Positions 1-64,000 of a DNA stretch of 64,000 nt are shown here, in pieces. Origin of the DNA: Tubulanus polymorphus (Eukaryota > Nemertea > Palaeonemertea > Tubulaniformes > Tubulanidae); NCBI RefSeq assembly GCF_964204645.1, contig NC_134034.1:12839962-12903961 (forward strand). Reading direction: 5' to 3'. The notes below the pieces were generated by a model that had not been told where the DNA came from, did no database searches, and saw only the letters and a list, made by a program, of their open reading frames with translations. Numbering within the stretch: the stretch's first letter is position 1; every line of letters starts with the position of its first letter. Made by a program: the position numbers and the translations under genes.

Positions 1-207
1 CAACTGCTCTGGCGTCTGCAGTTGCTCAAAAGTCAAAAATTGATGATTTCAAAAACTGAACTAATTTGAAAGTTATTTTCGGACTGAGATCATTTTTGCA
101 CTGAATTAACGACTGTGCCCCCCCCCTGGCATTTGCAGTTACTCGAAATTCAAAAATCGTTGATTTCAATAGTCGCCATGTCGGTTATAAACTAAACTAA
201 TTGTTAC

Positions 208-3200
208 CTCTCGTGAAGTTGACCTCCGAATCCCCAGATAAACGCGTACGTGAAAAGCGCTTTCACCGAGTTGATATAATTAGGGAAGTTTTCCTCTATG
301 ATCGCGCTCGATTGACTGCTCTGATAGCTGCGAGCGCTCCGCGACGAGTTACGCCCTCCACCTCCGCTCTGAGACGACCTCGGTCGTAACCGCGACGCCG
401 CACTACCAGCGGCGGTATTGTTATCCGATTCAAACTGAGCTACAAACAAAAATACCGAACACACAGAAAATCATGACGTCTGAAAGTTAAGTTAACCCTT
501 TCAGTGCGTCTACACCGCAGTGCAGTGTATAAATCAGTGATAGATTTTGGTACTACACTGCGCCGCGGTGTAGACGCAATATAGTGGTAATCCCGTTATT
601 CAACACACTAGGGTGGAATTTTTCAAAATCTTCAAATAATCTCGAGCACTATAGGGTCAGCACTGAAAGGGTCAAGTCAAGTTAAGATTTAAGAACGACT
701 CGAACCTTTTCTTTGCATTTGTTTTTCGAGTTCGTCCCGCAATAGATAACGTTCCATCAGCGCCGACAATATCTTCAACGTCGCCGACACCTGATGAATA
801 CCGGGCGTAGCCGCCGTAACAGTCCGTCCGTCCGATAGTGATAACGAACATTCTGCGTCGATGAACGCGAGAGTTTTAGCGAAAACTCGTAAACACAACT
901 CCTGAATTACGCGTAAACTGTAAAAACATTCGTCAATATTATTCATTAAGTTAGCAGGGTTCGCAAGACCTGGGGCCGGTTGCGTAGTCATGGCTTAGAC
1001 TTAAGACCAGTCTAAGACCAACTTAGTTCTACAGCCAATCTAACAACTTAAGACCAGTCTTAAGATTTAAGAACACTTTTTGACTTAAGTCATGACTGTG
1101 CAACTGGCCCCTGGTTTTATAGACTGTATTAACCCGGGGCGGTTAACTGAATTCATTTTCACTTGAGTTAGACCCCGGGTCAAAGTTTAAACCCCGTTTA
1201 TAAAACAAGCCCGGTTTCCTAGACTGGGTTTGTAAGTAATCCCTAGGGGTAATCCTTAATCCGTGTAACAACCCCCGTAGTAACAATGAGAAACCATGGT
1301 TATAACTGACGAATTTCAAAATGTTCCCAGGGACTATTTTTCTTCCACATCTATGAAACCCAGCCTAGGATTACAAAGCTGCCAAACTCTGGAAATGATT
1401 TTTTAAAAGGGGTATTTCATCAATGTGTTAAACTTGTTTGAACACTGACCACGATGACGTAAGCAGGTATCTATTTTTAGCCGGAGTACACCACGATTCT
1501 ACCAACGACTTCCAACTGTTAGCGGCGCCATCTATATGTATAACTTGTGACTTAGCGACGATCGCCGGTGAAGCGTTTTCTAAAGTCGACGTTTCAAAAA
1601 TTAAACTGATTGAATCTGAAAAACAACGCGAGACAGATATATATTACTGATCCTGTTCTTCTCTTGCTCGAATCTTGAGGAATACTGGTCAACGAATCTT
1701 GCGGAATACTGGTCAATGAATCTTGAGGAAGACTGGTCAACAAATCTTCTAAAATACTGGTCAACCAATTTTGAGGAAGATTGGTCAAGGAATCTCAAGG
1801 TATACTGGTCAAGGTATCTCAAGGTATATAGGTCAAGGAATCTCCAGGTATACTGGTCAAGATATCTCAACGTAAACTGGTCAAGGAATCTCCAGGTATA
1901 CTGGTCAAGGAATCTCCAGGTATACAGGTCAATAGGCTCAAGGTGAAGTTAGTTTTTACCTTGTAGAACGACGGTTGATCCGTTCGGTAATTTCAATCTT
2001 CTCTCATCGTCGAACACAGACATCATACCGTTGACCCAAACGCCACCTATATTCCCGTCCAATACGATCAGTTTCTGTATCGTATCCACGTCAGTCGTCG
2101 TTTGATTTTTACTCGTCGTTGTTTTATCCGTCTGCTGTTTGTCGCGATAAATTTCGGCCGATTGAATTTGAAACGCGGAATTTTTGAGTAAATTCGCGAG
2201 AATTCCCGTCTCCCAGACGCCAGCATCAGATGAGAATTCACCAAATAGCTACAAATAGATAAACAACACAAAATTCAACTTGATAACATTAACTCATGCT
2301 CCAAATTCTTTTTTTTAGATAAATCATATCCTTCCTTAGAAGTTATTGTGTTTACAGATTTATCAAGATTGACATAAATTCATTTCATGTAAATTAACTA
2401 GTTTAAAATGTAAAAATCAAATATTTACGCGCATGCATTAATACTTTCAGTTATCAAAATAACTTGCTAGAAGGGGTTATTTCTCCTAAAATTGAGATCT
2501 CCTAGCCGTAAAGTTCCCCTAGTTAAGGAAAGGAGGGGGAGCAAGGGGTTAATGCCCTTACCTGTGAAGTTGTAAACATATTCGGGTGTAGAATTTCGAT
2601 ATCTATCTGCGGATAATCTCGTGATGTTTTTCCCGTGTTATCGTTGAGAATATCGTTGTAAAGATTCTGCAGTCGGTTGAGTCTGTGCGACACGTTCCTC
2701 CATTTATTCATGTATTTCGTCATGTGCTGACGTTCATCTTTTACACCCCGTAAAACCTGTCAAATTCGATATCAATTCATAAATCAATCATTGAATTACC
2801 GGTTACAATTAGCAGGGTGGTGCCACTTCCAAATCCCCCCGAGTTTTCCCTCATTTTCCATGTGATTGCACTAAATTCCCTGCGTGAATCAGAGATATTT
2901 CTAGGTTTACGTGTTAAAATTCAATCATTTCTCATTGAATCGCGTATTGATAAAGAAACAATATTATAGCATTCCCAGAGTTTTCTAGGTTTTTTGGCAA
3001 AATTTGTCAAATTCACATTGATCTGCGATCCAGAACTATGGAACAGAGTTCAGAACAGTGGAACTGGGTCCTGAACGGTAGAACTAGATCCTGAACAGTG
3101 GAACTGGGTCCTGGACAGTGGAACTAGATCCTGAACAGTGGAACAGAGTTCAGAACAGTGGAACTGGGTCCTGGACAGTGGAACTGGGTCCTGAACAGTG

Positions 3201-5021
3201 GAACTAGATCCTGAACAGTGGAACAGAGTTCAGAACAGTGGAACTAGATCCTGAACAGTGGAACTGGGTCCTGAACAGTAGAACTAGATCCTGAACAGTG
3301 GAACTGGTTCCTGAACAGTAGAACTAGATCCTGAACAGTGGAACTGGTTCCTGAACAGTAGAACTAGATCCTGAACAGTGGAACTGGGTCCTGAACAGTA
3401 GAACTAGATCCTGAACAGTGGAACTGGGTCCTGAACAGTAGAACTAGATCCTGAACAGTGGAACTGGGTCCTGAACAGTGGAACTAGATCCTGAACAGTG
3501 GAACAGAGTTCAGAACAGTGGAACTAGATCCTGAACAGTGGAACTGGGTCCTGAACAGTAGAACTAGATCCTGAACAGTGGAACTGGTTCCTGAACAGTA
3601 GAACTAGATCCTGAACAGTGGAACTGGGTCCTGAACAGTAGAACTAGATCCTGAACAGTGGAACTGGGTCCTGAACGGTAGAACTAGATCCTGAACAGTG
3701 GAACTGGGTCCTGAACGGTAGAACTAGATCCTGAACAGTGGAACTGGGTCCTGAACAGTAGAACTAGATCCTGAACAGTGGAACTGGGTCCTGAACGGTA
3801 GAACTAGATCCTGAACAGTAGAACTAGATCCTGAACAGTGGAACTGGGTCCTGAACAGTAGAACTAGATCCTGAACAGTGGAACTGGGTCCTGAACAGTA
3901 GAACTAGATCCTGAACAGTGGAACTGGGTCCTGGACAGTGGAACTAGATCCTGAACAGTGGAACTGGGTCCTGAACAGTAGAACTAGACCCTGAACAGTG
4001 GAACTGGGTCCTGAACAGTAGAACTAGATCCTGAACAGTGGAACTGGGTCCTGAACAGTGGAACTGGGTCCTGAACAGTAGAACTAAATCCTGAACAGTG
4101 GAACTGGGTCCAGAACAGTAGAACTAGATCCTGAACAGTGGAACTGGGTCCTGAACAGTAGAACTAAATCCTGAACAGTGGAACTGGGTCCTGAACAGTA
4201 GAACTAGATCCTGAACAGTGGAACTGGGTCCAGAACAGTAGAACTAGATCCTGAACAGTGGAACTGGGTCCTGGACGGTAGAACTAGATCCTGAACAGTG
4301 GAACTGGGTCCTGAACAGTAGAACTAGATCCTGAACAGTGGAACTGGGTCCTGAACAGTAGAACTAGATCCTGAACAGTGGAACTGGGTCCTGAACAGTA
4401 GAACTAGACCCTGAACAGTGGAACTGGGTCCTGAACAGTGGAACTGTGAACTGTGGAACTGGGTCCTGGACGGTAGAACTAGATCCTGAACAGTGGAACT
4501 GGGTCCTGAACAGTAGAACTAGATCCTGAACAGTGGAACTGGGTCCTGAACAGTAGAACTAGATCCTGAACAGTGGAACTGGGTCCTGAACAGTAGAACT
4601 AGATCCTGAACAGTGGAACTGGGTCCTGAACAGTAGAACTAGACCCTGAACAGTAGAACTGGGTCCTGAACAGTAGAACTAGACCCTGAACAGTAGAACT
4701 AGATCCTGAACAGTGGAACTAGATCCTGAACAGTGGAACTGTGAACTGTGGAATTGGAGTCAGAGTATAAATAAAAGGTTCAAGAGTTTTGTAACGTACA
4801 TTAATCGTCTGTTGAATATTACGTCGTAAACCGGTTTCCATGTTCAACTGATCGAAGTCGTCTGCTGCTCCTGCTGCGTCTGCTGTTTCACCGTCAGTGT
4901 GTAGAGCGTTCATAGCACGAGCGAGCGTTTGATAACACGTCGTTTTACCGCTACCCGCCGCCCCTAATAGCACTATAGAGGGCGCCACTGATGACTGTAA
5001 CGTCGTGTATAACTGTAGAAT
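208..5021 (-). CDS. DNHD1: DNHD1 exons 43-48: AAA2 and start of AAA3
   Basis: Exons at 4800-5021, 2562-2756, 1960-2248, 1450-1615, 706-917 and 208-439. Exon 43 holds the AAA2 Walker A, GAAGSGKTTCYQTL. Exon 44 ends ILHPNMFTTSQ and exon 45 begins LFGEF, together matching the dynein NPKAxxxxQLYGxxD element. Exon 45 also has the Walker B-like LIVLDGNIGGVWVNGM and SVFDDERRL. Exon 46 has LENASPAIVAKSQ, the counterpart of the conserved ASPATVSRCG. Exon 48 has a Gly/Ser/Arg-rich insert then TYAFIWGFGGQL, matching the helix that opens AAA3. Intron 43-44 (2757-4799) is mostly a 1.7-kb minisatellite. The next exon lies beyond the left edge. Confidence 0.85.
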
Positions 5022-8000
5022 CTACAAAACGCGAGAAAAGGCAAATTTAACAGTTTCCCGGATTCCAAAATTCGGTCGCAATTTTAAAGGTTTTGAAACT
5101 TGAGCTCCACTGACCTTGTTAATAGGTTCCGACGTTACTTGTAGGTTATCGCGTGCCATTTGCTCTTGGACGGCTGACATAACGACTGGGTCGTGAGGCT
5201 GTACGCCGGACTTCGGACGGGAACTCTGCGGGAATACCGTACGCATTAACTCTTTAAACTGCTGCATCGAGCCCGCGTCCGAATCCAGCCGCGGTCCCAA
5301 CACGTTGACGAACCCGTAGATTATCGCGTATTCTTCTTTAGTCGTTAGATCCATTCTCGACAAATGGGACGACGTGGACTCGGTCGTCCGCGCCGACACC
5401 GGCGTACTGCTGCCACCTAGTAGAGAAACGATCAATTATTTACAATCATAGGGGAACGGGAAGAAATTTTCAGTTGTTTCGCTTGTTTCCACTGTTTCTC
5501 ATCGTTAACCATGACGATAACTGACAAATTCAAATTTCAAAATCGAAATTGTCAAATAAGAACGACATTCTTAAAAATTCATAAGATTCTCTTCAAAATT
5601 CATTCAAATCTCCTTTATGTTTGTAAGTCTCGCCCCTAAACACCGATTAAGCGATAAAGAATAACGCAGACCTTGATGATTTTCGGATCCATCGTACGAC
5701 AGATTGTCGTCTGCGTCTGCTTCGAACATCGCTTCGTGTTTCTTACGTCTGACGTGAATTTTAAACGCCGCCAATTCTACAATCTGTTTCAATATTCGCA
5801 TTCCGATACTCAACGACATCTGAAACACACGAGTTCTATATACTCTTCAGAAGCTACATTCAATATCTAGACGCTGAAATCTATGGCTGCCTCCATAAAT
5901 CACCCTATGACATCATTAATTATCAGGGGCTGCAGTTGCTCAAAAGTTGGTTAGATTTAACCAGTGGATAGTTGATATAGTGACAGTTGAAAGTTCATTG
6001 TTACTATGGTTGTTACCCGTTGGTCATTTTTAACCAACTTTACAGCAACTTGCCCCAGAAGTCAGAATACACTTATGGCTTATACTTCTATTATAGAATG
6101 GCTTATACTTCTATTCTCTCTCCCTCTCACTCCCCATTCTTTCCCCATCTCCCTCCCCATTTTCCCACCTCTCCCTCCCCATTCTTTCCCCCTCTCACTC
6201 CCCACTCTTTCCCCTCTCACGCCCTCTCCTCTATTCTCGTACCTGTTTGTTCAAGAATTCAGTAAGCAGAACGATCTTCTTAGTTAACTGCGCAGCGTCT
6301 GTGAATCCTCGACAAATTAAACTCGTTTCCACGACAACTTTAATATCGGGTACAACCAGAGCGCAGGGCCGCATCAACAACTGAAATATATACAACAAAT
6401 TATTTCAACAATCCAAATTCAAATATCAGCGGTGAGTTGCTCAAAAGTTGGCTAAAAATGACCAGCGGATAGATACCATAGTAATAATGCCATTTCAATT
6501 GTCACTATATGAACTATCCCACTAACTCTAACCAACTTTTGAGCAACTGCAGGCCTAGTTTCTTACGACAGCAATCCGCAGAGTGTTTTTTACCTTGATG
6601 GCGTCCGGTATAGTTTTGAAGTTACGATTTCCGGTGTTCAACGTCATAAAACACCCGAAGTGCGACCGCGCCTGAATAAACTCTCCGTTAAACATCATAT
6701 AACCGATAAATCCGGGCTGATAAACAGATCTCGATCTGCTGTCCGATATATCGCTCTCGCTATCAGTAAACTGTTTCAATTTATCTGGGGAAAAAATCGA
6801 AATGACATTTCATCACATTTGATCAAGTTTTGGTACGATATTTCGATATATATTTCGATAAATACCTGTGAATAAAGGCAGCGTCTGCTGTTCGTCAGTT
6901 ATATTCATTTCTCGATCAATAGAGCGACGTCGTTTATGTGTTAAACACTGCCGCGTATCCTAAACATATCATCATACACACATGAAATTATTATCATTAG
7001 CATTTACCATATTCTATAAAAGACATCTCAAAGCCACCTTGTTCGGTGACTATTACGATAATGGCCGAGTGGGTTAAGCCGCCGGTCACTGGTCTCGTCA
7101 ATCCAGGGTTTATGGGTTCAAATCCTGGTGGCGACACGAGTTTCTTGGTCAAATGGTTCTTCTCTGGTCTCTCCCCCATTGGGAAAAAGAAACATCGAAC
7201 CCGCTGTGTGGCGCTAAGCGGGTTGAGGGTGTTAAAAAAAAAACAATTTCGATAATCAAGATCTCAGAGGGGCGCGTTTGAACTTTGAATCAGGATGTTT
7301 GCGCTGTACAAGAACTATTTGTAATTATCATTATCATCTTCCATATTTGGTGCCTTATTCAATGAGATTTTGTTGAAACCGATCGGATAAAACATTGATA
7401 TATAATAAAATTTTGGCTCGATTGAAAAGAGCTGATCTATGGTGGTTAAAATGATTGCTGAAATCTAATTGTAGATTGTTAAAACGGTTGAGATTTTCGA
7501 GAACTTACTCGAGGAATTAAATCAGCGGAATGAAGAGTTCCGACCGAATGACGACGAGTTCTACGATGAGTTATCGAGTTCGTCCGCCGCTGCTGCGCGT
7601 CCGACTCGTAAAGTCGCGACGACGTGGAATTTAGAGCTCGTACACTGTTACAAATATACTCCAACTGTTCGGCAAATACCGACAATATTCCTACGGACAA
7701 ACAAACAGTGAATCAGAGAAATAGTAGTAAAATTCTGACACTGCCTCAAACGAGTGGTTACTAGTGAGTGAGGCAGAGTCTCTGGTGAATCAGTGTAGCT
7801 CACAATATCCTTGAAAAAACGATAACAGTAAAATCCCACAATAAATGAATTAATGATATCAGAAACACCCATCTTCAATCAAAAATGACTTGCCAAAAAA
7901 AAATGGAAAATTTCTTTTTTTTGGCAAGTCACTTTTAACTGAAGAAGTTTGGTAGTAACCATCCTAAATATAAACTTTTCGTTAAATCATTTATTGAGGG

Positions 8001-11000
8001 ATTTTACTATTAGAATCTATGGTTATCATAATTTCAGTTTTGTCAAACTAAAGAATGAACTGTGTATGCGATATAGATGATGATAGCTGCATGGTTCATC
8101 TCTAAAATGAACCCTGATAGATGCATGGTTCACCGCTATTGATAGATACCTGGTTCGATGGATTGAACCTCATCGAATAGAACCCAGCTGCCGGCTTGTA
8201 GAATACCGCGTGTATACCTCAGTAACTGTGGTAAATCGAGACTCTGTGAACAGCTAACTGTCACTAAATGTCGTCCTAACATCTAAAATCAATAATCAAC
8301 TAAAACTTTTACTATCTTTGAAAATCGAATGTAAAAATAAAATTCTTTTGAAATTCTGGACTCGGTTTCATAGATGTGGAAGAAAAATAGTTCTTAGGAA
8401 CATTTTGAAATTCGTCAGTTATAACCATGGTTTCTCATTGTTACTACGGTGGTTGTCACCCAGATTTAGGAGTTACCCCTAGGGATAACTTAGATATTAG
8501 TCTATGAAACCGGGCCCCGGTCTGTGAATATTAAATAGGTTTAGATTTAAGTCTGGCTTTAGGGTCGATTTTGTACCTGCGCTAGGTTTTGAATCGTGTC
8601 CGTTTTACCAGTTGCCGAGCGACCGGTCAATGAGCCGCATTGTACGACTTGTAGCGACATCATCAGCGTCAAATACGCGCGATCGGTGAGAGGCGTAAAC
8701 ACTAAATCATGGTGCGGACTGTAATACTCGTAATCGTACGGGACTGCGTAACCGAGTTGGCGTACAACGCACGAACCAAACTCGTACGTCTGCTTGGTCG
8801 TCGCGGTTACCTTTGTCGTCTGTAACCGAGGAGCTCGTTCTGAAATAGAATTAAAAATCATTAGAAATTATTTACGGATCGAGTGCACATCCATTGTACC
8901 CACTTGTAGAGGGCAGCACCAGTGTATTGCACCACTAGGTGGCAGCACCAGTGTAAGTACCTCTAGTAGAATTACGTCTGATCTGTTTACGCTGCGTCTG
9001 CTGCTGCTCGATCTCGCTCTCAGTTAAATCACGCTCACTCGCCACTGCCTGCACCGTCTCCGAGATCGTCACCTCGTGTTTCAATGTTTTCATCCACTCG
9101 AATTTCAAATCGGATGGAAAATCAACACGATCCAACAAACCTGAAAATATACACAACAAATCATCAGATCATCGAGCATCTGCCTCCATGAATCCCCCTA
9201 TGACGACATCATCTGATCATCGAGCGTCTGCCTCAATGAATCCCCCTATGACATCATCAGTGGATCATCGAGCGTCTGCCTTCATGAATCCCCCTATTAC
9301 ATCATCAGTGGATCATCGAGCGTCTGCCTCCATGAATCCCCCTATGACATCATCATCAGATCATCGAGCGTCTGCCTCCATGAATCCCCCTACGACATTA
9401 TCAGTGGATCATCGAGTGTCTGCCTCCATGAATCCCCCTATGACATCATACTGTGAATATTTACCGTTAATTAGATCTCGTTGATGAATTGATTGATTTA
9501 TTAAATTCGTTAAAACGATGTTCAATCTTTGTCGCGTTTCCGAATTCGAACCCGTATCGAAATTCTCTTTCAGCGCCTCCGAATATTGATCGATTCTCAT
9601 CGCGATATTCGACCTGTAATATATTCAAAATTCAAATATAACCGCCGCACCGGTATAAAACGGTCAAACATGTAGTAACTAAAAACCGACCTGACGCTTT
9701 CGAGTTTCGAGAATTTGTGTTCGTCGAGAATTTTCGCGACCGTTCGATTGAACAACACCGAATCGGCAACAATGACGCACTGAACCGGAAACCGTAGCAA
9801 CCAGTGTTCGAACGTATGATGTATTTGTTGCTTAAGACGTTCGGTCTCGTCGGCAGAATCGAGATTCTCTTCGAGTTGTTTTAATTCACCGAGCAGTTGT
9901 AAAGCTTCACTACTCTTCGTACCTTAAATATACAACACAACTTTTAGAAACTAACAGAATATTACATCCTCTTTTGGTGTGTCATCAATTTACAGCATGC
10001 AGCCTATCCTCCCTACAGCCTGCAGCCTGTACCCTCTACAGCCTGCAGCCTGTACCCTCTACAGCCTGCAGCCTGTACCCTCTACAGCCTGCAGCCTGTA
10101 CCCTCTACAGCCTGGAGCCTGTACCTCTACAGCCTGCAGCCTGTACCCTCTACAGCCTGCAGCCTGTACTCTCTACAGCATGCAGTCTGTACCCTCTACA
10201 GCCTGCAGTCTGTACCCTCTACAGCCTGCAGTCTGTACCCTCTACAGCCTGCAGCCTGTACCCCCTACAGCCTGGAGCCTGTACACTCTACAGCCTGGAA
10301 CCTGTACCCCCTACAGCCTGCAGCCTCTACAGCCTGCAGCCTGTACCCCCTACAGCCTGGAGCCTCTACAGCCTGCAGCCTGTACACTCTACAGCCTGGA
10401 GCCTGTACCCTCTACAGCCTGCAGCCTGTACCCTCTACAGCCTGCAGCCTGTACCCCCTACAGCCTGGAGCCTGTACACTCTACAAACTGGAGCCTGTAC
10501 TCTCTACAGCCTGGAGCCTGTACCCCCTACAGCCTGGAGCCTGTACCCCCCACAGCCTGGAGCCTGGAGCCTGTACCCCCCACAGCCTGGAGCCTGTACC
10601 CCCTACAGCCTGGAGCCTCTACAGCCTGCAGCCTGTACCCTCTACAGCCTGCAGCCTGTACCCTCTACAGCCTGCAGCCTGTACCCTCTACAGCCTGCAG
10701 CCTGTACCCCCTACAGACATTGTGTGAAGTGTGGATGATCAGTTATGAGCTGATAAAATATCTAGAGATTGTAGTTCATATTCAAAGTGAAGTTCTGAAC
10801 ACAAGAGGGTAAAGTGAGGCCGGGGCCAGCAGCCAGTATCTGTGGTTCTGCACTCAAACTTACAAATGAATATGTATTACACCTTACCTTCCTCGAGTCG
10901 TGCTTGCAAGCAATGTTGTAAAACTGAAGCTAAAGTAGATTTCATATTGAATTCTAGGTCGTTCATCCACTGCGTAAGTCGAGGGGTCGGTTGAACCGCG

Positions 11001-14000
11001 TTCGTTAACGGAACTTTCTCGCCGTAATTTCCTTCGATTTCAGTCGCTAACAGTTTATGAGCTGAAATCATCAATATCATTATATCAATATCGATAGGCG
11101 GCCAAGGAGGTTCTGGTTGGATAATATAAGAGTGCCACATGGTTAAAAGTTGAGGGTCGCCCCTATAATGGCAGCGGGAGAAGATGATGATGATGATGAT
11201 GATGATGATATCAACATCCAACAGCAGCAGCAGGTTTACAGTTCAACAACTGGGCTAGCTTAAATGTGGACTCTCTTCCCAATTCAACAGTTGTGGATTA
11301 GACACAGCCATTTCTATGTGGTGAATAGGAATGTAAGAGTTTTAGGGGCAGCAGACGCTGAAAAATGTGTTTGGTTAAAGTTAATCAGTTAAAATGGATG
11401 ACAATTGAAATGGCATTCTCAGTACAGTGTTTGTTCACCAACTGTACAAAGGACTTTACCAGTGTTCATGATGAACTTATGTGACTAGGGAGCAAGGGGT
11501 TTCAAGCCTGGATCCAGGAAGAACTCATGGGACTGAATCCAAGAAGAACTCATGGGACTGGATCTAGGTAGAACTCATGGGACTGGATTCAGGAAGGACT
11601 CATGGGACTGGATCTAGGAAGAACTCGTGGGACTGGATCTAGGTAGAACTCATGGGACTGGATTCAGGAAGAACTCATGGGACTGGATTCAGGAAGGACT
11701 CATGGGACTGGATTAAGGAAGAACTCATGGGACTGGATCCAAGAAGAACTCATGGGACTGGATCCAGGAAGAACTCATGGGACTGGATCCAGGAAGAACT
11801 TACCATTGATAGCATAATCAAGTGAACTGTTGACATTGTGCAGTTTAGACGGAGGAAGTTTAAACGTCAAGTTGTGAATTCCCGGGAACAGTTTCCGTAC
11901 GTACGGAATCAACGAGTCCGGATTACGTGAAATACTCATAACATCGATCAGTTCGCCGTCGCTGAGGAAATAAAATCTCGGGAATTCCCGCCTCAATCGG
12001 GCGTACACCGAGTCGAGATCTTTCAGAATCATCTCCTGTCACAAACAAACAAACATACCGGTATAACTTATTATAATTGCGAGAAAAATATTTTTTTTAG
12101 AACCCGCAATCATGAGGATAAACTAAGAGAGTAATGACATTTAAACTCAATTCTTTTTCAAAACTAAGAAAGTAGTGAAGTTTAGACTCAATTCTATGAG
12201 ACATTTTCAAAACTAAGAGAGTAGTGACGTTTAGACTCAATTCTATGAGCCATTTTCAAAAACTAAGAGAGTAGTGACGTTTAGACTCAATTCTATGAGC
12301 TATTTTCAAAATTAAGAGAGTAGTGACGTTTAGACTCAATTCTATGAGACATTTTCAAAACTAAGAGAGAAGTTACGTTTAGACTCAATTCTATGAGCCA
12401 TTTTCAAAATTTGAGTCATGTCACAACTCTCTTAGTTTTTCTCCAATGGGTTTTTTCTTCACGCAGACAGTTTGCATTAGTTAAAGCAGGTTGTATATTT
12501 ACCTCAGCTATAAGCAGTTGTTGTAGAGTGACCCTGGCGTGTTCTCCTTGCATCGGACGGATCGCGGTCACCGGCAGACGTCTCTTCGTACCGAAACTCG
12601 TCAACGACAAAATGGTCGCATCGCAAACAACCGAATCCATAAAATCCTAAACAGATTATTAATCAATTCTGAATTTATTCAAGTAAGATTTTGGAAGATT
12701 ACATGAATTCCCTTCACGAAAATATGTTACATTACTGTCTAAATAAACTCATTAACATATGCAAACTCAAATAAACTCATTAACATATGCAAACTCAAAT
12801 AAACTCATTAACATATGCAAATATACTCATTGATATATGCAAATTCATAAAAACTCACCAAAAATGTTTTATTCACGTCCTCAAATTTCGAACTCAATTC
12901 TCCGAGGGAACAGTAAACTTCGGGTACTTCAAATACTTTCAATAGGTATAACCACTGGAAATAGAGGCAATACAGGGTAGATCTCAACCTGACCGACTAA
13001 CTGTACAGGTATCCACAGTATGGGTTTCGGGTGTGGCTCAGTTCATAGAGCACTCGGGTCATATAGTTTCATGAAAATACCCGGGTAATTAAGTTTAAAA
13101 TAGCCTAGTTTGAAATCTAGAAATTTCTGTACCTTTTTCTGACATGTATTCCACAAATTGATCAGTTCTTCGAGTTCCTTCAGCGAGGTCGACCAGAATT
13201 CAGCTTGGACGCGATGATCTCCGAGATACGGTGATACTAACATACTCTCTATACAAACTCTACTCTCCTTAAAACATATAAAATCCACATTCATCAGACA
13301 CCAGAAATCAACTAAGTTAAATGTAAATCTGGAACTGTGGAACAGGATCCTGAATTGTGGCACTGAGTTCTGGACTGTGGAACTGGGTCCTGGACTGTGG
13401 AACTGGGTCCTGGACTGTGGTACTGAGCCCAGAATTGTGGAACTGAGTCCTGGACTGTGGAACTGAGTCCTGGACTGTGGAACTGAGTCCTGGACTGTGG
13501 TACTGAGTCCTGGACTGTGGAAGTGACTCCAGTCACTGAAGAGCTGGGTCCTGAACTGTGGAAATGGATCCTAAACTGTGGAACAGGATCCTGAATTGTG
13601 GAACTGAGTCCTGGACTGTGGAAATGGATCCTAAACTGTGGAACTGGGTTCTGAAATGTGGAGCTGTTTTGGGTATTACAAATTACCTGTAGTTGATATT
13701 TCAGTTGTTCTATATTAGTCAGTATATATAGTCTGTTCTGATCGATGTAAAGTTGTTTAACGGGAGACGCCGCTCTGGAGCTGTTGTCTCGAGCTGTTCG
13801 TAATTTTTCGACCTTCGTCATTTTGTGTTTTGCGGGAGTCGAATTCACTTCTATAGATAAAAATAAATCCAACGACGATCAATAAATCAGGACCAGTGAA
13901 ATGATTATCGGTTGAGTTTGACATGTAGCGATCTAATCGATATTCCATTAAATGGTTCTAAGATTCAACTTACCGAGAGCGGTACTGAGTACATTTCATA

Positions 14001-17000
14001 TTCCATTAAACGGTTCTAAGATTCAACTTACCAAGTACCGGTACTGAGTACATTTCATTTTACTCAAATGATTCCATAAGAGTAAAATGAAATATGTACT
14101 CAGTATTATACAATGCGACAAGTTGATAGTTATGCGTTTAAGCAGCAGAAATGGATTCTGATTCCACATTAGTTAAGGGAAAGGCCACCGAATGAAGTTC
14201 TGCGACCTAGGGGCTGCAGTTGCTCAAAAGATGGTTAAAGATAACCGGTTGATAAATAACATATAGTAACAATGAACTTTTAATAGTCACTATAACTATC
14301 CACTGGTTAACTTTTGAGGAACTGCAGCCCCTGGATTTAAACTCCCTAGGGCCCGGTTTTACAGACTGGTATTACCTTTAACTTGGGGGCTAACCCCAGG
14401 GTTAAAGGTAAAACAAGTCAATAAAACCGGGTCCTGAACTGTGGATCGTAGCAGACTCTTACCTTCCCCCTTGGCGAACACACTGTCTAGAATATGCTTC
14501 GCCAGTTTGAACTCTTTTCCTTCCCACAGTTTTTTCAGTTTGCAGATTTTCATTTCGAGTTCGTACTCGGCGAGCGCCGCCTGGTACACGGTGTTTATAG
14601 ACTGACTGTGTTCGACGATGTTTAACGACAACAGTTCGTTAACGGTGAACTGAACCGACGCGTCGTACTGTTCACCCATACCGACAAATATCTGTCTCCA
14701 ATGTCGTTCCTATCACAAATAAAATATGTAGAGAATCTCACGATATTCACGAAAATGATTCCATGAGCTTATGTTGTTTAGAAGTCGTGACTTCCGCACA
14801 AATACGGTCCCGGGCCCAGTTTCATGAAAAAGTGTATGCCTAAAACGGTTAAGTTTGAATTGTTGTCCTCATTGAAAACGTGAAGTAACCAACAGCAATT
14901 AAACCATAGATTTGAGTTTAACTTTTTTGTGAAACTGGACCCTGGGCCAGTTGCACAGTCGTGACTTAAGTCCAAAAGTGGTCTTAAATCTTGAGACTGG
15001 TCCGAAGTTGTTAGATTGGTTATAGAACTAAGTTGGTCTTAGACTGGTCTCAAGTCTCAGGCCATGACTATGCAACCGACCCCAGGATCTGATGACTGGA
15101 CTTGTATTAGATTGGTTTCAGAACCCAACAGATTAGTCTTATATTGTAGAATAGCCACAATCTGCGTGGAGAGTAGAATGTAAAAACCTGGTGCCGGTTG
15201 CACAGTCCTGACCGGTTGCATAGTCATGGCTTAGCCTTAAGACCAGTCTAAGACCAATCTAGTTCTATAGCCAATCTAACAACTTAAGACAAATCTAAAG
15301 GTTTAAGACCCCCTTTGGACTGAAGTCACAACTGTGCAACTGTTTAACTGCCCCATGAATTTAAAACCAATTTCGTATTACAAATTGGTTTTTAAATAAT
15401 TTAAATTTGTACATAGTGGGTTTTAAACTTTTAGTTTTTTAGATTGGTTGTAGAACTTAAGACAGACTTGGTCTTAAACAGTTATAATTTGCTATAGAGC
15501 CGAAATGGTCTAGTCTAAGACTGGTCTAAAATAGTTAGATTTGCTATAGAGCCGAAATGGTCTAGTCTAAGACTGGTCTAAAATAGTTAGATTTGCTATA
15601 GAGCCGAAATGGTCTAGTCTAAGACTGGTCTAAAATAGTTAGATTTGCTATAGAGCCGAAATGGTCTAGTCTAAGACTGGTCTAAAATAGTTAGATTTGC
15701 TATAGAGCCGAAATGGTCTAGTCTAAGACTGGTCTAAAATAGTTAGATTTGCTATAGAGCCGAAATGGTCTAGTCTAAGACTGGTCTAAAATAGTTAGAT
15801 TTGCTATAGAGCCGAAATGGTCTAGTCTAAGACTGGTCTAAAGTAGTTAGATTTGCTATAGAGCCGAAATGGTCTAGTCTAAGAATGGTCTAAAATAGTT
15901 AGATTTGCTATAGAGCTGAAATGGTCTAGTCTAAGACTGGTCTAAAATAGTTAGATTTGCTATAGAGCCGAAATGGTCTAGTCTAAGACTGGTCTAAAAT
16001 AGTTAGATTTGCTATAGAGCTGAAATGGTCTAGTCTAAGACTGGTCTAAAATTGTTAGATTTGCTATAGAGCCGAAATGGTCTAGTCTAAGACTGGTCTA
16101 AAATAGTTAGATTTGCTATAGAGCCAAACTAAGATTAGAATATGGATTTCATACATACCTTCAGCGTTTGACTGCTCAGTTTATTCAGTATAGGCAGATA
16201 GGATTTAAACTCCTGTAGGTTTCTATAGAACTGTATAAGCACTTGATCGTCTAACGGAACGTGTCTCTTCATCTGGACAGCGATTCCCTGCCATTCGTGA
16301 ATCTTCTCCAAAATCTTCTTCACGTTCAACTGAAAATAGAAACACAAATATGTTTCTCACGTTGTTTCATTGTTTGTGAGGAGGGGATGATGGGTTGGTT
16401 CGGGGTCCAGTTTCATGAAAAGTTTGAACTCAAAATTTCTGATTAATCACTTAATTCACATTGTCAATGAGGACAAATTAACTTATACGAAGCCGAACTA
16501 AGCTTAAACTTTTTCATTGTGAAACCGGACCGCGAGTCCAGATTAAGTTTTGAGTTGGGATTTGATTCACTGAAAATGAAATGATTTTAACCTAGAGTTA
16601 ACTCTAACTCACAAGACTGTGGAACTGGATCCTGAGTTCAGAGTTTAACTCTAATTCACAGCTGTGGAACTGGATCCTGAGTTCAGAGTTAACTCTAATT
16701 CACAAGACTGTGGAACTGAATCCTGTGTTCAGAGTTAACTCTAATTCACAACTGTGGAACTGGATCCTGAGTTCAGAGTTAACTCTAATTCACAAGACTG
16801 TGGAACTGAATCCTGAGTTCAGAGTTTAACTCTAATTCACAGCTGTAAAAGATTTAACTCAGCATTAACTCATTGAAAGTTAACTACCTCTAACTCACAG
16901 AGTTAACTCAGGAGACTGAAGAACTGGATCCAGTTCCACAGTAGTGAGTTAGAGTTAACTCTGAGTTAAAATTAGTTCATGAGTTCATTGAGCTAACCCA

Positions 17001-20000
17001 GAGTCAAATCTTAACTCACAACTGTGGAACTGGACCCTGAAAGTGAGATATACCTTTCTGAACAGCATATTCCTCCAGTCTTGTATCGTACTGATCGATG
17101 TATCCAGATACTTCCACAATTCGTGGCGAATTTCCATTTTCGCTTGAAGATCTTTCAGATATTCCAAATCACACGATTCCCCTGCGAAAAATACAAATTC
17201 TCGTTTAACCCAAAACAAGTATCGTACGAAATATCACATCACATTTTGATATATCTGAGAATGTATTGTAATGTAATTTATTTCATCATCAATTATAATT
17301 ACAAATAAAATCTATAACAAATAAGTAGCTTGATGATGAGGAACAGAGCCTTAAAGGCTGTACAATCACTAGGACGTTCAGGCCCCTAGAGAAAAATAAC
17401 AGAAGAAGATTGATGGTAATGATAATAATAGTAATGCTAATAATAATAATGCTAATAATTATTATATTATTATTATTATATTAATAATAATAACAAGAAT
17501 AATAATTATTATTATATTATTATTATATTAACAATAATAATAATAATAATGATATTAATGCTAATAATCATAATGACAATAATTATGATAATAATCATAA
17601 TGACAATAATCTGATGAATATCTGATGAATATCTGGTATTGTATCTGTACCTGTGATAGTTTTCTTCCAATCGCTGACTTCGTGAAGTTTATCCCTGATT
17701 TTGATAAACTGCGCGAAAAGTTGCCGCAAGTCGGTAAGAATTTCGTAACAATTCGACGACGGATTCAGGTATTTTCCGGACGTCGCCTCGGTTACCAGAC
17801 GATTAGCCTCGTCCTCGAGCTTCTACAAAAATATCCCCGCAAAAAAATTGACGTTTATTTTAAGAACTTACGAAACAAAAAAAATAGCGATGAAAATGTG
17901 ACGCCGGTTTATCATCAAAAACAACCCAGTTGACAGACGTGAATCAACCTGATATCTCGAATTGGAGCAGTTTTCACCAAAAATGACACAAAAAAGTGTT
18001 AGTTTTTTTCAATAGAAAATGAACTAGAAATTATCATAATTTTCAGAGTATTTCGATATTTTTGATAGTAATTGAGCTCTCAAAAAGAGTAGAAATTACG
18101 CTCAAATAGAAGTCATTGAGTCAAGTCTGAGTTGGGTTTGGAGTTAAATCGATTCGATCAAATTTAACTCCTGACAGCGAAAATGGATTGAATATCTTAA
18201 TCACGTTGCCTTCAAATAAAAGGTAAATATGTTACAAAGTTTCACGCTGAACGACAGTTACATACATTACATCATTTAGAACTAAAGTGCGCGCATCTAT
18301 AGACCGTTCCTGACTAGATACCACGCTTCACATCGGCCCCCCTCCCCCAGGACTCTTCATCAGAATCTTTAACTATCTGCATTGTATTGTCCCAGGGTTG
18401 CAAACCTCTGAAAAGTGCTATCAGTAACAAATGGAAATTTTTCAATAAGCATTTCATGGAAATATGAAAGAATATATCTAGATTAATCAGTAATCAACAG
18501 TTAGACCCTCAGTAACATCTTTCATATGTCTGTATGCATCAAACAAATCAAATCAGTATTTTCTATTATAAAATAGTAACAAATACTGAAAATCAAGAAC
18601 AGTTGGCAGCAGCTTTGCTTGCGTTGTTCATTGCATTATCGGAATTTGGGGAAGGAAACACAATATGTACATTTCATTTATGTTTTCAAAAATTGCCCTC
18701 AGAATTAATCATTCCTGTACCGGATCTGATCAGAAACCCTTGTAGACAATGATAGCGGGATAGTCACCACACCTGACTGGTCACCAGTCACTACACCTGA
18801 CAGGTCACCGGTCACTACACATGACTGGTCACCAGTCACCACACCTGACTGGTCACCACTACTAACTGGGTTACCACACTGACCAGTCAAACTTTCACAC
18901 TCACTCAGTCACCAAGAGCTCAGTGGTCTAGTGGGTAGGACTGAGGGCTGGCAAGTTAGAGACCCAGGTTCAAATCCCACATTGGCTAGGGTTACAGTTA
19001 CAGAGGAGCTAGGGTTACGGTTTCGAATCAGGGTTCGTGGATTTTTCTAGCTAGAACTGGGAGAGCCTGTGGTTGGGGCTGATTACCAAATTTTCTATGC
19101 TGTATAAATAAAGCCATTTTGATGACCAATTTTTCCACTTTTGCTACAGAACAGTCTAAGACGCATAATAGGCCAACAATGGCTTCCTTTATGCGATCAA
19201 GGTAGATGTGTTTAGTTTAAAGGTTGATGATGTCATAAGGGGATTTCAAGCCATCTTTCCTCAGAGGGTCTATAGATTGTTAGTTGAGAGTGTAGCCACA
19301 CATTTAAAACAAATAAGCAGGAATTCAAGCATTTTTTATTAAAACACAACATTAAACAGAAAAACACAAAAATGTAATCAATTTTATTTGTTACATCGTT
19401 TACATTATAATAATTAGTTACAACAATAAAATAAGAGTTCAGGATTAAACATCAAGTTAAAATTGGAGCGAGTCTATTAGATTGTTATGAGGGGAGGGAG
19501 GTTGAGGGGAGGGAAGGATGGGTTGGTGCAGTTTAATACCATTATATCACTCGGGGGGTCATCGAGTGCGCTGCTGCGATTCTCGGCAGACGGAGCAGTT
19601 TCAGCAGACGGAGGAAGAATCGGAAGAATCTCCATCAAAGCCGTCGCGTCGATTCCTTCTAGTTTCGTCGGACTGACCGACGGTAGTTTCCGCGGCGATG
19701 GGGCAGACGTTATCTCATTGTTGTCGGGTTCCGATTGTTTCCGTGGCGATTGTTGTTGATGTTGTTGAAGTTGTTTTTCGAGGAGGACTTTCCCGATTTT
19801 TGTCGACTGACGACGACTGATTTTACTGACGACGTTCATCATTCGATTCTAGCAGACGTACGAATAAATTATAGCAGACGTACGATAGATTATAGCAGAC
19901 GTACGAATAAATTATAGCAGACGTACGATAGATTATAGCAGACGTACGAATAAATTATAGCAGACGTACGAATAAATTATAGCAGACGTACGAATAAATT

Positions 20001-23000
20001 ATAGCAGACGTACGAATAAATTAATGAACAAATGAAAAGTTTGTTCTCCCTTTTTTCTGCTTGAAAAGCTATTTAAGGAAAAATGATTTAGAAACGCAGA
20101 TTGAAATCAATTTAAAATCAAAAAGAATTAAAAGAGAATTTGAATTGAACATTTGAACACTAGTCGAGACAACGAAATAAACTGATTGAAATAAAACAGG
20201 ATTTTGTAAATAACCGACATGTTTTTACCTGGTACGTATCGTCAAGGGATTTTGTAAGTAACGGCGTTTGTATAACTACGAACGTGTTCGCGTCGGACAT
20301 CACTTGAATAAAATCATCCCACGCGTTAGAAACGCTCGTCTCCAACTTCTCTTCATCTCCGTTCAACTGACGATAACTCATTCTTATCACCTAGACAACC
20401 GATAACAATAATAATAGTTATCATCACCTAGACAACCGACAACAACCGTTAACAGTTACTATCACCTTGACAACCGGAGACAATAATAAGTTATTATCAC
20501 CAAGACGACCGACAACAATGATAACAGTTACGATCACCGAGACAACCGGAGACAACATTGACAGTTTCTATTTACGAGTGAAATGAATATTTGATTTTCT
20601 AGTTTTAAAGATTTGAATCTAGAGTTCAATGCATGGAATTCACAGTAAGGAATTCAAGAGATGACCACCGATTTACAAATTTCCCGAGTTTTCCCTGATT
20701 TCCCCATGTCACATCAGTGGCGCCACCCTGTAACTGTTCGTGCTGGGCGGTGAAGGATATGACTGTTTACCTCAAACAACTGACGTATATACTCCTGATG
20801 TTGCTGATAGTGAATTTTCTTTTCTTTGTATTGCTGTAGATTTTTCGAGTAAGCAGCAAATTTATCCAACGTCGTCTGCTTGTCTTTCATGTTCTAATTT
20901 ACAAATGAAAAAAAAACAATAATTTTTACGATCAACCACACAATTCAAATGTGAATCCAACTGCAAAACTGGTCTTAACAACTCATACAACTGGGCCCAG
21001 TTTCACGAAAAAGTTAAAGCCTAAAACGGTTAAGTTTGAATTGTTGTCCTCATTGAAAATATGAAGCGATTACACCAATTACAGCGATTACACCAAAAAC
21101 TTGAGTTTAACTTTTTTGTGAAACTGGGCCCTGGTCTAATGTTGTTAGATTAGCTATAAAGCTAAGATGGTCTTAAATCTAAACTACGCAGCAGGCTCCA
21201 ATTCAACAGTAAGAAAGTGATACCTCAAATTGAATCATCTCTATCCCTCTTCCCCACTCCTTCCCTTCCCTTCCACTCTCTCCTCACTCATACTAACCTC
21301 GATCATGACGTCCATTTCCTCGACGAACGTTTTCGCCAAGTTCCTCGTTTCCCTCGCGAGGTAATGACACAATTCTCGATGAATCTCGTTCAGACGAGGA
21401 ACGAGTAACTCGTGTATTCCATTCGTACAGTTTACGAACACGACTCGATTCCTCGTGAGGAACTGATGATCGAAACTCTTAATTCTCTCGATCCACGTTC
21501 GAATTTCTGTCAATTTTTGCTGCAACGAAAAAATTATGAATAAGGCAGTCCAGGGCCCGGTTTTATAGACTGGTATTACCTTTAACACGTGGGTTAACTC
21601 AATTGAAAATGAATTGAGTTAACCTCCGGATTAAAGGTAATACCGGTCTATAAAACTGGGCCCAGGGGTTTATTTTAAACCAGATACAGTAGAATGTGCT
21701 GTAGCGTCCAGCAAATTGTGTCCAGCCAAAAATAAAAAAATTCTATTTTGTCTTAATCCTTTCAGGGCGTCTACACTGCAGTGCTGTGTATAGATCAACT
21801 TGGCTAGTACACCGCACCATATTAATATTTCTATATTAATACAAGGCGCCACACCCCTCTCCCCATCCTGGTTTTCTGATTCAGAGTTTAAAAAATTTTT
21901 TTTTAAATCGATCAAGTTGTACAACTATTAAACGCACCTCGAAAGTAAAAGGGGGCGCTCCTTTCCATTCTGCGGTCGATTTATTCGTCCAGCTTCGAGT
22001 GAATTGTGAAATCTCTTTCAACCAGTTGTTTTCAGCGCAGTACTGATCAATTTCGTCGAACGCTTCCGTCATCAGAGTTTCGTATTCGTCTATAGCTCGT
22101 CTATATGACTCACTACATGCAACAAAACAATTCCGAGATGATACATAATACCCGAACATACGAGTAATCCCACAATATATTCAGCATTAGTCGCCTGGGG
22201 TCAGTTGCACAGTCGTGACTTAAGTCCAAAGTGGTCTTAAATCTTTAGACTGGTCTTCCGAACATATGAGAAATCCCACAATATATTCAGCATTAGTCGC
22301 CTGGGGTCAGTTGCACAGTCGTCACTTAAGTCCAAAAGTGGGCTTAAATCTTAAGACTGGTCCTAAGTTGTTAGGTCGGTTATAGAACTAAGTTGGTCTT
22401 AGACTGGTCTTAAGTCTAAGCCATGACTCTGCAACCGGCCCAAATTTCGTGGAAAAAAATATACAAACATTTCAGCTCTACAACTTGGTAGGGTAGAATT
22501 TGACAGCTGCAGGGCAAAATATATGAAATTTACTGATTTCTACCCTTTAGAATTCAAATTGAACTAGATAACTTGGAACCGATGAGTCCTAGCATCTAGG
22601 CTATCGCTGTTAGTAAGGTTTCAAGAAACAATCGTAGATCTGGGTCCAGTTCCACGGTTACGAGTGGAAATTTGATTCAGAGTTAACTCATTGAAAATGA
22701 ACTAACTTTAACTGTGGGTCCAGGGTCCTGATAATTCTCTATAGATAGACAAGTCACCAAATTGAAGAAAGACAGGGACAATAGTCAAACAGGGTCTAAT
22801 GAATATTTACTCGATCTCAAACTTTGCCCAAACTAAATTCGCCTGTCTTTGTTCCTTTTTTACTTTTTGAAGATGTAACCACAATCAAAAAGATGAATTT
22901 ATGAAAGTATGTTTTGACTCAATTCCATGCGTTTTGAAATGTGAAAATTTTTCTTTTTCATCATAATTGTGGATCTCTATTCATATTAAACCCAGTTGTG

Positions 23001-26000
23001 TTGTATAAACGTTACTTACTCTGCGTTGAGTTTCTCTTTTAGATTCTCCGCCGATAAAGCTACGAAGTCCGAACCTCGATCCGTCTGCTGTATCGGCGGT
23101 ATTATCTGACTGTAATGATGAACCAGATCGGGTGTAGCCACGCCTAAATCGTCCTCTCTCTTATCAACCGTCGCTGAAAAACATAAATACAACTCGCAAG
23201 CTTCAACGCCAAACTCAAAACAATTCTGTTCCGTGCAGCATTTAACTCTCAGAAAGCACATTTCAACTCTTACAGGATTGCCCTTAATAAATTACATTTA
23301 TTATTACCATTATCATTATTATTAATACTAACATTATCAATATCATTACTCTTATTATCATTATTATCAATTCATGTTTTTTCATCAAATAGTACTTTCC
23401 AATTGAACCCAGCTCACTGGTTATTCGAATCCGACTAGGTGGCGCTACTACTAAGCATGTCCTTCTACACACTAGCGACACCTGGTGGATCATCACTAGC
23501 CACGGTAGTAGTTTTTTAACGAACCTAGTTCTAGAGGAGTCGGCGTGTCTAATTTGAATTCGAGACTGTTCCACGTTTTTCGATCCGTCTGCTCGGTTTC
23601 GGCCGCCGTCTGCGTAATCATAGAGGGCGTCGCCGTATCGGGATCGCGTAACGACGGTAACGCTAGTTTATGACCGATCGGTTTTAAACGGAATTCCGAA
23701 TAACTGCTTCTGTTGAATAAAACAATGGAACAAATATTCAAACGGAAATCAGATTTGATTTCTAATGAAATGGACCCCAGTTCCACAGTTAGCTCTGAGT
23801 TCCACGGTTAGGACCGAGTTCCACAGATCTTGGTTGAATTAGAGTTAAAATTAATTCGATGTTTTCGCTCTTTTAAGCGAGAGGCCCGCGGAGCCGGAAT
23901 CGGACTTACTGAGATCGTTTAGTCGACCGGTATGTAGTGATATCCTCGTAGTCGATAGTCCGTACGATATCGCTGAGTTTATGAGGAATGTTGAATATCG
24001 AATCGGAAACGGAATTCATGAAGATTTCACGATTCGGACAGAAACAAAGTTCATCTGAAACGACAAAAAAAAAAAAAAAACAGAATTTGATTTCATAGTT
24101 TGGTTCAAAAGATTCCGTCGTTCAGTTTCAGTTTATTGAGAGACAAACCGTTATCGGAGAATTGTAAGAATGCTTGAAAGAGTCCATCTCTCTCGGCAGA
24201 CGCATTCTTCATCACTTCATTCACAAACGTTAAAACGTTCGATATAGAAATATCGATGAGATTGGAGAGGACGATCTGATCGATGAGTTTATAGAATATC
24301 GGTAATCTCCTGTACAGAGAGAGAGAGAGAGAGAAATAAAACAATCATTAGAAAACTGAATGAGAAAAGAGACAGACAAGATCTTCAGGGACAGGGTCTT
24401 CAGGATCAGATCTTCAGGGACAGGGTCTTCAGGGACAGGGTCTTCAGGAACAGGGTCTTAAGGAACAGGGTCTTCAGGATCAGATCTTCAGGAATAGATC
24501 TTCAGGAACAGTGTCAGGGACTTCACCAACAGAGTCTAATGAAAACTTACTTCAGGGACAGGAACAGGGACTGCAGGAGGGTCTTCAGGGATAGGGGAGG
24601 GACAAGGACAGGAACAGGGGCAGGGACAGGGATGGAGACAGGAGCAGGGGACAGGAAGGGGGACGGAGACAGGGTCTTCAGGGACAGCGACAATAGTCAA
24701 ACAGGGTCTAATGAATACTTACTCGACCTCAAACTTTGCCCGAACTAAATTCGCCTGTCTTTGTTCTTTTTTTACTTTTTGAAGATGTAACGAATCTTTG
24801 GAACTGAAGTAATAAAATGAAATTTACATTCCAGAAATACACGTTTCCAGAAACGATGGCTGCTTCCGTAAATCCACCTATGACATCATCGCAAAATCAA
24901 TTTCTCTACTCACAAAATCATTTTATGCTGTAACTGTTCCTCGCAATATTGAACTTTCTTGTACGATTCAATTTCGGTCATTTCCAAAATCATTTTACAA
25001 AATCTGAAAATCGAATAAAAATTAGAATACCGGTAACAATATAATTCGGCGGAAGAGTTTCCTGGTTTTAGCGTTTACCTGTAAAATCGTTCGAGCACTT
25101 TCTCGGAAAACTTCGTCTTCTGCTCTATAGTGCGTTCATACGTAACTAAGGGATACGACTGACTACAATATCAACACACAAAATATTCTGAATATATACA
25201 CGGGAATCTATTCATACAGTACGTGTGACCCCATTTAAACTTACTCTCGTTCAAGCGGTAATAATTCTAATGTCGTCAATTCTTTCATCAATCTACGGAC
25301 AAAATAGAAAAAAACAATATTTTAGCAAATTGCACGAAGCCTGGTACAAAAACGAACAAATAACAACAGGCCAGAGTCAGTACGGACAGAGTCAGACTTG
25401 ATACAGCGGAACCTTGTGTTAATATGAGTCTTGTGGGTAAAAGTGAAATTGTTGTATTAAACGCGGGTTTGATTTATATAAATATCTATAGCTGGGGACA
25501 CGTTGGAAGCTTGTAACACTTTTCCACTTCTATGGTTCAGGAATACTGAGGACTAACATACAGTCGAAATGTGAAATAAACTACGTAAGTAAATAATTAC
25601 TTTTCAACTTGTAGCAGTGCGGCGCTGAACAGCGGAACGCACTGTATCATAGAATCCTCCACGGACGAGCGCATTTTCTCGAATCGACAAATACTGACGT
25701 TTTTCTGCCATCTGAAAAATTTACATTCTCATAAAAACAAGTTTCAAATCGAAAGAAATCATGGCCCAGTTTTATTACCTTTAACCCGGGGGGCTAACTA
25801 AATTCATTTTCAATTGAGGTAACCCCCGGGTTAGAGGTTAATACCAGTATATTAAACCGGGCCCTGATATAAAAGAATGATTTTACTCGTACCTTCGCAT
25901 TGATTTTAAAACGAGGAAGTATTTAAAGAACGGTATTTTCGAGACGGCAGCGTGTAAGACGGCGTCTTTTAACCAATCGGTGAGTGACATACTCTCGGTG

Positions 26001-29000
26001 ACCAAACCTTGAACGTGGATCACTCCGAATGTGGAGAATACGTAATGTTCATCATCGGCCTACAATAAATATATATTACACATTATCAATATCGGTTTAC
26101 AACCTTAATCACCTCTTCATGTCTCTCACTCCCTCTGCCCTTTCCTTCTGATATCTACTCTCCCTCTCATCACTACTCTCCCTCTCCCTCTCCCTCTCAT
26201 CACTACTCTCCCTCTCCCTCTCCCTCTCCCTCTCATCACTACTCTCCCTCTCCCTCTCCCTCTCCCTCTCCCTCTCCCTCTCCCTCTCATCACTACTCTC
26301 CCTCTCTCTCTCCCTCTCCCTCTCCCTCTGATATCTACTCTCCCTCTCATCACTACTCTCCCTCTCCCTCTCCCTCTCATCACTACTCTCCCTCTCCCTC
26401 TCCCTCTCATCACTACTCTCCCTCTCCCTCTCCCTCTCCCTCTCATCACTACTCTCCCTCTCTCTCTCCCTCTCCCTCTCCCTCTGATATCTACTCTCCC
26501 TTTCATCACTACTCTCCCTCCCCTCCCCTCCCCCTCTCTGATATCTACTCTCCCCTCCCTCCCTCTTATCACTGCTCACCTTCTGTTTACTAGTTTCTAT
26601 CAGCTCGTACGGAGTGTAATGTCGTCTGTTCGCCGCGATGTTGAAATAAGCGAATTCTATTCGTCCGGTGTGAAAACATTTCATGAAATATTCGACGGCT
26701 TCTCGTCCGGTTTTCAGATGAGCTACGTCTAATAAACTCTGAAATATACCAGAAAAAAACCTCTCGCGTACATAAAACATGCCTGCATAGAATCTCTTAG
26801 CTTTCAGTTATTCAATTACCTTCACTGAAGATGAAGAGAGAGATGATGTTTTCTTTTTGAATTTTCGACTTCCAGCTGAACTCGATTGAGTTTTATCTTT
26901 CATTTCATCCTACGAATAAATTAACAGAGATTCAGGTTAACAGATCCTACATGTAAAAATACTCAGAACTGGAGTCAGTACTGGAGGTTTCCAGATTCCC
27001 AGTGGCAGGAGGGGTACTGAAGACAGTACTGGAGGTTTCCAGATCCCCAGTGGCAGGAGGGGTACTGAAGACAGTACTGGAGGTTTCCAGATCCCCAGTG
27101 GCAGGAGGGGTACTGAAGACAGTGCAAGGTTTCCAGATCCCCAGTGGCAGATGGGGTACTGAGGACAGTACTAGAGGTTTCCAGATCCCCAGTGGTAGGA
27201 GGGTACTGAAGACAGTACAAGAGGTTTCCAGATCCCCAGTGGCAGGAGGGGTACTGAAGACAGTGCAAGGTTTCCAGATCCCCAGTGGCAGATGGGGTAC
27301 TGAGGACAGTACTAGAGGTTTCCAGATCCCCAGTGGTAGGAGGGTACTGAAGACAGTACAAGAGGTTTCCAGATCCCCAGTGGCAGGGGGGGGGGGGGTA
27401 CTGAAAACAGTACTAGAGGTTTCCAGATCCCCAGTGGCAGGAGGGGCACTGGACTCAATTTTTTACCTCTGGATCCGGTAAATCTACATCCATAGCGTGA
27501 GCCGTCAGTCCTAAACAATGACCCCACAACGATTCACCTACAAACAGAAATAAAACAACGTTTTATCTCTCGTTTTATCGAGATTAAAATCCCAGATGGA
27601 ATCGCAGCAGATTTAATTACGTACGAGTAGCAGTTTCGAAGGCGACGGCCGGAAGAGATTTCCTCAAATCGCTGAACGTTAAACCAGCCGGCTGCAGATT
27701 GATCTCTTCGTATTCTTCCTACAAATTAAACAATTCAAACACTGCATCAGACATTGATTTCATGAGTCGTAAATTTGACAGCCGTGGCCTCTTTGATAAT
27801 ATGACTTCCTTCCCTGACTATTCCCTGACATGCACATTGTTTTCCTGGACTTATTCTACTAAGAATCCAATCAACAAACACAGTCAAATACGTAAGACTG
27901 TTACGGAAACTGTTTGAGTCGGCAATATCAACAAGTTTAACTGACTTTTCCCGATTTCAAAAAGAAAATTCCCCATATTTTTCCTGATTTCCAGGGGTGG
28001 GTTTCATAGATGTGGAAAAAAAATAGTAGTCCCTGGGAACATTTTGAAATTTGTCAGTTATAATAACCATGGTTTCTCATTGTAACTATATTGGTTGTCA
28101 CCTACAGATTGTGGATTTATCCCTAGGGATAACTTCGATACTCTGTCTATGAAACCGGGCCCAGGTAGGTGGCGCTGGCCTGTTTGTATAAAGTAGGTTT
28201 TTAGATTGTTTACTGCCTTAAATAAAACTATCAACTCAATTTACCTTTATCAAACTTTTACGTTTTGTTAAACTTACGAAATAGTTCGTCCTGAATAGAT
28301 TTTTCTTCGAAGGGAACGCGAGTTGAGTCGGGGGTGTTTTAAATTTCGACGCGATCGGAGTAAGGTTAACGCCGCGAGCAGCAGCAGACGCAGCAGCAGC
28401 AGACGCAACAGCAGCAGACGGAGAGCCGACGTTGAACGGATTTTTCCCCGTCGTTTTCGAACTGATCTTCTGCATCTCTTGCGGAAACACGGCTTTCAAC
28501 GCGTCGAAGACGGTTAGTTTATCGTCAGGATCGTCGCGTATGAAATCGTAAATACGTTCTAGATAGTGATATATCTACAAAAACAACACGAGATGAATGA
28601 GTCTAAATTAACGCAACCCGGTTTCAAAAGCCTAGTTTTAATGATTTCAATAAATAATCATTTGAGATTGAAAACCAACTGTTATACAGGGCTCAAGTTG
28701 CACGATAGCCTTCAGGGCCCAGTTCCATAGTCATGGCTTAGGCTTAAGACCGATTTAAGACCGTCTTAGTTCTATAACCGATCTAACAACTTAAGACCAG
28801 TCCTAAAATTTAAGACCATTTTTGGACTTAAGTCTCAACCAAGGAACCGGCCCCAGAGAGATAAGGCGCGATGCGGTTGCATTCTTCAGTGCTGAGTGAC
28901 AAGGAAGTGGGTTCGAGTCCCACTGATGGTGAGCGGGCAACACTTCAAAGGCCATTCCATCGTACAATCCAATTCAGGTCAGTCTCAAGAAACCAAGATC

Positions 29001-29842
29001 CAAATGACGTAAAGTAAGAAACAAACAAACGAAGTAAGTAAACAGTACCTCTTTGCTTCCTTGCAGTAGTTCTCTTATAGGAAACAGTGATCTGACGGCA
29101 ACACTGAGGTAATCCCACGACAGACAGCTGAAAAATATATCATACATCAACATATACTGTACGCTTTAACCAGTTCCACTTCCACTGGACTTAGTTCTAC
29201 AGCACTCGATTCCACGGAACTTAGTTCTACTGGAACCAGTTTTACCAGACATAGTTCCATAGCACTCAGTCCTAGAGGACCTAGTTCGACAGCACCTGAT
29301 TCCACAGTTCTCAGGAGTGTCAAATATTAACTGACAGTTGCTGAAAAGTTGGTTAAAGATAACCGGTGGATAAATAAAAAAGTAACAATGGACTTTTAAT
29401 TGTCACACAATGTTAACTATCCACTGGCAGCTGGTAAACTTTAACCAACCTCTGAGCAGCCCCTGGTGTGAAACCAGGTTCAGGACAAATTCACAAATAA
29501 GCATCTAAACTTTTATATTCTTTATCATTCCAAAAATGTTGAAATCGTAAGTTTTTAAACCGATGAATTTTAAACTTACTCATTCTGTTGCACAACCACG
29601 ATAATCAACTTCACGAGTTCCTGTTTGAGATTATGAATATCGGCCGGAGTGACGTCGACTTCCGAGAATTTCGCCGTCGAGATTCTCGATCTGACGTCCC
29701 TCGCCCACAACTCGGCCGGTTGAGACTCGGTATCCAGGGACGAGCGGATCGTCGCAGTTCTCACGGAACTCGACGACCGGGTTGTCGCCGTCGTCGTCGG
29801 ACGCAGCGAGGAGGATCGACGCGAGGAGCTGATTACACTCAT
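208..29842 (-). CDS. DNHD1: DNHD1-like dynein heavy chain, 5' 48 exons (3' end outside window)
   Basis: Large motor-family protein. Dynein heavy chains drive minus-end microtubule movement; DNHD1 is a divergent member linked to sperm flagella (family knowledge). I joined 48 exons with GT-AG borders and consistent phases, about 7.95 kb of coding sequence. They give an N-terminal tail, a linker with FPRFYFLSDGEL, AAA1 with GRSATGKT and WVLFDEVQ, AAA2 with GAAGSGKT, and the start of AAA3. The start ATG is at 29842; an in-frame TAG lies one codon upstream of its neighbour. Transcription runs leftwards and the gene continues past base 1. Dynein heavy chain family membership is near certain. DNHD1 rather than another divergent heavy chain is inferred from the non-canonical AAA1 (no PGYAGR loop) and overall likeness. 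Exons are listed in the block entries. Confidence 0.87.
972..1111. mobile_element. Foldback MITE, family A
   Basis: About 140-bp near-palindrome with GGGGCCGGTTGC-like ends and inner GGCTTAGACTTAAGACCAGT arms. Other copies at 14944-15084, 15192-15350, 22197-22440 (partly duplicated), 28715-28855, about 41990-42108, 50490-50630 and 52947-53087. Non-coding, so non-autonomous. Confidence 0.85.
1112..1212. mobile_element. Foldback MITE, family C
   Basis: About 100-bp palindrome with GGTTTTATAGACTGG ends and an AATTCATTTTCAATTGAGTT centre. Other copies at 14349-14433, 21552-21664, 25763-25864, 48634-48692 (shortened) and 55971-56092. Confidence 0.82.
1209..1367. mobile_element. Foldback MITE, family B
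   Basis: About 155 bp with GCCCGGTTTCATAGA-like ends and conserved AACAATGAGAAACCATGGTT centre. Other copies at 8361-8520, 27996-28163 and 56140-56272. Confidence 0.82.
1670..1944. repeat. 24-bp minisatellite, DNHD1 intron 45
   Basis: About 11 copies of GGTCAAGGAATCTCCAGGTA-type units, starting about 15 bp from the donor at 1959. The open frames seen through it are repeat artefacts. Confidence 0.9.
3037..4757. repeat. 1.7-kb minisatellite, 20-bp units in a 40-bp higher-order pattern
   Basis: About 85 units alternate GAACTAGATCCTGAACAGTG with GAACTGGGTCCTGAACAGTA, with sporadic GAACAGAGTTCAGAACAGTG units. The largest array in the window; it fills most of intron 43 of DNHD1 and ends about 40 bp from the donor at 4799. 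Member of the GAACTGGGTCC family seen elsewhere. Confidence 0.95.
5115..8839 (-). CDS. DNHD1: DNHD1 exons 35-42: AAA1 module
   Basis: Exons at 8577-8839, 8150-8282, 7509-7690, 6866-6959, 6594-6784, 6243-6380, 5672-5819 and 5115-5416. The first carries FTPLTDRAYLTL and a Walker A of form GxxxxGKT (GRSATGKT). The next has a Walker B-like WVLFDEVQSIEP. Canonical motor dyneins have CFDEFNRI and, later, a TMNPGYAGRTELPD sensor loop. Here that loop reads MTLNTGNRNFKTIPD, so the PGYAGR residues are absent. RPCALVVPD and GFTDAAQLTKKI follow as in AAA1. The last exon adds a Ser/Thr-rich insert, then EYAIIYGFVNVLGPRL leading to AAA2. Seen: nucleotide-binding motifs kept, sensor loop changed. Inferred: ATP turnover may be altered. 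Confidence 0.88.
5926..6056. mobile_element. Foldback MITE, family D
   Basis: About 130 bp with GGGCTGCAGTTGCTCAAAAG ends and an internal GTGACAATTGAAAG region. Other copies at 6430-6555, 14213-14334, 29331-29465 and a partial one near 41888-41985. Confidence 0.82.
7056..7245 (+). mobile_element. tRNA-derived SINE
   Basis: A-box-like ATGGCCGAGTGGGTTAAG, B-box GGGTTCAAATCC, a 100-bp body with GGGAAAAAGAAACATCG, and a terminal A9 run. The acceptor stem of a real tRNA does not pair, so this is a SINE, not a tRNA gene. Confidence 0.8.
8961..17822 (-). CDS. DNHD1: DNHD1 exons 22-34: linker region
   Basis: Exons at 17651-17822, 17054-17181, 16159-16329, 14463-14709, 13687-13850, 13133-13267, 12859-12954, 12503-12646, 11804-12035, 10888-11061, 9691-9922, 9465-9613 and 8961-9140. 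This is the dynein linker (DHC_N2-like), the lever that swings over the AAA ring. Landmarks in order: HELWKYLDTSISTIQDW, ERHWRQIF (the RHW motif), EFWSTSLKELEELINLW followed by WLYLLKVFE, then FPRFYFLSDGELIDVMS in the 11.8-kb exon, which is the clearest family signature. IHQRDLI near 9.5 kb matches the conserved VHxRD. An Arg/Gln-rich insert (about QQQTQRKQIRRNS) ends the 8961 exon just before AAA1. All phases close. Confidence 0.88.
9165..9450. repeat. 48-bp tandem repeat, DNHD1 intron 33
   Basis: Six copies of a 48-bp unit containing ATGAATCCCCCTATGACATC, ending about 15 bp from the donor at 9464. Similar single units occur near 5885, 24870 and 48300, so the unit is itself dispersed. Confidence 0.9.
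9990..10717. repeat. 23-bp minisatellite, DNHD1 intron 31
   Basis: About 30 copies of a 23-bp unit CAGCCTGCAGCCTGTACCC(TCTA). One of few arrays nearer the acceptor (exon 32 ends at 9922) than the donor. It creates two long overlapping open frames with three-unit protein periodicity; these are not genes. Confidence 0.93.
11505..11802. repeat. 25-bp minisatellite overlapping a donor, DNHD1 intron 30
   Basis: About 12 copies of a 25-bp unit AGTTCTTCCTGGATCCAGTC(minus strand). The first copy overlaps the donor GTAAGTTCTTCC from about intron position +4. Confidence 0.9.
12110..12415. repeat. ~50-bp tandem repeat, DNHD1 intron 29
   Basis: Six copies of a unit with AAGAGAGTAGTGACGTTTAG and ACTCAATTCTATGAGCCATT, about 90 bp from the donor at 12502. 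Confidence 0.88.
12733..12857. repeat. ~28-bp array derived from a donor, DNHD1 intron 28
   Basis: Minus-strand units read ATGAGTTTATTTGAGTTTGC followed by ATATGTTAAT. The real donor of exon 28 reads GTGAGTTTTTATGAATTTGC followed by ATATATCAAT, so the array matches it from +2 onward, with GT replaced by AT. Confidence 0.8.
13325..13660. repeat. 20-bp minisatellite, DNHD1 intron 26
   Basis: About 16 copies of CTGGACTGTGGAACTGAGTC, member of the GAACTGGGTCC family, about 30 bp from the donor at 13686. Confidence 0.9.
14041..14106. repeat. Perfect-looking 66-bp hairpin
   Basis: TACTGAGTACATTTCATTTT faces its complement AAAATGAAATATGTACTCAG around a short loop; the outer arm also occurs once more at 13981-13999. 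Confidence 0.75.
14813..14949. mobile_element. Foldback MITE, family E
   Basis: About 135 bp with GGGCCCAGTTTCATGAAAAA ends. Other copies at 16402-16535 and 20995-21134. The first abuts a family A copy. Confidence 0.8.
15470..16126. repeat. 52-bp satellite derived from MITE family A, DNHD1 intron 24
   Basis: About 12 near-identical 52-bp units containing TAGTCTAAGACTGGTCTAAA and TAGTTAGATTTGCTATAGAG. The unit matches the middle of the nearby foldback element (14944-15084), GACTGGTCTTAAGTTGTTAG followed by ATTGGCTATAGA. Confidence 0.93.
16600..17040. repeat. Family G MITE cluster expanded into repeats
   Basis: Irregular repeats of ACTGTGGAACTGGATCCTGA and GTTCAGAGTTAACTCTAATT plus an inverted part (TTAGAGTTAACTCTGAG). 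Appears to be a family G foldback element caught in the process of tandem amplification. Confidence 0.75.
17400..17625. repeat. AT-rich trinucleotide tract (TAA/ATT)n
   Basis: Imperfect AATAATAAT and ATTATTATT runs with ATGATAATAATC units, about 25 bp from the donor of exon 22 (17650). Confidence 0.85.
18746..19115 (+). mobile_element. Composite SINE with internal tandem repeat (copy 1)
   Basis: Order: AATGATAGCGGG, then about five TGACTGGTCACCAGTCAC-type units, then a tRNA-like head with TGGTCTAGTGGGTAGGAC (A box) and GGTTCAAATCCC (B box), then a GGGTTACGG body. Same order at 32608-32880. Confidence 0.75.
19335..19340 (-). terminator. Candidate poly(A) signal for the 19.5-kb exon
   Basis: AATAAA on the minus strand about 140 bp after the stop of the 121-codon frame, with a second AATAAA at 19383-19388. 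It lies inside a DNHD1 intron, where a full-length transcript would not be expected to end. Confidence 0.35.
19477..19848 (-). CDS. Possible alternative terminal exon of DNHD1, or small nested gene (121 aa)
   Basis: Open frame of 121 codons from an ATG at 19842 (MMNVVSKISRRQ) to a TAA at 19477. It is rich in Ser, Pro and Gln and has coding-like base composition, including GCAGACG motifs typical of the DNHD1 exons. Directly upstream is a TCTGCTAG acceptor (AG at 19849-19850). If used, it gives a phase-0 exon that joins in frame to DNHD1 exon 21. Downstream there are minus-strand AATAAA signals at 19383-19388 and 19335-19340. Three readings are possible: an alternative 3' exon producing a tail-only short DNHD1, an independent small gene, or chance. 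I recognise no domain. Transcript evidence is lacking. Confidence 0.4.
   Translation of the reverse strand, partial: NRMMNVVSKISRRQSTKIGKVLLEKQLQQHQQQSPRKQSEPDNNEITSAPSPRKLPSVSPTKLEGIDATALMEILPILPPSAETAPSAENRSSALDDPPSDIMVLNCTNPSFPPLNLPPLITI
19850..20020. repeat. 21-22-bp array at the acceptor of the 19.5-kb exon
   Basis: About eight copies of AGCAGACGTACGAATAAATT(AT). On the minus strand each unit reads GTCTGCTATAA; at the exon edge it reads GTCTGCTAGAA, so the candidate acceptor AG differs from the repeat by one base. Confidence 0.85.
20229..26738 (-). CDS. DNHD1: DNHD1 exons 7-21: dynein tail
   Basis: Exons at 26580-26738, 25893-26059, 25601-25711, 25245-25292, 25079-25162, 24914-25003, 24723-24803, 24149-24309, 23910-24054, 23525-23709, 23020-23173, 21938-22112, 21298-21519, 20771-20893 and 20229-20390. 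The product is mostly charged and helical, as in dynein tails (for example LTEIRTWIERIKSFDHQFL in the 21.3-kb exon). Exons 9 to 13 all start one base into a codon and end two bases in, a tidy phase run that supports the model. The 24149 exon needs a weak GTTTGT donor and the 23525 exon a GTTCGT donor, so those two ends are less certain. Exon 21 ends in phase 0, which is compatible both with exon 22 at 17822 and with the possible terminal exon at 19.8 kb. Confidence 0.8.
20383..20572. repeat. Array of duplicated acceptors at DNHD1 exon 21
   Basis: Five roughly 36-40-bp units (one authentic, four upstream). Each carries the exon 21 acceptor and first bases, minus strand GGTTGTCTAG then GTGATA. 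Copy 2 keeps TAG, copy 3 has AAG, copies 4 and 5 have lost the AG. Confidence 0.85.
22633..22732. mobile_element. Foldback MITE, family G
   Basis: Ends GGGTCCAGTTCCAC, centre GAGTTAACTCATTGAAAATG. Related sequences at 16540-17040, 41029-41110 and 46350-46520. Its tip is the core of the dispersed GAACTGGGTCC minisatellites. Confidence 0.7.
22771..22879 (-). pseudogene. Truncated copy of DNHD1 exon 13 and its donor
   Basis: These 109 bp match 24683-24791 (exon 13 plus the start of intron 13) with five substitutions by my count. The copy lacks the first 12 bp of the exon and the acceptor, and its donor is GTAAAT instead of GTAAGT, so it should not be spliced. One change would convert the exon's LVRAK to LVWAK. 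It lies in intron 17 of the same gene, on the same strand. Confidence 0.85.
24375..24700. repeat. 15-bp minisatellite, DNHD1 intron 13
   Basis: CTTCAGGGACAGGGT-type units, ending about 20 bp from the donor of exon 13. At 24531-24551 it includes a short copy of the donor context (GTCTAATGAAAACTTACT). Confidence 0.85.
26146..26568. repeat. (CTCCCT)n array with spacer units, DNHD1 intron 7
   Basis: Polypyrimidine CTCCCTCTCCCTC blocks punctuated by TCATCACTACT and TGATATCTACT, about 10 bp from the donor at 26579. On the transcribed strand it is a polypurine RNA (GAGAGGGAGAGG). Open frames here are artefacts. Confidence 0.93.
26820..29842 (-). CDS. DNHD1: DNHD1 exons 1-6: N-terminal extension
   Basis: Exons at 29580-29842, 29049-29127, 28278-28574, 27625-27718, 27467-27537 and 26820-26909. 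Exon 1 opens with a Ser/Thr/Arg-rich, probably disordered stretch. Exon 2 encodes LSWDYLSVAVRSLFP. Exon 3 carries an Ala/Ser-rich insert coded largely by GCAGCAGACG-type repeats, then FKTPPTQLAFPSKK. Exon 6 is a basic, Ser-rich 30-residue exon (KFKKKTSS). Phases agree: exon 1 ends with two bases of a codon, exon 2 supplies the third, and exons 2, 3, 5 and 6 end in phase 0. No recognised fold; this is the poorly conserved dynein tail. The first coding exon could be preceded by a 5' UTR exon that I cannot place. Confidence 0.75.
26968..27453. repeat. 48-bp minisatellite, DNHD1 intron 5
   Basis: About 10 copies with TTTCCAGATCCCCAGTGGCA and GGAGGGGTACTGAAGACAGT, about 13 bp from the donor at 27466; contains a G11 run at 27387. 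Confidence 0.92.
28860..29030 (+). mobile_element. tRNA-derived SINE fragment
   Basis: B box GTGGGTTCGAGTCCCAC with a partial A-box region (AGATAAGGCGCGATGCGG), body ending CAAGAAACCAAGATCC. Lies in DNHD1 intron 2 next to a family A MITE. Confidence 0.65.
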
Positions 29843-31744
29843 TGTCTATCACTAACGCGTGTATCCTACATTCAATTTAAAACAACAATTTAAAGCAATA
29901 TTTCTCCATATTTTCTTGTTTACCTGAATATTCTTGCCCGATACATATTGCGGTACCCAATTCAGATTCAGAACTTATATAGTTAAATTAGAAAACCACA
30001 TTCCTAAAGACACTGATAACAAACCCTATTCATAGGCGTCCCCAAGGGGGGTGCGGGGGGTAGTGGATGCACCTCCTTTTCGAGATAGCTTACTTCTTAA
30101 GTTACTTTGTAATCAATGTTCAAGATTTTCTTGCCGATTTGACTAGTCTTTTAACTGTAAATGATTCATTTAGAGCCTGGAAAACGTCTCTAAACCCTCC
30201 AATTTTCAAAAAGTTTTTTGGGGGAGGTCCACCAAACACAGGACATTGTGCATGGATACTGGATTGATGCTAATTCGAACCCCCTATGAAAATTCCTGGG
30301 GACGCCTATGCTCTCTACAGTCTACTAACTAGAAGTTCAATCTGCCCAGCCTTTATCTCTCTGCTTCCCCGTTCCAGGTTCAGCCTCTCTTACTTTTCTA
30401 GCTAGCAGCAGGAGTTAAGACTTATCCCAGAAACCAAACCTAACTACAGCGTGCGTACATTACTACTGCCTTGTGTGCGCTGCCAAGATGACGATTGCGC
30501 GCTTTTTCGGCGTCTGGCAATAAAGTTCCATTAATTTGAATTTATTGGTTAGTTACGTTAATTATTCACCTTGTTCTGATTGAGACACGTCTTTAATCAA
30601 ACAATCACAAACACACAGTTTTATAGAACATCATTCAACAGTTTTAAATCCCGCACAGCTCACACATATTCACTAAACATTTAAAATACAAATTTACAAA
30701 CACGGAAGTAAATGAAAATAAACTGTCAAATATCTGGGTCTATTTCCCATCCGCGCTGGCAGCTCTATCGCTAAGTTTTATTCATCTAATAGCTACTCAT
30801 TCACTCAAATGACAATTATCAATTTTTATAGAAGTAATATATTTGATTTAAATATCAAAACATCAAATAAAATGTGATTTGTTATGTTTTTTATTGAAAG
30901 TTATGCAGGATTCGAACCTCGAACAGTGTCCGAGGGTTCCACTTTCGATAAGCGTCTCGTTGTCAAGGCTCAAGTGCCGCAGTTGGTTCAATCTAATTTT
31001 ATTGATAAAGATTATGAAAAAAATTGCAATACAAAAAATAGACCAGCATTTAAAAAGTCAATACAACAGTTAAGGCACTCGAAATATAGGAAGTAATTCA
31101 AATACTCGCGTACCGCAGTCGGCTTTAACTCGCATACCGCCATCGGTTTCAACTCGCGTGCCACAGTAAGTCTGACCGAAAGAGGAAAGCTCCGACGGCG
31201 GTCGGAGGCTATCTGGTGTCCATTACTCGTCTGCTCGTCTCTACCCCTAGAGCTCTGACATCGATCTGACTACAGCCCCGCCCACAAACACTCGTCTTCT
31301 ACGGCTGCAGATGGAATGAACAAGTGCCCCCGGGCTATTTCACCTGACCCCAAGAAACTAATAATAACCGGTAGATCATCGCAATATATTAATAAATATA
31401 GTTATCAATAAATCTATGACTCTTCATCTGTATCAATGGTCTAAACTTAGCCCAGCAGTGACAGTAGCAGCAGCACAGCCTGGCCACCCATGATAGTGAG
31501 GGTAATGACTATATATAGCCTCCCAGTGGTAGTACCGGTAAATAACGACTGACGATTATAGCGACCACGCCCAATATTACACGGTACCCCTAAAGCATTA
31601 ACAGGTAAACAGAAAACCAATAAAAGCGATCATACATTCGCAGTATCATTTACTGAATGTCAAAGTTCCATTCGTACATTCTTTGTTGGTGATACTGGGA
31701 AACCTAGAGGGATGCATGGAAGATTCTGAACCCACCGTTCCCCA

Positions 31745-31995
31745 GGTGGGTTTAATTGGACTCCTGGATCCAGTTCCACAGTTGTGTGGGTTTAATTCGA
31801 CTATGGATCCAGTTCCACAGTTATGTGGGTTTAATTCGACTCTGGATCCAGTTCCACCGCTGTGTGGGTTTAATTCGACTCTGGATCCAGTTCCACCGCT
31901 GTGTGGGTTTAATTCGACTCTGGATACAGTTCCACAGTTGTGTGAGTTTAATTCGACTCTAGATCCAGTTCCACAGTTGTGTGGGTTTTAATGAA
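31745..31995. repeat. 39-bp minisatellite, intergenic
   Basis: Six copies with GGTTTAATTCGACTCTGGAT and CCAGTTCCACAG; the latter is the GAACTGG family core in reverse orientation. Confidence 0.9.
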
Positions 31996-32607
31996 TTGAC
32001 TCTAAATCCAGTACTTGGCTGGTTTGGTGTTTCACATTTTTTTCAGATCTTAAAATAGGGATTGACCCGGGTATTCATTTAATTGGTAGATTTTGTCCGA
32101 TTTGTCCCCTACAGACCAACCAAACCTGCCGGTAACGAACGTTAGCTAGCGCGTGAATATTGCAGCAACTGAAGGTATGAGGAGGAGGGTATCATCGCTT
32201 TAATCTGACTGATGCTGCTGCTGATGCTGGTGCTGCTGATGTCAAATCGCGTGAAATCGAAGATAATTATTGTACATACATATACAAATCAGATCATACC
32301 AGCGCTGATCCTCATCAGCGTCGATGATAATCTACTTATCGGAAGAATATCAAATAATGAAATCCGCGGATTAATACGTCATTGATTAGGATCAACTCGA
32401 CGTGTGTTATATATTAGTAAGTTATTCATAAGTCTCCATTGTTTCAAAAACAATAATCGCCGTATAATATTAAATACACATGTATTATTTATGATAATAT
32501 GAAGTGTGTAGTTGGACATTTTTTGTTATCGGAATTTTTCCAGATCGATTTTCTGTAAATTCTGAATTATCAAAATAAGTGCACCCGATAAAGAAAGTGA
32601 TGTATTT

Positions 32608-32880
32608 AGGTAATGATAGCGGGTATTGTTAGTGAATAGAGTCACCGCACCTGACTGGTCACCGGTCACTTCACCTGACTGGTCACCGGTCACTACATTT
32701 GATTGTTCACTAGTGACCACACTTAGCGGACAAACTTACAAAATCGGTCAGTCAACACCGGTCTATGGTCTAGTGGTTAGCATGTTCGACTGGCGCGCAC
32801 GCGGAATTCGGTTCGAGTCCTTTAAGGGTTAAGATTACACAGTATAGCGGGTTAAGGGTTACTAATGACCTCAGTTGGAT
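32608..32880 (+). mobile_element. Composite SINE with internal tandem repeat (copy 2)
   Basis: AATGATAGCGGG, two to three ACCTGACTGGTCACCGGTCA units, then TGGTCTAGTGGTTAGCATG (A box) and GGTTCGAGTCC (B box). The tRNA-like part resembles a tRNA-Glu/Asp type head. Confidence 0.75.
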
Positions 32881-34321
32881 GGCCAGGATGGAAGTGCTGT
32901 AGTCGAACCCAAATCTTACATATATCTTCATTTTGCCTTTTAAGTAGGTATATTATAAATACATTTTTATATTATAGACACATATATAGACTAGTTTTCT
33001 TTTCAGATTCATTTTATCTATATCACAAATTCAGGGGAAAACCTATCTATCACGCATCGTATGAAACATTTTTTTTTGTAAAAGTTTTTGCCTCTAAAAG
33101 AAAAATTCGATGAAATATAAAAACACTTTACGACGGATAATGAAGTAGTTTGCAAGGAGACGGGTTGTTGCATGAAGCCCCGCTAACCTGAAACTAGAGA
33201 TGGTAGGCTCTGCAATGACGCCAGTCGCTATCTTCTAAATATTCAGTCATACGGAATTTCATATTTTCATGGGTCATGTTGTTGCTAACTACTTCGTATT
33301 GCGTGCTATCAGATTCTGAATAATCTTTAATTATCACATGTATATTTGTTCTCTCGTTTTAGAATCACACGTCGACTCGGAGCAGTTGAAATCGCAGGAG
33401 CAGCATCTGTTGTCACGCATCTGATCCGTACCTGTCCACAGTATCAGTTTGTTCCGTTTTGAGTCGGTTGTTTTCGTGTGGATACAATCGAGTTGTATAA
33501 CGATCTAGTAGCGATTGAATGTACTGTTCGTTATTGCTAAAAATAGATTTTTCGAAGAGGGAATTTTTAGATTGGAAAACGACAAATTACGTCCATCATC
33601 GCTCAAGTCGAATTCGTAGCCGCTCAGCGACGCCGTCGACGCGATCAAGGTTGAGCTGTTATCATTTAACGGTTCTACACAACAATCGGGGCTTCATACG
33701 CGCTTATGATTAGATGTGACCAAACGACCGCGTGACGTCATCATTATCGGGTTCAGATATCGGTAATGGTGAGATTGACGTTTTCAATTATACATCCCGC
33801 TTGTTGTTAATTATCCTCAGAGAATCTCTGCGGTTCAGTCCGTCACCGATCCAACCGAGAATTACTCATTAGCAGCAGCCGACAACAATCAACAACAATA
33901 TATTGTCATCGTAATCACGTATGAAACCGATATGAAATTCATTTTCATGTTAAACAAAGAAACTTAGGAGAAAATGAAGAATATAAAAATACCGACATAT
34001 ATCCACGGCAACAGTGACGTCACAGTGTCCGTTACGAGAGACACTTAGGCCTAATAGTTTGCTAGATTTGATTCAACTCCCGCGAGCTGAAAACTTTTAA
34101 ATCATTGAGGGACAAACTCTAACTCGGAGCACCGAGTGAGGAACAAACTCTTACTCAGCGAGGAATAAACTCTTATTCAGTGAAGGACAAACTCTAACTC
34201 ATTGAGGAACAAACTCTTTTTCAGTGAGGGACAAACTCTGGTGAGGTACTGATCTCAGGAGATACTGATAACTCAGTGAGTTGCTAAGGAACCGATTAAT
34301 TGATTTTCTTCTAAGTAAACA

Positions 34322-34753
34322 ATGGCACCATTAACTGATAACAATACGACTACAACCTCCGGTTATAACAGCATCAATTCAACGACAATCATTTCAAATT
34401 TAACCGTCACCACGTTGCGAGCCGGGAATAAAACCCCGCACGAGTTGCTTAGGAACCTGACACTTATCGGTGACGTCACAGAACAGGCTCGCTCGGCAAC
34501 GAGAAACAATGCTCACAGAACGCTGGATAGTTTTACGTATCCGGCGTCGGTGTCGATAGTAATCGGGGTGTTAGCCGTGCTGGTCATCCTGGGCATCGCG
34601 TTCACCATGTTCGGACTATTTTTCAAGTCTGAAGCCGCGGCCGGAAATCCGCACATGGTCGAAGATTCCGGCATGCAACACGGCGGAAGTAGCAGCGCAA
34701 CCGGAACTAGTTCGGAGAGTTATTCGATCCTTTACGGCGATATCGATTACTGA
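34322..34753 (+). CDS. Predicted small single-pass membrane protein, 143 aa (unrecognised)
   Basis: Uninterrupted frame with a good start context (AACAATGG) and a strong acceptor-like TTTTCTTCTAAG just upstream, suggesting a 5' UTR exon I cannot place. Residues 1-75 are Thr/Ser/Asn-rich with several N-glycosylation sequons (NNT, NST, NLT, NKT). There is no obvious signal peptide. Residues about 79-103 form one hydrophobic helix (SIVIGVLAVLVILGIAF). The short tail is Ser/Gly-rich and ends SYSILYGDIDY. This suggests an N-out, C-in type III topology, probably at the cell surface. I do not recognise a family. Codon use (CpG-rich third positions) resembles the flanking conserved genes. It is divergent from DNHD1 and convergent with USP40. 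Confidence 0.6.
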   Translation: MAPLTDNNTTTTSGYNSINSTTIISNLTVTTLRAGNKTPHELLRNLTLIGDVTEQARSATRNNAHRTLDSFTYPASVSIVIGVLAVLVILGIAFTMFGLFFKSEAAAGNPHMVEDSGMQHGGSSSATGTSSESYSILYGDIDY

Positions 34754-34864
34754 CGAAATTTGTTTTTACAACAATTTTAAACATGGCATTTAACTCGACA
34801 TGATCTCCTTGACTCTTAATGTGAATAACTTTCTAACGAGCACACATTTTTTTATGGGGAAGTT

Positions 34865-35798
34865 TTCTGGACCCCAGTTTCACAGTGGTTCTCTGGACCC
34901 AGTTCCACAGCTGGTTCTCTGTACCCAGTTCCACAGTTCTGGACCCAGTTCCACAGCTGATTCTCTGTACCCAGTTCCATAGTTCTGGACTCGGTTCCAC
35001 AGTTGGTTCTCTGGACCCAGTTCCCCAATTCTGGACTCGGTTCCACAGTTGGTTCTCTGTACCCAGTTCCACAGCTGGTTCTCTGTACCCAGTTCCACAG
35101 TTCTGGACCCAGTTCCACAGCTGGTTCTCTGTACCCAGTTCCACAGTTCTGGACCCAGTTCCACAGCTGGTTCTCTGGACCCAGTTCCCCAATTCTGGAC
35201 TCGGTTCCACAGTTGGTTCTCTGGACCCAGTTCTACAATTCTGGACTCGGTTCCACAGCTGGTTCTCTGTACCCAGTTCCATAGTTCTGGACTCGGTTCC
35301 ACAGTTGGTTCTCTGGACCCAGTTCCACAGTTCTGGACCTGGTTCCACAGTTGGTTCTCTGTACCCAGTTCCACAGTTCTGGACCTGGTTCCACAGTTGG
35401 TTCTCTGTACCCAGTTCCACAATTCTGGACTCGGTTCCACAGTTGGTTCTCTGGAGCCAGTTCCACAATTCTGGACTCGGTTCCACAGCTGGTTCTCTGT
35501 ACCCAGTTCCATAGTTCTGGACTCGGTTCCACAGTTGGTTCTCTGGACCCAGTTCCACAGTTCTGGGCCTGGTTCCACTTCCATAGTTCTGGACTCGGTT
35601 CCACAGTTGGTTCTCTGTACCCAGTTCCACAGTTCTGGACTCGGTTCAAAAGTTGGTTCTCTGTACCCAGTTCCATAGTTCTGGACTCGGTTCCACAGTT
35701 GGTTCTCTGGACCCAGTTCCACAGTTCTGGACCTGGTTCCACAGTTGGTTCTCTGTACCCAGTTCCACAGTTCTGGACTCGGTTCAAAAGTTGGTTCT
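34865..35798. repeat. 0.9-kb minisatellite downstream of the 34.3-kb gene
   Basis: About 30-46-bp units built from CCCAGTTCCACAGTTCTGGA and GGTTCCACAGTTGGTTCTCT. Same core as the 3-kb array but inverted. Produces at least six long spurious open frames on both strands. Confidence 0.95.
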
Positions 35799-35945
35799 CC
35801 ATTATCTATTTATTCACATGCACAAATATGCAAATCACTTTGTTATAAATGTTCAATCATCACGTGATCCACTTCATCTTTCTTCATACTTCAAAATATT
35901 CTATTTTGTGTTGAAATTTAATATGATGTATATATATTTCTATCT

Positions 35946-35951
35946 GAAATA
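35946..35951 (+). terminator. Candidate poly(A) signal for the 34.3-kb gene
   Basis: AATAAA in GAAATAAAAAAAGTTGC, about 1.2 kb after the stop of the 143-aa frame. If used, the 3' UTR contains the whole 34.86-35.80 kb minisatellite unless that is spliced out. No better plus-strand AATAAA was seen before it. Confidence 0.35.
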
Positions 35952-37061
35952 AAAAAAGTTGCATTTCCAAAAATCAGTCAAGTCAATATTCTTCGATTTC
36001 AGCGACAAAGTCGATCACGACACACGGTATAAAGGATGACCCATACTGTGAGAAGGAGGGGGGCCTACGCAGCAGTTTTGAACAATTCATAAGTGTTTTT
36101 GGCAATAAGTTGTTAGATTGGTTGTATATAGATCCAAAAAGATTCTTGCGCGTCCAAGAAGCGACACGGATTACAGTACCACGTTGATGCGTTTAATATG
36201 GAGACCCCCCACGGAGCCTGAATGGCTAATAATTCATTATATACATTCTAATACTACCACCATGCGTATGACAACATCGACAATGTGACGAATGTTAGTA
36301 TCTATTATTAGCAGTTCTTACCTGTGATTGGCTCTCAGATAATTAACGAGAGTACAAAATGGCATTAACGCCAATACCCGGTAAACAAGGTTCTCGGATT
36401 GATGTAAACGGTTAATGACCTTCAAGGTCATATTAGTCCCCACGATGCTGAATGGAACAACACGCCCGGCTGCCCCTAAAATAGTTTCCTATGAATCGTT
36501 GGCGGTAGCTTTTATAATCGCGTGGGCTTATACCAACAAAATGTATGGGCTTAAGACAAAAATCAGACGGATATCTCAAAAGACAACGAAATGACAGGCA
36601 AATTATTCTGATATTTCATTGAAAAATGCCGGACCGGCGTTCAGTTCCTGACTGTGGTGAAAATCATCGGCGATACTAAACCACAGGACAGGTTACTGAC
36701 TAGGATGCCCTCGGTTCGAACCCAGTAACTATACTGCGATGTTGTTTGATCTTCACCAGGGAAAAACTGATCATCGTATTCCTATGAATTAATGCATCAC
36801 TCAATTGTATCGTCTTATAAAGAGGAAGCTAAGATATGGAGCCCTCCCTGCAGTGAACCAGCTTAGTTGAATAGCGAAATAATAACTCTATATTCCGGTA
36901 GATGGCGCATGTGAAACTTGGTTCAGTTCGGTGCAAATCTTGGCTGCCAGAAATAGATAGTGATAGTTCAACAAAATTCCAATAGATGGCGAATATGCCG
37001 TATCGTTGTAATCAACGTAGGTTCGTACCCGGGACACTCTGCGCATTATCTGTCTGTTCAG

Positions 37062-39069
37062 TATGGAAGACCTCAGACGACATACGAGATATGAGATATA
37101 ACATACGAGATATGAGATGCAACATACGAGATACGACTTATGACATACGAGATACGACTTATTTACAGTACGGGTGTCCGTCCGCTAGCGCCACCGCAGT
37201 GTATATTTTTCAACATCTACTCGGCGTTGTGGCGTATACTACGACACGTGCGCAGGCAGTGGCGTATACATTAACTATGAATATCAATATGCGAAAAACG
37301 TTTCATTTGAAACGAAAAACATTTAAAAATATTCGATCAACCACTCCCGGGGACCGGCTTCTCGCTGTGACATCAGTGGGCGGCCACTCTTAGTAGTGTG
37401 AGACACCGATGGTCCGGTGATTGAGTTGGCTCCAAATACGGGGCTACAGCCCCTAAATCCACCAAAAACGCCTCAAATTCCATTTTTGAGTGTACAAAAA
37501 TCCCTCAAAAAGAGTTAGCCATGGCCCCTTCAAATTGGTGGTCAGTAAGAATTGCGCCTAGTCAAGGGTTTAAACTTCGCGTTCGATCGAGGGTTTTCGA
37601 TGAAGAATGAAAGATGTATGTATATTACGAATGCCGATGACCAAAGAGTTTAAAAAAAAGTCCGACACACGCGGAATCTGTGTTTAGTGTACTATGATTT
37701 CAACGAATGAATTGAAACATGGACATGAATTAAAAATACTAAAGATAACATAGATCTATTGAATGAATTATTCATTAAATATCAGAATGGAGTTCCATTG
37801 TATCACTCTCAGCTCCTGGCCCTAGTCCAGCTGATTTCATTTATCACGACGTTTTTTGCGACGGGTGCAAACGCACCATACGAGCAACGTTCCGGTGTTC
37901 CGCTAATTCCCCGGTCTAAAGAAATGTTACTTGATATTTCCATGGATCTCTTATCTTTACAAATGTAAGAGCTGTTGTGTTTTGCTGAAGACTTATTTAT
38001 GTGGTTCCTGTACTTTTGTCAATAAACAGTTTTAAAACTGGCCATGACAATTGATAAGAATGATCTTAAATTGGATTCTCCGATTATGAAAGTTATTCAG
38101 ATTCAGCCATTGGCCCTTTCCATGAAAGATGTCAGAAAAGAAAGATAGCCAAAAAGCACTCAGAATACACAAGTACCTAAATTGAACAAATTTTCAGGGG
38201 AGGACCCCGGACTATGGCTTCAGAAAGACAGTACCGCATACTGCCCTGGCGGTTAGCGAAAACTGGCCAGTCTCGACTCTCAATGGCTGGTCTAGTGGAC
38301 TCACCAGTCTGCCCCAGTAGCTCGATAGGGATGGAATTTAGCTGGGGATTTCAAACCTTGAGAGAGAGCACGGGAGTTCTTAATCTGGATACCAGGGCGA
38401 TGTACGGGTTCCCAGGTTGTTTGGGATTCAAGAACTCAGGCAGGGGTGTCAAACAGCGGAGGAGGGGTACAAGGGGGCCGGGATTTCTGGCTGCGGAGTT
38501 TTTTTTAGAATTTTGATTTCTGATGCAGAAAAGCAGGCGGTTACGGCGGGCGGTGAACAGTAGTTATTTTTTTCTGCAGGCATTGAGTAACCGGAACCCC
38601 GGCTCCTGAACACCAGGCCGTTTTAAGACCAAAGGAAGACAAGAAATAGCATAATATTATGAACTTGAACAGTTTGATATCTTTTTAGTTTTGTGATTTG
38701 AAAAACTTTTCGTCGCCCGCGGGAGAGGAACGGCCGGCGGCGCGCCTAGTCCAGGGTGTTCACAGTATGGCCTAATATCGTTGTGTCCGGTCCAGGTGTC
38801 CATTATCCAAAAGAAATCTATTTCTGGTTTGAATAAAATGTTGACTATGTTGGTTTTCATATAATTGACGATGACTGTACGCGTCACCATGTTAAACGAT
38901 TAATATGCAGTAAATATTGAAAAAACATACACTGCGGTGGCGCCAGCGGACGGACACCCGTACTGTAAATAAGTCGTATCTCGTATGTCATATGTCGTAT
39001 CTCGTATGTTGCATCTCATATCTCGTATGTTATATCTCATATCTTGTATGTCGTCTGAGGTCTTCCATA
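37062..39069. mobile_element. 2.0-kb element with long terminal inverted repeats and 6-bp TSD
   Basis: Left arm 37062 to about 37215 and right arm about 38915-39069 are inverted copies (only a few mismatches seen). Both start TATGGAAGACCTCAGACGAC and contain short CATACGAGATATGAGAT tandem units. GTTCAG flanks both outer ends (37056-37061, 39070-39075), consistent with a 6-bp target duplication. The 1.7-kb interior has no convincing transposase frame, so it looks non-autonomous. Six-bp duplications and long arms are known for Polintons/Mavericks and a few other DNA transposons, but the TA start does not match Polinton AG ends, so I do not assign a superfamily. Confidence 0.8.
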
Positions 39070-39354
39070 GTTCAGCGCCAATATATGTACCAGTATCAGT
39101 AATTCCTGGATTCGAACCTGGGTCATCCCTGTACATCCTCAATTTAACGACCGTACCACAAGGAACGAGTACGGATAATTACTGGATTCGAACCCGGGAC
39201 ACCCCTTTTATCAATCCATTCACAAAACAGATACAATTTAACAAAACAATATTTATTTATTATTCACTGAATATACAAATCATTTATCTACACAGAAACA
39301 AATAGCGTTTTCTAGCACCTGTAGACTCATCACTTATTAATCAATAATTAGTTT

Positions 39355-39384
39355 GTTTAATTAATTAATTAATTAATTAATTAC
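39355..39384. repeat. (TTAA)n microsatellite
   Basis: About seven TTAA units in intergenic sequence downstream of USP40. Confidence 0.9.
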
Positions 39385-40000
39385 TGTAACACAGAGAAAA
39401 TCCATGTAGTTAAAATACATTAACTATATTCGATTTCTAACTAAACTCAAAATTCAAATTAAACAAGTTTTCAGATTTCAAACCCAAATTAGAATTAAAC
39501 AACAATAGCTTTAAATTTGACATTTGAAAACTGAAAATCCGAGCAGCAATTAATTATTGCCAGAATTGAATGCATGATTTCAATCTGTAAATTGAACCTA
39601 ATTATTTCTAAATCATTGAAACCAATGAAGGCTAAACATAAAACAGAATTGAAATAAATTCTCACATCGGGAGACATCATTTCCCCCTGATTAATGACAA
39701 TTTTATTGTTCCCTGAATGTTTTTCAGTCCAGTTCATCGTGGACTGATAAATGCAGAAGACTCTGTTTGCGTCGGACCAAGCAGGGCTATAATCAATTGT
39801 CTCCGCCGTATACCGATGCCCGGGACATGTGCAGCAGGGACAGGGCGGTCTCTAATACATTATCGGACAGGGCATGTGATAGCTACTATGGTTCCCACAG
39901 TTAGATGAATTAGAAATTCCCAGGTTCTTTCTCAAGTATTCGATGGGTGAGTTTTCCTGCAATGTCTGATGCTAAACTGTCACATAGAGGTTAACTCCTG

Positions 40001-40006
40001 TTTATT
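40001..40006 (-). terminator. Candidate poly(A) signal of USP40
   Basis: Minus-strand AATAAA about 520 bp after the USP40 stop codon, giving a plausible 3' UTR of about 0.5 kb (40527 to about 39985). Confidence 0.45.
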
Positions 40007-40527
40007 GCAATGCAATAACTGATTTTAGTGTAGAATCATACTCAAATAAATTGATCAGTTACCTTGTTGACATTGAAAACGTGTTTTATGTTAATATTTT
40101 TGACAATTATTGAATTATGTGAATTCCTTGGTTTTTCCCAACTATTTCACTATTTCATTTCAATTTTCCCAAGTGGTAATGAACAGATATCATCATACTA
40201 CAGTCGACATCTTAGCGGTGAATGGTTGATAAAGGTGATTTTCAAGGGAAATCGCTGAAGGAAAGTTGCCCTTGGCAAATACAATACATGAAATATAAAT
40301 GAATTACCCGGATATTTCCCTGATTTGAGGACATTTTTTTCAAATTCCAATATTTCCAAACTGGGAATTGTTTCAAAAGTTTTTCCCAATTTCCCAGTTC
40401 TGTGGGAGCCGATGTAATCCCTGCCAATCAGCTTGTCCAATCAGAGGGCGGCAAATAGCTCCGTCGCAAACAGAATCTACTGTTGTCGACTATGAGTTGC
40501 ATTGAAATATTGTAGCCGTATAAAATG

Positions 40528-43500
40528 TTATCTAAATCTATCGACTTTAATCGTCAGGTTTCGTTCTTCTCGTTTCGGTCCGTAAACCACGCCCACTGAG
40601 CTGTCAATCACTGTCTCACTGTCAGTTTCGGCAGCATCCCTTGCTTCTCGCCTGTGAAATAAACATACAAAATATTAATATATCGATTTCTATGAATTTC
40701 ATTATAGTTATTATACGAAATTAATCTCTTTTCGAATATTCAAATCATGATAAATGAATACATTCTCCTTATTAAGTACAACCTGAATTTCTCTCTCTCG
40801 CAAAAAAATTATTTCGATGATTTGAAATTAACTTCAGTTTGTGATATGATTTGATTCATTTAAAAGATGGAGTCTCTTTTGATCGAAGTTCAGTTTAAAA
40901 AGAAGATATTTCGGTAATGCTTCAATATGGTGTAAAATCGATATTTTAGTTCAGTTGCCCATCTTTGCTATACCTATTCACACCTTATATCAGGTTCATA
41001 TGTACTAACAAAACTGACCGAGTTATGACACTGGATCCAGTTCCATAGTTCTGATAAGATTAGTTCACTTTCATTGAGTCAAATCTCAACTCACAACTAT
41101 TTAACTGCATTTCCTTTCAATTCAAGTTGAAATAGCCTGGGACTGAAAATAAACTTCATTATTTCGAGGAATTCATCGATTTTACCGTTTTCTTTTTTCT
41201 TCCGCCTGCAGTTTTAATTGTCGTCTGCCGAGATCGTCGTCAATAGTCGTGAAGTCGTCTTCATCCGTCGGGTCGTCGGTCAAATCCTATCAACGACAAA
41301 CGATTATCTGAAACGCCGGTCTCTACAGCGCAAAATTGATTCTATATGATCACATAGAAAAATATGGCCGCCATACACAAAATGGCTAACGAACCTTCAC
41401 TGCTATGATATCTCCATCTCTGATGTAATAAGGCGACTGTTTTACGTTCACTTTCGGAATCTTTTGTCGTTTGCCTTTAATATTTTTCTGAAAAGAAAAT
41501 TTCTGCTATATTTTCCCAGAATTAATTAATACCCGAATTATCAACTGCATCGCCGGTAAAACTTACGTTAATTTGAAAATCGATTTTCTCGATTTTCTGC
41601 CATTCGTATCGATGTTGATGATATTTAGCTATCGATATTTGTTGCTGCGGCAACGAACAATGCGCCGCTATTCGATCGACGAGTTGATTCGGACTCGTTC
41701 CGCGACTCGTGTCCCAAATAAACTCCGGGTAAACTTTGTACGTACGTGTTCCGGGAACTCGCAACCAGACGTTCAATATCAATTCGCACGAGCTGCGAGC
41801 GAAAAATAAACAACATTTTGGAAATATTTCCGCTAAGGAGAATTTATACCCGGAATAATAACCGCCACGGACTGCGGTCGGTTTAGAGTTGACTGGTGAC
41901 AGAGTGACAATTAAAAGTTTGTTGTTACTATGGTATTCATCCACTGTTCATCTTTAACCAACCATTGCACAGCTGCAGCCCCTAGCCCAGCCGGCGTCAG
42001 ATGCATCGTCATGACTAAAAGTGGTCTTTAATCTTAGGTTAGATTGGTTATAGATTTAGGATGGTCTTGGACTGATCTTAAATCTAAGCCATGACTGCGC
42101 AACCAGTAACCGGTCAAGAAAGTCTCAAGAAGGTATGGGATAAGAATACTGAGGCCTAGTAGTTGGAGAGGTTTAGTTGAGGAGGGTTCAAAGCCAAGGG
42201 GGTCTAAGTTGAGAGGGTCTAGTTGACGGGGTCCAAGTCGAGGGGGTCTTATCGTGATATTTACCTCAACTGTTCAGCGTGCTGAAGTATTTGGACTCCT
42301 ATTTCGCTGGAACTTGTCACTTTTTGTCTCCTAAAAACATAACGAGTTCAAATCAAACGGTGACCAGTAGCAGACGACACCGCTGAAAGGTGAAGGTCGT
42401 GTGGAACTCACTGCAAATTCTGATGGTTGCAGCGTAGAACGGACTTTAATCGATCGGTTTCGATCAGTCGCAGACGCAAATAATCGAACATCGGATACGT
42501 CTGTTCACTCATCGCCGGTAGCAACGATATTCTCTCTTTTAATTCATCGACCGACGATTCTTTACGAACTTCGACAGTTCCTAATTTACACGGTTTTAAA
42601 TCCGGTTCAACGCTACTCCTGCCATACAGATAATCTAAAGATAAATCCGGTTTAACGTTACTCCTGCCGTACAGATAATCTAAAGATAAATCCGGTTTAA
42701 CGTTACTCCTGCCATACAGATAGTCGTTTAACATACCTTGTATTCCTGTAGTAATCCACGACAGTAAACCCGGAGTTGAGTCAGTTGATGGTTTTACCGT
42801 AGGATATAACCACACGGGAAGCTGAACGTAACCCTACAATCGTTAATTACAGACATAGTAGCGCCCTCTTTATGTACGCGAACCGATCACTTTTTTTAAT
42901 GGATATAATTCTACCTTCGGGGGAACGCGTCCTTCCTCGAGTAAAACTGTGTCGCCGTTTTTCATCTGCGATTCCGATAGTTTAGCGTCGAGATCGTCCA
43001 ATATGGCGGCCGGTTCTCCGCACCAGTTCGCCAGTCTCAGGTGCCACGCGGTAGCTGCAGAGAGTGTCAGAGTAAGGAGTTACAGTTTTCTAATCGTGAA
43101 ACTCGGGTTCGATTAACTTACATTCGATGTTTAGTTTTCGTAGGACGGTTTTCAGTAACGCGTCGACGGTCATATCTCGCTCCATCGTTAAACTAAATCT
43201 CTCCGTAGCAGCGCCACCTGCTGGTGGTGGTGGTGATATATTCACTATAATCTATACCACAAAAACAATATAGAATTCAAAATCATTTACAACGACGAGG
43301 AAAATTAGAGAGAGAGAGAAGTGATGAGTGCAGTGGAATCTACCTGATTATGTGTCGGTGGTTTTCCAGGTTCTAGAATCAGACAAGTCGTAGCCGCGAT
43401 TCCTGCGTGCGTTAGACTTAAATTTTCATGTACTGAAACAAGAGATAAACATGAACATGTTTGCTGCGCATGTTACATGTTTGCTGTACATGTACATGTT

Positions 43501-44443
43501 ACATATTTGTTATTCGTGTTACCAGTACATGTTTGTGGTACATGTGCATCTTACATATTTGTCATACATATTAAGGTTTGTGGTACATATTCATGTTACA
43601 TATTTGAGAATCATGTGCATGTTACATGTTTGTCATATATGTTACATGTTTGTGATACATTTGCATGTAACATGTTTGTCATATATGTTACATGTTTGTG
43701 ATACATTTGCATGTAACATGTTTGTCATACATGTTACATGTTTGTCATTCATGATATATGTTTTTGGTGTAAATGTGCATGTAACATGTTTTGTTGTACA
43801 TGTACTTGTAACATGTAGATGTTTACTTACAGGGAGCGGTCCAACCCATCATATCGTCGTCAATTCTCAATCGTGTCTCGATCGATGGCGAATTCAATCT
43901 GAATAAAATCCGTTCTTTAAGCTCGGCGACAGTCTGTGTGGTGAAAATACAAATCGGCCTCGCGAGGCCCAGGCGAAGTTAGTTTCATTACGAGGAGCCT
44001 AAATCGATTTTAGGATTCTGAACGTTTGCTTACCGCATATTCCGGAGTTTGAATCTTAAATACAGTAGGATATTTACTAGAGACAGCTGCAGTGCCCGTA
44101 GCGCCCGTACCGCCCGTTGTATCGGCTGAGTTTGTTTCTGTATGATTACAATGATTCTCGACTGTTACCGTAATCAGTTGATCTGTCACCGGTACCGGGT
44201 TACCGTGGTTACGGACGTCGTTCTGTTGTATGAATTCGCTCGTATCGACGCAGTTGATCGCGCATAAATCGGTGAGTTTACATTCGTCTAACGTGAATCC
44301 GTCGTTAACGCGTTCGAGTATCGTATACTGACCGGTCTTATCTGAAATATTCGACACAGTTGAATCCGCTTGAAATTCGGATAAATTTCGGACCGACGAA
44401 TTTCATCCGGTTTACGAGAAATCCGGATTTAAAATCATTTTCT

Positions 44444-44515
<72 letters not shown>

Positions 44516-47500
44516 CGATGAACAATTGGGCTGCAAATATTGTCCGGGTTAGACCAAAATTAGACTAAAATCCGTATTGAGCAGGTTTGACTGTACTTAA
44601 CCAACTAACCGAGGCACAGGGCTACCCAATTCTACTAAGTGCTGACTGTAACAGGTTGGGGCCAGTTGCTCAGAGTAGAATGCCATAGAGCTGATTGAAA
44701 TTGCATTTTTACCGTGGTATTTGTCCGCCATTAGAAGTTTTTCAAATTTTTTTCATTCTTGCTTTCTTTTGAGAACGTAATTCTAAGGTCACTGATATCA
44801 TACGATACTTTTTTGCCACCTCCCTCTCGTAGCTGGCTTTCAAGGGTTAAGAATTGGACTGTAAGTTAGGTGAGGAGGGCGAGTCGTACCTTCAAATGAA
44901 TTCAGCGCTGATAATTCACAATCATTGTACGTCAGAAGCAGACGTTCGCACACTAAAATACGTAATTCCCCGAGAGTGAGACTTTTCGGGTAACCCTCCG
45001 ACCACTGATTCACCATAGACTTCTGAACTGTCAGTAAAATCGGTTCGTGTTCGAGTCCGGTTAGAATAAATTTACCGGCGACCTGAAAAAAAAAAAACAA
45101 GCAGTCATTACTTCATCAGTTCAGTGGGCAGACGGAGGGGTCATGTGACATTGATTGACAGTAGCGGGAGGGGCCTTACGTACTTGTTGTCCATCCCACA
45201 CAAACACCATACAATTACTACTCAATTGAAATTCTTTTATACATTTTTCATCCTCTGAAATAACAAAATATAACCAGGTAACGAAATCCATAATCATAGG
45301 ACTGGGTCGGAGGCTGGAACTAGGTCAGGGAGTCTGTGGAATTAGGTCAGGGATTCTGAAGACCTACTAGGTCAGGAAGTCTGCGGAACTAGGTCAGGGA
45401 TTTATGGAATTGGGTCAGGGATTCTGTGAAACTAGGTCAGGGATTCTGAAGAACTAGGTCAGGAAGTCTGCGGAACTAGGTCAGGGATTCTGTGGTCAAT
45501 GAATACCTGATATTTGTTCATACAGATGAATGCCTGCTATCGTATCCTTAGCGACGTGAACTGTAAAACCGGGTGAAGGTCGTTTGAGTATTGATTGTAT
45601 TTCTGATATCAGTTCGCGCACGCGTTTCCTCTGATCGATTTTTACCGACAGATGTTGCGGCTCGATTCCCTCTCGTTGTTGTACAGCGCCACCTACGACG
45701 TCGTAATTCTCCGCCAGTAATATCTCGATATCGATCGTATTCGCCGCAATCTCGAACGCGGCTCTGAAAATATCGGAGATATCGAAATTCCAGAATCGAT
45801 TCAAATACGGACAGAGTAACCTTGACAAAATACCTTTGTTGAATGAGTTGATCGTTGCACTCGGCGACCTCGTCTCTCAACCAATCGGGAACGTCGTCTG
45901 TACCACTAGTAGCGCCCCCTAGTGATCGTAGTCGATAGAACAGCATATAAGCGCTCTCTCGTCCCGAGTATTGTTTCTCTAGTTGTTCAGTTTGTATCGC
46001 TTGGACGCGAGTATCGTTAAAATCGTACCAACAATACCCGTTAGGGGGCGCCGGCGACGTCGACCTATACATATAAGATGAAATAGATTATCGTCCAGTT
46101 CGACGCTAGACGCGTCAATTCTACGCACGGTTCTCTATTTACCGGTTCTGCTGCTGATTCGCGCGTTCGTCTTCGTTCGTTTCGACGTTTTTCAAACGGA
46201 CGCAATTCGAACCGGATTCAAACGCGAACACGTCGTCGTGTTTCCTTAAAAACTTCACGGAGAAAAAAAACAAGCATGAAACGCGACCGTAGAAATAGGT
46301 CCGTTGGGTGGCGGGGGGGCTATAATCATCATTCAGTTCACACCCCAGGATCCAGTTCCTCAGTTGTGAGTTCAGAGTAAACTCTGAGTTAAAGTTAGTT
46401 CATTTTCAAAGTTTGAAACTGTATCGTCAAATCTTGACAGAGGACCGACTGCTCAAACTGGATCCCGCTCTTAACAACAGAGCCACAACCAAAATCAATT
46501 CGGAACTGTGGAACTGGTGGACCCAGAGTTATAGATGAAATTGAAGTGAAGGTCAACATTCTGGGACCGGTGTCTCGAACAGGGCCTCGGTTGATTCAAC
46601 ATTTTGAGACCGGTGTCTCGAACAGGGCCTCGGTTGATTCAACATTTTGGGACAGGTGTCTCGAACAGGGCCTCGGTTGATTCAACATTTTGAGACCGGT
46701 GTCTCGAACGGGGCCTCGGTTGATTCAACATTTTGAGACCGGTGTCTCGAACAGGGCCTCGGTTGATTCAACATTCTGGGACTAGTGTCTCGAACAGGGC
46801 CTCGGTTGATTCAACATTTTGGGACCGGTGTCTCGAACAGGGCCTCGGTGGAATATTTACCTTATTTATGGAACCGTTATTCTTCTTGAAGCGTTTATTC
46901 CATGAAACCCCGGTTTGTTTTACCAATTCCTGTTCGATAATCAAACACATAGTTACCTTTAGTAAACAGATAATACATGTACACGGGTACACAGATAATA
47001 CATGTACACAGACGAGTAGGGTGCGATCTAATCACATGTCCGATTGCCGGGATAAGTATATTCCCATTACAGGGTCCGAGCTAAGGAATGAAATCCACTT
47101 GCCCCGGGGAAAGCATATCTGATATTTTGCTTGCCCCCTCCAAAAGTACTTGCCCTACACAGGCAGTCTGATTGGTGGCACTATCATCTGTTGTATCCAG
47201 TGGGAAAAAAACTTTGTGACATGAAATTACACTAGCCCGGGGGACTAGTGATAATGATTACCTACTTGCCCTGATGAGAATATACTTGTCCTGGGCAATC
47301 GGACAAGTGCTTAGATTGCACCCTGCATTAGGGGCAAGTAGTTTAGTCATTTTCATTCGACTACCGGGCTAGTGCATATGTATGTCTCCAAGCTTTTATC
47401 CCAATCGATGAAACGGATGATTGTGCCACCAATTGGACAACATGTCAAGGGTAAGTGAAATATCGGGTACACCTGTCCCCGGGCAGCAAGTGGCTTTTGT

Positions 47501-47674
47501 TCCTTAGATCGGACCCTGGGTGAAACTTACGCTGCAAATGTTATCAATAGTGATCGGATGAGGAGCAGCCCTGGCGAGTATCTCTCTCATTAAATCAACC
47601 GGAGAATCAAACTCGATTAGATCCGTAGTAGCTGTTGCTGGTTTACTGCTAACTGCTGCAGCTGCTGCATCATC
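40528..47674 (-). CDS. USP40: USP40 exons 7-24: C-terminal region
   Basis: Exons at 47531-47674, 46861-46929, 46143-46252, 45834-46064, 45507-45763, 45184-45254, 44890-45082, 44034-44341, 43831-43933, 43344-43432, 43122-43251, 42915-43054, 42412-42833, 42265-42330, 41567-41792, 41395-41487, 41186-41286 and 40528-40651. Recognisable USP40 parts: [61 protein letters not shown], and [19 protein letters not shown]. This half probably folds as several ubiquitin-like modules (family inference). The 42412 exon contains an in-frame tandem repeat, described separately. The final exon is short and ends IKVDRFR. Confidence 0.92.
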
Positions 47675-50600
47675 CTACAAATAGACAATACATATCATAG
47701 AGCGAGACAGAGACAGAAATGTCAGACAAACACAGACATAGCTGCCAGACAGCCAGAAATGTCAGATTCGCACAGACATAGCCCACCAGACAGCCAGAAA
47801 TGTCAGATTCGCACAGACATAGCCCGCCAGACAGCCAGAAATGTCAGATTCTCACAGACATAACCCGCCAGACAGCCAGAAATGTCAGATTCGCACAGAC
47901 ATAACCCGCCAGACAGCCAGAAATGTCAGATTCGCACAGACATAGCTGCCAGACAGCCAGAAATGTCAGATTCGCACAGACATAGCCTGCCAGACAGCCA
48001 GAAATGTCAGATTCGCACAGACATAGCCCGCCAGACAGCCAGAAATGTCTGACAAACAGACGGACAGACAGTTTACTTACCGGATGAGTCCAGTTAGCTA
48101 GTGATTGTATATCTCTAATGAAGGCGTGATAATGTCCACCGTGAGTACTACCACTGTGTATTAATACTGAATATAATTCATACTCCGTTTCTTCATTACA
48201 ACTGATCTAAAATCAAAACTAACAGTCATTTCATTCTACATTTCACTTCTACGGAGGGAGCCATCTCGCCTGGTTTTCAGGAAGGAATGCGATGATGTCA
48301 TAGGGGGATTCACGGAACTCAGTGTTTGAAGACGGCTGGGAGAGTTGTGGAGAGGACACATTAAGTAATGATGGTTGATGCTCACATTTTCCTCACAATA
48401 TTTCCTCATGTCGATAGTTTGGGGATACGTAAATTTTCCTGTCTCTTTGTATCGTTCCATTTTCTCGAAATTGAAGCTGAATCTCAACAACGAGATCGTT
48501 AGAATCGACGGCAGTTTACGGATTTTTACTCCCTGCAAAAAAACAAAATAATAAAACATACAAATAATCTACAAAATTCACCATTTGTCCACGACGCTCG
48601 GTTCTTACAGATCAGGCCTTCTATAATTCTCTGGGTCCGGTTTTATAGACTGGTATTACCTGAATGGAGTTAAAGTTAATACCAGTCTATCAGTGAGGAC
48701 TGTTTCTTATCAAGAGGTTCCTTGCGTCACTCGTCACCAGCAACAACAACAAGACACCAAAAATTCAAAATCCCTGATTGAATTACTAGATATCCTCAGT
48801 GAGGGCTGTTTCTCATCAAGAGGTTCCTTGTGTCACTCGTCACCAGCAACAACAACAAGACACCAAAAATTCAAATTCCCTGATTTTCAAGAAAGAGTGA
48901 GAATTCCGTTTTTTCCTGAACTGTAAGAACCCTCAGATTATGTGGTACAAAATTTTTCACTTTGATTATTTTGATCAATTTGTGGTGTATAAAACACCAA
49001 TCATCTGAGAGGGCGCCACTTGTAGTGATTACTAGTTTTGATGTTTAGAACACATTAATCACACGAGCATTTTTTGGCCCGGGCAAAATTTGGCCCGGAA
49101 CAACTGTTCACACGCGTGCCAAATGGGCCTGGGCCAAATTTGGCCCGACTAAAAACGTCAGACCAGGCCCGAGCCAAATTTTAGCACCAGACAAATGATT
49201 GCGTTTGAATTGCAACTGGTACCGGAAATGTAATCTAATTAGGCACGGGCCAAATTTGGCCCGAGCCTGATCCGTGTCAATTTGGCTCGGGCCAAATCAT
49301 CTCCGTGTGATCGCGGCGAATATTCCATGGTGGCGACGATTTATGGTTCGTTTTCAATTTCATTTACTCTCAAACCCATTACAAGTATGAGAGGGACAAC
49401 AACACAACTTACAGATCTAATAACACAAAACACGGGTAGAAAGATAACCATTTCAAAAACACAATATATACGTTTAAATTAACAAACAGAAATAAGATGA
49501 GTTATTTATAACAGCTATAAACATACATTCAAATAAAACACTACCAAAAAAATAGAGAATACTACAAGTGGCGCCCTCTGGCAGTGTTTTCAATAAGAGT
49601 CAGGTCCCAGGTCCCGGACCCGTCTGTCGTTTGTAAAGGACCCGCCTGTTTTTTCAAACCAGCTTTCATTTCCGGGACTGTGACATATTATGGGACCCTC
49701 CTGTTTTTCAAAGGGACCTGGCTTGTTAATTTCTTATTGAAAACACTGTCTGGGAGATGATTCACTTACCCGTTCAGCGTCAACGAGTCTCTGGCAATTT
49801 TCACATCGATACTGATTATTTCCGTCCATTGTTTCCACGTCGACGTAATCATTGTTTAAACTCATCTCGAGGCTCTGCATTCCGGCAACTGTCACCGTTA
49901 AATCGAGAAAATCCTCCTGAAAAAAAACAACAAAAACAATCGTCGCGTTTTAACACAAATAAACAGCACAATTTCCTCTCTGCCTTTATCCATTCCTCCC
50001 TCTCTCCTCCCCTTTCTCCCCTCCCTCTCATTATCTCTCTATTTCTCCCTCTCTCTCCTCCCTCTAATTATCTCTCTATCTCTTCCTCTTCTCCCTCACC
50101 TCTCTTCATTTCCCACTCTCTACATCTCCCTCTCTCTCCTCCCCTCTCCCCTCTCCTTTCCCTTCCATCTCCCTCCATCCAACCCAAACCCAAGCTGAGA
50201 AAGTTATGGATTTAAACGGTCTCACCCCCTCGCCTCTCTTCTTACCTCTCTCTCACTGATTCTATGACACTGTTTACAGATGATCTGGTTCACCACCGTT
50301 CCGTGGTAAAGTCGTTTTATGAAATCATGTCCGGACGTGCCGTACAAGGATTCCTCGATCGCCGAGAATAGAATGCGGTTTAATTCCTGAACGTCGTGTT
50401 GATGCAGCTCCTGTTTATATATAACGCGAAAATGAATAGAAACATTAGAACGATGACGAGGGAAAATAGATCGGAAGCAATGTCCGCCAGGGGCCAGTTG
50501 CACAGTCATCAGATCTAAGTAAAAAAGTGTTCTTAAATGTTAAGACTGGTCTTAAGTTGTTAGATTGGCTATCGAACTGAGTTGGTCTTAGAATGGTCTT

Positions 50601-51550
50601 AAGTCTAAGCCGTGATTGTGCGACCGGCCCTGCAGATGATTTAAAACGGAAGAGATGCCGGGATGAAAGATTGCCAATGTGATACCAAGGAGTCGTAGGG
50701 ACCCTATGAAAACAAACTTATTACTTTTATTCTGGATACCATTCGAAATATTTTGATCTTAGAATAGGGATTGACCCTGCTATTTATTTGATCGGTAGAT
50801 TTTGTTTAAATTTTTAGATTCGGTGTCCCTTACGAACCCACCACGCCTGCCGGGTGCAAAACTGGCCGGGTTTGAATGTGAAATCGGAAATTGAATATAT
50901 TTGTGTGATCGGCGGTCGAATTTACAGAATTGATCGGCGGTCGAATTTACAGAATTTAACCAACGTCTGCTAAAAAATATCGACCAAATCCAAATTTTCG
51001 AAAATTTTAATTTCAAGTGATTTTTACCTCGCTGTTCGTCCAACCGAAACTATCCGTTAATTCGGTCGTCGACGTGAACTGTTGATCGAGCAGCAACAGA
51101 CGCGAGAATAACTTCTGAATTTGAATCGGAATAATTCGAACTTTCTTCGACGAACGGTCATCGTTGTTTTCGCGCCGTTGATCTTCAATACGTCCGAGCT
51201 CGTCCGGACCCAGATTAAACAACGCCGCTTCAAATAAAGATAGATATTATACATAAAATACGTGAATTAATTTCTGATGATATAATTTCGGGACCCGCAA
51301 ACAAATAATAACAATAATCACCTCTAAATTCTGGGGTCATAAACAGGGTCTGTAATAAACTGTTCAGATAACAGGTGGCGCCTTGATTCGATATACCGCA
51401 TAATCGGTGTTCCGGTCTCGGCGGGGGCGGAGCTTCAACTCCTAGTTTCGTCGTAGATATCGCTGTTGGTTTATGATTAACAGATGTCGCCGAGGCGGCG
51501 GAGGAGGCTGCGGTCTGTGCCGTATCCTCAACAAATAAATCCCCAAACAT
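40528..51550 (-). CDS. USP40: Ubiquitin carboxyl-terminal hydrolase 40, complete (24 exons)
   Basis: Cysteine protease of the USP family that removes ubiquitin from proteins. The 24 exons sum to 3,891 bp (1,296 codons plus stop), close to vertebrate USP40. The ATG at 51550 starts MFGDLF, the same opening as the vertebrate protein. The Cys box is [15 protein letters not shown] and the His box [11 protein letters not shown]. The C-terminus includes [14 protein letters not shown] followed by an acidic [15 protein letters not shown] stretch, again as in USP40. The stop TAA is at 40528-40530. All intron phases close. It is divergent from POLR1B, 885 bp away, so the two may share a promoter. Exons are given in the two block entries. 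Confidence 0.95.
42600..42726 (-). repeat. In-frame 45-bp coding repeat in USP40
   Basis: The 15-residue unit [15 protein letters not shown] occurs twice, followed by a third diverged unit ([13 protein letters not shown]). The 45-bp period keeps the frame. It sits in the 42412-42833 exon between a [11 protein letters not shown] stretch and [15 protein letters not shown]. Near-identical units imply recent duplication. Confidence 0.9.
43447..43820. repeat. ATGTTACATGTTTGT repeat, USP40 intron 15
   Basis: Imperfect units of ACATGTTACATGTTTGTCAT with palindromic ACATGT cores, ending about 10 bp from the donor at 43830. Confidence 0.88.
44437..44510. repeat. (AT)n microsatellite, USP40 intron 13
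   Basis: About 33 AT dinucleotides in an AT-rich flank. Confidence 0.95.
45290..45495. repeat. ~22-bp minisatellite, USP40 intron 11
   Basis: Units of AACTAGGTCAGGGATTCTGT, ending about 11 bp from the donor at 45506. Confidence 0.88.
46556..46848. repeat. 43-bp minisatellite, USP40 intron 8
   Basis: About seven copies with GTGTCTCGAACAGGGCCTCG and GTTGATTCAACATTTTG, ending about 12 bp from the donor at 46860. Confidence 0.92.
47695..48055. repeat. 41-bp minisatellite, USP40 intron 6
   Basis: About nine copies with CAGACAGCCAGAAATGTCAG and ATTCGCACAGACATAGCC, about 25 bp from the donor at 48080. Confidence 0.92.
48081..51550 (-). CDS. USP40: USP40 exons 1-6: USP catalytic domain
   Basis: Exons at 51322-51550, 51028-51227, 50246-50410, 49770-49916, 48386-48532 and 48081-48206. 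Exon 1 has an Ala/Ser/Pro linker, then the Cys box with the catalytic Cys of GATCYLNS. Exon 2 has [20 protein letters not shown] and DSFGWT. Exon 3 has [21 protein letters not shown] and a CKQC pair. Exon 4 has a second pair, CENC, so the zinc-ribbon cysteines of the USP fingers appear intact. Exon 5 has [19 protein letters not shown]. Exon 6 ends the domain with the catalytic His in [10 protein letters not shown] and NW. Everything needed for activity is visible. Confidence 0.95.
48692..48905. repeat. Two-copy ~107-bp tandem duplication
   Basis: CAGTGAGGACTGTTTC...CCAGCAACAACAACAAGACA occurs twice, mid-intron between USP40 exons 4 and 5. Confidence 0.85.
49975..50218. repeat. CT-rich tract, USP40 intron 3
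   Basis: CTCCCTCTCTCCTCCC-type low-complexity sequence about 27 bp from the donor at 50245. A similar tract lies at 6113-6238, 4 bp from the DNHD1 exon 40 donor. Confidence 0.85.
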
Positions 51551-52435
51551 TTTTTTAGGACGCAGGATTTCACAATTCAGTGTAACCAGCTTAAGAAATC
51601 TAGTTCAGAAACCTGCCGCTGAGGGCGCTGGTATCAGGCAGTGCGTCTTATCGTGTTTCACTCAAAATACCGAAATCTTAGCGTCAAAAACCAGGTGGCC
51701 TCTCAGGGCAGGTTCTGGAAAATCTGCAGAATGACTCATATGTGATTTTATCCTATTTATTTTTATTCATGGGCGCGGCCATATTGGATCCACAATTCAA
51801 TTCAATTCAATTCTTTATTGCCACTTAGAACGGATTTACAACACAAAGCACGCACTATTCCCCGGGAAGCCCAAACTATCACGTAACGGATAAATCGTAA
51901 GCTTACTCGGAGAAGATAATCGAACGCGCTTACAAAAAGAATTAAAGAAATAGAGAATCTGATCCACATCACGAACTATTAACTGAAACGACCAGTCATC
52001 ATCATGGATGTTTTTTGTTTAATAAGTAACTAAACACCTAACAGGTATGGAATCACAAGTAAAGTGATTTATCTAAGGAATTTAGTTATGATAAAGTTTG
52101 TTAACTTTGTGAAATGTGTAATTTGGTAGTTTGAACATTTTCGACGGTTCAGTAAATAGTTTCAGTTCCTAACTTCATTTATATCTTGCAAACAAATTGA
52201 TGAAACGATTATCATAGTTTATCACCCTAATTCCATCTTTGACGATCAAACCTATCTTTAAATAGATTGTATAGCATTTTGAATAATTTTTAAATTATTT
52301 TACTATCAAAATTGACTCCTAGATTCAACAATAATCCAATTGATGCGTCTTATCGGTTCAGCCAGATGGGTAGACATTTCAATTCAATACAAATTAATCG
52401 AATAAAGCGGCGAAAAACACGTGTGTGATTTCAGG
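51551..52435. promoter_or_regulatory. Divergent USP40 / POLR1B promoter region
   Basis: 885 bp separate the two start codons, which point away from each other. A CAG lies directly before the POLR1B ATG (TTTCAG then GATG), so its 5' UTR may contain an intron and the true start site may lie further left. CGGCCATATTGG near 51778 resembles a YY1-type ATGGC site on the minus strand; this is only suggestive. The rest is AT-rich and without further signals I recognise. Confidence 0.4.
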
Positions 52436-55400
52436 ATGACAGCTGAAAACGAGGGGTTACGCCTTTTAACGGACCCTAATTACGGCAAACCTAGAAAAAA
52501 ACAACTACAAGTACGCATTTATAATTATTGTTAATTGCGGGCACTTGTCACTCGTTGTGTATTGCGCAATCAGTTCTGACTGGCAATGTTCTGTCCGGTG
52601 TGTTTACATACGATCGAATCAATTCAATTCAAAAAACACCCAGCACACCTCGGCACCAAATTATCAGTGATTATTAAAACAGGAAATATGAGTGGGGGTC
52701 TGTTTTGGAAAACTCCTGGTCTAAATAATCATCGCCCGACAGGGATTCGAACCGATGGCATGGCTACACTCAGCCACGGCATAAAACCCTGCCACATAAG
52801 ACGGCCCCAAAAACTTGCGGCACCAATCAGATTGCTCGTTGTGTAATCGCTCGGGCAAATTTAACGGATAAACTATGGAAAAACCTGGGCTAGAATAACT
52901 AGTATTTCTGATTGGCTGATAGTGACATCATCTAAGCTGTGCACCAGGGGCCAGTTGCACAGTTGTGACTTAAGTTCAAAAGTGGTCTTAAATCTTAAGA
53001 CTGGTCTTAAGTTGTTAGATTGGCTATAGAACTAAGTTGGTCTTAGACTGGTCTTAAGCCTAAGCCATGACTATGCAACCGGCCCCAGGGTTTCGGTATA
53101 GTGGCGACTCTTAGGATGTCATCAGGTTCGAATCCCTACTGCCAGTCGGAGGTATCTAGCTCTGCCCTCCCCTCGTCTCCCGTTCTGTTGCGTTCAGTAG
53201 CAATCTCCTCTCATTTCAGTCGTTACAGAATCTGGTGAAACCTCACATCGATTCGTTTAACTATTTCGTAAACGAAGGCTTGAAAACGTGTTGTAAGGTA
53301 ATCATTGAAAATTCGGATCGCGCACCTAAAAAAAAAACAATTAAAATTCGGTCGATTGAAGAGTTTAATTTTCTGTTTTTCATTTATTTAGTTTTTGAAT
53401 CCGGTTGAATTCGTTTTGCCTCGAAACGATCAAAATAAAGAACTCGAACAGAAAATCTGTTTGGATATATTGGTAAGTTTTCAATTCCTCCTGGGGTGAA
53501 CTCAGTTCTGTGAACTCCGTGAACTTTTCCTAACCGCAGGTGAACTCAGTTCTGCGAACTCCGTGAACTCTTCCTAACTGTAGGTGAACTCAGTTCTGCG
53601 AACTCTGGGAACTCTTCCTAACCGTAGGTGAACTCAGTTCTGCGAACTCCGTGAACTCCTCCTAACCGCAGGTGAACTCAGTTCTGTGAACTCCGTGAAC
53701 TCTTCCTAACCGCAGGTGAACTCAGTTCTGTGAACTCTGTGAACTCTTCCTAACCGTAGGTGAACTCAGTTCTGTGAACTCTGTGAACTCTTCCTAACCG
53801 TAGGTGAACTCAGTTCTGCGAACTCCGTGAACTCTTCCTAACCGCAGGTGAACTCAGTTCTGTGAACTCTGTGAACTCTTCCTAACCGTAGGTGAACTCA
53901 GTTCTGCGAACTCCGTGAACTCCTCCTAACCGCAGGTGAACTCAGTTCTGTGAACTCTGTGAACTCTTCCTAACCGTAGGTGAACTCAGTTCTGTGAACT
54001 CTTCCTAACTGTTGGTGAACTCAGTTCTGTGAACTCCGTGAACTCTTCCTAACCGCAGGTGAACTCAGTTCTGTGAACTCTTCCTAACTGTTGGTGAACT
54101 CAGTTCTGTGAACTCTGTGAACTCTTCCTAACCGTAGGTGAACTCAGTTCTGTGAACTCTTCCTAACTGTTGGTGAACTCAGTTCTGTGAACTCCGTGAA
54201 CTCTTCCTAACCGCAGGCGAACTCAGTTCTGCGAACTCCATCTCTGAACTTCTTCGGTGAACTCCTTGCTGAACTCAGTGAACTCCTCTTTGAACTGTCT
54301 TAATCCTTTCAGATTGTTTTCAATTTTGTGGCTTTTTTTTTACAGGACGCGCAAATTAGTCGACCTACTGTTGCAAGGGGCAACTTGACAGCTAAATCCC
54401 TGCATGTTTACCCAGCTGAGGTAAGTAGCTCCACCAGCTTAAACAGAAGCAGATGTGATTCACGGTCGTACCTAGCATTTGAATTTTTGCGGCTGTCAAT
54501 CAGCAGTCTGTCCCCACCCCCTTCGACGTCATCCTTTTGAATGGCGAAGTCTGGGTTCGCAAATGGTGCATGCTTGTCATTGTGACACCTAAATTCATTT
54601 TCAAATAAAAATATCTAGGGTTACTGCCTCGGGGAGTGGCTACACCTGGACAAATGGAGTTCGAAAAAAATGGTAATGATAATGATAAAGATATGATCGC
54701 TGCGTTTAGGGAGGGGGGCAGAGAAACCTGAAAAAGGGCAGTTCTATTGGATATAACAATCATATTTGCAAAATGGGCCCCTTTTCCAAAATTTCTGCCA
54801 AACGTGCCGATTGTGAAATGTACTATTTATTGACCACAGTTCGTGTTATTTGTTGTTTTTAGTGTAGAGGGCGCGGCACGTCGTATCGAGGCAAACTATC
54901 GGTTACGCTACAATGGAAAATAGATGGCGTTGTAAGCGGTAGAATAGAAACGCATGTCGGAGAGGTGCCAATCATGGTGAAGGTAATTCTCGAGTATGCC
55001 AACACCTTCGGTTCGATCATCGAATTACGATTCTAACTTACCTGCATTTGTATCGAGATCGACTTCTTGTTGATTTTATCTTATCAGCGCTGTTGCAGCA
55101 AAATAAATGTTCCACGTCAACTTTGACAATTGAATTACTTTCAACGTATCAGTAATTACAGGCACACCCCGGGCTGGACGAGTGGGGTGTAAATTTCTAT
55201 AGGACTCTATGATATTACTGGATTACAAAATCGTCTCCACAGAGCAGCTGGGGGGAGGGGTGTATGATTGAGGGTCATGTTACAGGGGAAAAAAGTTGTC
55301 ACCGTGTAACTGCCGGGGTTATATGACAATCAGTGCCCCCTATCGGTGAATGTTATAACTGTTTATTCGTTACAGTCTGACGTGTGTAATTTGAACGGAT

Positions 55401-57945
55401 TAAATCCGACTCAGTTGATCCGACACGGAGAGGAGGCCGAGGAAATGGGAGGATATTTCATCGTAAACGGACTGGAAAAAATCATCCGAATGTTAGTGAT
55501 GCCTCGTAGTAACTACGTAAGTAACTACACGAGTAGATCTTGGGCAGAGATAGTAACTATGTAAGTAGATCTTGGGCAGAGATAGTAACTACGTAAGTAG
55601 ATCTTGGGCAGAGATAGTAACTACGTAAGTAGATCTTGGGCAGAGATAGTAACTACGTAAGTAGATCTTGGGCAGAGATAGTAACTACGTAAGTAGATCT
55701 TGGGCAGAGATAGTAACTATGTAAGTAGATCTTGGGCAGAGATAGTAACTATGTAAGTAGATCTTGGGCAGAGATAGTAACTACGTAAGTAGATCTTGGG
55801 CAGAGATAGTAACTACGTAAGTAGATCTTGGGCAGAGATAGTAACTATGTAAGTAGATCTTGGGCAGAGATAGTAACTATGTAAGTAGATGTTGGGCAGA
55901 GATAGTAACTACGTAAGTACATCCCCTCATCAGGTGAAATACACGTGAATCAAATGATTTAACTACAGAGGCCGGTTTAATAGGCTGACTGGTATTAACT
56001 TTAACCTGGGGGCTAACTTAATTCATTTTCAATTGAGTTAACCCCCGGGTTGAGAGATGATACCAGTCTAAAGAACCGGGCCCAACAACATAAGTTGTAG
56101 AATTACAAGTGCGTAATTCTAAGCTAATTATTAACCAGAGCCCGGTTTCATAGACTGAGCATCTAAGTTATGCCTAGGGATAAATCCTCAATTTGGGTGA
56201 CAACCGCCATAGCAACAATGAGAAACCATTGTTATATCTGACAAACTTCTTCCACATCTTTGAAACCCGGCCTATGGGTTTAAGTACAAGCTAGTAATAT
56301 CAATACATTTAAGATTTAAGTACTAAGACGAACTAAATAAGTCTCGTCGAACCCTGTAAATGGTTCAGCTAGCCCGGCGCCCTCCGTTCCTCAGCCACTG
56401 TATGATGGATGGTTTTTGATTTTGATTGTAGCCGGCTGCTGTATGTAGGAACAGTTGGACCGGACGAGGCCCTCAGTATACGAAATTCGGCGTCACTATG
56501 AGATGTGTCAGAAAAGATCTGTATTCATCCGTAAGTTGTAATCGAGTTTACTTTCAATATCACGCAGCTATCAACCTGTTGTCTGTACTTATCCCCCCTT
56601 AGACATCCGGACCTAGATAATCACCATTTTCCTCAATTATATTCATCCAGACATCACCATCCCCTATACGGCAGTAACTGCAGACATTTTTCTTTGAAAA
56701 TGAATTAAGGTTTCATCTCTGAGGGTGTCGCGATGTCTGAACCATCGATTTCAGACAGACGTTCGCAATTTGTGAAAGATGTGTTTGTCCACACTTTGTC
56801 GTTCAAAAGGTGGTCGCCGGAGGGTGTTTTTATGGTGCAGACCGCGGATTGACAGCTGAATCAGTTGGCTTCATTCAACCGTATTCCGTGGATCGGTCCT
56901 AGTTTAACTGTTAATTTGTGAGGTTTATTTTCAGGATTTAGTTCTACACTATCTGATGAATGGAACGGCCGTGTTGTGTTTCGCACAAAGTAAAGAACAA
57001 TTCTACATCCCGATTATATACGTTCTAAAGGTAAACGCTAATAGTCGGACTGTCGTCTTTAAAATCCTTAAAAAACTCGCCGGTGAATTATTGAAACGAC
57101 AATATTATTTCTCACTAGGCTCTGATAGACGTCCCCGATCAATTCATTTATTCAGAATTAATCAAAGGAAAAGAGGACGACGCGTTTTACAAAGGGTAAA
57201 TTTTCCCGCTAGATGGCGTTGTATATCGGTTAGTTCGCTGTTTACTTAATAGATGGCATTGTTTTTTTTTCATAGATGTATAGCGAACATGTTGAGACAG
57301 GCGCAAAGTGAAGGCGTTACCAAGCAACATCTCTTACAGAAATTCATCGGGGAGCGATTCCGAGTGAGACTACGACAACCGGAGTGGCATTCAGACGTAC
57401 AAATCTGTCAGTTCCTACTCAGGTTAGTTTCGACAGACCGCTCCCCCCTCAGCCCGCTCCCTTCCACCCGCTCCCTTCCACATCTCTTCATCCAGCCGTC
57501 TGATTCGTATTGTGTGTATTTCAGAGAATGTATCGCGATTCATCTGGATTCAAACGTCGACAAGTTCAACATTTTAGTGTAAGTTTTTATTAATTAACTT
57601 ATTAACTAATTGATTTTACGATTAATAGCTATGGTAGTCAGTACAACATTAATTGATCTGTCAATTAACTAATTGATTTGATAATTAATAGCTACAGTAG
57701 TCAGTGTGACATTAATTGATTTATTAATTAACTAATTGATTTGATAGTTAACAATTGTAGATTCAGTGAGACATTAATTGATTTATTAATTAACTAATTT
57801 ATTTGATAATTGTCTTTATTTTTCTAGGTATATGACTCGTAAGCTATTCTCTTTAGCGAAAGGAGAATGCGCCCCTGAAAACCCCGACAACCCGATGAAT
57901 CATGAAGTATTGTTAGGCGGCCATCTTTATCAGAAATTCATCCAG
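52436..57945 (+). CDS. POLR1B: POLR1B exons 1-12: protrusion and lobe
   Basis: Exons at 52436-52510, 53220-53297, 53392-53472, 54346-54420, 54863-54982, 55376-55516, 56432-56530, 56935-57030, 57119-57195, 57276-57422, 57525-57578 and 57828-57945. They encode [35 protein letters not shown] then [49 protein letters not shown] and [13 protein letters not shown]. Donors are mostly GTAAGT-like; acceptors have clear pyrimidine tracts. Intron 6 begins with an array of copied donors; intron 3 holds a 44-bp array. Confidence 0.94.
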
Positions 57946-60900
57946 GTATCGTAAACTTAACGGTCCATTCAAATCGATCGGTGCTCGTAAATTAGAGGTC
58001 TGCTGTACGCCAGGATTTCATCATGTCTTACAGGAAAGGCTGTCTTACTGGTTGACTGCTTTGAAATATACGATTTTGAAGTTAGCTGATAAGAAAGTTG
58101 ATTTAAGCGTCGATGCAGGTATGGTAGTCAATGTATAAACTCTCTCTGTTGCTCTCCTCTTCTCTTTAACTCTCTCTCTCTCTTTCTCTTACACAGATTC
58201 GATTACGAAATGTTCAAAACTTGTTACGAATATCACGGCCTCCACGGAATTTCTGCTATCAACCGGGAATCTCGTTTCAAAATCGGGACTTGGTCTCATG
58301 CAGGTAAACGTTGTTGACCTCGCGGTCGTACGACGGTATCTAGTCTCATCCGTCCGCAAAAATGGGATATCGGCGGCACTCACCAGATGGCTCGACAAAA
58401 CAGTGGGTCATTCTCGTAATGGAAATCGGCTCGTTTTCAAGGAAATTTGAACTTGATTTTTAAGCTTCCAAATCTGAAAATTATCAAATGATTCATCGAA
58501 TACATTCCCTTTCTCACCTGACTCGGTGTCTGGCGTTGATCTCACTGAAAATTTATTTACTAATCGGAAAAGCTGACGAGGATTTAGTTGAAATTGAAAC
58601 ACGCTAACCCACTAGCGATCCTGGCGGAATCCTGGCTTGCCACAGTAGCCTTGCTGGTATCCCATTGAAACATGAAATAGTTTGGAGTTACTTCAGAATT
58701 TTGAATTTATATATTTGTGCTGATTTCGGTTGTGAAATGCCCCCCCCCCCCTGAATTTTAGTTTTCGATAAATTTTTTTTCAGCACTCCGGTTTAGCAGT
58801 CGTCGCCGATAAACTGAATTTCATGCGATATTTATCTCATTTCCGTTGCGTTCATCGGGGAGGATTCTTCACGACGATGAGAACGACGGCCGTTCGTAAA
58901 TTACTTCCCGAGGCGTGGGGTACGTTACACTTCGGCATCCAGTTTCAAATTTGCGAGTTAACATTTGACTCTTAGAGTTATAACATTGAAAATAAGCTAA
59001 TTTGAACTCGGAGTTAACTGTTACATCTGACGGAACCTGCTCGTTACTGCCGGTGATAATCATGTTAAAACTGTTCGTATTGTTGTAAAGTGTGTTTGTT
59101 GTTTTGTTTGTAGGATTTATGTGTCCGGTTCACACACCAGACGGAACCCCGTGTGGTCTGTTGAATCATATGAGTGCAAATTGTCAGGTAAGTTTCAACA
59201 AGTTACCGAATAAACTTGCGCCCGAGTTTCGGAGATATCTTTGCGCACAGTTCCGCAGATCCTGGTTTAGATTTGATTCTAATCTATGGTTGTTAAAATG
59301 TTAAGTTTGTTAATTTTACGCGTGTAGATTCAAACCTAACCAACTGTGGAACCAAATCCAGAGTCAACTGTGGAACTGGATCCGCAGTCAACTGTGGAAC
59401 TGAATCCAGTCAATTGTAGAACTGAATCCACTGTGGAACTGGGTTCAGAACTGTGGAACTGGGTTCAGAACTGTGGAACTGGACCCCGAACTGTGGAACT
59501 GGGTTTTGACCTGTAGAACTGGGTTCAGAACTGTGGAACTGGGTTCAGAACTGTGGAACTGGGTTCAGAACTGTGGAACTCGGTTCAGACCTGTAGAACT
59601 GGGTTCAGAACTGTGGAACTGGACCGCGAACTGTGGAGCTGGGTTTAGAATTGTGGAATTGGATTTAGAATTGTGGAACTGAGTTCAGTGGTATTTGTGT
59701 AAATAGAGTTGAATGTTTTAATGTTTTGTAGGTAGAGAATAAAGAACAGCCGTCTGCTCATCTCCCTCATCTGCTCTGCTCACTCGGAGTTTTACCGATC
59801 GATAGTCAAACAAACGTCTCTTATAAACAATGTTATCCCGTTATGTTGAACGGTAAAATGGTCGGCTGGTTGTCTAGCGACATCGCTCAACGGACGGCCG
59901 ATCAACTTCGCACGATGAAAGTAACCGGATACATGAAGGTAAAGGCAGTGCGGGGTTTGGGGTACGAGGGAGCGTGGAAGGGTGTGATCAGAGTTTGGAA
60001 ACGACTTGTGTTACTTGCAGAGTTGAGAAGTGTTGAATTATATAAACTACTTTCTCCGTTCTATCCAAGAGAGATCTGATATAAACTTTGCATCAAATTT
60101 GTGCAACGTCCAACAAACCTTCATCACTTTCCCGAACTAGATGCGGTGGTACCCCGGGAGACATTTTTCTTTGAAAATAGATTAAGGTGCCATGATGTTT
60201 GTCTGAACCATCAATTTTAGACAGATATTCACCATTTGTGAAAACTGTGTTCATCCAGAATCCTTATTATATTGTATTGTATTGTATTGTAGGTGGCGTC
60301 TTCGATGGAGATATGTTTAATACCGATGTCCGAACACCGCTCTCAGTATCCGGGGTTATATCTGTTCACGACTCTCGCTCGCATGATTCGTCCAGTTATG
60401 AATCTCGCTCACAAAAAAATCGAAATGATCGGATCTTTCGAACAAGTTTATCTCGATATTTGTGTCGTTGCGTCTGAAGGACATCGAGGGGTACGTAATC
60501 GACCGGGCGAGCGCCGGTTTTAAAATCAACCCCGGAAACATTTCTCATTATAGTTATGAGTTACGGGCAACCTTCATGTGGCAAGCGAGGATCCGCTAGG
60601 TGTCACTAGTGGCACTCGGTTACCGCGCTTCAATTACTTATATATTTCAATTAGATTGAAATTTCTCATCATTAACCCTTTCAGTGCGTCTACACCGCAG
60701 TGCGGTGTATAAATGGGTGATGGATTTTGCTAGTACACCGCACTGCAGTGTATTGATGTAATTAGTAATTATCTCTATTAAAAAATGGCAGCACCTGTGA
60801 AACATAGTGAAATACTAGTAACTAATGATACACCGCACCGCAGTGTAGACGCACTATAGTGGTATTCCCGTTATTAAACACACTAGGGAATTTTTAAGAA

Positions 60901-63445
60901 TTTTTAGATTATCTTCAGCACTATAGGGTACTATTAAGTCAGCACTGAAAGGGTTAAATCTATACCTTTTTTACACTGAGTGGGAAAGTGAATTTCTTTT
61001 CCAATCAATGACTTATTTGATTTGGAAGCCTAACAATCAAGACTTGTATGATTATTCAATGACGTACGGTGTCTATCTATAAAACTCAGATCCTCGTTTT
61101 ATTTTCAGAAAACGACCCATCAAGAGATCGACGAATGCACGATGTTGAGTTGTATCGCTAGTTTAACTCCGTATTCAGACTTCAATCAAAGTCCTCGAAA
61201 CATGTATCAATGCCAGGTGAGTTATAATGGGTCCGGGTGCCTGAAACGATTAACCGAGCAGAATGATGATTAAAAGGCGAATCAGAACTAGTGGCTCCGT
61301 CTTTATTAGGTAAACTGAAGCGTTATAACGCGCCTGTTTTTGCTGTGAGAGACGTTGAGCTATTTCAAATGTTGACTGAACTTTCTCTGACTGCTGCTGC
61401 TTCCTACTGATTCTAGGACAATTGCCCCTTGAATAAAATCCTTTTTAATCTGGATTAACACCACTTATGAATCATTTTAATCTTAAAGTAAGCCACAAAG
61501 ATAAAACAAAGCTAACCAACTTTAGCTAATAAGTGCAGCTAATTATTGTAGGACTGATTTAAAGTGTTCGGGGGTAATAATGTCCTGATAAGGCTACTGC
61601 AGCTGCTGCTGCCGCTGCTGCTGCCGCTGCTGCTGCCGCTGCTGCTGCCGCTGCTGCTGCCGCTGCTGCTGCTGGTGCTGCTGCTGCTGCTGGTGCCTCT
61701 GTAGTTGCTATTACTGCTGCTGCTGCTGCTAGTGCCTCTGTAGTTGCTATTACTGCTGCTGCTGCCTCTGTAGTTGCTATTACTGCTGCTGCTGCTGCTG
61801 GTGCCTCTGTAGTTGCTATTACTGCTGCTGCTGCTGCTGGTGCCTCTGTAGTTGCTATTACTGCTGCTGCTGCTGCTGCTGGTGCCTCTGTAGTTGCTAT
61901 TACTGCTGCTGCTGGTGCCTCTGTCGCAGCTACTGCTGCTGGTGTTGGTTGCAGATGTCGAATAGCTAACAATTGACTGGTAATGTGTTTATAGATGGGT
62001 AAGCAGACGATGGGAACGCCGTGTCACGCTCTTCAAGCTCGCAGTGATAATAAACTCTATCGGATACAGACGCCTCAGGCTCCCGTCGTTCGACCGACGA
62101 AATACAACGAATACAACATCGATGAATATCCACTCGGCACTAACGCAGTCGTAGCTGTTATCTCTTATACTGTAAGTATCACATCTACATCCATCATCAC
62201 CTTCATACAATTACAATATGTGTTTATTGCAGAATTATGATATGCGGTATTTGTTGCACCACTTGCAGGGTTTTGACACATGATATCACTGATATGTGTT
62301 GTATATTTTGCTGGTCATGATGTGATATTTGTTGTATCACTTGCAGGGCAATGATATGTGATAAGTATTGTATATTTTGCAGGGTTATGATAAGTGATGT
62401 GATATGTGGTGTATATTTTGCAGGGTTATGATATGCGATAAGTGATATATGGTGTATATTTTGCAGGGTTATGATATGAGATAAGTGATATGTGGTGTAT
62501 ATTTTGCAGGGTTATGATAAGTGATATGTGTTGTATATTTTGCAGGGTTATGATATGTGATAAGTGATATGTGTTGTATATTTTGCAGGGTTATGATATG
62601 CGATAAGTGATATGTGTTGTATATTTTGCAGGGTTATGATATGTGATAAGTGATATGTGGTGTATATTTTGCAGGGTTATGATAAGTGATATGTGTTGTA
62701 TATTTTGCAGGGTTATGATAAGTGATATGTGTTGTATATTTTGCAGGGTTATGATATGGAGGATGCGATGATATTGAGTAAGAGTTCGTACGAACGCGGT
62801 TTTTGTCACGGTTCGATTTATAAAACGGAGTTTATCGATTTGAAAGCGCTCGCCGGAGAACGCTACAGCGGAATTATTTATTTATTTGGTAAGTTCCATT
62901 CGCTAGCAGCAGCAGCAGCAGCAGCAGCAATTAATTTCATTTTGTCATTTTAAACCATCAGTCTTTCACTTGTCTCTCATGAATCCATGGTTCAAGGGGT
63001 TCGAATCCTAGTCAATAGTAGTGGATCCTCTCTGGCCTCTACCCTTAATGAATATGAAAAAGAAACCAAGATTCTGCTATATGAGTTGTTGGAAATGCCG
63101 CTCGGCAGGTCGGGGGATGCCAAAATGGCAATAATTACATCTTGTGGCTTTGCTATATTCAACCCGTACTATCTTGCCTATTGTTAACCATTGCCACCGA
63201 TATTTCAGTCAGCTGTATTAAGACCTGTGAAAGTGTGTTAACACAGCACAGCACACCACTACGCGGTATATAGGCATTTATCGATTAGCAGAAGACCGTC
63301 TGCTTTTCATTGTAGTTCCTTTTCATCTGTATAGGCGTCACCACGTACTTGCATCATCAAAATTAATTTAAGCTTATCTGGTACGGGGAGTGCACAATTG
63401 TTTTGGAGCGGTTAAGGGATGCTAATTATGACTGTATATATGAAG

Positions 63446-63489
<44 letters not shown>

Positions 63490-63800
63490 AATATATATAT
63501 TTCAGGTAAAGAAGCCGGCGATGAACGAGTCAGTAATCTAGATAGCGACGGACTGCCACCTATTGGCTCTACTATAAAATACGACGAACCTCTGTGCAGT
63601 TATATAAACATTCAAACGGGCGCCGCGAAAATTAAGAAATATCGAGGTTTAGAAGACGCAATCGTCGATAATATAAAATTTTGCGGCAGCGACCTCGGTA
63701 ACGAGAATTTACAGAAGGTAGCGATAACGTTACGCGTGCAACGTAATCCGATTATCGGCGATAAATTCGCTAGTCGTCACGGTCAGAAGGGTATCTGTAG
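52436..63800 (+). CDS. POLR1B: RNA polymerase I second-largest subunit (RPA2), exons 1-22; 3' end outside window
   Basis: Beta-type subunit forming half of the Pol I active centre, which makes pre-rRNA in the nucleolus. The 22 exons give about 896 codons of a protein usually near 1,135 aa. The ATG at 52436 opens [17 protein letters not shown]. Landmarks: [63 protein letters not shown] (its acidic pair contacts the active-site metal in this family) and [14 protein letters not shown]. The C-terminal clamp and zinc-binding end lie beyond base 64000. Phases close at every junction. Pol I identity rather than Pol II or III rests on close residue likeness to animal RPA2. Confidence 0.96.
52725..52815 (-). 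mobile_element. tRNA-derived SINE head
   Basis: On the minus strand: GTGGCTGAGTGTAG (A-box-like) and CGGTTCGAATCCC (B box). In intron 1 of POLR1B. Other B-box fragments lie at 30905-30990 (-), 36700-36730 (+), 39110-39200 (-), 53120-53145 (+) and 62995-63025 (+). Confidence 0.6.
53490..54235. repeat. 44-bp minisatellite, POLR1B intron 3
   Basis: About 16 copies of GTGAACTCAGTTCTGTGAAC with CTCTTCCTAACCGCAG, starting about 20 bp after the donor. Each unit junction reads CTTCCTAACCGCAG|GTGAAC, resembling an acceptor fused to a donor. Confidence 0.92.
55517..55918. repeat. 32-bp array of copied donor junctions, POLR1B intron 6
   Basis: Twelve units with AGATCTTGGGCAGAGATAGT. Each carries TAGTAACTAC|GTAAGTA or its TAACTAT variant, a copy of the exon 6 end plus donor at 55507-55523. 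Confidence 0.95.
57590..57825. repeat. ~65-bp AT-rich tandem repeat, POLR1B intron 11
   Basis: Three to four copies containing TTAATTAACTAATTGATTTG and TAGTCAGTGTGACATTAATT, starting about 10 bp after the donor. Confidence 0.85.
58034..63800 (+). CDS. POLR1B: POLR1B exons 13-22: fork, external domains and hybrid-binding start
   Basis: Exons at 58034-58118, 58197-58303, 58784-58919, 59114-59187, 59732-59938, 60293-60490, 61109-61216, 61995-62171, 62747-62888 and 63506-63800. They encode [98 protein letters not shown] with [21 protein letters not shown], and [15 protein letters not shown]. The last visible exon ends in phase 2 at 63800 (TGTAG, then GTACGT). Exon 21 is preceded by nine decoy acceptors. 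Confidence 0.95.
59335..59690. repeat. 18-20-bp minisatellite, POLR1B intron 16
   Basis: CTGTGGAACTGGGTTCAGAA units, same family as the 3-kb array; closer to the acceptor (59731) than to the donor. Confidence 0.9.
60674..60957 (+). mobile_element. Palindromic element, family F
   Basis: Begins TAACCCTTTCAGTGCGTC and ends GTCAGCACTGAAAGGGTTA; contains hairpin ACACCGCAGTGCGGTGT. A shorter copy is at 494-676, a fragment near 21757-21840, and another copy begins at 63986 and is cut by the window end. Confidence 0.82.
61595..61950. repeat. CTG/CCG trinucleotide and ~50-bp repeat, POLR1B intron 19
   Basis: A (CTGCTGCCG)n run followed by units of GGTGCCTCTGTAGTTGCTAT plus (TACTG)(CTG)n. Read on the minus strand it gives a polyalanine-like frame that is not a gene. 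Confidence 0.92.
62340..62757. repeat. Array of copied acceptor junctions, POLR1B intron 20
   Basis: Ten TATTTTGCAG|GGTTATGATA copies with AG at 62382, 62423, 62466, 62509, 62544, 62588, 62631, 62674, 62710 and 62746. Only the last leads into the open exon 21 frame (GYDMED). Confidence 0.95.
63447..63500. repeat. (AT)n tract before POLR1B exon 22
   Basis: TATATATAT run immediately upstream of the TTTCAG acceptor at 63505. Confidence 0.9.
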
Positions 63801-64000
63801 GTACGTCTCGGAATATCGGCTCATTCGCTCAGCCACTATCCTTAACTTTTCCTTATTTCATTATTATTATTATTATTATCATTCAGGCTAAGTTCTTTTT
63901 TTTTCATTTCTTTTTGTTTGGTTTTTTTGTCCATCCTTACTATCTCTAGTATTGTGATTATTCATTTAATTTTGTCTTCTCTTTTTAACCCTTTCAGTGC
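63801..64000 (+). other. POLR1B intron 22, partial
   Basis: Begins GTACGTC at 63801. Contains (ATT)n and T-rich stretches and ends in the first 15 bases of a family F element. No exon seen. Confidence 0.7.

Follow-up and report, generated by a model that had tools for sequence, protein, structure and literature searches.

Nine decoy copies of a 3' splice junction precede an exon of POLR1B in Tubulanus polymorphus, a probable mirage-type minisatellite with parallels in the same genome

Minisatellites that lie over exon-intron boundaries are called mirages in amphioxus, where excerpts of PMC3087553 describe them in the globin genes BflGb6 and BflGb9. That source also cites an Adh3 mirage with repeat units of 10-72 bp, and a passage of PMC3902484 mentions amphioxus troponin C and related PGBD5 repeats. 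In these parts of the two papers, both 3' and 5' boundaries can be affected, regular splicing is reported as undisturbed, and the hosts are cephalochordates. In humans, a VNTR in ABCA7 intron 18 has a 25-bp repeat that includes the splice site of the neighboring exon, and retention of units is described in a section of PMC5954066 as causing a frameshift and premature stop. Tandem duplication is also invoked for intron gain, by the Rogers model of duplicated AGGT-bearing exon sequence (as cited in PMC3087553) and, in an excerpt of PMC4974935, for potato RdRp. An excerpt of PMC4039745 deals with minisatellites and alternative splicing in Caenorhabditis elegans. In a partial literature search, acceptor arrays of the build described here were not recognized outside amphioxus.

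In the window, the whole 64,000-nt stretch of T. polymorphus DNA that was analyzed, a plus-strand exon at 61995-62171 ends with VISYT in phase 0, as judged from its translation and a match to human RPA2, with borders placed by eye. It is followed by a 575-nt intron (62172-62746, plus strand) that runs from GTAAGT to TTTTGCAG and consists mostly of repeats derived from its own 3' junction. The real downstream exon (62747-62888, plus strand) is supported by translation, alignment, and homology; its 3' end was placed by eye. Joined together, the two exons align with human RNA polymerase I subunit RPA2 (7ob9_B; E = 5.7e-74), and the alignment has no gap across the junction. Therefore, the AG at 62746 is the coding acceptor, and by this homology the gene is POLR1B, as the original prediction had named it. 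A motif scan found no yTnAy motif within 60 nt of this acceptor.

Other features of the surroundings were recorded. In the preceding POLR1B intron, a CTG-rich array (61593-61955) ends in an acceptor-like GGTTGCAG, which sits upstream of the coding acceptor TTTATAG/ATGGGTAAG (the slash marks a junction). The window contains 45 merged tandem arrays with a period of at least 15 nt, which cover 12,696 bases (20%). By eye, several share a core like CTGTGGAACTGGGTCC on either strand (e.g., 3039-4741, 13329-13666, 31746-31988, 34866-35799, and 59341-59688). A 45-nt tandem repeat at 42597-42722 on the minus strand is open in one frame and probably encodes a 15-residue protein repeat. Elsewhere in the assembly, Rpb2-domain matches at L020 (C8:4524933-4528430) and C8:4634764-4635261 fall in open frames that, at 1177 and 1019 residues, greatly exceed those at other Rpb2 matches; the two are perhaps of foreign origin. 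The assembly gave no COX1 match and no match to the GFP family, but for the latter the control genomes gave none either.

The junction TTTTGCAG/GGTTATGATA (18-mer TTTTGCAGGGTTATGATA) is present in ten exact copies up to the start of the POLR1B exon, with last intron bases at 62382, 62423, 62466, 62509, 62545, 62588, 62631, 62674, 62710, and 62746; nine are decoys, as had been predicted. Spacings (41, 43, 43, 36, 43, 43, 43, 36, and 36) show the regular tandem arrangement that was claimed, over a range of 36-43 nt that is slightly narrower than the 35-44 bp given originally. Across the 268-Mb assembly, the 18-mer occurs in 10 places, all in this array, and its reversed control in 0. The nine young units of 36, 41, or 43 nt (62383-62746, plus strand), each running from GGTTATGATA to TATATTTTGCAG, together with the junction at 62382 yield the nine exact decoys and the real acceptor. 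Every exact decoy carries the first 10-12 nt of the real exon, and unbroken sharing with the real junction extends over 14-50 intron nt and those 10-12 exon nt. Read in phase 0 from the upstream exon, these decoys give GYDK, GYDMR, or GYDM and then a stop; the acceptor and GYD codons do recur in each copy, and the stop after 4-5 codons falls within the predicted 4-6 or so.

The count of nine decoys stands, but the original reading missed four older, diverged units further 5' (62233-62382, plus strand), three of which retain an AG (62232, 62268, and 62346) and one of which has a mutated AG (TTTTGC/TGG, near 62311). The intron has 13 CAG acceptors. The first copy, a degenerate TTTATTGCAG/AATTATGATATG, ends a 61-nt segment (62172-62232, plus strand) that is probably the ancestral short intron. 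Translation into any of the 12 AG-bearing decoys ends at a stop after 4-16 codons, before the real exon is reached. The similarity of decoys to the last, coding site is as close as had been proposed. Decoy 62545 agrees with the real site at every one of 50 bases on the intron side and 12 on the exon side (62 nt), and decoy 62710 at 50 and 10; both have 0 mismatches over -40..+10, and 4 of 12 decoys have 0 mismatches over -20..+3. Over 50 nt, mismatches with the real site number 13-30 in the four 5' units and 0-10 in the nine exact decoys, with no clear order among the latter.

The array thus has a tandem repeat over an exon-intron boundary, splice signals kept in many units, and a pattern of concerted evolution inside with diverged copies at the cluster boundary, the last as read from mismatch counts rather than from a tree. 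By these sequence features, the POLR1B array fits a mirage minisatellite. The original interpretation omitted the tandem repetition of the junction, the parallels in other genes, and the published precedent of mirages. We consider it very probable that a mirage minisatellite arose at the 3' junction of a POLR1B intron that was then short and expanded by tandem copying, with the last copy kept by selection on the protein. A stretch of ∼40 nt, formed by the intron end and first 10-12 exon nt, would have been duplicated in tandem repeatedly. After each duplication, an intact protein would be made only if the last copy is spliced, and earlier copies would turn into intron; the oldest would have decayed, and younger ones would be nearly the same as the real site. 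In this manner, repeated copying of the 3' junction would have lengthened a short intron, for which 61 nt is a plausible ancestral length.

Parallel arrays were sought across the whole genome as three TTTTNCAGG motifs at gaps of 22-52 nt and compared to a reversed control. There are 102 matches versus 41 in the control, where overlapping matches rather than arrays are counted. The 100 of 102 matches that were listed fall in ten arrays, and the other two fit the C40 array. By eye, most of the control matches fall into short arrays and two interior, dispersed repeat families, and one match overlaps L065. All ten sequences were inspected: six arrays terminate at an acceptor that is followed by an open frame (POLR1B, a BTB gene, a YIPF3-like gene, a HECTD1-like gene, L062, and L074), and no exon is visible at the end of the other four (L063, L065, L076, and L077). 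A search with TTTTGCAG only returned 33 matches versus 22 in its control and 4 arrays, of which 3 are among the six. A broader array search gave 188 matches versus 75 in the reversed control (again overlapping matches) and, among the matches listed, at least 19 regions, including a Furry-like and an NALCN locus.

A recheck by tandem-repeat ends covered 24 loci. L060 and L064 lack a motif-bearing array, and L064, with a single acceptor before an open frame, was rejected as an array. Sixteen loci are not counted as parallels (L051, L053, L054, L057, L059, L060, L061, L063, L065-L069, L073, L076, and L077). Open frames of 112-285 nt leave the arrays at L054, L059, L061, L063, L066, L069, L073, and L076; from their translations they were judged to be chance, and an exon may have been missed among them. 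Frames after uncounted arrays (285 nt at L066, 244 at L054, and 223 at L063) are similar to those after counted ones (154 nt at the HECTD1-like locus and 260 at L074); therefore, an open frame alone is weak proof of an exon.

On the donor side, a corresponding search gave 26 matches in 5 arrays, below its reversed control (47 + 65) and thus without excess. Three of the five arrays were inspected. At L072 (C1:811900-813000, minus strand), a 79-codon open frame, for which no family match was found, ends at AG/GTAAGT, and five such donors are spaced 39 nt apart; a donor-side mirror case is only suggested here. At L063 (C6:939300-943200), a 45-46-nt acceptor-like array ends, by eye, near an apparent donor of a gene on the opposite strand that lies outside the array.

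The parallels differ in size and in how closely their copies match. The BTB gene has six junctions at steps of 56-57 nt, of which one no longer has its AG, and 6-17 exon nt are copied; the BTB domain match spans the junction (E = 2.1e-20). In the YIPF3-like gene, the motif identifies 25 junctions in a 1399-nt intron, and 23 of 24 steps are 52 nt. One decoy is identical to the real site over -193..+40 (233 nt), and 22 of 24 have 0 mismatches over -20..+3; matches to Yip1/YIF1 are weak (E = 1.4e-4 and 2.8e-4, below family cut-offs). At this locus, the one inspected for it, intron and exon by eye both carry TTATGTT at the break, the trace expected of slippage at a short match. The HECTD1-like gene has 84 AG sites ∼41 nt apart in an intron of about 3.5 kb. 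Its 14-15 shared exon nt are common to 83 of 84 other copies, one of the 84 matches the real site exactly over -20..+3 and 53 differ by one base, and the last exact TTTNCAGG lies mid-array rather than at the exon. Ankyrin matches are found only upstream of this junction, with no family or PDB match across it.

The remaining loci were identified with less or no homology at the junction. L062 has 28 exact motifs, most of them spaced by 26 nt, with 11-14 shared exon nt and an open frame of over 1100 nt; its true acceptor is ambiguous because several decoys read open into the exon. L074 has nine acceptors 57 nt apart and 11 shared exon nt, and its amine-oxidase hints are insignificant (E = 0.048 and 0.26). 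The Furry-like array is short, with four acceptors and 11-17 copied exon nt, and a PF14228 match (E = 8.2e-10) stops short of the junction. At NALCN, homology spans the junction of a three-acceptor array (E = 2.6e-66). The two decoys share just 3 + 2 bases with the real junction, making this parallel doubtful, and the array may belong to a different class of repeats. HECTD1, YIPF3, and Furry are presumptive gene names.

Among the six array-exons, homology across the junction makes those of POLR1B and the BTB gene firm; that of the YIPF3-like gene is weakly supported, and those of the HECTD1-like gene, L062, and L074 are putative, from open frames or presumptive gene names. As parallels of the same build, the BTB array is firm, the Furry-like and YIPF3-like arrays are likely, and the HECTD1-like, L062, and L074 arrays are probable. 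The first copy lies 61 nt from the donor in POLR1B, 69 in the BTB gene, 99 in the YIPF3-like gene, and 490 in the Furry-like gene. Seven placed loci (HECTD1-like, NALCN, Furry-like, BTB, L062, L074, and POLR1B) lie within the outermost 10% of their contigs, and six within the outermost 2.5%; the YIPF3-like locus is on a 98-kb contig. Many other arrays among the matches listed are also near contig ends; therefore, end placement looks general to tandem arrays in this assembly. Recurrent copying of 3' junctions may lengthen short introns, mostly near contig ends, and be tolerated since the 3' site is chosen by its closeness to the downstream exon. We hold this extension only tentatively and regard it as rather improbable, the more so because three of the six array-exons come from open frames or presumptive gene names and the NALCN case is weak.

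From the protein alone, we infer that the last POLR1B site is the one mainly used by the spliceosome. Since decoys equal the real site over -50..+12 in POLR1B and -193..+40 in the YIPF3-like gene, the deciding cue should lie outside those stretches. Most likely it is nearness to the downstream exon, with its body and 5' splice site, that is, exon definition. In the HECTD1-like gene, 83 of the 84 other copies carry one or more differences from the real site over -20..+3; therefore, a local cue is possible there. Under the rule that the first AG after the branch point ends the intron (stated in an excerpt of PMC1431707), splicing to the last site would need a branch point within the final unit or two, where POLR1B showed no yTnAy motif, and each full unit would therefore be a complete 3' site. 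The repeat is presumably near-neutral to selection, and nonsense-mediated decay would clear any decoy use.

The decoys could instead be a regulatory device, in which a spliced share of RNA gets an early stop and is destroyed and copy number tunes POLR1B output. A stop precedes the real exon in 12 of 12 AG-bearing decoys of POLR1B, 4 of 4 of the BTB gene, 24 of 24 of the YIPF3-like gene, and 83 of 83 of the HECTD1-like gene, and the donor-side repeat of human ABCA7 causes units to be retained with a premature stop, RNA of this kind increasing under cycloheximide (in a section of PMC5954066). However, stops are expected by chance in such units, 2 of 3 Furry-like and 1 of 2 NALCN decoys stop only within the real exon region, and some L062 decoys do not stop. 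Amphioxus mirages are moreover reported without effect on splicing in the passages of PMC3087553 and PMC3902484 concerned, and the affected genes have no evident common function. We therefore consider regulation unlikely.

Still less probable is an assembly artefact in which a single junction was falsely multiplied. Tandem repeats are error-prone, and a misassembled mirage in a draft genome has a precedent in an excerpt of PMC3087553. Against this, 7 different sequences, 36, 41, or 43 nt long, can be told apart by eye among the nine young units, divergence is greatest in the four farthest units, the contig spans 14.3 Mb, and like arrays occur at other loci. The copy number at POLR1B could nevertheless be off in this one assembly. 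That a plain minisatellite lies beside the exon by chance with a fortuitous likeness to an acceptor, in a window where such repeats make up 20% of bases and a genome where 4 of 10 acceptor-motif arrays lack a visible exon, is hardly credible and appears already contradicted by the shared exon bases, as the unit reproduces without change where the intron ends and the exon begins (10-12 exon nt at POLR1B and as many as 40 in the YIPF3-like gene).

The AG at which an intron ends is usually explained by local sequence and by a preference for the first AG beyond the branch point (excerpt of PMC1431707). Decoys equal to the real site over 62 nt in POLR1B to 233 nt in the YIPF3-like gene would allow RNA sequencing to gauge the input of position and downstream exon, and such extreme identity makes the loci suited to a natural test of 3' splice-site choice. 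If junction copying is recurrent in this animal and closeness to the downstream exon sets the choice, the loci are natural constructs where as many as dozens of complete 3' sites with the same local sequence compete and the site farthest from the 5' site wins, contrary to a simple first-AG rule. Copying of the junction would also be a simple route to longer introns.

Relative to known systems, the POLR1B array is closest to amphioxus mirages. In both, a tandem repeat lies over a splice junction and splice signals are kept, here as known from sequence alone. Units are 26-57 nt here versus 150-160 bp in BflGb6, and motifs number up to 25 and 84 versus 3-6 units in BflGb6. The ABCA7 VNTR is on the donor side, has only the GT end in its repeat, and is polymorphic in people, whereas in POLR1B the acceptor and exon bases are repeated. 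Rogers-type intron gain and the POLR1B array are alike in that tandem duplication shifts splice signals within a gene. However, the former creates a new intron in a continuous exon, whereas in POLR1B an existing intron is lengthened and no new intron is seen; intron gain of this type does not fit the array, which sits in one intron between the donor and the coding acceptor. The POLR1B array is a known kind of repeat with parallels in the same genome, some of which are extreme examples.
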